The translations under genes were made by a program, and so were the position numbers. A stretch of 32,736 nt of DNA from Desulfobacterales bacterium (GTDB lineage Bacteria > Desulfobacterota > DSM-4660 > Desulfatiglandales > Desulfatiglandaceae), in the NCBI GenBank assembly GCA_027027005.1, contig JALVMN010000250.1:1-32736 (forward strand), read 5' to 3'. Each line of letters opens with the position of its first letter. Position 1 is the first letter of the stretch. The notes under the pieces are model-generated. The model was not told the DNA's origin, did no database searches, and saw only the letters and a program-made list of their open reading frames with translations. Shown in pieces: positions 1 to 32,736 of the stretch.

Positions 1-606
1 CAGTGGGTCCGCCTCCCAGAACATGTAGTTCATGGCCATGTATGCGGCATCCGCAGGATGATGGGCCGAGCCATGCCCCATCAATACCACGGCCTCGCCC
101 TTTTTCCTCTCCTTTGGAAAATGCTTCATCATGGCCTCCACAACCCGCACCATGTCCTTGTGTGAACCAAGGAGCGGCCTTGCCACCAGGAGCCTCTCAA
201 ACCCTTCTTCCATTTGCGTGAACAGGTGGGCATTTACATAGAGGTCATGGAATTCCTCACCGGGAATAGTGTGCAGCGAGAGGACCGCCACGTGCGTGTA
301 GCCGTCCTCCATCAGTTTGGCAAGTGCCACCACAGGAGAGTCCAGCACCTTGCCTTGCTTTGCCAGCTTCCTCCTTATTATCTTTGAGGTATATGCCCAT
401 CTGACCTCCACGCCTTTAAAACGCTCTCTGACCTCCTTGTCGACAAATTCAAAGGCCTTTTGAGCCTTTGGGATGGAAGTGCCAAAGGTTACCAGCAATA
501 TTGCCTTTTTCGCAGCCCGCTTTTGGCCGTGAACTGCAAAGACAGATGTGTTCCAAACGGCACACAAAAGGCTCATAAGGACAACGATGAACACGGTTTT
601 TTTCAT
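1..606 (-). CDS. cbiK: Periplasmic-type sirohydrochlorin cobaltochelatase CbiK (3' end outside window)
   Basis: Read on the minus strand from an ATG at 606, the frame is open for 202 codons and leaves the window, so the C-terminal third is missing; the family is usually about 260-300 residues. Residues 1-24 form a signal peptide (lysines, then a hydrophobic stretch ending SVFA). The mature part begins AILLVTFGTS (36-45). SLHTIPGEE (about 110-118) and GHGSAHHP (177-184) carry the histidines that bind the metal and tetrapyrrole in CbiK. The enzyme inserts Co2+ (or Fe2+) into sirohydrochlorin for anaerobic cobalamin synthesis. Signal-bearing CbiK is known from Desulfovibrio, where it is periplasmic and linked to metal or haem handling. 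A GAGGAAT Shine-Dalgarno precedes the start. The gene lies downstream of a cobalamin riboswitch and a small ORF, so B12 repression is likely. Family assignment is firm; the exact periplasmic role is inferred. Confidence 0.9.
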   Translation of the reverse strand, partial: MKKTVFIVVLMSLLCAVWNTSVFAVHGQKRAAKKAILLVTFGTSIPKAQKAFEFVDKEVRERFKGVEVRWAYTSKIIRRKLAKQGKVLDSPVVALAKLMEDGYTHVAVLSLHTIPGEEFHDLYVNAHLFTQMEEGFERLLVARPLLGSHKDMVRVVEAMMKHFPKERKKGEAVVLMGHGSAHHPADAAYMAMNYMFWEADPL

Positions 607-639
607 GTCTCATTCCTCCTCGTCCAAAGAGTTAGCAAT

Positions 640-825
640 CTAGTCCTGCTCAAGATGTGCAAGGAACCCCAAGGAAACAGAAGGGCCAACCATGAAGGTG
701 CCCCAGAAATCGATACCGTTTCTCTTGCACCACCTCTTGTATTCCCTTACCAGTGATGGGTCGTGAAACACCACCATCTCCCCCAACTCTCTTAATTCGT
801 GCATCATCCTCCAGTAGATCTGCAT
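640..825 (-). CDS. Small hypothetical protein (61 aa) between cobalamin riboswitch and cbiK
   Basis: The ATG at 825 follows an AGGAGGTG Shine-Dalgarno at ideal spacing, and the frame runs 61 codons to a TAG. It begins 23 bases downstream of the riboswitch terminator and ends 33 bases before the cbiK start, so both genes should share the riboswitch-controlled transcript. The protein is basic and aromatic-rich in its N-terminal half (MQIYWRMMHEL, then REYKRWCKRNGID) and mildly hydrophobic near the end (GTFMVGPSVSLGFLAHLE). It has no clear signal peptide and only one Cys, so no obvious metal-binding motif. I do not recognise a family. The strong ribosome-binding site and position argue for real translation. 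It could be a small cobalt- or B12-related accessory protein or simply a translated leader. Confidence 0.6.
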   Translation of the reverse strand: MQIYWRMMHELRELGEMVVFHDPSLVREYKRWCKRNGIDFWGTFMVGPSVSLGFLAHLEQD

Positions 826-847
826 CTTTCACCTCCTTTCCCCCAAT

Positions 848-888
848 AAAAAACCCCGGACCGATATGGAATCGATCCGGGGATTTCC
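848..888 (-). terminator. Intrinsic terminator of the cobalamin riboswitch
   Basis: On the minus strand a 12-bp stem (CCCCGGATCGAT against ATCGGTCCGGGG, one G-T pair, 5-base loop) is followed directly by a run of six T. It lies between the riboswitch aptamer and the first ORF, the arrangement expected for transcriptional attenuation by B12. Confidence 0.85.
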
Positions 889-943
889 CGTTTTTATCCT
901 GCCAGATCCTTAAGGCATTATCCTGCTCCGCGAGGACTCATGC

Positions 944-1265
944 CCAAACACCCCCAGGCAGGTCTTCTGACTCGTGGATCAACCTACTCACCGCGCCTTC
1001 CCATCCAGCACTCAACTTCAGAAAAGAGTCAATCCACAACCAAAAGTCCGCATATGGTAGGTGAAGACACCTAATGCGGGGGACGCCTAGATAAGTTGAG
1101 TGCCTGACAGTGGCCTTACGTGAAAACCGTCCTGCCTGCTACACCTTACGTTTCACATCTAACGTCTAACGGTTTCCCACGTTGCGGCTTTCGTCCCCAC
1201 TCACAGCCGCGGGCCGGTCCCGGACTCTCACCGGGTTCCCTTTTAAGCCTTGTGGCACCCGGAAG
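944..1265 (-). promoter_or_regulatory. Cobalamin riboswitch (Rfam-type Cobalamin aptamer)
   Basis: Read 5'->3' on the minus strand the conserved blocks appear in order: AAAAGGGAACCCGGTGAGAG, GGACCGGCCCGCGGCTGT, the B12-box core GCCACTG (about 1109-1115), GGGAAGGCGCGGTGAG (about 987-1002), and GAGTCAGAAGACCTGCC (about 957-973). The aptamer is followed by the terminator at 848-888 and then the small ORF and cbiK. Binding of cobalamin is expected to favour termination and lower chelatase expression. The segment between the B12 box and the GGGAAGGC block is about 100 bases and folds into an extra long arm. The outer boundaries are approximate. Confidence 0.93.
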
Positions 1266-1273
1266 CGCACGCT

Positions 1274-1301
1274 ATTATCCCAGAATAAATCTGCTTGTCA
1301 A
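1274..1301 (-). promoter_or_regulatory. Sigma70-type promoter for the riboswitch/cbiK transcript
   Basis: On the minus strand there is a perfect -35 TTGACA (1296-1301), a 16-base spacer and GATAAT (1274-1279; 5 of 6 to consensus). It lies just upstream of the first conserved riboswitch block, so the transcript would start at or just before the aptamer. Confidence 0.75.
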
Positions 1302-1486
1302 GCGATAAGTTGGCCGTGTTCAATAATCGGTGGAGGAGAATCCCAGGCTACTGCAATGCATATCTATTGCGATGAAACAAATAAAGTGGTAACAAGCATC
1401 AGCAATAAGATGACTTCGTTGGCATCATACGAATAACTCCGGTAGGCCCTCATGCATGGGCACACGGTTTTGAAGGAAAGTGAATC

Positions 1487-2518
1487 ATGAAAGGTGAGAG
1501 CGCCCTTGGGAAAGACAAGGTGTTAGAGCAGGCAAAAGAGGTGTTGAAGATCGAGGCCCACGGCATCCTGGGACTGATGGATCGACTTGGGATTGAATTT
1601 ATAAGGGCCGTGGAAATGATCCTAAAGGCCAAGGGGAGGGTCATACTCACTGGGATGGGAAAATCCGGCCTTATTGCCAGGAAGATTGCTGCCACCCTCA
1701 ACAGTACCGGCACCCCCTCGCTATTCCTCCACCCAGCCGAGGCCATTCACGGCGACCTGGGAATGGTCACCAGTGACGATATAATACTTGCCATATCCAA
1801 TAGCGGTGAAACCCCAGAGATAAGCAGCCTGCTTCCGATACTCAAGCAGATGGGGGCAGGGATCATTTCCTTTACAGGCTCCCCCGCCTCCTCCATGGCA
1901 GGCCACAGTGATGTGGTAATAGATGTGGGTGTGGAGCGGGAGGCATGTCCTTTGGGCCTGGCACCCACTGCCAGCACCACTGCAGCCTTGGCCATGGGAG
2001 ATGCTCTTGCCGTTGTGCTCATAAAGATGCGCAAGTTCGGCAAAGACGACTTCAGAAAATTCCACCCAGGAGGCTCCCTGGGAGAGCGGCTCGCCGTAAA
2101 GGTAAAAGAGATCATGCTCACGGGCAGCAACATCCCTGTAGTTGAGGCAGGCTCTCTGGTCTCGGATGCCCTAGAGGAGATTGATCGCAAAAGGATTGGC
2201 GCCACCTTGGTCAAAGACCGTGAAGGCCGGCTCTGCGGTATAATTACAGATGGTGACCTCAGGAGGGCCCTGCTCAAGAAGAAACAGATACACACCTTGT
2301 TGGTGGATGACATAATGACCTCCAACCCCAAGACCATTGAGCAGGACAAGACCGCTGCCGAGGCCCTTGCCCTCATGGAACTATACGGGATCACTCATCT
2401 GGCCATTGTGGACAAGGCCAGGAGAATAATGGGTATCGCCCACTTGCACGACATCCTGGGTAGGGAGGAGTTCAGGATAAATGGAGGACTCAGGCGCTCC
2501 TCGAGGACTGATCGTTGA
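1487..2518 (+). CDS. kdsD: D-arabinose-5-phosphate isomerase (KdsD/KpsF/GutQ family)
   Basis: The 343-residue protein has the standard layout: an N-terminal SIS sugar-isomerase domain (about 45-185) and two CBS repeats (about 205-330). Visible SIS motifs are GMGKSG (56-61), HPAEAIHGDLG (82-92) and NSGETPE (105-111), followed by PTASTTAALAMGDALAV and KFHPGGSLGERL. It interconverts D-ribulose 5-phosphate and D-arabinose 5-phosphate, the first committed step toward Kdo for lipopolysaccharide, in the cytoplasm. This implies a Gram-negative envelope. E. coli KdsD is 328 residues. The ATG follows GAAGGAAAG at suitable spacing. The 3' end overlaps the next gene by 38 bases. No other Kdo gene is in the window. 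Confidence 0.93.
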   Translation: MKGESALGKDKVLEQAKEVLKIEAHGILGLMDRLGIEFIRAVEMILKAKGRVILTGMGKSGLIARKIAATLNSTGTPSLFLHPAEAIHGDLGMVTSDDIILAISNSGETPEISSLLPILKQMGAGIISFTGSPASSMAGHSDVVIDVGVEREACPLGLAPTASTTAALAMGDALAVVLIKMRKFGKDDFRKFHPGGSLGERLAVKVKEIMLTGSNIPVVEAGSLVSDALEEIDRKRIGATLVKDREGRLCGIITDGDLRRALLKKKQIHTLLVDDIMTSNPKTIEQDKTAAEALALMELYGITHLAIVDKARRIMGIAHLHDILGREEFRINGGLRRSSRTDR

Positions 2519-3434
2519 ACTCATCACCCCGATGACAGACGAGGGGGAGATAGATACGGCCTCCCTTAAAAAATACCTCAACCGGGTGATGCCATATGCC
2601 CAGGGCCTGTTTCTGGCAAGCCCCATGGCAGGCGAAGGGCTCTTGTTGCCTTTGAAACAGAGGCGCAAGCTGTTACTTGAGTCCCTGGAGATAACCGAGG
2701 GCAGGATGCCGCTGATGGTCTGGATTAGTGGGAGGGAAGAGGAGGAGACCAGGAACATCCTCTTTTCCCTCCACTCCACTGTGGAGGGAAGGGATCTGCA
2801 TGCCCCCCTTTTTTGGGTGGATGCGCCCCTTACATATCACAGCAATCGAGGGCTTCCTGATTTATATAAGGATTATGCAGCCATGACAGATAGGCATTTC
2901 ATCTTGATGAACGATCCCAGCCTGGTTCACTCCTCCAAGAGACCCTTTAAAAGAAAGAACATCAGGACTGCTATATTGAAAGAACTTACCTATATCCCCT
3001 CGGTTTCAGGGCTTATCTTCCTGGGGGAACTGGACAGGGCCTACAACTACCAGAAGGCTGCCAGGGCCAGAAGCCGATTTCGGATCTACGACGGGGATGA
3101 GGCGAGATTCCTGGACTACCCCAGCCTCAGCGGCGTGGTCTCTGTGGGTGCGAACCTTAGGCCGAGGCAGTGGCACACCGTGACCTCCTCCTCTCTCCAT
3201 CTTGGTGGATATGGCCAGGACTATCCGGACTCCCTTCGGCAGATCTGGTATATGGGGCAACAACTCCACCGCCTCAGAGAGGCCTATTCCCCTAATCCGG
3301 CCCACTTAATCAAAGTTGCCCTGAAGGAGATGGGGGTGCTGGAGAGTGCCTTCACCCTTGAGCGCACTCCTGAGGGCCAGGAGGTTGAAGAGCTTTTAGA
3401 TCTACTAAGAGAATACAAGGACGAGGAGGGTTAG
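2481..3434 (+). CDS. DapA/N-acetylneuraminate-lyase-superfamily protein lacking catalytic residues
   Basis: The 317-residue protein follows the DHDPS/NAL (beta/alpha)8 layout: LIVELITPMTDEGEID at the N-terminus matches the usual 'TPf..dG.iD' opening, LASPMAGEG (45-53) sits where the GTTGE loop belongs, and a helical C-terminus carries PNPAHLIKVALKEMG (Kxal motif). The key positions differ. The Tyr of the YNxP motif is Met in ILMNDPS (141-147), and the segment aligning with the Schiff-base 'GiKessGd' reads GLIFLGELD (177-185) with no Lys. It is therefore unlikely to be a normal aldolase or DHDPS. It overlaps kdsD by 38 bases and is preceded by GGGAGGAG, so translation is probably coupled. A specialised or regulatory role tied to Kdo or sugar metabolism is only a guess. 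Confidence 0.72.
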   Translation: MEDSGAPRGLIVELITPMTDEGEIDTASLKKYLNRVMPYAQGLFLASPMAGEGLLLPLKQRRKLLLESLEITEGRMPLMVWISGREEEETRNILFSLHSTVEGRDLHAPLFWVDAPLTYHSNRGLPDLYKDYAAMTDRHFILMNDPSLVHSSKRPFKRKNIRTAILKELTYIPSVSGLIFLGELDRAYNYQKAARARSRFRIYDGDEARFLDYPSLSGVVSVGANLRPRQWHTVTSSSLHLGGYGQDYPDSLRQIWYMGQQLHRLREAYSPNPAHLIKVALKEMGVLESAFTLERTPEGQEVEELLDLLREYKDEEG

Positions 3435-3460
3435 GACTCACCAAGTACTTACTCACTGTA

Positions 3461-4609
3461 TTACGCTTTGATAAGGGCCTCCTTGAGGTATGCATTTTTG
3501 GGGTGGCTGATTAATGATTCCAGCAAACCTGCAACTGCCACGCACTCCAGTCCGAAAGGCAGGTACCCTGCATAGCCCAGTAGCGGCATCTCAAAGATAT
3601 GAAACCTGCTCACATAAGGAACCGAATACTCCCACTTGGTAAGGCTCCAGTAATTCCACATCTCCCAAAACCACCCACAAACCAGGGCGCCAAAAGAGGC
3701 AGCAATCAGCTCCCTCCAGTCCCCATGGAGAAGCCTGGAAAAGACATGGGGCTCTCCGGCAATCATCTGGAAGCCCACTATCATGAAGAGGGGGGCCGTC
3801 CACAGCATGGAAAAGAGGTGATTGGGGTAGATCCCGATGAAAAAGAGACTTGCCCCTGAAATCATTATCAAAACCAAGCCCAGGGCCCTTCTATTCACCC
3901 ATCCCACCCGTATGTAAGACTCAAAGGCCCTGTTAAGACTTGGAAAGGTGAGCAAAAACTCTCTTGTGCTCAAGACCGCAGGGAGGACCGTAGAAAAGGA
4001 GAGGCTGGCATATATCAGGTATTCTGTGGGAGTTACCTGGGGGCCGACGTAGTACCAGTTCTGGACAAATCTGTTCAAGTATTCAAAAAACCACCAAAAA
4101 ACAGAGCTTGCAGGGAAAAGGAGCGAAAAAAAGATGGGGCGCTCCAACATGAGACATGCCCCCTTTCTCTTCCAGGTTATGGCATTTACCACCAGGATGA
4201 AGGAAAGCCAGAGGGGAGTGAATGTATGGGGCTGAAAGGGGCTGAACCATTCAAACCTTGTCCAGGCCAAGACCCATGCAATTGCACCGCCTATGATTCC
4301 CGGATAGCCCCACCACGGAAATGATGCCCTGGGGCCTTGATCTGCTCCAGGCGCTTTGCCCACATGCTTGATCCACCTAGAAATTATTGGAAAGGTGGGG
4401 CAAGCTATCAGTAAAGAATAGAGAACAAAGGCCTTCCATGAAAAAGGGGCATGATTAACATATCTGCTCAAAGGGGGGAATTCCAGGTAAAGCTCCAAAG
4501 GATGGCCGTGGATCCAGACACCAAGAGCGGGCAATCCCACCAGGAGTAAAGGCAAGGCCAGGAGCTTTAACAAGCCTTTTCCCATTTCTCCCATAAACAG
4601 GAGACTCAA
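3461..4609 (-). CDS. Polytopic membrane protein of unknown function
   Basis: About 382 residues, very rich in hydrophobic helices; I count roughly nine to ten candidate membrane segments, starting with LLKLLALPLLLVGLPALGVW. Aromatic residues are abundant (FEWFSPFQPH, WWFFEYLNRFVQNWYYVG, GWFWEMWNYWSLTKW). I do not recognise the family. The start is uncertain: the frame is open from a TTG at 4621. A TTG at 4609 overlaps the TGA of the upstream gene and has GGGGG four bases ahead, which I prefer. ATG codons at 4594 and 4585 are also possible. It is the second gene of a two-gene minus-strand unit after the FKBP-like protein and converges on the DapA-like gene with a 26-base gap. An envelope function is plausible, but nothing in the sequence proves it. 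Confidence 0.65.
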   Translation of the reverse strand: MSLLFMGEMGKGLLKLLALPLLLVGLPALGVWIHGHPLELYLEFPPLSRYVNHAPFSWKAFVLYSLLIACPTFPIISRWIKHVGKAPGADQGPRASFPWWGYPGIIGGAIAWVLAWTRFEWFSPFQPHTFTPLWLSFILVVNAITWKRKGACLMLERPIFFSLLFPASSVFWWFFEYLNRFVQNWYYVGPQVTPTEYLIYASLSFSTVLPAVLSTREFLLTFPSLNRAFESYIRVGWVNRRALGLVLIMISGASLFFIGIYPNHLFSMLWTAPLFMIVGFQMIAGEPHVFSRLLHGDWRELIAASFGALVCGWFWEMWNYWSLTKWEYSVPYVSRFHIFEMPLLGYAGYLPFGLECVAVAGLLESLISHPKNAYLKEALIKA

Positions 4610-4965
4610 TGGCCCCCGCAACAGTCGCAGGAGGAGGCTGCCTCTGCCATGGCCTTAATCACCTCTCTTTGGTCCGGCTCCTCTACCCGCTCCACCTTGA
4701 GGTGCATGATCACAGGGTCCTGCCTAATGGTGGGGATTAGGAATCCAATGTGGCCAAACACCTCATGGATTTGGGCCTGTGAAAGCTCAAGTTTCAGTTC
4801 ATCCCCCTCCCCCTTGTCTGCCAGCATCATTTCAAGGGGAGTGAGGCCATGGGGGGCCACTCCGTATATGAACTCAAAAGAAAAGGGCTGATCTGTCCCA
4901 TCCATCTCGGCTGAGACAAAGACCTTTTTCATATGCAGGGTCTTGGCTGAAGTTTTTGGTTTCAA
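4606..4965 (-). CDS. FKBP/SlyD-like small protein with Cys-rich C-terminus
   Basis: The 119-residue protein resembles FKBP-type prolyl isomerases of the SlyD group: VFVSAEMDGTDQPFSFEF corresponds to the 'y.l.dG..fdss...pf.F' strand region and FIYGVAPHGLTPLEMMLADK to the 'G....i.gle.aL.gm..Gd' region, followed by GDELKLELS. The tail ends CDCCGGH, reminiscent of the metal-binding tail of SlyD. The start is a TTG with AGGAGG five bases upstream; the ATG twelve codons in has no such site, so the TTG is preferred. There is no signal peptide, so it should be cytoplasmic. Its last bases overlap the start of the membrane-protein gene, implying co-expression. The family call is moderate because sequence similarity is only partial. 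Confidence 0.55.
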   Translation of the reverse strand: MKPKTSAKTLHMKKVFVSAEMDGTDQPFSFEFIYGVAPHGLTPLEMMLADKGEGDELKLELSQAQIHEVFGHIGFLIPTIRQDPVIMHLKVERVEEPDQREVIKAMAEAASSCDCCGGH

Positions 4966-5004
4966 ACCGACCTCCTCATTCTAATAAGTTTCTGTCAACC
5001 ACCC

Positions 5005-5034
5005 TTGACACCCAAATATCTAATAAATCATACT
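5005..5034 (+). promoter_or_regulatory. Probable sigma70 promoter for orn
   Basis: A perfect TTGACA (5005-5010), an 18-base spacer and CATACT (5029-5034; 4 of 6 to consensus) lie 37 bases upstream of the oligoribonuclease start. Confidence 0.5.
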
Positions 5035-5071
5035 GGGCTCAAAAAAACTCTTATGGAAAGGTGCTCAAGAG

Positions 5072-5617
5072 ATGGCAATAACCACCACGGACCTCCTCGT
5101 ATGGATTGATCTTGAAATGACAGGGCTAAACCCTGACCTTCACGTGATCCTGGAGATAGCCTCAATTATCACTGACTCTCAGCTCAACATAATAGCAGAA
5201 GGCCCCGATATTGTCATACATTACCCTGAAGAGGCGCTTCGTTCCATGGACACCTGGAGCCGAGAACAACACTCGAATTCCGGACTCCTCCAGAAAGTGA
5301 TGGCCTCTGAAATTGATTGTCATGAGGCAGAACGAATGACCCTTCAATTCATATCCACCCATTGCAAGATGGGCCGCTCTCCCTTGTGCGGAAACTCTGT
5401 GTGGCAAGACAGGCGCTTTTTGGTGAAGCACATGCCCCTCTTGAACCGCTACCTTCACTACCGCAACATAGACGTGAGCACCTTAAAGGAGTTGGTGCGA
5501 AGATGGTATCCTGATTTGCCCCCGTTTGAAAAACAAAAGCAGCATCTGGCCTTGAGCGACATCAAGGAATCCATCAAGGAGCTCAAGTATTACCGGGAAC
5601 ACGTCTTCAGGCACTAG
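5072..5617 (+). CDS. orn: Oligoribonuclease
   Basis: At 181 residues it is exactly the length of E. coli Orn. The DEDDh exonuclease motifs are visible: WIDLEMTGL (11-19; Asp13, Glu15), the central GNSVWQDRRF with the second motif's Asp, and HLALSDIKES with the His and Asp of the last motif. It degrades 2- to 5-nucleotide RNAs, and in many bacteria pGpG from cyclic-di-GMP turnover, to mononucleotides in the cytoplasm. GGAAAGG precedes the ATG. The gene stands alone on the plus strand and its last four bases overlap the stop of the convergent protease gene. Confidence 0.95.
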   Translation: MAITTTDLLVWIDLEMTGLNPDLHVILEIASIITDSQLNIIAEGPDIVIHYPEEALRSMDTWSREQHSNSGLLQKVMASEIDCHEAERMTLQFISTHCKMGRSPLCGNSVWQDRRFLVKHMPLLNRYLHYRNIDVSTLKELVRRWYPDLPPFEKQKQHLALSDIKESIKELKYYREHVFRH

Positions 5618-6396
5618 GCAAGATTTTCAACTGAATTGAAAAGATCCATTATTTTTGACCACCTGGTGGATTTTATTACACGGCTGTTCTTGTAAAACCC
5701 TGTCTGGAGCGCAACCAGCCTCAGCCTATCACCCATCGCCCATATTCCAGAGCCACTGGTCCCTGCCAACCCGTCGGGAAGTCCCACCATCACCTTTCGG
5801 CCCCCAAGGCCTGGGTGGCCCCTCTTTTCAAACCGAAAAAGTAGGTGCAGGACCTCATCATAGCCCCTCAAGGAATCTGTTGGACCATCGTAGGAAGATA
5901 CTTCAATCTTCAAGGGATCATTTCCCAAACCCTTATCTCCTGACACCAATCCTGCTCCTGCAGGATATCCAAGCAACAAACATTCATACCTGGTGTCGAA
6001 TGGTGACAACGACTGGGAGCAACACCAAAAAGCCCCAGAGGGGATCTTATCCAAGGTGGCATCCAATAGCCTGATGGCAGCCACATCCCAGCTGGCAGTC
6101 CTTGCCTCCAGGCTCACTCCGAGTGGTCTGGCACCTCTTATTTCGTCTTCAAGACTTATGAGCCCTATCGCCCTGTTCCCTATACGCAATTTCCCACCAC
6201 TTTTTCTGCAATCGGCCACCACGTGGGCCGCTGTGACAAGATAGTGATTATTATTGAATCTAAGAAGCATGCCGGTTCCAATCTGCAAGTATCCCTTTTC
6301 CTTTTCCATGAATATGCCCACAGTGGCCTCCCGTGCCTCAGGGGCGATCTCCGAGTGCTCTTGCCAGCATATGTATCTCGCCTTGGCCTTCATCAT
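5614..6396 (-). CDS. Trypsin-fold serine peptidase without signal peptide
   Basis: The 260-residue protein carries the S1-type triad in order: TAAHVV (55-60, His58), WDVAAIRLL (103-111, Asp104) and GTSGSGIW (212-219, Ser214), with LLLGYPAG between. This matches the trypsin-like peptidase_2 group (DegP-like core) without any PDZ domain. The N-terminus (MMKAKARYICWQEHSEIAPE) is polar and has no signal peptide or membrane anchor, so it appears cytoplasmic, unlike HtrA/DegP proteins. It may be a housekeeping or damage-responsive protease; the substrate cannot be told. The start has two successive ATG codons and no clear Shine-Dalgarno; a TTGACA on the same strand lies at 6448-6453. The 3' end overlaps orn by four bases in convergent orientation. 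Confidence 0.75.
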   Translation of the reverse strand: MMKAKARYICWQEHSEIAPEAREATVGIFMEKEKGYLQIGTGMLLRFNNNHYLVTAAHVVADCRKSGGKLRIGNRAIGLISLEDEIRGARPLGVSLEARTASWDVAAIRLLDATLDKIPSGAFWCCSQSLSPFDTRYECLLLGYPAGAGLVSGDKGLGNDPLKIEVSSYDGPTDSLRGYDEVLHLLFRFEKRGHPGLGGRKVMVGLPDGLAGTSGSGIWAMGDRLRLVALQTGFYKNSRVIKSTRWSKIMDLFNSVENLA

Positions 6397-6484
6397 ACTT
6401 TAGATATCGGATTCATTCTTTAAAACGCTAACAGTAAAGGAAAGGGGTGTCAATCATGGGATAGAGCCAGAGATTTTCCTGTAA

Positions 6485-6512
6485 AATCAAAGGGTTGATT
6501 ATTTTGATCAAA
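6485..6512. promoter_or_regulatory. Paired palindromes upstream of the phosphate transporter (possible operator)
   Basis: Two palindromes with related half-sites lie close together: AATCAA-AGGG-TTGATT (6485-6500) and TTTGATCAAA (6503-6512). They sit 105-130 bases before the transporter start and about 90-115 bases before the divergent protease. The spacing suggests a regulator site, but no specific regulator can be named; it does not look like a canonical Pho box. Confidence 0.3.
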
Positions 6513-6617
6513 CACCATGATTCAGCTTGAAATCGAGAAGATTTCCTGATACATGAGGCCGCGGATAGATTGTTACTAATTTTGCTCCTTGGATCTAGAA
6601 CTCAGGACCCCAAAACT

Positions 6618-8861
6618 ATGGAGCTTTATCTATTTTGTCTGATTGTGCTTGCCTCTCTTGCCGTCTTTGACCTGATGGTGGGGGTCAGCAATGACGCTGT
6701 AAATTTTCTGAACTCTTCCATAGGCTCCAGGGTGGCACCCAGACATATAATCATGATTGTGGCCAGCCTCGGGATACTGGCCGGTGTGACATTTTCCAGC
6801 GGTATGATGGAGGTGGCCAGAAAGGGCATTTTTCACCCCAGATACTTCCTCATGCCGGAACTCATCACCATCTTTCTGGCCGTCATGCTGGCAGATGTCC
6901 TGCTCCTGGACCTTTTCAATACCTTTGGAATGCCCACATCCACCACTGTCTCCATCGTGTTTGAGTTGCTGGGCGCTGCCGTTGCCCTCTCTCTTCTAAA
7001 AATACTGGCCCAGGGCTCGAGCCTTGGAGAGATGGTAAAATACATCAATACGGCCAAGGCCCTGGCCATTATAATGGGAATTCTTCTCTCTGTGGTGGTG
7101 GCCTTTGTCTCAGGAGTGATCGCCCAGTTCCTAACGCGGTTGCTCTTTACCTTTGACTATCTCCCTAGGCTTAAACGCTATGGCGCCCTTTGGGGGGGTA
7201 TTGCCCTTTCAGTTATCACCTATTTCATCCTGATTAAAGGCTCAAAGGGGGCTTCATTCCTCACCCCTGAGACTGTCAAGTGGATCAAAGAGCACAGCCT
7301 TATTATCCTCTCCTTCAATTTTCTCATCTTTGCCGTCATTTTTAACTTTCTCACCATGTTTACCAGGATAAACATCTTGAGGCCCATCGTGCTCATCGGG
7401 ACATTCTCGCTTGCCATGGCGTTTGCAGCAAATGACCTGGTAAATTTCATCGGGGTTCCTCTGGCAGGGCTCAGTGCATACAGGGTGGCCACCAATTCTG
7501 GCAGTCCGCTCACAGCCACCATGGAGGCATTGGAAAGACCGGTCCAGACCGACACCGCCCTCTTGCTCCTGGCAGGGGCCATCATGGTGGCAACACTATG
7601 GATGTCGCGAAAGGCAAGGACCGTGACCAGTACCGAGGTGAACCTGGCGCGACAGGATATCGGGATTGAAAGGTTTGGTTCATCCTTTTTTTCCAGGGTT
7701 ATAGTTGGTGCGGCCTGGTCTGCCGTGGGTTTTGCCAGGAGAGTGATTCCTGCCAAGATCCGCAGGGCAATTGCCCTGCGTCTGGATCCAGGAAAAACCA
7801 CCCTGATTCCTACCCCAAATGGTATCAAGCCCTCCTTTGACCTAGTGCGGGCATCGGTAAACCTTGTGGTGGCAAGCGCCATCATCTCCCTTGCCACATC
7901 GCTCAAGCTGCCCCTTTCCACCACCTATGTCACATTCATGGTGGCCATGGGCACCTCTCTGGCAGACCAGGCGTGGGGAAGGGAAAGCGCGGTTTACAGG
8001 GTGACCGGGGTGATCACCGTGATCGGTGGATGGTTTTTCACTGCTCTAGCAGCCTTCACCACTGCCTTTCTGTTTGCCATGGCCATTTATTTCTTCAGGT
8101 TTTTTGCAGTGTTAGGCCTGATGGCCTTAGTGTCGGCCTCTCTCTTTGCCTCTTACAGATACCACATCAAAAAAGAGAAGGAAAAGGAAGAGATGGAGGC
8201 CTTGACCGCGGTATCGCTCGAGGATCCAAGAGCGGCCATTGTCACCACCTTTGAGCAGACCGGCCAATTCCTGAGGTCTATCGCAGACAATCTGGATACA
8301 TGCTTTGAGGCCTCCTTTTCAGAGGACCTGGAGCGGCTGAGGGATGCAAAAAGCCGAATCGAACAGATCGATACCCAGAGTACGCTCATAATAAATAATA
8401 TTTTTGCAGCCCTCCCCGTCCTTCAAGGAGAGGAAATAGATCGCAGCGCTCAATATGGCAAAACCACTGGTGTTATCCAGGCCATAGCCGCATCTCACCG
8501 GGACATAGTGGTTCAAGCCTGTCGGCATTTTGAAAACTATCACCCTGGATTTACCGAGGACCAGAAAGAAGAGCTCAGACATGTGAAGGCCTTTGTGACA
8601 CGCCTCTTGTGGAATACCGCCATAATGCTCATGAGGAGAAAAAAGGTGGACTTTAATTACATAGACAATCAATATGAAAGATTAAAGGAACTGATTGATG
8701 AATGTGAGAAGAGCCAGGCCCTAAGAATCCATGAAGGTAAGGCCAGGCCCAAGGTTAATATCCTGTTTTACGCCCTGTTGGAAAATTGTCTCAGGATTTG
8801 CCAGGAGACAAGGGAGTTGCTCGAGGTCTTCAGAGATTCCCTAGGGCTGGCAAGCAAGTGA
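6618..8861 (+). CDS. Pit-type inorganic phosphate transporter with PhoU-like C-terminal domain
   Basis: A 747-residue membrane protein. The two inverted PHO4 signature regions are visible, GVSNDAVNFLNSSIGSR (about 22-38) and FAANDLVNFIGVPLAG in the second half, each with an 'ND' pair typical of Pit/PiT transporters. About twelve hydrophobic segments run to FLFAMAIYFFRFFAVLGLMALVSASLF. After a charged KKEKEKEEME linker, the last ~210 residues are soluble and helical and resemble PhoU/DUF47 regulators. Ordinary Pit proteins are 420-520 residues, so the extension is notable. It imports phosphate with a cation at the inner membrane. The ATG at 6618 is chosen because an AGGA precedes it and the protein then starts like other family members; the frame is also open from a TTG at 6570. 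The DUF47 gene follows 23 bases later. Confidence 0.88.
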   Translation: MELYLFCLIVLASLAVFDLMVGVSNDAVNFLNSSIGSRVAPRHIIMIVASLGILAGVTFSSGMMEVARKGIFHPRYFLMPELITIFLAVMLADVLLLDLFNTFGMPTSTTVSIVFELLGAAVALSLLKILAQGSSLGEMVKYINTAKALAIIMGILLSVVVAFVSGVIAQFLTRLLFTFDYLPRLKRYGALWGGIALSVITYFILIKGSKGASFLTPETVKWIKEHSLIILSFNFLIFAVIFNFLTMFTRINILRPIVLIGTFSLAMAFAANDLVNFIGVPLAGLSAYRVATNSGSPLTATMEALERPVQTDTALLLLAGAIMVATLWMSRKARTVTSTEVNLARQDIGIERFGSSFFSRVIVGAAWSAVGFARRVIPAKIRRAIALRLDPGKTTLIPTPNGIKPSFDLVRASVNLVVASAIISLATSLKLPLSTTYVTFMVAMGTSLADQAWGRESAVYRVTGVITVIGGWFFTALAAFTTAFLFAMAIYFFRFFAVLGLMALVSASLFASYRYHIKKEKEKEEMEALTAVSLEDPRAAIVTTFEQTGQFLRSIADNLDTCFEASFSEDLERLRDAKSRIEQIDTQSTLIINNIFAALPVLQGEEIDRSAQYGKTTGVIQAIAASHRDIVVQACRHFENYHPGFTEDQKEELRHVKAFVTRLLWNTAIMLMRRKKVDFNYIDNQYERLKELIDECEKSQALRIHEGKARPKVNILFYALLENCLRICQETRELLEVFRDSLGLASK

Positions 8862-8884
8862 GATATTCTGATAGGAGGTAGCCC

Positions 8885-9577
8885 ATGCGTATCCCTCTGG
8901 TTTCGATGTTAAAGACATCACCATTTGAAGGACTCTTGGAGCATGCTGAAAAGGTGCGGGAGTGTGCATGGGTATTCCAGCAGGCAGTGGAATGCTATGC
9001 CACAGAAAAGTGCGAGGAATTCGACTCTCTTCGCGATGAAGTAGTCAAGCTCGAGAGCGAGGCAGATGCCATAAAGAGGAGGATAAGGGGGCACCTGCCA
9101 AAGGGCACCCGCATGCCGGTGTCCCGGTTTGAGCTGTTTCTCTACATCAGGGAACAGGACAAGGTGCTGGATTCAGTGGAAGAGTCTCTAAACTGGCTCT
9201 CCTATCGGGTGAGGCCTGGGATACCTGAAAATCTCAAGAAGGATGTGTTCGTGTTTGTGGACTCGGTCATAGAGCCCATTGAGATGCTAAGCAAGATGGT
9301 ATCAGAGGCCAAGAAGTATTTTGAGACCTACTCGGAAAAGCAGAGAAGGATCGTAAAAGAGATCATTCATCAACTACGTCGCCAAGAGCACGAAGCAGAT
9401 GAACTGGAAGACGAGCTGAAGATCAAGATATTCTCGCTGGAAAAGGACCCTGTGACCATCTTTCACATGATCAGGCTATGCGAGATAATCGGCTCCATTG
9501 CTGATCACGCAGAGAATGCAGGCGACATGATGAGGGCCATGATCGCCAAGCGAAAAGGGGCCTTTTTTGGAGATTAA
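8885..9577 (+). CDS. DUF47/PhoU-like phosphate-transport accessory protein
   Basis: The 230-residue all-helical protein matches the TIGR00153/DUF47 family: FEGLLEHAEKVRECAWVF at the N-terminus, an E-x3-D-x2-K/R pattern (SLRDEVVKLESEADAIKRRI) and a repeat of that motif (RRQEHEADELEDELKIKIF). It ends with RLCEIIGSIADHAENAGDMM, the second metal-binding E-x3-D-x2-E-x3-D-like site. Genes of this family usually sit beside pit genes and are thought to gate or regulate Pit transport. AGGAGGT precedes the ATG, and the gene follows the transporter by 23 bases, so they form an operon. The stop lies six bases from the convergent DUF1667 gene. Confidence 0.88.
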   Translation: MRIPLVSMLKTSPFEGLLEHAEKVRECAWVFQQAVECYATEKCEEFDSLRDEVVKLESEADAIKRRIRGHLPKGTRMPVSRFELFLYIREQDKVLDSVEESLNWLSYRVRPGIPENLKKDVFVFVDSVIEPIEMLSKMVSEAKKYFETYSEKQRRIVKEIIHQLRRQEHEADELEDELKIKIFSLEKDPVTIFHMIRLCEIIGSIADHAENAGDMMRAMIAKRKGAFFGD

Positions 9578-9583
9578 AAGTCT

Positions 9584-9958
9584 TCAGGCCCTTTCAACCG
9601 CCCTTGTGGCTATGATGTTACAGGGTGTGCCGGCAGGATTTGCCAGGATCACCTGGCCTATGTTTACAGGGGCCTTCACCCTCACCCTCTTTATCTCTTC
9701 CATGACCGAGGAGATTGATTCCAGAGGAATGGGGGCATCTGTGCGGACACTTGCAAGGGCGAAGTTCCCCCCTTCCACCAGTACGCTGCTGGCAATGGTC
9801 CTAAGGGGCTGGATCACCTCCTGGCGAACCCACTTGTCGCCCTTCTTGCAAAGGGCACCGGTGACCTCCTGGACCTGTGGTCCCGAGCTTGTCTCCCTTA
9901 ACTCCACCTCCACATAACACCCGTTGGGACACAATACACACACAAGACCTTTTCTCAT
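9584..9958 (-). CDS. DUF1667 protein (small Fe-S/redox partner of an FAD oxidoreductase)
   Basis: The 124-residue protein starts KGLVCVLCPNGCYVEVEL, with Cys7, Cys10, Cys14 and later Cys37 (GALCKKG), a likely metal or Fe-S ligand set. A basic GDKWVRQEVIQPLRTI segment and APIPLESISSVMEEIKRV complete the DUF1667 pattern. In other bacteria and archaea this family is encoded beside a GlpA/LhgO-like flavoprotein and an FAD/NAD oxidoreductase, exactly as here. It probably carries electrons within that complex. Its ATG overlaps the stop of the upstream gene by four bases, so it is translationally coupled and is the last gene of the four-gene operon that begins with abfD. Confidence 0.85.
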   Translation of the reverse strand: MRKGLVCVLCPNGCYVEVELRETSSGPQVQEVTGALCKKGDKWVRQEVIQPLRTIASSVLVEGGNFALASVRTDAPIPLESISSVMEEIKRVRVKAPVNIGQVILANPAGTPCNIIATRAVERA

Positions 9959-11208
9959 CCCTCAACTCCCACCACAAGGGATTGGACGCCCTTCAATCTG
10001 TCTTTCTCCACCTTGATGCGAAGCATTACTGCCGGGTGCATCTTGATCTTTTTCTTCCTCAATATCCCCTTGCCGTCTTGATCCCTTATTACAATGGCCT
10101 TGTTGTCCACCGGTCCGCTCACTCTGGCCGAGAGCACAAAGTCCAGTTGCCCGCTCACTTTGTGGGGCAAGACATACCTCACTCCTTTGCCAGGTCTCAT
10201 TTGAATATACGATTCAAATGGCCTCATCTCTCCCATGGCATAAAGGGCAGCATAAGAGCCGGCAATTTCGGCCTCTTCTGAGACATCGTCCACCACATCA
10301 TGGACCTGGAGCACATTGCCGCAGGAAAATATCCCCGGGACGGTTGTCATCAGGGTGTCATCCACCACTGCGCCACCGGTCACCTGGTGAATCTCCACAC
10401 CGGCCTGGCGGGAGAGTTCGTTTTCAGGGATGAGGCCCACTGAAAGGAGGAGGGTGTCACATGGAATGAATTCCTCGCTTCCGGGAATCGGTCTCCTTGC
10501 CTGGTCCACCTTAGCTACGGTGACTCCGCTGAGCCTTCTTCCTCCGTGAATCTCCACCACAGTGGTGCTGAGATGGAGGGGGATACCGTAGTCCTCCAGG
10601 CATTGCCGGATATTTCGAGGGAGCCCGCTTGCATATGGGAGTATTTCATAGACCCCTTTCACCCTGGCCCCTTCCAGGACAAGCCTCCGAGCCATTATGA
10701 GGCCGATATCGCCAGAGCCAAGTATCACCGCTTCATTTCCCACCATTATGTTCTGAAGATTTATGAGATTCTGGGCTACCCCTGCAGTGTAAACACCTGT
10801 GGGCCTTGTCCCCGGGAGCATGATGGCCCCGGCTGTCCGCTCCCTGCAACCCATGGCCAGGATCACTGAGCCTGCATCTATCTCCATGAGCCCTTGCCTT
10901 GAGCTTGCAACCAGTCTTTTCTCGGCACTTAGGGAAAGCACCATGGTATTGAGCATCACCTCAATGGCAAGGGCATTCAGTTCATCAATGAAACGCTGGG
11001 CATATTCGGGTCCACTCAAGGCCTCCTTGAACCGGTGAAGCCCGAATCCATCGTGAATACACTGGTTCAATATGCCTCCAAGGACCTGCCCCCTTTCCAG
11101 CAGAAGCACATCTCTTGCCCCCTGCTTCCTGGCAGAGATTGCCGCAGCAAGCCCTGCAGGCCCCCCGCCTATCACCACCACATCCCTTTTTATCTTCTTT
11201 ACACTCAT
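9955..11208 (-). CDS. FAD/NAD(P)-dependent oxidoreductase (middle subunit of LhgO/GlpA-like trio)
   Basis: The 417-residue flavoprotein starts with a dinucleotide fold VVVIGGGPAGLAAAI (10-24) and contains a second NAD-binding motif AVILGSGDIGLIMARRL in mid-protein. A third conserved stretch, GIFSCGNVLQVHDVVDDVSEEAEIAGSYAA, matches the 'GdG' FAD motif of class-II pyridine nucleotide-disulfide oxidoreductases. The redox-active CxxxxC pair of glutathione reductase is not apparent; CIHDGFGLHRF occupies part of that region. It is expected to pass electrons between the hydroxyacid-oxidising flavoprotein and NAD(P) or another carrier. Four-base ATGA overlaps join it to both neighbours, strongly implying one complex. 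Confidence 0.85.
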   Translation of the reverse strand: MSVKKIKRDVVVIGGGPAGLAAAISARKQGARDVLLLERGQVLGGILNQCIHDGFGLHRFKEALSGPEYAQRFIDELNALAIEVMLNTMVLSLSAEKRLVASSRQGLMEIDAGSVILAMGCRERTAGAIMLPGTRPTGVYTAGVAQNLINLQNIMVGNEAVILGSGDIGLIMARRLVLEGARVKGVYEILPYASGLPRNIRQCLEDYGIPLHLSTTVVEIHGGRRLSGVTVAKVDQARRPIPGSEEFIPCDTLLLSVGLIPENELSRQAGVEIHQVTGGAVVDDTLMTTVPGIFSCGNVLQVHDVVDDVSEEAEIAGSYAALYAMGEMRPFESYIQMRPGKGVRYVLPHKVSGQLDFVLSARVSGPVDNKAIVIRDQDGKGILRKKKIKMHPAVMLRIKVEKDRLKGVQSLVVGVEG

Positions 11209-12689
11209 TTAGGCTGCCTCATATACCCTGTAAAAAGGTATGATCCTTCCTTGTATGAAAAAAAGTCCTCTGGCCTGTATCCAAAATCTTGCTCCAGGAT
11301 CTGGACTATCTTCGGAAGGCAGAACCCACCCTGACACCTACCCATCATTACCCTGGCCCTGAATTTGAGCCCGGAGATACATTTGATCCCCAGGGGATTC
11401 TGGATCGCATCCAACACTTCCTTTTTGGTGATCTGCTCGCACCTGCATACCACCTCACCATAGTCAGGGTCCTGGCTAATGAGGTCTGCCTGCTCCTCTC
11501 GAGAGAGCTCGTGAAAAAACCCGGCCCCCCCTTCCCTTTGAGGCTGAAAATCCTCCCTTTCCTCCAGGGGGATGAGCTCTGAGACGAGGGAGCGCACCAT
11601 GGTGGCGATGGCAGGAGAGCAGGTAAGCCCCGGGCTCTCTATGCCCACTAGGTTGATAAATCCCGGTACATCCTTTCTGCTTTCAATGACAAAGTCCTTG
11701 AACCCTCCAATCTCTGGTGGATTCTGTTTGGCCCTGATCCCGGAGAAACTGCGGATTATGTCCGAGGTGGTCAGAGACGGCAACAAGGCCTCTCCTTCCT
11801 CCCTGAGCCTGCCCATGATGTAAGAGGTGGTGGCCCAGTCTTCAGGGGAATCTATGTATTCATTGCTGGGGCCCACCAGGATATTGCCATCCACTGTCTT
11901 CGTGAGGTGAATCCCAAGGCCTGCCTTTCCCTTGTGGGGGGCAGGATAGACCAGGGTGGAGAGGTGATGTCCCAGCCGCTTGTCCAGGACCAGGTATTCG
12001 CCCCTGCAAGGATAAATGCTATAGTCATTTATCCCCACCATCCTGGCGATCCTGTCAGAGAACACCCCTGCCGAATTTATGAGCACCTTGGAGGCGAACT
12101 TCTCGCCATCCTTGGTGGTCACCAGGAAGCCTGAGTCATTTTTTTCGATACCAGTGACCTGGCGTCCCAGGAAATACTCCACTCCGTTTTGATGGGCATT
12201 TTCGGCAAGTGCAATGGTCAAGCCGTAGGGGCAAACGATCCCGGTGGAAGGTGAGTAGAGGGCCAAGAGCCCGCTTACCCCTGGTTGGAGCCTCTGCATC
12301 TGCTCGGGCCTCAGGATCTCGAGCCCCGGCACCCCGTTTGCCTCACCTTGCTCCTTCAGCTTGTAAAGGGTGGGAATTTCATCTTCGTGGCTGGCAACGG
12401 TGAGCTTTCCAATGTAGTCAATCTTGACCTTGAGTTGGGCACAAAGCTCCTGCATCATGGAGTTTCCCTCCACGTCCAGCTTGGCCCGCAAGGTGCCAGG
12501 GGTATAGTGGATGCCCGAGTGGAGCACGCCGCTGTTGCGGGAACTGGTCCCCATGCCCACGTCCAGCTCCTTTTCCAGCACCGCCACGCTCAGCCGGTAT
12601 CTGGAAAGCTCCCGGGCAATGGCGTTTCCCACCACCCCGGCACCGATGATGAGGCAGTCATAAAGGGAGGGAACAACAGGCGCTACCAT
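11205..12689 (-). CDS. L-2-hydroxyglutarate/glycerol-3-phosphate dehydrogenase-like flavoprotein with BFD [2Fe-2S] domain
   Basis: The 494-residue protein has an N-terminal DAO-type FAD fold (CLIIGAGVVGNAIAREL, 12-28) and the segment SSRNSGVLHSGIHYTPGTLRA (49-69), a close match to the 'RNSGViHsGiyY.pg..Ka' motif of LhgO-type L-2-hydroxyglutarate dehydrogenases. GKLTVAS and SPSTGIVCPYGLTIALAENA also fit. The C-terminus is a BFD-like [2Fe-2S] domain with Cys415, Cys417, Cys452 and Cys457 (CRC ... CQGGFC). Simple LhgO lacks this domain; archaeal/anaerobic GlpA-like trios have it. The substrate is probably a 2-hydroxyacid or glycerol 3-phosphate. No glycerol kinase or facilitator is nearby; instead the upstream gene, 19 bases away, is 4-hydroxybutyryl-CoA dehydratase, so a hydroxyacid is more likely. 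Confidence 0.8.
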   Translation of the reverse strand: MVAPVVPSLYDCLIIGAGVVGNAIARELSRYRLSVAVLEKELDVGMGTSSRNSGVLHSGIHYTPGTLRAKLDVEGNSMMQELCAQLKVKIDYIGKLTVASHEDEIPTLYKLKEQGEANGVPGLEILRPEQMQRLQPGVSGLLALYSPSTGIVCPYGLTIALAENAHQNGVEYFLGRQVTGIEKNDSGFLVTTKDGEKFASKVLINSAGVFSDRIARMVGINDYSIYPCRGEYLVLDKRLGHHLSTLVYPAPHKGKAGLGIHLTKTVDGNILVGPSNEYIDSPEDWATTSYIMGRLREEGEALLPSLTTSDIIRSFSGIRAKQNPPEIGGFKDFVIESRKDVPGFINLVGIESPGLTCSPAIATMVRSLVSELIPLEEREDFQPQREGGAGFFHELSREEQADLISQDPDYGEVVCRCEQITKKEVLDAIQNPLGIKCISGLKFRARVMMGRCQGGFCLPKIVQILEQDFGYRPEDFFSYKEGSYLFTGYMRQPK

Positions 12690-12708
12690 TGAGACCGCCC
12701 CCCTTGCC

Positions 12709-14145
12709 CTATTCCTCTATTCCTGCCAGCCGTTTTGCAGCCTTCTTTTTCCTTTCCAGGTCTGTTTCTCTTAGGATGGTAATCCTGTGGGCCTCAGGGG
12801 AGCCCCCGCCGTGGATGTCAGAGATGGTGTCGGCGCTCTCCATGGCAAGCTTTTCGGCCAGTCTGTACATCCTTATGCGGTTTTCAACAGGAACCTCGGG
12901 CACTGCCTTTAGGTATTTCTTGAGAAGGGGGCCGATCTCAGGGTTTTCCAGGTCTTTGTCAGAGGGGAGATCCGCCACAAATCCCCCGCATATGTCCACC
13001 ATGAGCCTTATGGACTCGGGCAGTTCGCGGCCCTCATGGATCTTTGAGGCATTTGCCAGCACGGTGTCGATGTAGTAAGAGCCAGAAGGTTGCCTCTTGC
13101 CCTCGTAGGAGGCTGCCAGGCAGCATCCGTAAAGGGTCTCGGCCCTATGGATCATGTCAATTACCTTTTGCTTCAGGTGACTGGCCTTGGCCGTGCCATT
13201 GTACTCCATAAGGGTGAGGGCTGTGCCCACCATCACATCGATCTTTCCGGATTTGCAACCACCGTGGCTCTGGCGATGGAAGGCAGAGAAACGAATCACC
13301 ATCTCGGATGCAAACTCCACCTCTCCACACATGAAGACACGCTCCCAGGGGACGAAGACATCGTTGAAGATCAGGGTGGGGCAATACTTGGAATAGCGCA
13401 CGTTCCCAATGTCGCACCCCTCCAGTTCGCGCTTGTCCAGGCTTGAGCGGCCCACCACATGGATCAGGCCGGGAGTGTCAGGGGGTATGGCAAATGCAAT
13501 TGCATAGTCCTCGTCGCCCTTTCGCATGGCCCTGGTGGGAAGGACAATGATTTCGTGGGAGGAAAGGGAGCCGGTCTGATGAACTTTTGCGCCCCTTACC
13601 ACAATGCCATCGTCACGCTTTTCCACGACTCTGAGGTACATGTCCTTGTCTTCCTGATCCGAAGGCCCTTTTGACCTGTCTCCCTTTACATCGGTGACCC
13701 CGGCATTGCCCACCAGGTCATTTTTCTGCATGTGTTTCAAGAACTCGATGAAGTTGTTGTAATAATTGGTGCCGTATTTCTGGTCAATGTTATAAGTGAC
13801 AATGGAGAGGGTTGAGAGGCAATCCAGGCCGGTGCAGCGTTGGTGACAGGTGCCCACATAATTTCCTAGGGCCCTGTTGAGCTTCACCCTTGCCACCAAG
13901 TCCTCAATGGATGCCGGGGGCAATGTGAAGCGGTTGACCGGCTCATTGATGAGAGGGCTCTGGGTGACCACCAGGTCTCTGTATTCATCCATATGGGCGA
14001 TCTCATAGGTGGCCCCGGTCGCCTCGATCCCGGCCCTCAGTCGGGGATTGTCCACCACACTGGTGATCTTTTCGCCAAACATGTATACTGTTGGATTCAG
14101 TGCAGCGATGGATTCAATATATTCCTCCTTCGTTTTTACAGCCAT
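12709..14145 (-). CDS. abfD: 4-hydroxybutyryl-CoA dehydratase / vinylacetyl-CoA isomerase
   Basis: The 478-residue protein belongs to the 4-hydroxyphenylacetate 3-hydroxylase/acyl-CoA-dehydrogenase-fold group. All four cluster ligands of the Clostridium aminobutyricum enzyme are present at the right spacing: Cys100 and Cys104 in GTCHQRC (for Cys99/Cys103), and His290 and Cys297 in FHRQSHGGCKSG (for His292/Cys299). This separates it from the monooxygenases of the same fold. The homotetramer uses FAD and a [4Fe-4S] cluster to convert 4-hydroxybutyryl-CoA to crotonyl-CoA and is oxygen-sensitive. AAGGAGGT precedes the ATG. It is the first gene of the minus-strand operon with three redox genes, and diverges from a succinyl-CoA-synthetase-like operon. 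GABA/4-hydroxybutyrate use or another hydroxyacyl-CoA route is possible. Confidence 0.93.
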   Translation of the reverse strand: MAVKTKEEYIESIAALNPTVYMFGEKITSVVDNPRLRAGIEATGATYEIAHMDEYRDLVVTQSPLINEPVNRFTLPPASIEDLVARVKLNRALGNYVGTCHQRCTGLDCLSTLSIVTYNIDQKYGTNYYNNFIEFLKHMQKNDLVGNAGVTDVKGDRSKGPSDQEDKDMYLRVVEKRDDGIVVRGAKVHQTGSLSSHEIIVLPTRAMRKGDEDYAIAFAIPPDTPGLIHVVGRSSLDKRELEGCDIGNVRYSKYCPTLIFNDVFVPWERVFMCGEVEFASEMVIRFSAFHRQSHGGCKSGKIDVMVGTALTLMEYNGTAKASHLKQKVIDMIHRAETLYGCCLAASYEGKRQPSGSYYIDTVLANASKIHEGRELPESIRLMVDICGGFVADLPSDKDLENPEIGPLLKKYLKAVPEVPVENRIRMYRLAEKLAMESADTISDIHGGGSPEAHRITILRETDLERKKKAAKRLAGIEE

Positions 14146-14241
14146 TCCCTATACCTCCTTCCAAAATGTGCAGGACGCCTCCAAAACTGCCTCATTCCAG
14201 AGACGCCCCATGAGCAAAAAATTATATTGATGTACGAATAC

Positions 14242-14268
14242 AATTTACGTATAACCCTGCTTTGTCAA
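14242..14268 (-). promoter_or_regulatory. Candidate abfD promoter with overlapping imperfect palindrome
   Basis: On the minus strand TTGACA (14263-14268) is followed after 15 bases by TAAATT (14242-14247), about 100 bases before the abfD start. The -10 region lies inside an imperfect inverted repeat with outer arms TACG and CGTA (about 14233-14251), which could bind a repressor. The short spacer keeps confidence moderate. Confidence 0.4.
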
Positions 14269-14310
14269 GTGTTTTTGTCTGCCCGCATTCTGGGTAGATA
14301 AATTTTATTT

Positions 14311-14340
14311 TTGATTCATGGGGGTTATCCCCCAAATCAA
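14311..14340 (+). promoter_or_regulatory. Hairpin in the leader of the acyl-CoA-ligase operon
   Basis: TTGATT (14311-14316) pairs with AATCAA (14335-14340), enclosing GGGGG-TTAT-CCCCC (14320-14333). No T-run follows, so it is not a classical terminator. It lies 15 bases before the GGAGG of the ligase beta subunit and could affect mRNA stability, initiation or protein binding. Confidence 0.45.
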
Positions 14341-14371
14341 TTCAGGTGACCTTTTGGAGGTGGAAGCTGAC

Positions 14372-15511
14372 ATGAGACTTCACGAGTACGAAGGACTGGA
14401 AAAATTCCAGCAGTTTGGGATCCCTGTGCCTGAAAGGGCCCTGGCAACCAGTGTGGAAGAGGCCCTGGAAGGTGCCGAAAGGATCGGCTACCCGGTCATG
14501 GTAAAGGCCCAGGTGCTGGTGGGGGGAAGGGGACTTGCCGGAGGCATCAAGGCGGCCAGCGACCCTGAAGAGCTCAGGGAAACCACCTTGAAGATGCTGG
14601 GCTCAAAGATTAAAGGCCTGGAGGTAAAGGAGTTGCTCATCACCCAGAAGGTGGAAATCGCCCAAGAAATGTACATGGGGATTACCATTGACGGCTTTGA
14701 GGGCAGAGCCGTGGTGCTTGTCTCAGCAGAAGGTGGCGTCCACATTGAAGAGGTGGCAGAGAAAAGCCCTGAAAAGGTTGCCTCCCGGTTCATTGACCCT
14801 TTTTTTGGATTTCACCTGTATCATGCAAGGAATCTCCTGAAAGAGATAGGGCTTAACGGCCCCCTCCTGGGTAAGGCCGCTTCAGTGCTCCATGCCCTCT
14901 ACAAGGTATTCAGCGAGTACGAAGCCCTTATCTGCGAGATCAACCCCATTGCCATTACCAAGGACGGAGGGCTCATTGCCCTTGACTCTGTCCTGGAGGT
15001 GGACAACTCGGCCCTGAGGCGCATCTCCCATCCACTCCCGGACCCGAAGGAGCGGATGGAAAACCCTTTGGAAAGGCTCGGCAGAGAGATAGGGGTCACC
15101 TATCTGGATCTGGACGGAGACATCGGCATAATATCGTCAGGGGCCGGGCTGGGGATGGCCAGCATGGACATAATAGGTGACAAGCTGAGGCCTGCCAACT
15201 TCCTGGAAACGGGCGGAGGGATCACAGAGGAGCTGCTTTACAAGTGCATGGATTTGGTGACCCGGAAGCCCGGCCTTAGGGCCATACTGATAAATGTCTA
15301 CGGAGGGATAAACCCTATCCATGAAGGGGCTAAAGGCGTGGTTCGATTCATCAAGGAGCGGGGGCTGGAAATTCCTGTGGTGGCCAAGGCCCTGGGAAAC
15401 AGGCAGGAAGAGACCTGGGAGATCCTCCGCTCAGGAGGCGTGCATGTGGTCACCGAGACCCCCACTGAAAAGGCCGTTGAAAGGCTATACCAGGTACTGG
15501 GTGTTGAGTAA
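14372..15511 (+). CDS. ADP-forming acyl-CoA synthetase, beta subunit (SucC-like)
   Basis: The 379-residue protein has an ATP-grasp N-terminal half (MRLHEYEGLEKFQQFGIPVP, VMVKAQVLVGGRGLAGGIK, ALICEINPIAI) and a ligase-CoA C-terminal half (GDIGIISSGAGLGMASMDII, NFLETGGG, ILINVYGGI), the normal SucC layout and length. With the alpha subunit it makes an acyl-CoA from an acid, CoA and ATP or GTP. The start at 14372 is preferred to an upstream in-frame ATG at 14318 because GGAGGTGG precedes it and MRLHEYEG is the typical family N-terminus. The usual substrate is succinate; divergence from abfD raises the possibility of 4-hydroxybutyrate or another hydroxyacid. I leave the gene symbol blank for that reason. 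Confidence 0.85.
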   Translation: MRLHEYEGLEKFQQFGIPVPERALATSVEEALEGAERIGYPVMVKAQVLVGGRGLAGGIKAASDPEELRETTLKMLGSKIKGLEVKELLITQKVEIAQEMYMGITIDGFEGRAVVLVSAEGGVHIEEVAEKSPEKVASRFIDPFFGFHLYHARNLLKEIGLNGPLLGKAASVLHALYKVFSEYEALICEINPIAITKDGGLIALDSVLEVDNSALRRISHPLPDPKERMENPLERLGREIGVTYLDLDGDIGIISSGAGLGMASMDIIGDKLRPANFLETGGGITEELLYKCMDLVTRKPGLRAILINVYGGINPIHEGAKGVVRFIKERGLEIPVVAKALGNRQEETWEILRSGGVHVVTETPTEKAVERLYQVLGVE

Positions 15512-15526
15512 GGAGGAGTGTCGAAA

Positions 15527-16402
15527 ATGGGAGTATTGATGAATGAGGAGACCAGGGTGCTGGTTCAAGGCATAACCGGAAGGATAGGGAGCGTTCAGAC
15601 CAAGTGGATGCTGGACTATAACACCAATGTGGTTGCAGGGGTCACCCCTGGCAAGGGGGGCTCAGAGGTGCACGGTGTGCCTGTGTTTGACTCGGTGGAA
15701 GAGGCAGTGAGTGAGACGAGCGCCAATGCCTCTGTATTCTTTGTGCCTTCTCCATTTGTGCTGGATGCATTCTACGAGACCGTGGAAGCGGGCATCAAAT
15801 TCATAGTAGTGGTCCCTGAACACATACCTGTTCACGACATGGTGAGGATGAAAGAAGTGGCCAAAAAGAACGGAGTCTCTGCCCTTGGCCCCACCACTCC
15901 AGGGATCCTGGTCCCCGGAGTGGGCAAGATGGGTATAATGCCTGCTTCCCTTTTCAGGAAAGGCAGGGTGGCCATTGTTTCCAGGAGTGGGACCCTCTCA
16001 TATGAATTTGCAGGCATCCTCTCTGACCACGGCGCAGGCCAGAGTGTTGTGGTTGGCATGGGGGCAGACCCTGTGGTGCTAATGAACCTTACTGAGATTA
16101 TACGACTCTTCCAGGAAGACGAACACACCGAGGGGATCATTATCGTGGGAGAGGTGGGTGGAGCCCAAGAAGAGCTGGCCGCCCGTTATATAAAAGACAA
16201 TGTGGATAAACCCGTGGCAGCCTATATTGCCGGCAAGCTATCGCCCCCTGGCAAAAGGATGGGCCATGCAGGGGCCATAGTGAGAGGGTCTGCAGGCACT
16301 GTGGAGGGGAAGTACCAGGCCTTGCGGGATGCAGGGGTGGAAATCCTGGAATCACCCATTGAGGCGGGCGCTTGGGTTGAGCGCCACTCTCTGAAAGGTT
16401 GA
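15527..16402 (+). CDS. ADP-forming acyl-CoA synthetase, alpha subunit (SucD-like)
   Basis: The 291-residue subunit has the CoA-binding Rossmann domain (VLVQGITGRIGSVQTKWMLDY, VTPGKGG) and a ligase domain with the phosphohistidine His247 in GKRMGHAGAIV. VSRSGTLSYE is also typical. Where E. coli SucD has GPNCPG, this protein has GPTTPG (121-126), a change in a conserved loop near the active site. The ATG at 15527 lies ten bases after AGGAGG, better than the GTG at 15518 (one base) or the ATG at 15539. It follows the beta subunit by 15 bases. It forms the alpha-beta unit of a succinate-type CoA ligase, but the altered loop and context leave the acid substrate open. Confidence 0.85.
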   Translation: MGVLMNEETRVLVQGITGRIGSVQTKWMLDYNTNVVAGVTPGKGGSEVHGVPVFDSVEEAVSETSANASVFFVPSPFVLDAFYETVEAGIKFIVVVPEHIPVHDMVRMKEVAKKNGVSALGPTTPGILVPGVGKMGIMPASLFRKGRVAIVSRSGTLSYEFAGILSDHGAGQSVVVGMGADPVVLMNLTEIIRLFQEDEHTEGIIIVGEVGGAQEELAARYIKDNVDKPVAAYIAGKLSPPGKRMGHAGAIVRGSAGTVEGKYQALRDAGVEILESPIEAGAWVERHSLKG

Positions 16403-16408
16403 GACTTT

Positions 16409-16678
16409 GTGATGGAGGTGACCATAAGGTCCTCTTTTGCCGTGGGCTCCACCAAGCACCTGGCACAAAGTTCACGCCTGGGGCGGGAAGCCAGGGTTGA
16501 GCTTCCAGATGGGGCCACGGTGTTGGATCTCCTGGAGACCCTTCCCTCCATAGGCCCAAGAGAACAATTCGATGACATGATGATCACCGTGTTTGTAAAC
16601 GGGAAGTTGTGCGGCTTTGATCACAGGCTTCGACACGGCGACCTGATAGACATCCATATCCCTGTCTCAGGCGGCTGA
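16409..16678 (+). CDS. MoaD/ThiS-family sulfur-carrier-like protein
   Basis: The 89-residue protein has the beta-grasp signature: VTIRSSFAVGSTKHLA, ARVELPDGATVLDLLETLPSI in mid-protein, ITVFVNGKLCGFDHRL and a DGDxV-like RHGDLIDIHIPVSGG. It ends exactly in Gly-Gly, the tail that is adenylated and thiocarboxylated in MoaD and ThiS. Such proteins supply sulfur for molybdopterin or thiamin, and stand-alone copies often accompany tungsten-type aldehyde oxidoreductases. The start is either GTG 16409 or ATG 16412; the nearest Shine-Dalgarno-like sequence is a weak AAAGG at 16394-16398. It sits six bases after the ligase alpha subunit and 30 before the Fe-S protein. No aldehyde oxidoreductase is in the window, so its target is unknown. 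Confidence 0.8.
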   Translation: MMEVTIRSSFAVGSTKHLAQSSRLGREARVELPDGATVLDLLETLPSIGPREQFDDMMITVFVNGKLCGFDHRLRHGDLIDIHIPVSGG

Positions 16679-16708
16679 GCCGGGGGCAAAATAGAGGAGG
16701 GATAAGTC

Positions 16709-17803
16709 ATGTCCCAAGATGTATACGAGCTCTTGAGAGAGCAGCTTGACAACTACTCGGTGGGCTTTCCCAAGACAGAATCAGGGGTGGAGATGAAGAT
16801 ACTCAAGAAACTGTTCACTGAAGAAGATGCCCGCATGTTCCTTCACCTGACCCTCATGCTTGAGACCCCTGAGCAGATCGCCCAAAGGATGGGGGCCGAT
16901 CCAGAGGAAGTGGCCCAAAAGCTCCACGAGATGGCAGATAAGGGCTTGATATTCAGGCTGAAGAAGCAAGACTCGGTCAAGTATGCGGCGGTCCCCTTTG
17001 TGGTGGGCTTTTATGAATTCCAGGTGGACCGTATGGACAGGGAGCTTGCTGCCCTCATGGACCAGTACATGGAAGAGGGCTTTGGCAGGCAGGCCGCCGC
17101 TTACACCGTGCCCATGCGCACCATACCGGTCGGGCGATCCATTAGTGTTTCTTGGCCTGTGGCCCCTTATGAGGATGTCCGCCAGATTATCAAGGAAAAG
17201 GATCGCATAGCTGTTGCAAAGTGCATATGCAGGGTGCAGAAGGGTCTCCTGGAAGAGGCTTGTGACAAGCCCATCGAGGTCTGCTTTGCATTCGGCTCCC
17301 ACGCCCAGTACTATGTGGACAGACACATGGGCAGATGGATCACACAAAAAGAGGCCCTCCAGATCCTGGAACAATGCGAGGAGGCCGGTTTGGTGCCACA
17401 GCCCTTCAATGCCAAGAACCCTGGAGGGATGTGCAACTGCTGCGGAGATTGCTGCGGGATCCTTCGTGCCATCAAGAAGCACCGCAAGCCTTCCAGTATG
17501 GTGATCACCAATTATTACGCTGAGGTGGATCCAGAGGCCTGTGTGGCATGTGAGACCTGTGTGGAGAGGTGCCAGATGGATGCAGTTTCCATAGGCCCTG
17601 AGAATGTGGCGGTGGTGGATCCGGACCGCTGTATCGGTTGTGGGCTGTGTGTTACAACATGTTCTGTGGAGGCCATGACCCTCAAGAAAAAGCCCCAGGA
17701 TCAGCTTCGCGAACCCCCCAACACTGGCAAGGACACCATAATGGAGCTTGCAAGGCAAAGGGGCAAGTCACTGATACCTCTGGTTTTCCAGAAATCAAGG
17801 TAG
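16709..17803 (+). CDS. Helix-turn-helix and 2x[4Fe-4S] ferredoxin-domain protein
   Basis: The 364-residue protein starts with a MarR/ArsR-like winged-helix region (about 30-90: LTLMLETPEQIAQRMGADPEEVAQKLHEMADKG reads as two helices of such a fold). A central domain carries CICR and a CNCCGDCCG cluster, and the C-terminus has two ferredoxin motifs, CVACETCVERC and CIGCGLCVTTC, each followed by the usual Val/Ala-Met segment. The architecture recurs in Desulfobacterota and related anaerobes, often as a redox partner beside oxidoreductases; the helix-turn-helix part may only be structural. A GGAGGGAT precedes the ATG. It is the last gene of the ligase operon and could hand electrons to or from the divergent flavoprotein trio; that link is inferred. 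Confidence 0.75.
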   Translation: MSQDVYELLREQLDNYSVGFPKTESGVEMKILKKLFTEEDARMFLHLTLMLETPEQIAQRMGADPEEVAQKLHEMADKGLIFRLKKQDSVKYAAVPFVVGFYEFQVDRMDRELAALMDQYMEEGFGRQAAAYTVPMRTIPVGRSISVSWPVAPYEDVRQIIKEKDRIAVAKCICRVQKGLLEEACDKPIEVCFAFGSHAQYYVDRHMGRWITQKEALQILEQCEEAGLVPQPFNAKNPGGMCNCCGDCCGILRAIKKHRKPSSMVITNYYAEVDPEACVACETCVERCQMDAVSIGPENVAVVDPDRCIGCGLCVTTCSVEAMTLKKKPQDQLREPPNTGKDTIMELARQRGKSLIPLVFQKSR

Positions 17804-17813
17804 GATTGGGGCC

Positions 17814-20042
17814 TTATAGGGAGGCAAGGGCTGGGACCCACTTTTTTATCATCTGATATACCTGCTCCCGCTTGATGGGCTTTGAGACATAGTCATCCAT
17901 CCCTGCTGCCAGGCACTCTTCCTTGTCTCCCTTCATGGCCTGGGCAGTCATGGCCACGATGGGCACCGGGCTCACCCCTTCCTTTTTCTCCCACTCCCTG
18001 ATGGCCCCAGTGGCCTCAAGGCCGTTCATCTCCGGCATCTGCACGTCCATGAAGATCAGGTGGTAACTGTCTGGGTCAGCGGTATATTTTTCAACCGCCT
18101 CCCTGCCGTTTCCAGCCACTTCCACGTGGTAGCCCGCCTTCTTGAGCATTATGGTGGCAAGTTTCTGATTCACAGGGTTGTCTTCCACCAACAGGATCCG
18201 AACAGAATGCTTGGCTTCCTCTCTCAGGGAGTGCTGGGTGAGGAGTTTGGCCCCTCTGCTTCCCGCCCGTTCGGCCTGGGTCTCTTCCAAGAGGCGTGCC
18301 ACCATGTCCAGGAGCTTTTCCCTTCGCGGTGGCTTGGGAAGGTATCCATTGAATCCAGCCTCCTTGCAGGCCCTGGCATCTCTACCCATGGAGGGAGACA
18401 GTGCCAGAAGGGGGATCTCCTGAATGGGTGGCGGGGCCTCTCTGATCTCTCTTGCAAGAGCATAGGCATCAATCCCTGGCATCTGGGTATCAATGAGGCA
18501 GATGTCAAAACCCTTTGCCTTTCTGGCCTCATCTTCCAGGACTTTCAACGCCTTGTTGGCATCCTCCAGAGCTACTGCCACCATGCCTGCTGACTCCAGT
18601 ATGGAACAGCACACCTCCAGGTGTGACCTGCTGTCATCAAGGACCAAGGCCCTCTTTCCTTCCAGATGGGCCTCTTTTAGGGGTGCTTTTTTCCTCCTGG
18701 CGGATTTGTTGAGCCAGGCAACAAAGTGAAATACGCTCCCTGGTCCCCATCCCTCTTTCCTATACTCTTGTGGGGCAGGGCTTTCAGCCCACACATCCCC
18801 TCCCATCAGGCGGGCCAGTTGCTTGCATATGCTGAGCCCAAGGCCTGTGCCCCCGTATTTCCTGGTTATAGAGCCGTCTGCCTGTTGAAAGGCCTCAAAT
18901 ATCTCTTTGAGCTTGTCCTTTGGGATCCCCACCCCGGTGTCCCTGACGGTCGCATGCAGTCTGATGCGTCTGACGGTCTCCTTTTGAACCTCCAGGGCAA
19001 GCTCTATCTCCCCCCTTTCAGTGAATTTTGCTGCATTACCCATGAGGTTCACCAGGACCTGCCTGAACCTCCCCGGGTCCCCCTTTACAAAGGCGGGCAC
19101 CGAGTCACCGATGCGGCAGATCAGCTCCACGTCCCTGCCCTCAAGCTTGGGCTTTACGAGGTCGCACACATCGTATGCGGTAATCTCTGGGTCAAAGTCG
19201 ATTTGTTCCAGGGTGAGGCGGCCCGCCTCAATCTTTGAAAAGTCCAGGATGTCGTCTATGAGGCTGAGCAAGGCCTCTCCGCTCCTCTTCACGGTCATGA
19301 GGTAGTCGTGCTGTTCGTCGTTCAGGGGGGTATCTAGAAGCAGGTCTGTAAAACCCAGGATTGCATTCATGGGGGTGCGGATCTCATGGCTCATCCTGGC
19401 CAGGAACTCGCCCTTTGCCACATTGGCGGCCTCTGCCGCTGAGATGGCCTCCCTGAGCTCCTGGTTTGTCTTTCGGAGTTCGGCAGTCTGGCGGCGTATC
19501 TCCTCCTTGAGGGCCTTGGCATATCGCTTTTCTTGGGCCTCTATCAACTGGTGCTGGCGGTGGTTGTCCTCCAGTATGTCCTGGTAACTTTTTTCCAGGG
19601 CCTTGAGCCTTCTATCCAATTGCTTTTTTTGGATTTTTCTGAGTTCTTGCTCCTCTTCCAGCCTTTGTTGGACAAAGAAGAGTTCCACACATGACTTTAC
19701 AGCCACCCTGCCGTAACGGCCGTTTCCTCCCAGAAAGGCCACCAGCACCCCTTCCAGTTCTTCCAACCACAGGGCCAGGAGCCTGCCTTCAGGGACCACC
19801 ATCTCCTGATCTTTCTTGGATTTTTTGACCTTGACCGCGATGAAGGGCAGGGATTCTTCAGGTATTTCAGGGAACTTTTCCAAGAGCTCAGCGGTGTGGC
19901 GCTCTGTCCAGAAGCCGAAGAGTGCATCTGGTATCCTCTCCTCCAGAAAGCCCAAGAGGCGGGCCTGGGAGCTTTGTCCTCCCTCCACCTCTGAAAATAT
20001 CCCTTGATCCAAGGGCTCCAATAGGTCTCTGCTACGACTCAT
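17814..20042 (-). CDS. Soluble hybrid histidine kinase with two receiver domains
   Basis: The 742-residue protein has no membrane segment. Residues 1-120 are an uncharacterised sensor region, 120-205 a long coiled coil, then HisKA with the phosphoacceptor His219 ([10 protein letters not shown]), HATPase_c with [17 protein letters not shown] and GTGLGLSI, and two receiver domains. The first receiver has its Asp in LIDTQMPG and Lys in PKPP; the second has [21 protein letters not shown] and VSKP. All core residues are present in both. No output domain is attached, so signalling probably continues to a separate response regulator or phosphotransfer protein not in this window. Its 5' end overlaps the HDOD gene by 11 bases, implying a shared pathway. 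It converges on the Fe-S protein gene with a 10-base gap. Confidence 0.9.
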
Positions 20043-20871
20043 AGATCTCTTTGGCCTTGTTCATCTCTTCTGGGAAATCCCTGGCAATGGTCTTGTACTC
20101 TTGTAGATTCTCCTTCATGTGGGCCGCCAGGGGGGCCGATAGCTGGCTCTTTATCCCGCTGAGGGCTGGATAGTTCATCTTTGAGACCAGGTATTCTGCC
20201 ATTTGGATAATGCCCGTAAGGCTGGACGGCTCCACATCTTCCATACTGCGGTGATGACGCCTTATGGCGCTTCGCACCTCGTGGGGAATCTTCCAGTCCT
20301 CGGCCAGAACAGAGCCCACCGAGCAGTGGTCAGTGCCCATGAAGCTCCTTTCCACATCAGGAAGTGAATCTTGAGCACCAAGGCTTTTGCAGACCTCCAC
20401 GAAATGGTGGTGGTCCACCTGATCTTCCACGATGAGACCGACGTCGTGCAATATCCCGCAGAGATAGGCATTGTCTCCCTGGATTCCAAAGATCCTCTCA
20501 GAGATCATCTGGCTGCAAATGGCAACCGCTGCGCTGTGAACCCACAAGTTCTTTCTTGAAAATACCTGGTTGTCCTCACCCCCGCTAAAGACCTCACGGA
20601 GGGCCTCGGTAACCACCATCCTGCGTAATCCCTTCAATCCGATGAAGACCACGGCACGCGAAATGCTGTCCACCCTTTGACGCAGACCGAAGTAGGGGCT
20701 GTTCACCACCTTCAAGAGACGCAACACAAGGGTTGGGTCCGTCTTTATGACATCCTCAAAATCCTTCACCGTGGTATTATCGTCTGCCATCAGCTTTGTA
20801 AGCCTGATGGCCACATGGGGTAAAGTCCTCAGGGAATTAAACCGCTTGACCAGTTCTTGGGCTGCTGACAT
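20032..20871 (-). CDS. HDOD-domain signalling protein
   Basis: About 279 residues, almost wholly an HDOD domain: [37 protein letters not shown] and [18 protein letters not shown] are the classical N-terminal motifs, and [10 protein letters not shown] plus [16 protein letters not shown] retain parts of an HD-type site. HDOD proteins act as scaffolds in chemotaxis-like, two-component or cyclic-di-GMP signalling. The ATG at 20871 is preferred since GGAGG lies just upstream; the frame is open to a TTG at 20910 without any ribosome-binding site. It precedes and overlaps the hybrid kinase gene, so the two proteins are likely partners. Confidence 0.88.
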
Positions 20872-20965
20872 GGGCCTCCGATGGAGTTGATATATTTGGC
20901 CGAAAATCAATGTCTGATCTGGGAGGAAAGCAACATGCGTGCCAACTGTCCTGCATTCTGACCAG

Positions 20966-22144
20966 CTACGACCATCTCCCCGATACGGGCCGGCCGCATG
21001 CCTTGCAGTGCCCTGCCTCCAAGGCGTGGAGCCTTACAAAGTAGCCCCTTCTCTCCACCAGGAGTTCCTGGCACTTGGGGCAGTAGGTGTGGGAGGCGGG
21101 ATGGCCGGGGACATTTCCAAGATATACGTGGTGGAGTCCTTCGCCCAAGGCCACTTCACGGAGCCTTTCCAAGGTCTTCACCGGAGTGGGGGGCAGGTGG
21201 GTGAGCTTGTAGTGGGGGAAAAATCTCAAGAGGTGCAAGGGGTGGTCAGGGCCCAGCTCCTTGACTATCCACCTACACATCTCCCTTATCATCTCAGGGT
21301 CATCCACATAGGTGGGTACAACCAGGGTGGTTATCTCAAGCCACACACCCTGGTGGTGCAAGGTCTTGAGGGTGTCCAGCACGGGCCGGAGCGTCCCTCC
21401 ATTGAGACACTGATAAATCCTGTCGTCAAAGGACTTTAGATTTATATTTGCTCCGTCAATATATTGGCACAGCTTCAAGAGCGGCTCTTGGTTTATGTAA
21501 CCATTGGAGACGAGAACATTTTTTAGGCTGGCCTTTCGGGCCTGCTTTGCAGTATCAAACATGTACTCGTAAAATGTAATGGCCTCTGAATAGGTGTATG
21601 CTATGGCCGCAACGCCTTGTCTCCGGGCCTCTTGGACCACCTGGGGGGGAAATAGCTCCACGCTCCTCACCTCTTCTGGTTTCCTCTGGGAGATCTGCCA
21701 GTTCTGGCAGTTGAGGCACCTGAAGTTACACCCCGTAGTGGCGATGGAAAATATGGAAGTGGTGGGATGGAAGTGAAACAGCGGCTTTTTTTCTATGGGA
21801 TCTACATGGACTGCACAAGGGTTTCCATAGGCAAGGGAATAGAGCCTGCCCTCAATGTTGACCTTGGAGCGGCAGAGACTCCGGTCCCCTGGCCTCAAAT
21901 AACAGCGATTTGGACATATCTGGCACTGGACATCCCGTCCGTTACTGGCGTAGTGGAAGCCCTCTATGGACCACTTCCAGGGTCTGTCAGGGGCATCGCC
22001 CCTGAATACCCGGCCCCTTATGTTCTTCCAGGGACGAGAGGTTTTGCCCCAAAAGGCTGAGGCAGGGTATGGGCAAAGGAGGGCTCCTGCCCCAAGGCCC
22101 ACGGCCTTCAAGAATTGTTTTCTTGTAATACCAGCCTTGCCCAT
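20966..22144 (-). CDS. amrS: AmmeMemoRadiSam-system radical SAM enzyme (AmrS-like) with Tat-like leader
   Basis: The 392-residue protein carries the radical SAM triad Cys139, Cys143, Cys146 (CNFRCLNC), a preceding CQICPNRC...C motif (74-91) typical of AmrS, and a C-terminal zinc-ribbon-like pair (YCPKC and CKACG). Residues 7-30 (TRKQFLKAVGLGAGALLCPYPASA) look like a Tat leader with an Arg-Lys instead of Arg-Arg pair. This is unusual because radical SAM chemistry normally needs cytoplasmic SAM and reductant. The ATG at 22144 has GGGGGA seven bases upstream; the ATG at 22150 is too close. The AMMECR1-domain gene lies immediately upstream. The third usual partner, Memo, is absent here. The reaction of the family is not established to my knowledge. 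Confidence 0.85.
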   Translation of the reverse strand: MGKAGITRKQFLKAVGLGAGALLCPYPASAFWGKTSRPWKNIRGRVFRGDAPDRPWKWSIEGFHYASNGRDVQCQICPNRCYLRPGDRSLCRSKVNIEGRLYSLAYGNPCAVHVDPIEKKPLFHFHPTTSIFSIATTGCNFRCLNCQNWQISQRKPEEVRSVELFPPQVVQEARRQGVAAIAYTYSEAITFYEYMFDTAKQARKASLKNVLVSNGYINQEPLLKLCQYIDGANINLKSFDDRIYQCLNGGTLRPVLDTLKTLHHQGVWLEITTLVVPTYVDDPEMIREMCRWIVKELGPDHPLHLLRFFPHYKLTHLPPTPVKTLERLREVALGEGLHHVYLGNVPGHPASHTYCPKCQELLVERRGYFVRLHALEAGHCKACGRPVSGRWS

Positions 22145-22170
22145 TAGCATTCCCCCAAGATGGAAGGTTA

Positions 22171-22884
22171 TTATTCTTCCTCAAAGGCCTGCACCTGATA
22201 AGTAAGCACTTCCAGATCACCCCTCTTCCAGGCATCACCATCAAGGCCGGCCTTGAGGCATAGGTGGGTAAGGAAGTCCTCCTTTCGGGGAAGTTGCTCC
22301 CAGACCTGCGGGAGGAAGGTGGCCTGTGCGTAGCCCTTCTTGATGATCACCCCGTCTATGCCTGGTTTCAACTTTTCCAGCAGATCCTTGGCATCCCTGT
22401 ATTCCAGAGGCTTGGGATCGGTTAGGATACTTACCTCTATCTTTATCCTGTCCCATTCCTCCGGGCCCACAGGCGCAAACCTCGGATCCCTGAAGGCCGC
22501 ATTGATGGCATTTTCCCTCACACCCTCAAGCACTGATTCCCGGGCGATGATGTGTCCTATGCAGCCTCGAAGGTTCCCATCCTTTGTGAGGGTCACAAAG
22601 GTCCCCCTTCTCTGGTGAAACTTGCTGGAGGGTGGGGGCTGAAGCTTCTTGACCTCTCTCCTCTTTCCAAAGAGTTCTTTCTCAATGGTCTCCCTGGCCA
22701 CCTGGAGCAAGTATGCTCCTTCTTCCTCTGTAAACTCTTGTTCGTGGTTCATGGTCTCCTCCTGGGCAGGGGGTTTTACGGCTTGGGCGGTTCGTGCCCC
22801 TGGACTCACAAAAACTGCCAAGACCATGGAAAAAAAGAAGGTGATCCCAATGGATACCACTTGATGGATGTTTGCAATCTTCAT
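22171..22884 (-). CDS. amrA: AMMECR1-domain protein (AmrA-like) with signal peptide
   Basis: About 237 residues. MKIANIHQ followed by a hydrophobic run (VVSIGITFFFSMVLAVFVSP) and ending TAQA near residue 35 forms a signal peptide or membrane anchor. The rest is a full AMMECR1 domain: RGTFVTLTKDGNLRGCIGHI, AFRDPRFAPVGPEEWDRIKIEVSIL, and GVIIKKGYAQATFLPQVWEQLP with GLDGDAW. The conserved LRGCIGH motif with its Cys is intact. In many prokaryotes it is encoded with Memo and the radical SAM partner. An in-frame GTG at 23010 lies inside the predicted promoter, so the ATG at 22884 is used. The gap to the radical SAM gene is 26 bases, implying an operon. Confidence 0.82.
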   Translation of the reverse strand: MKIANIHQVVSIGITFFFSMVLAVFVSPGARTAQAVKPPAQEETMNHEQEFTEEEGAYLLQVARETIEKELFGKRREVKKLQPPPSSKFHQRRGTFVTLTKDGNLRGCIGHIIARESVLEGVRENAINAAFRDPRFAPVGPEEWDRIKIEVSILTDPKPLEYRDAKDLLEKLKPGIDGVIIKKGYAQATFLPQVWEQLPRKEDFLTHLCLKAGLDGDAWKRGDLEVLTYQVQAFEEE

Positions 22885-22998
22885 GCTATTGAAGGCGGCC
22901 TCTTGCTTTTCAGTTCCTCCTGTCCCTTCTTTGAAGGGATTAAAGGGTACAATAGCGTGTAAGGCATCACTGAAAATTTGGACATGAGGCCCTTTGTT

Positions 22999-23026
22999 AT
23001 GATAAAGCACCCCACAGGGGTGTCAA
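22999..23026 (-). promoter_or_regulatory. Sigma70-type promoter for the AMMECR1/radical-SAM operon
   Basis: On the minus strand TTGACA (23021-23026), a 16-base spacer and TATCAT (22999-23004; 5 of 6) lie about 115 bases upstream of the AMMECR1-protein start. This position rules out the upstream in-frame GTG at 23010 as the translation start. Confidence 0.65.
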
Positions 23027-23074
23027 CATGAATTAAGGGGGCCGGGCAGAGGATTAGTGTGCCTTACAACCACA

Positions 23075-23104
23075 TTGACACGCCTCTTTTGCCATGCGTA
23101 TAAG
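23075..23104 (+). promoter_or_regulatory. Sigma70-type promoter for nth
   Basis: TTGACA (23075-23080), an 18-base spacer and TATAAG (23099-23104; 5 of 6) lie 34 bases before the chosen endonuclease III start. It supports the ATG at 23139 instead of the in-frame codon at 23094, which is inside the promoter. Confidence 0.65.
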
Positions 23105-23138
23105 CGAGGGGAATCGGTCTCCTCAGGAGGGCAATCAC

Positions 23139-23780
23139 ATGGAAGATATCAAGGGGAAAAAACAGAGGGCAAAAAAGATATTCGAGGCCCTGGATCCCAT
23201 CTATACCAGAGAAAAGACGGCTCTCAAGTACAGCAGCCCATTTGAGCTGCTGGTTGCAACCATACTCTCGGCACAATGTACTGATAAACGAGTAAACCAG
23301 GTGACCAGGGAACTTTTCAAGAAGTACAAGGGCCCTGAAGACTACCTAAAGGTGCCCATTGAGGAGCTGGAAGAAGACATTCGCCCCACAGGCTTTTACA
23401 AGAACAAGGCCCGCTCCATCAGGGGATGTGCCCAGGCAATTGTCCAAGACTTCGGTGGAAAGGTGCCTGACAGCATGGAGAAATTACTCACCCTTCCAGG
23501 CGTGGGCAGGAAGACGGCCAACTGTGTGCTGGGGGCGGCATTTGATGTGCCGGGTATCGTGGTGGACACCCATGTGAAGCGCTTGGCCAAGCGCCTGGGG
23601 CTCACAGAGAATACCGATCCAGACAAGATCGAGAGGGACCTGGAAAAGCTGCTCCCCAAAAAGAGGTGGAGGAGGTTTTCCGATCTCCTGATCTACCATG
23701 GCCGGGATGTGTGCAAGGCCAGAAAACCCCTCTGCCCTGATTGCACAATAAGCAAGTGGTGCCCTTCTGCTGCCCTGTAA
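23139..23780 (+). CDS. nth: Endonuclease III (DNA glycosylase/AP lyase)
   Basis: The 213-residue protein matches E. coli Nth (211). The helix-hairpin-helix LTLPGVGRKTANCVLG carries the catalytic Lys, VVDTHVKRLAKRLGL the catalytic Asp, and the C-terminal [4Fe-4S] motif CKARKPLCPDCTISKWC has the exact C-x6-C-x2-C-x5-C spacing. It removes oxidised pyrimidines and cuts abasic sites in base excision repair. The ATG is preceded by AGGAGG at eight bases. It is a single-gene unit, converging on metG with 34 bases between. Confidence 0.95.
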   Translation: MEDIKGKKQRAKKIFEALDPIYTREKTALKYSSPFELLVATILSAQCTDKRVNQVTRELFKKYKGPEDYLKVPIEELEEDIRPTGFYKNKARSIRGCAQAIVQDFGGKVPDSMEKLLTLPGVGRKTANCVLGAAFDVPGIVVDTHVKRLAKRLGLTENTDPDKIERDLEKLLPKKRWRRFSDLLIYHGRDVCKARKPLCPDCTISKWCPSAAL

Positions 23781-23814
23781 ATAATCTGCCCAATTTTAGG
23801 TCTGGTAGGGAGGG

Positions 23815-25707
23815 TTATCTCACCTTGCTCCCAGGAGGGACGTCTTTGTCGGGCTGGAGCAGGCTTAAGCCGCCCTCACCTTCAACGGCCAGGACCATGC
23901 CCTGGGATTCCACGCCCATGAGCTTGGCGGGCTTGAGATTTGCCACCACCACCACCTGCCGGCCTTTTAGATCCTGGGGACTGTAGTGCCCTGCTATACC
24001 TGCCACCAGCGTCCTTTTGTCGTTCAACTCCACGGTGAGCTTCAGCAGCTTCTTAGACTTTGGGATGGCCTCTGCCTCCACCACTGTCCCAACCCTCAGG
24101 TCCATCCTCTGGAACTCTTCAATGGAGATCATGGGCATTTCTGGCTCCTCTGCCTCGGGGGGCTTTCCCCTTTCCTTTTTCATCTCCACCCTGGGAAACA
24201 GGGCAGGACCTTTTGAGAGCGGCCTAGCGGCCTTGATCTCTCCCCACCTGGAGACCTGCTCCAGGGTGAGCTCTTCTCCGCATCTTTCAAGCCCCAATTG
24301 CTCCTGAATCTTTTCAGCCGAAGCGGGCATAACGGGCCATATGAGGGCAGAGATTATCTTTAGTGTTTCCAGGATGTGAAACAGGACTGTTTCAAGCCTA
24401 TCCCTGTCATTCTTGGCCAGGACCCAAGGGGCCGTGGTGTCGATATATTTGTTTACCTTGCCGATCAACTCCCAGACAAGGATGAGGGCCCTGTGAAATC
24501 CCAACTCCTTCATCAGGACCTCATATCTTTGGACCACCTCCAGGGCAAATTGCTTGAGTTGAATATCCTGCTCGATAGGCTGCCCTTGAGCGGGATGCTT
24601 CCCTTTGAGGTACTTCAAGGCCATGGTGAGGCTCCTCTGGACCAAGTTGCCCAGATCATTTGCCAAGTCAGCATTTATCCTGCCAACCAGGGCCTCTTCA
24701 CTGAACTCTGAGTCAAGGCCGAATACCATCTCGCGGAGCAGGAAGTAGCGGAATGCATCCAGCCCGTAAATACCCACCAGGTCCAGGGGGCGTACCACAT
24801 TTCCCAGGCTCTTGGACATCTTTCCTTCATTTATATTCCAGTATCCGTGGACATTCAAGTGCTGATAGGGTTCGATGCCCGCTGCCTTCAGCATGCAGGG
24901 CCAGTATATGCCGTGGGGTTTAAGGATGTCTTTGGCCACCAAGTGCTGAGAATAGGGCCAGAATTTCCTGAAAAGCTCTCCGTCAGGATATCCTAAGGCA
25001 GAGACATAGTTGATGAGGGCGTCGAACCACACATAGGTCACATATCTTTCGTCAAACGGGATGGTTATACCCCAATCAAGGCGGCTCTTGGGCCTGGAGA
25101 TACAGAGGTCTTCAAGGGGGTCCTTCAAGAAGGAGAGGACTTCATTCCTGTAGCGCTCTGGCCTTATGAACTCCGGGTTGGCCTTTATGTGCTCTATGAG
25201 CCAGTCTTGGTACTTGCTCATTCTGAAAAAGTAATTGGCCTCCTTTATGAGCTCCGGTTCCCTCTGGTGATCAGGACACTTTCCGTCCACCAACTCCCTT
25301 TCAGTGTAAAATCGCTCGCACCCGAAACAGTAAAGGCCTTCGTACTCACTGAAGTAGATATCTCCATTTTCATAGACCTTGTTCAAGATATACTGGACGG
25401 TCTTTTGGTGCTCTGGGCTGGTGGTCCTTACAAAGAAATCGTAGCGGATGTTCAGCCTGGGCCAGAGCTCCTTGAAAAGGGCACTGATCTTGTCCACATA
25501 ATCCTTGGGGGATTCACCTGCCTCGGTGGCCGCCTTTACGATCTTGTCGCCGTGCTCGTCAGTGCCAGTAAGGAAGAAGGTCTCGTATCCGGCTAGCTTG
25601 TAGAAACGGGCCATCACATCGGCCACAATGGTGGTATATGCATGACCGATGTGAGGAGGGGCATTTACATAATAAATTGGGGTAGTTACATAAAAAATCT
25701 TTGACAA
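23815..25707 (-). CDS. metG: Methionyl-tRNA synthetase
   Basis: The 630-residue class I synthetase shows HIGH (19-22 in NAPPHIGHAY), KMSKS (GKMSKSLGN), a metal knuckle with CFGC and CPDH, and VWFDALINY. The C-terminal ~110 residues are a tRNA-binding EMAP/Trbp111-like OB domain (IEEFQRMDLRVGTVVEAEAIP, VVVANLKPAKLMGVESQGM), used for dimerisation and tRNA binding. It charges tRNA-Met. The start is a TTG with AGGAGA six bases upstream. It is the last gene of tmk-holB-ricT-metG, 11 bases after ricT, an order also common in Firmicutes and Desulfobacterota. Confidence 0.95.
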   Translation of the reverse strand: MSKIFYVTTPIYYVNAPPHIGHAYTTIVADVMARFYKLAGYETFFLTGTDEHGDKIVKAATEAGESPKDYVDKISALFKELWPRLNIRYDFFVRTTSPEHQKTVQYILNKVYENGDIYFSEYEGLYCFGCERFYTERELVDGKCPDHQREPELIKEANYFFRMSKYQDWLIEHIKANPEFIRPERYRNEVLSFLKDPLEDLCISRPKSRLDWGITIPFDERYVTYVWFDALINYVSALGYPDGELFRKFWPYSQHLVAKDILKPHGIYWPCMLKAAGIEPYQHLNVHGYWNINEGKMSKSLGNVVRPLDLVGIYGLDAFRYFLLREMVFGLDSEFSEEALVGRINADLANDLGNLVQRSLTMALKYLKGKHPAQGQPIEQDIQLKQFALEVVQRYEVLMKELGFHRALILVWELIGKVNKYIDTTAPWVLAKNDRDRLETVLFHILETLKIISALIWPVMPASAEKIQEQLGLERCGEELTLEQVSRWGEIKAARPLSKGPALFPRVEMKKERGKPPEAEEPEMPMISIEEFQRMDLRVGTVVEAEAIPKSKKLLKLTVELNDKRTLVAGIAGHYSPQDLKGRQVVVVANLKPAKLMGVESQGMVLAVEGEGGLSLLQPDKDVPPGSKVR

Positions 25708-25718
25708 GGCTACTCTCC

Positions 25719-26540
25719 TTATTGTTCTTTTCCACTGTTGGGGTTCACCGCTTCCAGCTCTTCGGCCTGGAATTCCACCTCTTCTCCATCCTCAAGGGCC
25801 ACAACCACGGTCCTTTTCAACACATTTTGCCGCACCACTTTTCCCTTTCCCCTGGGGGTCGTCACCTTTTTCCCCACCTTGGGCAGATCCTTTTTGGCCT
25901 TTCTGTAAAACTCCTCTTCAAATGTGAGGCAGCACATCAGCCTGCCGCACATACCTGAAATCTTTCCAGGATTCAAGGAGAGGTTCTGCTCCTTGGCCAT
26001 CTTTATGGTCACGGGGGCAAAGGCATTAATAAAGGTGGAACAACACAGGACCCTTCCACATGTACCTAGCCCCCCCACCATCTTGGCCTGGTGTCGCACC
26101 CCGATCTGGCGCATCTCAATCCGGGTCCTGAACCTTCTCACCAAGATTTTCACCAGCTCCCTGAAGTCCACCCTGCCATCGGCAGTAAAATATATGATGG
26201 CCTTGCTGCCATCAAACCTCCTCTCCACCCCCACAAGGCTCATGGGAAGGCCAAGTTCTTTTACCTTTCGGTAGCAGTAGTGGAATATCTCCTTTTCCAG
26301 TCGGCAACTCTCCTCATAGCGCTCTATCTCTTCAGGGGTGGCCAGCCTGAATACCTTCTTGAGGGGCCGATTGGAAGACTTGGCGCCTCGATTTTGGGGT
26401 TCTGTGCACACACACCCTATGGCAGGGCCCTCCTCAGTAATGACCATTACCTTGTCGCCCTTTTTGAGCACAAAATGGCCTGAGTCGAAATCATATACCT
26501 TGCCGTTGTTCTTGAATTTAATCCCAACGATCTTGTTCAA
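25719..26540 (-). CDS. ricT: PSP1-domain protein RicT/YaaT
   Basis: The 273-residue protein has the PSP1 domain and the Cys-rich motifs of the YaaT/RicT family: ITEEGPAIGCVC near the N-terminus, GLGTCGRVLCCSTFINAF and GMCGRLMCCLTFEEEFY. In Bacillus, RicT belongs to the Y-complex that binds Fe-S clusters and aids RNase Y processing; elsewhere its role is less clear. A C-terminal KOW-like segment (LPKVGKKVTTPRGKGKVV) is typical. It starts with a TTG preceded by AAGGTGG. It lies 15 bases after holB and 11 before metG, the usual family neighbourhood. Function in this organism is inferred from the family. Confidence 0.9.
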   Translation of the reverse strand: MNKIVGIKFKNNGKVYDFDSGHFVLKKGDKVMVITEEGPAIGCVCTEPQNRGAKSSNRPLKKVFRLATPEEIERYEESCRLEKEIFHYCYRKVKELGLPMSLVGVERRFDGSKAIIYFTADGRVDFRELVKILVRRFRTRIEMRQIGVRHQAKMVGGLGTCGRVLCCSTFINAFAPVTIKMAKEQNLSLNPGKISGMCGRLMCCLTFEEEFYRKAKKDLPKVGKKVTTPRGKGKVVRQNVLKRTVVVALEDGEEVEFQAEELEAVNPNSGKEQ

Positions 26541-26555
26541 AATTCCACCTTCTCC

Positions 26556-27596
26556 TCAACCTGGCCGCCCGGCCCCACGGCCTAGTCTCACTATCCCCAG
26601 CAGGGTCCTTTCCATCACCAGCAATGGATTATACCGGCGCTTGATATCCCTTTGGGCTCGATCCAGGAGCTCCAGTATTTGAACCAAATTTTTTATATTA
26701 TATCGTTTACTTACTTTTTTCAACGTATGGCTGAAATCTTTGTTTATGAGGAGTTGCTCCTCACCACCCTGCCCCAGTATCAAGAGATCCCTGTACCAGC
26801 TGCTCCAAAGGTCCAGGAGATCCGTCAGTCCCCCTATCTGGTACTTTCCTGTCCCAGCGTTTTGCCCCTTGAGGCCAGCCACAAGATCAGCCACCATATC
26901 CATTACTTCTACCAGTGGTCGATCAAAGAAGGCTCCCAGTTCCCTAAGCCATCTGTCGCGTAACTCCAAGTAGCCACATTCAACCATTGCCAGGGCCCTC
27001 CCCAGACTCCCCTCGCTGATGCGGGCCAGCACCTGGGCCTCGTCCTTCCGCATCCCAAGCTTTTCCTCCAGATATTCCGCTATCAAACGGGTGGGCAATG
27101 GAGAAAACCGGATCTTTTGGCAACGAGACACAATGGTGGGGAGCAGGTCCTCTGGCTCCTTGGCATTCAGTATCAAGACATTGTGGGAGGGAGGCTCTTC
27201 CAGGGTCTTTAGGAAAGAGTTTGCAGCCTCCTCTGTCATGGCCTCTGCCATGTCTATCACCGTGACCCTCCACGGGCCGGCTGCTGGAGCAAAACTGAAT
27301 CTCTCCAGGAGTTCACGGATTTGATCTATCTTGATGGTAGTCCCTGTTGGGCTCACCACGCTGAATTCAGGGTACCTCCCCTCTTCCACCTGCCTGCAGG
27401 TGGCACAGCGGCCGCAACCCTCACCCTCCACTGCTCCAGGACAATTCAAGGCAGCAGCCAGTGCCTTTGCAACCATTCCCTTACCCACCCCTGGCGGCCC
27501 TGTGAACAGGTAGGCATGGGCCAGCCTCTGCCTCTTAACGGAGTTTCTTAAAAGGGCCTTGGGCAGGTCCTGGTTTAATATCCGGTCAAACCTCAT
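26556..27596 (-). CDS. holB: DNA polymerase III subunit delta' (clamp loader)
   Basis: The 346-residue AAA+ protein has a Walker A GPPGVGKG (33-40), a four-Cys zinc module (NCPGAVEGEGCGRCATCRQ), VIDMAEAMTEEAANSFLKTL as Walker B/sensor region with LEEPP, and the SRC motif in TIVSRCQKIRF. Delta' forms part of the clamp loader that places the beta clamp on DNA. An intact Walker A is seen, as in many non-enteric bacteria. The ATG has only a weak ribosome-binding site and lies nine bases after tmk, suggesting coupling. Confidence 0.93.
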   Translation of the reverse strand: MRFDRILNQDLPKALLRNSVKRQRLAHAYLFTGPPGVGKGMVAKALAAALNCPGAVEGEGCGRCATCRQVEEGRYPEFSVVSPTGTTIKIDQIRELLERFSFAPAAGPWRVTVIDMAEAMTEEAANSFLKTLEEPPSHNVLILNAKEPEDLLPTIVSRCQKIRFSPLPTRLIAEYLEEKLGMRKDEAQVLARISEGSLGRALAMVECGYLELRDRWLRELGAFFDRPLVEVMDMVADLVAGLKGQNAGTGKYQIGGLTDLLDLWSSWYRDLLILGQGGEEQLLINKDFSHTLKKVSKRYNIKNLVQILELLDRAQRDIKRRYNPLLVMERTLLGIVRLGRGAGRPG

Positions 27597-27605
27597 AACA
27601 CCGTT

Positions 27606-28256
27606 TCACGACTCAGGCCCGGTATTGCGTAAGGGCAAATAAGGCTCAACGGCTTCAAACACTCTCCGGGCCAAGGTGTCCTTGTCCAAGGATCCATCCA
27701 GCACCAGGAAGCGGTCTGGCTCGGTCTCGGCCAGTCTCAGGTACCCTTGCCTTACTGCCTGGTGGAATTCCTCTGGCTCCTGTTCAAACCTGGCCCTGTG
27801 CTCCATGAAATTGAGCTTGTCCCTTTTCAAGGCCCTTTGAAGCCCGATTTCCACAGGGCAGTCCAGCAGGACCGTTAGATCAGGTTTCAGTCCGTAACTG
27901 GCCTTTTCGTTTAGGAATCTTATCAGTTCCATGTCCTGGCCCCTGGCGAATCCCTGATAGGCCAGGGTGGCGTCACAAAACCTGTCGCACAGCACCCACC
28001 AGCCCTTGGCCAGGGCCGGCTTGATCACCTCTCTTACGTGCTGGGCCCGGTCTGCCTCATATAAGAACAACTCTGCCAGGGCCTCCATTCCCTTGTTCGA
28101 GGAGTCAAGGAGTATGGCCCTGATCTGCTTCCCTATCCCAGTGCCTCCCGGCTCAGAGGTGAGAATCACCCGGACCATTCTATTTAGCCTTTCCAGAAGT
28201 AATCTGGCCTGGGTTGATTTGCCGCAACCCTCAATTCCCTCAAAGGTTATAAACAC
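27606..28256 (-). CDS. tmk: Thymidylate kinase
   Basis: The 216-residue kinase begins MFITFEGIEGCGKSTQ with the P-loop, followed by TSEPGGTGIG and the DRFCDATLAYQG (DRx) motif, and VLLDCPVEIGLQRALKR in the C-terminal half. It phosphorylates dTMP to dTDP. The start is a GTG with AAGGA thirteen bases upstream. It is the first gene of the minus-strand operon and diverges from the structured RNA/dksA-like region. Confidence 0.95.
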   Translation of the reverse strand: MFITFEGIEGCGKSTQARLLLERLNRMVRVILTSEPGGTGIGKQIRAILLDSSNKGMEALAELFLYEADRAQHVREVIKPALAKGWWVLCDRFCDATLAYQGFARGQDMELIRFLNEKASYGLKPDLTVLLDCPVEIGLQRALKRDKLNFMEHRARFEQEPEEFHQAVRQGYLRLAETEPDRFLVLDGSLDKDTLARRVFEAVEPYLPLRNTGPES

Positions 28257-28375
28257 AGTGACTTCACCATCCTTTTTTCAGTCTTGGCGGAAAGATAGCA
28301 TGAATAGCCGAAAAAGCAATAGAGCACCTAAATTTTGCACTGGGTAGATTTTTTAAAAAAACTATTATTTTTCTA

Positions 28376-28401
28376 TTGACAAATAAAAAAAGATGTATAA
28401 T
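28376..28401 (+). promoter_or_regulatory. Candidate promoter for the structured RNA / dksA-like transcript
   Basis: A perfect TTGACA (28376-28381) and perfect TATAAT (28396-28401) are separated by only 14 bases in an A/T-rich tract. The spacer is shorter than the usual 16-18, so activity may need a factor or use other hexamers, but no other good pair is seen. The predicted start is near 28408. Confidence 0.55.
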
Positions 28402-28407
28402 GTTAAT

Positions 28408-28600
28408 TTGCTCTCAGGTTTGGAGTTAGACCTCAGTCCTTGCCCATAAAAGTTCTCTGTACTCCGTCATCGCGTCGGCAGTCCGGTAGGCGTACGACTT
28501 CCACTTAAGACTAGCTCTCTGGCTGACGATTAGATTCCTGCGGGGACGGCAGACTTGGCCGTATTCGCAGGAAGAGGGATTTTTTCCCTCTCTGTTTTTT
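28408..28600 (+). ncRNA. Unidentified structured RNA or attenuating leader
   Basis: The ~190-base region between the promoter and a clear intrinsic terminator has no good ORF but several stems: GGAGT/ACTCC (28422-28426 with 28461-28465), CGTCGGC/GCTGACG (28473-28479 with 28522-28528), and a two-part hairpin TTCCTGCG/CGCAGGAA (28535-28542 with 28566-28573) enclosing ACGGC/GCCGT (28546-28550 with 28558-28562). Length and own promoter/terminator are compatible with 6S RNA, but I could not fit the long single-hairpin 6S fold or a known riboswitch. It may be an independent small RNA or a leader controlling the downstream DksA-like gene. Confidence 0.5.
28573..28600 (+). terminator. Intrinsic terminator of the structured RNA
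   Basis: AGAGGGA (28573-28579) pairs with TCCCTCT (28585-28591) around a five-T loop; after CTG comes a run of six T (28595-28600). It lies about 90 bases before the dksA-like start, so the transcript may end here or be attenuated. Confidence 0.75.
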
Positions 28601-28692
28601 GCACTTGACCACTTGTGCGCTCAAAGCAGAAGGGTCGCCTTGGTGGCAGCACCTGAAAAAGGGGCTGCTGCTCCTAGAAGGGGGTGATTTTA

Positions 28693-29232
28693 ATGGATGA
28701 AACCAGAAAAAAATTCTTGGAAGAGCTAAACAAAAAAAGAAAGGTTTTTGAGGAAACCCTCAATAGACTCATTGAAACCCAAAGGGCTTACGACGGAAAC
28801 CTCGCTGAAGATCAGTTCACAGATGACTCTGACCATGCCCAGCGGGAGATCTCTGCCTCCAGCAATTACAGGCTTATTGAGAGGAAATCCAGAGAGTTGA
28901 AGCAAATAGACAGACTGATCCAGAAGCTCCTGAACAATGAAAACTTTGGGGTTTGCGAGGAGTGTGGGAAGCAGATCCCTGCTGAGAGGCTCCTCATCGT
29001 GCCTGAGACATCCCTCTGCGTCAAGTGTCAGCGTGAGCTGGAAAAAATGGACCAGCTCCGTTCCATGAGAGAGAGGCAGCCATCAGGGTATGGAATCAGG
29101 TTGGATGCCGATCTTGACAGTGCAGATGAGTTCAGCCTTGAGGACTACGAAAAGATGGGTGACGACCTGGACATCCTATCCATCGGGGATACAGACACAA
29201 TTGTGGATGCAGGTCCTGATAAACTAGACTAA
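28693..29232 (+). CDS. DksA/TraR-family zinc-finger regulator
   Basis: The 179-residue protein has an N-terminal coiled coil (KKFLEELNKKRKVFEETLNRL) with TDDSDHAQ at its tip, matching the DxxDxA motif that inserts into the RNA polymerase secondary channel, then a C4 zinc finger CEECGKQIPAERL...CVKC. The C-terminus is an extra acidic tail of about 50 residues (DADLDSADEFSLEDYEKMGD), absent in E. coli DksA (151 aa). It is likely a transcription factor acting with ppGpp or alone. The ATG at 28693 has AGGGGGTG upstream; the GTG at 28684 lies inside that site. The preceding structured RNA and terminator suggest regulated expression. Confidence 0.85.
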   Translation: MDETRKKFLEELNKKRKVFEETLNRLIETQRAYDGNLAEDQFTDDSDHAQREISASSNYRLIERKSRELKQIDRLIQKLLNNENFGVCEECGKQIPAERLLIVPETSLCVKCQRELEKMDQLRSMRERQPSGYGIRLDADLDSADEFSLEDYEKMGDDLDILSIGDTDTIVDAGPDKLD

Positions 29233-29242
29233 CCCAATCCCA

Positions 29243-29272
29243 GGCGGGGGACATGTGTGCGTGTCCCCCGCC
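29243..29272 (+). terminator. Strong GC hairpin after the dksA-like gene (probable terminator)
   Basis: GGCGGGGGACA (29243-29253) pairs perfectly with TGTCCCCCGCC (29262-29272) around an eight-base loop. The following bases are pyrimidine-rich (TCCCTTCCC) but not a pure T-run, so it may be a terminator or an mRNA 3'-end stabiliser. It begins 10 bases after the stop codon. Confidence 0.65.
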
Positions 29273-29433
29273 TCCCTTCCCAATTTACCCTCTCAGGAAA
29301 TCGATCCCTCCTGGCTCTTTTTCTAAAGGAAGCAGCGGGTTAGACGGCTGTTTGGGAAAAGCGCTGTCTGTGGATTGAAGTTTTTGATTAGAGGGCCGAT
29401 CTCTGGTAATAAGCAATAGAGGAGAATACCGCC

Positions 29434-29817
29434 ATGAGAAAAGCCTTTCTTTTTACATTGGGAGCGCTCTTGTTTTTCATTTTGCCCCTCCGTGGGATGT
29501 GCCAGGACCTCATTGAGGTGAAGGTAAAGAAATTCACCTGTGACGGCAGCGCGTATAAGGTCACATTTGGTGTTGCCAACAAGTACACCTATGAGAGGAA
29601 CCCCACCATTGCCTTCCGGATAGAGAGGGGCGGCCAGATAGTGGCCTGTGCCCAGGAATCCATTCATTTGCCCGCAGGGGCTGACGGAAGTGAGCTTCGG
29701 GAGATTACCATTGAGTGCCCCTGCGATCCCCAAGACCCGGACCAGACCTTGAAGATCCGCTATTTCATGCGCCGTGACATTGACAGATTGGGTTACTGGA
29801 TGTCTGAGTGCCCATAG
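29434..29817 (+). CDS. Small exported protein of unknown function
   Basis: The 127-residue protein starts MRKAFLFTLGALLFFILPLR, a clear signal peptide ending near GMCQ. The mature ~105 residues are predicted mostly beta (LIEVKVKKFTCDGSAYKVTFGVAN, TIAFRIERGGQIVACAQESI) and contain five Cys (in KKFTCDG, VACAQ, IECPCDP and SECP), which could form disulfides in the periplasm. I do not recognise a family. The Met before Cys makes a lipoprotein box unlikely. GAGGAG lies nine bases before the ATG. It lies between the dksA-like gene hairpin and hisS, from which it is separated by about 126 bases. Confidence 0.7.
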   Translation: MRKAFLFTLGALLFFILPLRGMCQDLIEVKVKKFTCDGSAYKVTFGVANKYTYERNPTIAFRIERGGQIVACAQESIHLPAGADGSELREITIECPCDPQDPDQTLKIRYFMRRDIDRLGYWMSECP

Positions 29818-29943
29818 GCCTAGCATCACTCACCACATTGAACTGACCTGGGGCCTCGCACTTGGTTTGCCATTTCAGGTTGACGCTCCAAGAATGCCTC
29901 TGGTAGAAGACCAGGAGTTGTCCCATCAGGAGGAAAGTGGAGC

Positions 29944-31203
29944 TTGGTTTACACCACCATAAAGGGATTCCGCGACATCCTTCCCAAGGAGATGCCTTTC
30001 TGGGAACGGGTGGAAGCCGAGGCCCGCGGCCTGTTTAAGGTGTTCGGGTTCAAGGAGATAAGGACACCGGTGCTGGAGAGAACCGAACTCTTTGCCAGGA
30101 CCATTGGGCAGGATACTGATATCGTCAGCAAAGAGATGTACACCTTCCAGGATGCAAAGGGCCGAAGCCTCTCCCTCAGGCCCGAGGCCACGGCATCCAT
30201 TGTAAGGGCCTATATCCAAAACAGGCTTTACCACGAGTCAGGGTCCCAGAAGCTCTTTACCATTGGGCCCATGTTCCGCCACGAAAGGCCTCAAAAGGGA
30301 AGATTTAGGCAGTTTCACCAGATAAATGTGGAATTGTTCAAAGACCCTGGCCCCCGCAGTGACGCTGACATCATCCTCCTTGCAATGACCCTTGTGAAAA
30401 GGATCGGGCTCAAGGAGCTATCATTGATACTAAATTCCATTGGCTGCAAGGAGTGTCGGCCTCGGTTCAGGGACAATCTCAAGGGCTACCTGGTAAGTGT
30501 CCGCGATCAGCTATGCAGTGACTGCCAGAGGCGGGCCGAGACAAATCCCCTCAGGGTGTTTGACTGTAAGGTTGAGGCCTGTAAAGACGCACTAAAGGAG
30601 GCTCCCAAGATCCTTGAGTTCCTGTGTGAGGACTGCAGGATTCACTTCAATACTCTCAGGGATTATCTTGAGACCCTGGGAATTGACTATCTCATAGACC
30701 AGAGCCTGGTCCGCGGCCTTGACTACTACAACAGGACCACCTTTGAGATTCAAAGCCATGCCCTTGGGGCCCAGAACGCAGTCCTTGGCGGTGGCAGATA
30801 TGATGGGCTCATTAAGCAGTTGGGCGGGCCTGATGAACCGGCCATTGGATTTGCCTTGGGCATGGAAAGGGTGGTAATGCTCCTTTCCGAGGCCCTGGAA
30901 ATCGAAACTGATGGCCCTGACCTCTTTATCGCAACCCTTGGCAAGGAGGCGGAAAAGGAGGCACTCGTTTGGGCCGCCAGATTGAGAAAAGAGGGTGTGC
31001 GTGTGGAGCTGGACTATTCCCCTGGAGGGCTCAAGGCCCAGATGAGGAGGGCTGACCGACTGAATGCCAAAAAGGTACTAATTGTTGGAGAAGATGAATT
31101 ACAAAGGGGTAAGGCGGTGTTGCGTGACATGGACACTAAGGTTCAGGAAGATGTGGAAATCACAGGGATCGTGGAAAAACTGGTTCAGGTGTTGAAGCCA
31201 TGA
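29944..31203 (+). CDS. hisS: Histidyl-tRNA synthetase
   Basis: The 419-residue class II synthetase shows KGFRDILPKEMPFWE (N-terminal signature), motif 1 with RTPVLERTELFARTIG, motif 2 GPMFRHERPQKGRFRQFHQ, the histidine-specific signature LVRGLDYYNRTTFEI, and motif 3 AIGFALGMERVV, followed by an anticodon-binding domain. It charges tRNA-His. The start is a TTG preceded by AGGAGG at ten bases; the short N-terminus is then normal for the family. A four-base ATGA overlap joins it to aspS. Confidence 0.95.
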   Translation: MVYTTIKGFRDILPKEMPFWERVEAEARGLFKVFGFKEIRTPVLERTELFARTIGQDTDIVSKEMYTFQDAKGRSLSLRPEATASIVRAYIQNRLYHESGSQKLFTIGPMFRHERPQKGRFRQFHQINVELFKDPGPRSDADIILLAMTLVKRIGLKELSLILNSIGCKECRPRFRDNLKGYLVSVRDQLCSDCQRRAETNPLRVFDCKVEACKDALKEAPKILEFLCEDCRIHFNTLRDYLETLGIDYLIDQSLVRGLDYYNRTTFEIQSHALGAQNAVLGGGRYDGLIKQLGGPDEPAIGFALGMERVVMLLSEALEIETDGPDLFIATLGKEAEKEALVWAARLRKEGVRVELDYSPGGLKAQMRRADRLNAKKVLIVGEDELQRGKAVLRDMDTKVQEDVEITGIVEKLVQVLKP

Positions 31204-32736
31204 CAGTTCAGGAAAACTCTATCTCTCTGGATTCCCTATCGGATTGGCAAAGGACCCACGGGTGTGGTGAGCTTCGCTCATCCCATGCCGGCCGACAAGT
31301 CACCCTGATGGGGTGGGTGCATGCCCGCCGCGACCTGGGCAATCTGATATTCATAGACCTCAGGGACAGGAGTGGCCTTGTCCAGGTGGTCTTTGACCCT
31401 CAGGTATCAGAAAAGTGCCACCAACGGGCCCGCCCCCTCAGGGCAGAATGGGTGGTGGCTGTAAGGGGTGAGGTGGCCCCACGCCTTGAAGGCCAGGAAA
31501 ACCCTGATCTTCCCACTGGTGCCATTGAGGTAAAGGCCCTGGAGGTAAAGATCCTGAACCGCTCCGAGACCACCCCCTTCCAGGTGGACGGCGCAGTGGA
31601 TGCCTCAGAGGCCCTGAGGCTGAAATACCGCTATCTTGAACTGCGAAGGCCCCAGGTGTTCCAGCTCCTCCACACGCGCCACAAGATTGCCTCTCTGGTA
31701 AGAGACTATCTCAACCAAAGGGGCTTCATTGATGTGGAAACCCCGTTTCTCACCAAAAGCACTCCAGAGGGGGCCAGGGACTACCTGGTGCCAAGCAGGG
31801 TGAACAAGGGAAGGTTTTACGCCCTTCCCCAATCGCCACAGCTCTTCAAACAGCTCCTCATGATGGCGGGCTTTGACCGCTACTACCAAATCGTGCGCTG
31901 CTTCAGAGACGAGGATCTGCGGGCGGATCGTCAGCCCGAGTTCACCCAGGTGGACCTGGAGATGGCCTTTGTAAGGGAGCAGGATGTGATGGCGGTCTTT
32001 GAAGGGCTCATGAAGGAACTTTTCAGCAAGATCCTGTCTGTGGAGATCCAGACGCCTATGCCTGTGCTCACTTATCAGGAGGCCATAGACCGATTCGGTA
32101 CAGATAGGCCAGATCTGAGGTTTGGTATGGAGCTAAAGGATATTACCGCCCTTGCTGCCCGGTCAGGATTCAGGGTCTTTCAGGAGGGGGTGGCCCATGG
32201 TGCAAGGGTAAAGGCTATTGTGGTGCAAGGTAAGGCATCGGAGTTTTCCAGAAAGGCCCTGGACGAGCTGGGAGAATTTGTAAAAGAACATGGTGCAAAG
32301 GGGCTTATCTGGGCAAAGATCACTGAAGATGGCTGGCAGTCGCCTGTAAAAAAATTCTTTGCCCCAGAGCTAAGCAGTAAGATCATTCATGAGCTGGGGG
32401 CACGGCCTGGTGATCTGGTGGTCATGGTTGCCGACCGGGCCCAGGTAGCAGCCGAATCCCTGGGAGCCTTGAGGGTTCGGCTGGCCCAGGACCTGGGCCT
32501 TGTTGAAGAGGGACAGTGGCGCTTTGTCTGGATAACCCAATTTCCCATGTTTGAATACAATGAAGAAGAACAAAGGCTGGAGGCAGTGCACCATCCCTTT
32601 ACATCTCCCTTCGAAGAGGATGTCCCGCTGCTGGAAAAAGCCCCCCTCAAGGCGAGGGCAAGGGCCTATGACCTGGTGCTGAACGGTACCGAGGTCGGGG
32701 GAGGCAGCATCCGTATCCACCGCCTGGAGCTTCAAC
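31200..32736 (+). CDS. aspS: Aspartyl-tRNA synthetase (3' end outside window)
   Basis: Open from an ATG overlapping the hisS stop to the right edge, 512 codons; bacterial AspRS is about 590, so the last ~80 residues are missing. An N-terminal OB-fold (VTLMGWVHARRDLGNLIFIDLRDRSG) is followed by class II motifs: TPEGARDYLVPSR with FYALPQSPQLFKQLLM, motif 2 CFRDEDLRADRQPEFTQVDLEM, and the bacterial insertion domain (GAT-like). The start of the catalytic C-terminal part shows FVWITQFPMFEY, HHPFTSP and LVLNGTEVGGGSIRIH. The RRDLG loop resembles the E. coli discriminating type, not the RRDHG of non-discriminating enzymes, so it probably charges only tRNA-Asp; that is an inference. Confidence 0.95.
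   Translation, partial: MTVQENSISLDSLSDWQRTHGCGELRSSHAGRQVTLMGWVHARRDLGNLIFIDLRDRSGLVQVVFDPQVSEKCHQRARPLRAEWVVAVRGEVAPRLEGQENPDLPTGAIEVKALEVKILNRSETTPFQVDGAVDASEALRLKYRYLELRRPQVFQLLHTRHKIASLVRDYLNQRGFIDVETPFLTKSTPEGARDYLVPSRVNKGRFYALPQSPQLFKQLLMMAGFDRYYQIVRCFRDEDLRADRQPEFTQVDLEMAFVREQDVMAVFEGLMKELFSKILSVEIQTPMPVLTYQEAIDRFGTDRPDLRFGMELKDITALAARSGFRVFQEGVAHGARVKAIVVQGKASEFSRKALDELGEFVKEHGAKGLIWAKITEDGWQSPVKKFFAPELSSKIIHELGARPGDLVVMVADRAQVAAESLGALRVRLAQDLGLVEEGQWRFVWITQFPMFEYNEEEQRLEAVHHPFTSPFEEDVPLLEKAPLKARARAYDLVLNGTEVGGGSIRIHRLELQ

Follow-up and report, generated by a model that had tools for sequence, protein, structure and literature searches.

A putative exported AmmeMemoRadiSam system with conserved leaders, a membrane partner and a candidate second start in AMMECR1

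The AmmeMemoRadiSam system, which consists of AMMECR1 (TIGR04335), Memo (TIGR04336) and a radical SAM enzyme (rSAM, TIGR04337), is widespread in bacteria and its function is unexplained; its human relatives MEMO1 and AMMECR1 are linked to disease and likewise lack a biochemical explanation. Clustering of the three genes is frequent but not universal. Because S-adenosylmethionine (SAM) and low-potential electron donors are located in the cytoplasm, radical SAM enzymes are regarded as cytoplasmic, and neither SAM nor such a donor is known outside it. In the open-access full-text literature searched, no report of an exported AmmeMemoRadiSam system or of a periplasmic or otherwise exported radical SAM enzyme was found.

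Here we analyzed a stretch of 32,736 nucleotides (the window) from a Desulfobacterales bacterium in which neighbouring AMMECR1 and rSAM genes both carry N-terminal leaders. The original prediction that this pair is exported and has an extracytoplasmic role is supported, as far as sequences can tell, by the conservation of the leaders and by a Memo protein that bears a leader of its own. We consider it probable (about 0.7) that these genes belong to an exported, four-part AmmeMemoRadiSam system running parallel to a cytosolic one. While all three proteins pass the NCBIfam cut-offs for the described system, they differ from its ordinary members in bearing Tat or Sec leaders, in going together with a membrane protein, here called S, and in sharing their genome with a second rSAM and Memo that lack leaders.

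The gene pair and its partners in the genome

Both genes are located on the minus strand, with AMMECR1 upstream and rSAM 20-26 bases downstream of it. The following features were assigned:

22171-22884, minus strand: AMMECR1 (AmmeMemoRadiSam protein A), long form with leader; TIGR04335 206.5 bits, cut-off 99
22780-22884, minus strand: Sec-type signal peptide or anchor of AMMECR1, MKIANIHQVVSIGITFFFSMVLAVFVSPGARTAQA; starts at ATG 22884 and ends in ARTAQA
22758-22763, minus strand: internal Shine-Dalgarno sequence AGGAGG in AMMECR1, 5 nt before the internal ATG; duplex -10.3 kcal/mol
22750-22752, minus strand: internal ATG, start of the AMMECR1 domain; predicted cytosolic form 22171-22752
20966-22150, minus strand: AmmeMemoRadiSam radical SAM enzyme (rSAM); TIGR04337 348.3 bits, cut-off 220; 394 aa from ATG 22150
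22055-22150, minus strand: Tat-like leader of rSAM, MLMGKAGITRKQFLKAVGLGAGALLCPYPASA; ends in CPYPASA at 22055
22106-22126, minus strand: TRKQFLK in the rSAM leader, a variant twin-arginine motif with RK replacing RR
21707-21730, minus strand: CxxxCxxC cluster motif of rSAM, CNFRCLNC (C141, C145, C148)

Both leaders named in the original prediction are present, a Sec-type signal peptide or anchor on AMMECR1 (22884 to 22780) and, on rSAM, a Tat-like leader with TRKQFLK, a hydrophobic stretch and a terminal ASA, in which the twin-arginine motif takes the RK form. The Pfam TAT_signal model, which matches 7 of 64 aligned rSAM relatives, gave no match to the window rSAM leader, and this miss by the curated profile counts against Tat export, as does the RK motif. 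The TIGR04337 match begins at residue 69, the NCBIfam models excluding the leader. An alternative rSAM start at ATG 22144 is better spaced than ATG 22150. TatC is encoded in the genome (266.7 bits).

The window rSAM possesses the CxxxCxxC motif and the radical SAM fold that define the superfamily, and in its AlphaFold2 model (64-row alignment, mean pLDDT 93.6) the leader forms a separate helix. The nearest solved fold is that of pyruvate formate-lyase activating enzyme (PDB 3c8f, 3cb8 and 8fo0; TMt 0.78-0.80), and by sequence, too, the glycyl-radical-enzyme activases are nearest (E 6e-10). Unlike these cytoplasmic enzymes of about 245 aa, however, the window rSAM carries extra four-Cys clusters at both ends as well as a leader, and it scores far below the activase cut-offs.

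The genome is a metagenome bin of 2.79 Mb in 403 contigs (97% complete, 8.9% contaminated) and encodes one AMMECR1, two rSAMs above the TIGR04337 cut-off and three Memo (TIGR04336) genes. As had been noted for the immediate surroundings of the pair, no Memo gene lies within the window; Memo is found on another contig, so that the three genes of the system are not clustered here, as they are in many relatives. One of the three Memo genes (contig C362) starts with a signal peptide, VKKGFMVIIVLMIIWGGGWDSYSQG, which answers the question raised with the original prediction of whether a distant Memo would also have a signal, and the remaining two are without one. The second rSAM (contig C271) starts with MKEAYLYEKIKD and is leaderless; the genome thus holds the leader-bearing Memo alongside leaderless Memo and rSAM paralogues. 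The S gene is located on contig C278, away from the rSAM-AMMECR1 locus. The Memo gene on C362 is adjoined by a leader-bearing thioredoxin-like gene (L001, 1348-1896, plus strand), of TlpA/ResA type as judged by eye.

Leaders in the family and across phyla

The absence of leaders in close homologues had been named as a finding that would speak against export, and the opposite was observed, since leaders are conserved in the genus, in the family and across phyla. A genome of the same genus (G230, 4% contamination) contains the same adjacent leader-bearing pair, a leader-bearing Memo and, on contig C95, S. Among the 46 genomes of the window's family that were searched, 43 contain an rSAM, which bears a leader in 35 of the 43, nearly always with TRKEFLK or TRKQFLK (N-termini judged by eye); a leaderless rSAM with the N-terminus MKEAYLYEK is likewise found in 35 of the family genomes. 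Five close pairs (243 codons) showed 22, 16 and 72 differences at the first, second and third codon positions of the rSAM leader (p = 6e-12), and this third-position excess shows that the leader is translated and selected as a peptide.

The AMMECR1 gene is leader-bearing in 30 of 35 assessable family genomes with a single such gene (G225, where the gene ends at the contig end, was excluded from the counts). Memo is called leader-bearing in 26 of these 30 genomes by an automatic rule that missed a visible leader in G103 and whose call in G213 rests on a partly masked stretch; Memo genes of a 406-aa type and two partial Memo genes were left out of the family set. Many family genomes encode this third Memo type, which has about 110 additional residues forming an extra N-terminal domain (L002, 1453-2703, minus strand, and the 406-aa-type genes).

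Two further sets of rSAM loci were compared. The first, a genome-contig scan, comprises 80 named loci, the best 80 of at least 565 matches, obtained with search patterns that favour the leader-bearing type; they belong to Desulfobacterota, Bacteroidota, Ignavibacteria, Omnitrophota, Verrucomicrobiota, Planctomycetota, Chloroflexota and others. The second, the phylum sample, is less biased and comprises 80 of the first 81 among the best matches listed (the thirteenth, G011, being cut at the contig start, was omitted), of which 75 are assessable. Since the automatic leader rule was revised twice after plain leaders had gone undetected, the p-values obtained with it are post hoc. The final rule called 97 of 153 rSAMs leader-bearing, compared to 133 of 3060 shuffled N-terminal extensions; the calls comprise 34 of the 75 assessable loci in the phylum sample and 63 of 77 in the genome-contig set. 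It misses visible Tat motifs in L056, L074, L182 and L223, all of which were set by hand for the tree.

In a tree of 154 rSAM cores, 36 leaderless rows, including the genome's second rSAM, form a separate clade (SH-aLRT 99), and the leader label changes 8 times on this tree, as opposed to 44 times when shuffled. The leader-bearing rSAMs are an old, multi-phylum group apart from this leaderless clade. All three cluster cysteines are kept in 101 of 101 leader-bearing and 53 of 53 leaderless rSAMs, and the putatively exported enzyme has therefore not degenerated; 48 shared invariant positions are likewise kept. Four contigs labelled Aenigmatarchaeota, Altiarchaeota or Woesearchaeota (L049, L051, L052, L086) encode leader-bearing rSAMs that are 47-56% identical to the window's, either by gene transfer or because they are misbinned bacterial contigs.

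Memo genes located no more than 8 kb from an rSAM encode a signal-bearing product in 46 of the 48 loci that can be assessed, two more being cut at the edge. In 42 of these 50 loci Memo is fused to AMMECR1, and a lipobox-like site is present in 13 of the 46 signal-bearing proteins. Clustering of the neighbours revealed only two families that are both recurrent and specific for leader-bearing rSAMs, namely Memo-AMMECR1 and S; the others were generic regulators, radical SAM proteins and a 4Fe-4S membrane protein (5 loci), and no substrate gene near the rSAM loci emerged from it. The 4Fe-4S membrane protein is NapH-like and stands beside leader-bearing rSAMs of one group (L170, 9669-10556, minus strand; L198, 1825-2745, plus strand), for which alone it is a possible electron donor. 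In L056, a second, short radical SAM protein (10995-11861, plus strand) directly follows the gene of the exported Memo-AMMECR1 protein. The culturable Mangrovibacterium marinum DSM 28823 (L058) has an rSAM with a KR leader, flanked by Memo-AMMECR1 and S as neighbours.

How strongly leaders and neighbours go together depended on the rule. The two earlier versions gave no clear association: with one of them, neighbour A was found at 7/26 leader-bearing and 7/48 leaderless loci (p = 0.22) and S at 6/26 and 7/48 (p = 0.36), and with the other, A at 9/26 and 5/49 (p = 0.014) and S at 8/26 and 5/49 (p = 0.05). With the final rule, the phylum sample gave 12/34 vs. 2/41 for A (p = 0.0009), 11/34 vs. 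4/41 for B (p = 0.02) and 12/34 vs. 1/41 for S (p = 0.0003). In the genome-contig set, biased to the leader-bearing type, no difference was observed for A (31/63 vs. 7/14) or B (29/63 vs. 8/14), while S was found at 39/63 leader-bearing and 4/14 leaderless loci (p = 0.04).

The membrane partner S and the side of the membrane

S is a protein of about 700 aa with a central Spermine_synth domain (PF01564). In most genera of the family its gene is flanked by those of AMMECR1 and rSAM, and in other groups it is found near leader-bearing rSAMs; in the window's genus it is gone from the locus but retained elsewhere in the genome (C278 here, C95 in G230). A profile built from 37 S proteins detected S in all 30 family genomes with a leader-bearing AMMECR1 and in none of the 5 with leaderless forms only (p = 3e-6), as well as in 34 of 35 genomes with a leader-bearing rSAM compared to 0 of 8 with leaderless rSAMs only (p = 6e-8), in one copy per positive genome except for G237, which gave two matches. 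In the phylum sample, S is found in 37 of 39 genomes with a leader-bearing rSAM and in 2 of 14 leaderless-only genomes or, counted by family, in 21/21 and 1/12, and the contrast holds within both families that contain both kinds; for these counts L182 and L223 were set and L159, L167, L188 and L193 added by hand. The exceptions are G041 and G192, with a leader-bearing rSAM and no S found, and G024 and G062, with S and only a leaderless rSAM.

The AlphaFold2 model of S (pLDDT 89.9) consists of seven helices, a SAM-fold domain resembling that of spermidine synthase, and seven further helices. The lysine and arginine content of the loops (10.7 vs. 3.9 and 9.0 vs. 3.2) places the domain outside when judged from either half, and we predict that it faces the outside. 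In matching PF01564, the domain is like those of spermidine synthase and the membrane-fused polyamine aminopropyltransferases (PF01564, NF002956, NF037959), whose catalytic motif is D-s-D-P. S differs from them in its 14 membrane helices, the predicted outside position of the domain and the consensus lP.P.T.qlNRfyT, with lP.P at the site of D-s-D-P. An ordinary spermidine synthase was rejected on account of this replacement and of scores far below the equivalog cut-offs, the best being 193.5 bits against the 472 demanded by NF002956.

The position of S bears on the alternative that the leaders are mere membrane anchors, which would hold the enzymes on the cytoplasmic face near S and a membrane substrate, where cytoplasmic SAM and ferredoxin would be used. 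The supply of SAM and reductant then poses no problem, and the RK instead of RR in the window, the plain hydrophobic N-termini of a few rSAMs and the complete lack of a leader on some rSAMs next to a leader-bearing Memo would all be in line with it. However, the 92 Tat-type calls comprise 64 with RR, 22 with KR and 6 with RK, and RR or KR in 86 of them, together with AxA-like ends, points to translocation. Basic residues precede the hydrophobic core of the leaders (N-in, C-out), the Memo partners have signal peptides and, in the 13 cases given above, lipobox-like sites, and the S domain is predicted to lie outside. We therefore regard anchoring as unlikely. Sec-like leaders without twin arginines were seen on rSAMs of the same family in L097, L100, L104, L105 and L114; such leaders are difficult to reconcile with a cluster inserted ahead of export, and these proteins would either cross the membrane unfolded, in which case their clusters would have to be assembled outside, or be membrane anchored.

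The main result against a simple model with all parts outside is the leader-bearing Memo beside a leaderless rSAM in L081, L084, L111, L151, L152 and L154. These loci would suit a split system, in which only Memo-AMMECR1 and S are outside and rSAM works inside, for example on a precursor that is moved later, so that its leader matters little. Such a division is improbable, given that the rSAM leader is kept in most lineages and is under protein-level selection in the window's family, and that the same genome has a leaderless rSAM for the cytosol.

The candidate internal start of AMMECR1 and the proposed system

The leader-bearing AMMECR1 gene contains a second candidate start, reading AGGAGG-AGACC-ATG (22763-22750), at the position of the start codon of leaderless AMMECR1 genes. 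Its Shine-Dalgarno pairing is stronger than that of the leader ATG (-10.3 vs. -5.6 kcal/mol). An internal ATG with a value of -5.8 kcal/mol or below was found in 32 of 32 leader-bearing AMMECR1 genes tested (31 distinct, L040 and L147 looking like one species), with a median of -9.3 kcal/mol, compared to medians of -2.1 for other in-frame ATGs (n = 15) and -3.1 kcal/mol for random codon positions. Synonymous resampling gave a mean of -5.8 against the observed -9.2 (Wilcoxon p = 5e-10). The conserved internal ATG with its strong Shine-Dalgarno sequence makes it probable that one gene yields both an exported and a cytosolic form from two starts. A leaderless rSAM co-occurs in 23 of the 30 family genomes with a leader-bearing AMMECR1, and 29 of the 30 have a single AMMECR1 gene; most simply, the internal start would supply the partner of the cytosolic system. 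In G223, the exported system has a fused Memo-AMMECR1, and a separate leaderless AMMECR1 is also encoded.

A report on Salmonella (PMC11005335) describes pairs of N-terminal proteoforms that arise from two in-frame starts and differ in the presence of a signal peptide, for example PagC. AMMECR1 resembles these in that a single gene has two starts, of which only one includes a signal peptide, but differs in that its second start is predicted from conservation alone.

That true starts might lie downstream of the hydrophobic segments had been named as a point against export. In the case of AMMECR1 this is likely to hold in part, the internal start and the leader form probably both being used. Were the internal ATG the sole real start, the leader would be untranslated and AMMECR1 cytosolic, as the weaker Shine-Dalgarno sequence at the leader ATG and the lack of third-position bias in the leader (59, 63 and 72 differences at codon positions 1, 2 and 3 in 6 close pairs) could suggest, although signal peptides may change fast. 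Against this, the 30 family genomes with the leader have an open, in-frame hydrophobic stretch which the 5 leaderless-only genomes lack. Over 45 codons in 31 genes, the leader frame contains 1 stop, compared to 77 in one and 46 in the other of the two remaining frames, an openness inflated by the preselection of these genes as leader-bearing. In 29 of the 31 genes, no other frame is as hydrophobic. Moreover, the leader tracks the leader-bearing rSAM and Memo and S, and in fused Memo-AMMECR1 proteins one signal serves both domains. A purely cytosolic AMMECR1 is improbable. For the leader-bearing Memo, a dual start is no more than suggested: an internal ATG with a Shine-Dalgarno value of -6 or below occurs in 12 of 35 genes; a separate leaderless Memo is present in 4 of these 12 genomes and in 19 of the 23 others with a leader-bearing Memo (p = 0.007, hand-made table). 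An internal ATG with a strong Shine-Dalgarno sequence at the domain start was noted in the leader-bearing Memo genes of G201, G202, G214, G217, G218, G219, G220, G229, G234, G235 and G236; G214, G218 and G220 have both an internal-start leader-bearing Memo and a separate leaderless one.

An artefact of start choice, misassembly or bin contamination, to which the 8.9% contamination and the alternative starts might point, is rejected as very improbable, since the leaders are conserved in homologues from many genomes, the rSAM leader shows codon bias, and the gene set of G230 (adjacent leader-bearing pair, leader-bearing Memo and S) speaks against a contaminant contig.

The preferred reading is that of an exported system beside a cytosolic one, and the leaders with their conservation, the association with S, the topology of S and the internal AMMECR1 start are the features that support it. 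From these we infer that rSAM would fold and take up its [4Fe-4S] cluster in the cytoplasm before Tat export, while the long AMMECR1 and one Memo would be exported by Sec; in other lineages, Memo and AMMECR1 would travel as one fusion protein, sometimes as a lipoprotein. S would be the fourth part and the best candidate for supplying SAM, or for handling a group derived from it, outside, and the complex would introduce a radical modification into a candidate extracytoplasmic or membrane-facing substrate. Against this reading it counts that neither SAM nor a low-potential donor is known outside the cytoplasm and that the role of S as SAM supplier is a guess. The leaderless rSAM and Memo would form the ordinary cytosolic system, the single AMMECR1 gene serving both through its two translation starts.

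More tentative, and on balance doubtful, is a fuller version in which the radical SAM reaction proceeds extracytoplasmically, S carries or loads SAM outward and feeds the exported rSAM, Memo-AMMECR1 are the catalytic partners and AMMECR1 works in two compartments. Burroughs and co-workers are said to have linked Memo gene contexts, in 2019, to the modification of nucleotide bases and isoprenoids; for a system at the envelope, an isoprenoid or some other lipid would be a fitting substrate.

S is a candidate fourth gene of the AmmeMemoRadiSam system that can be put to the test. If the system has an envelope-facing version, its possible substrates are limited accordingly. With a conserved leader-bearing family that has an intact cluster site and predicts S, the use of SAM outside the cytoplasm becomes a directly testable question. 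If the S-fed version were true, Memo-AMMECR1 would act on an envelope substrate, SAM, or a compound derived from it, would be carried through the membrane by S, and a widespread extracytoplasmic SAM economy would exist.
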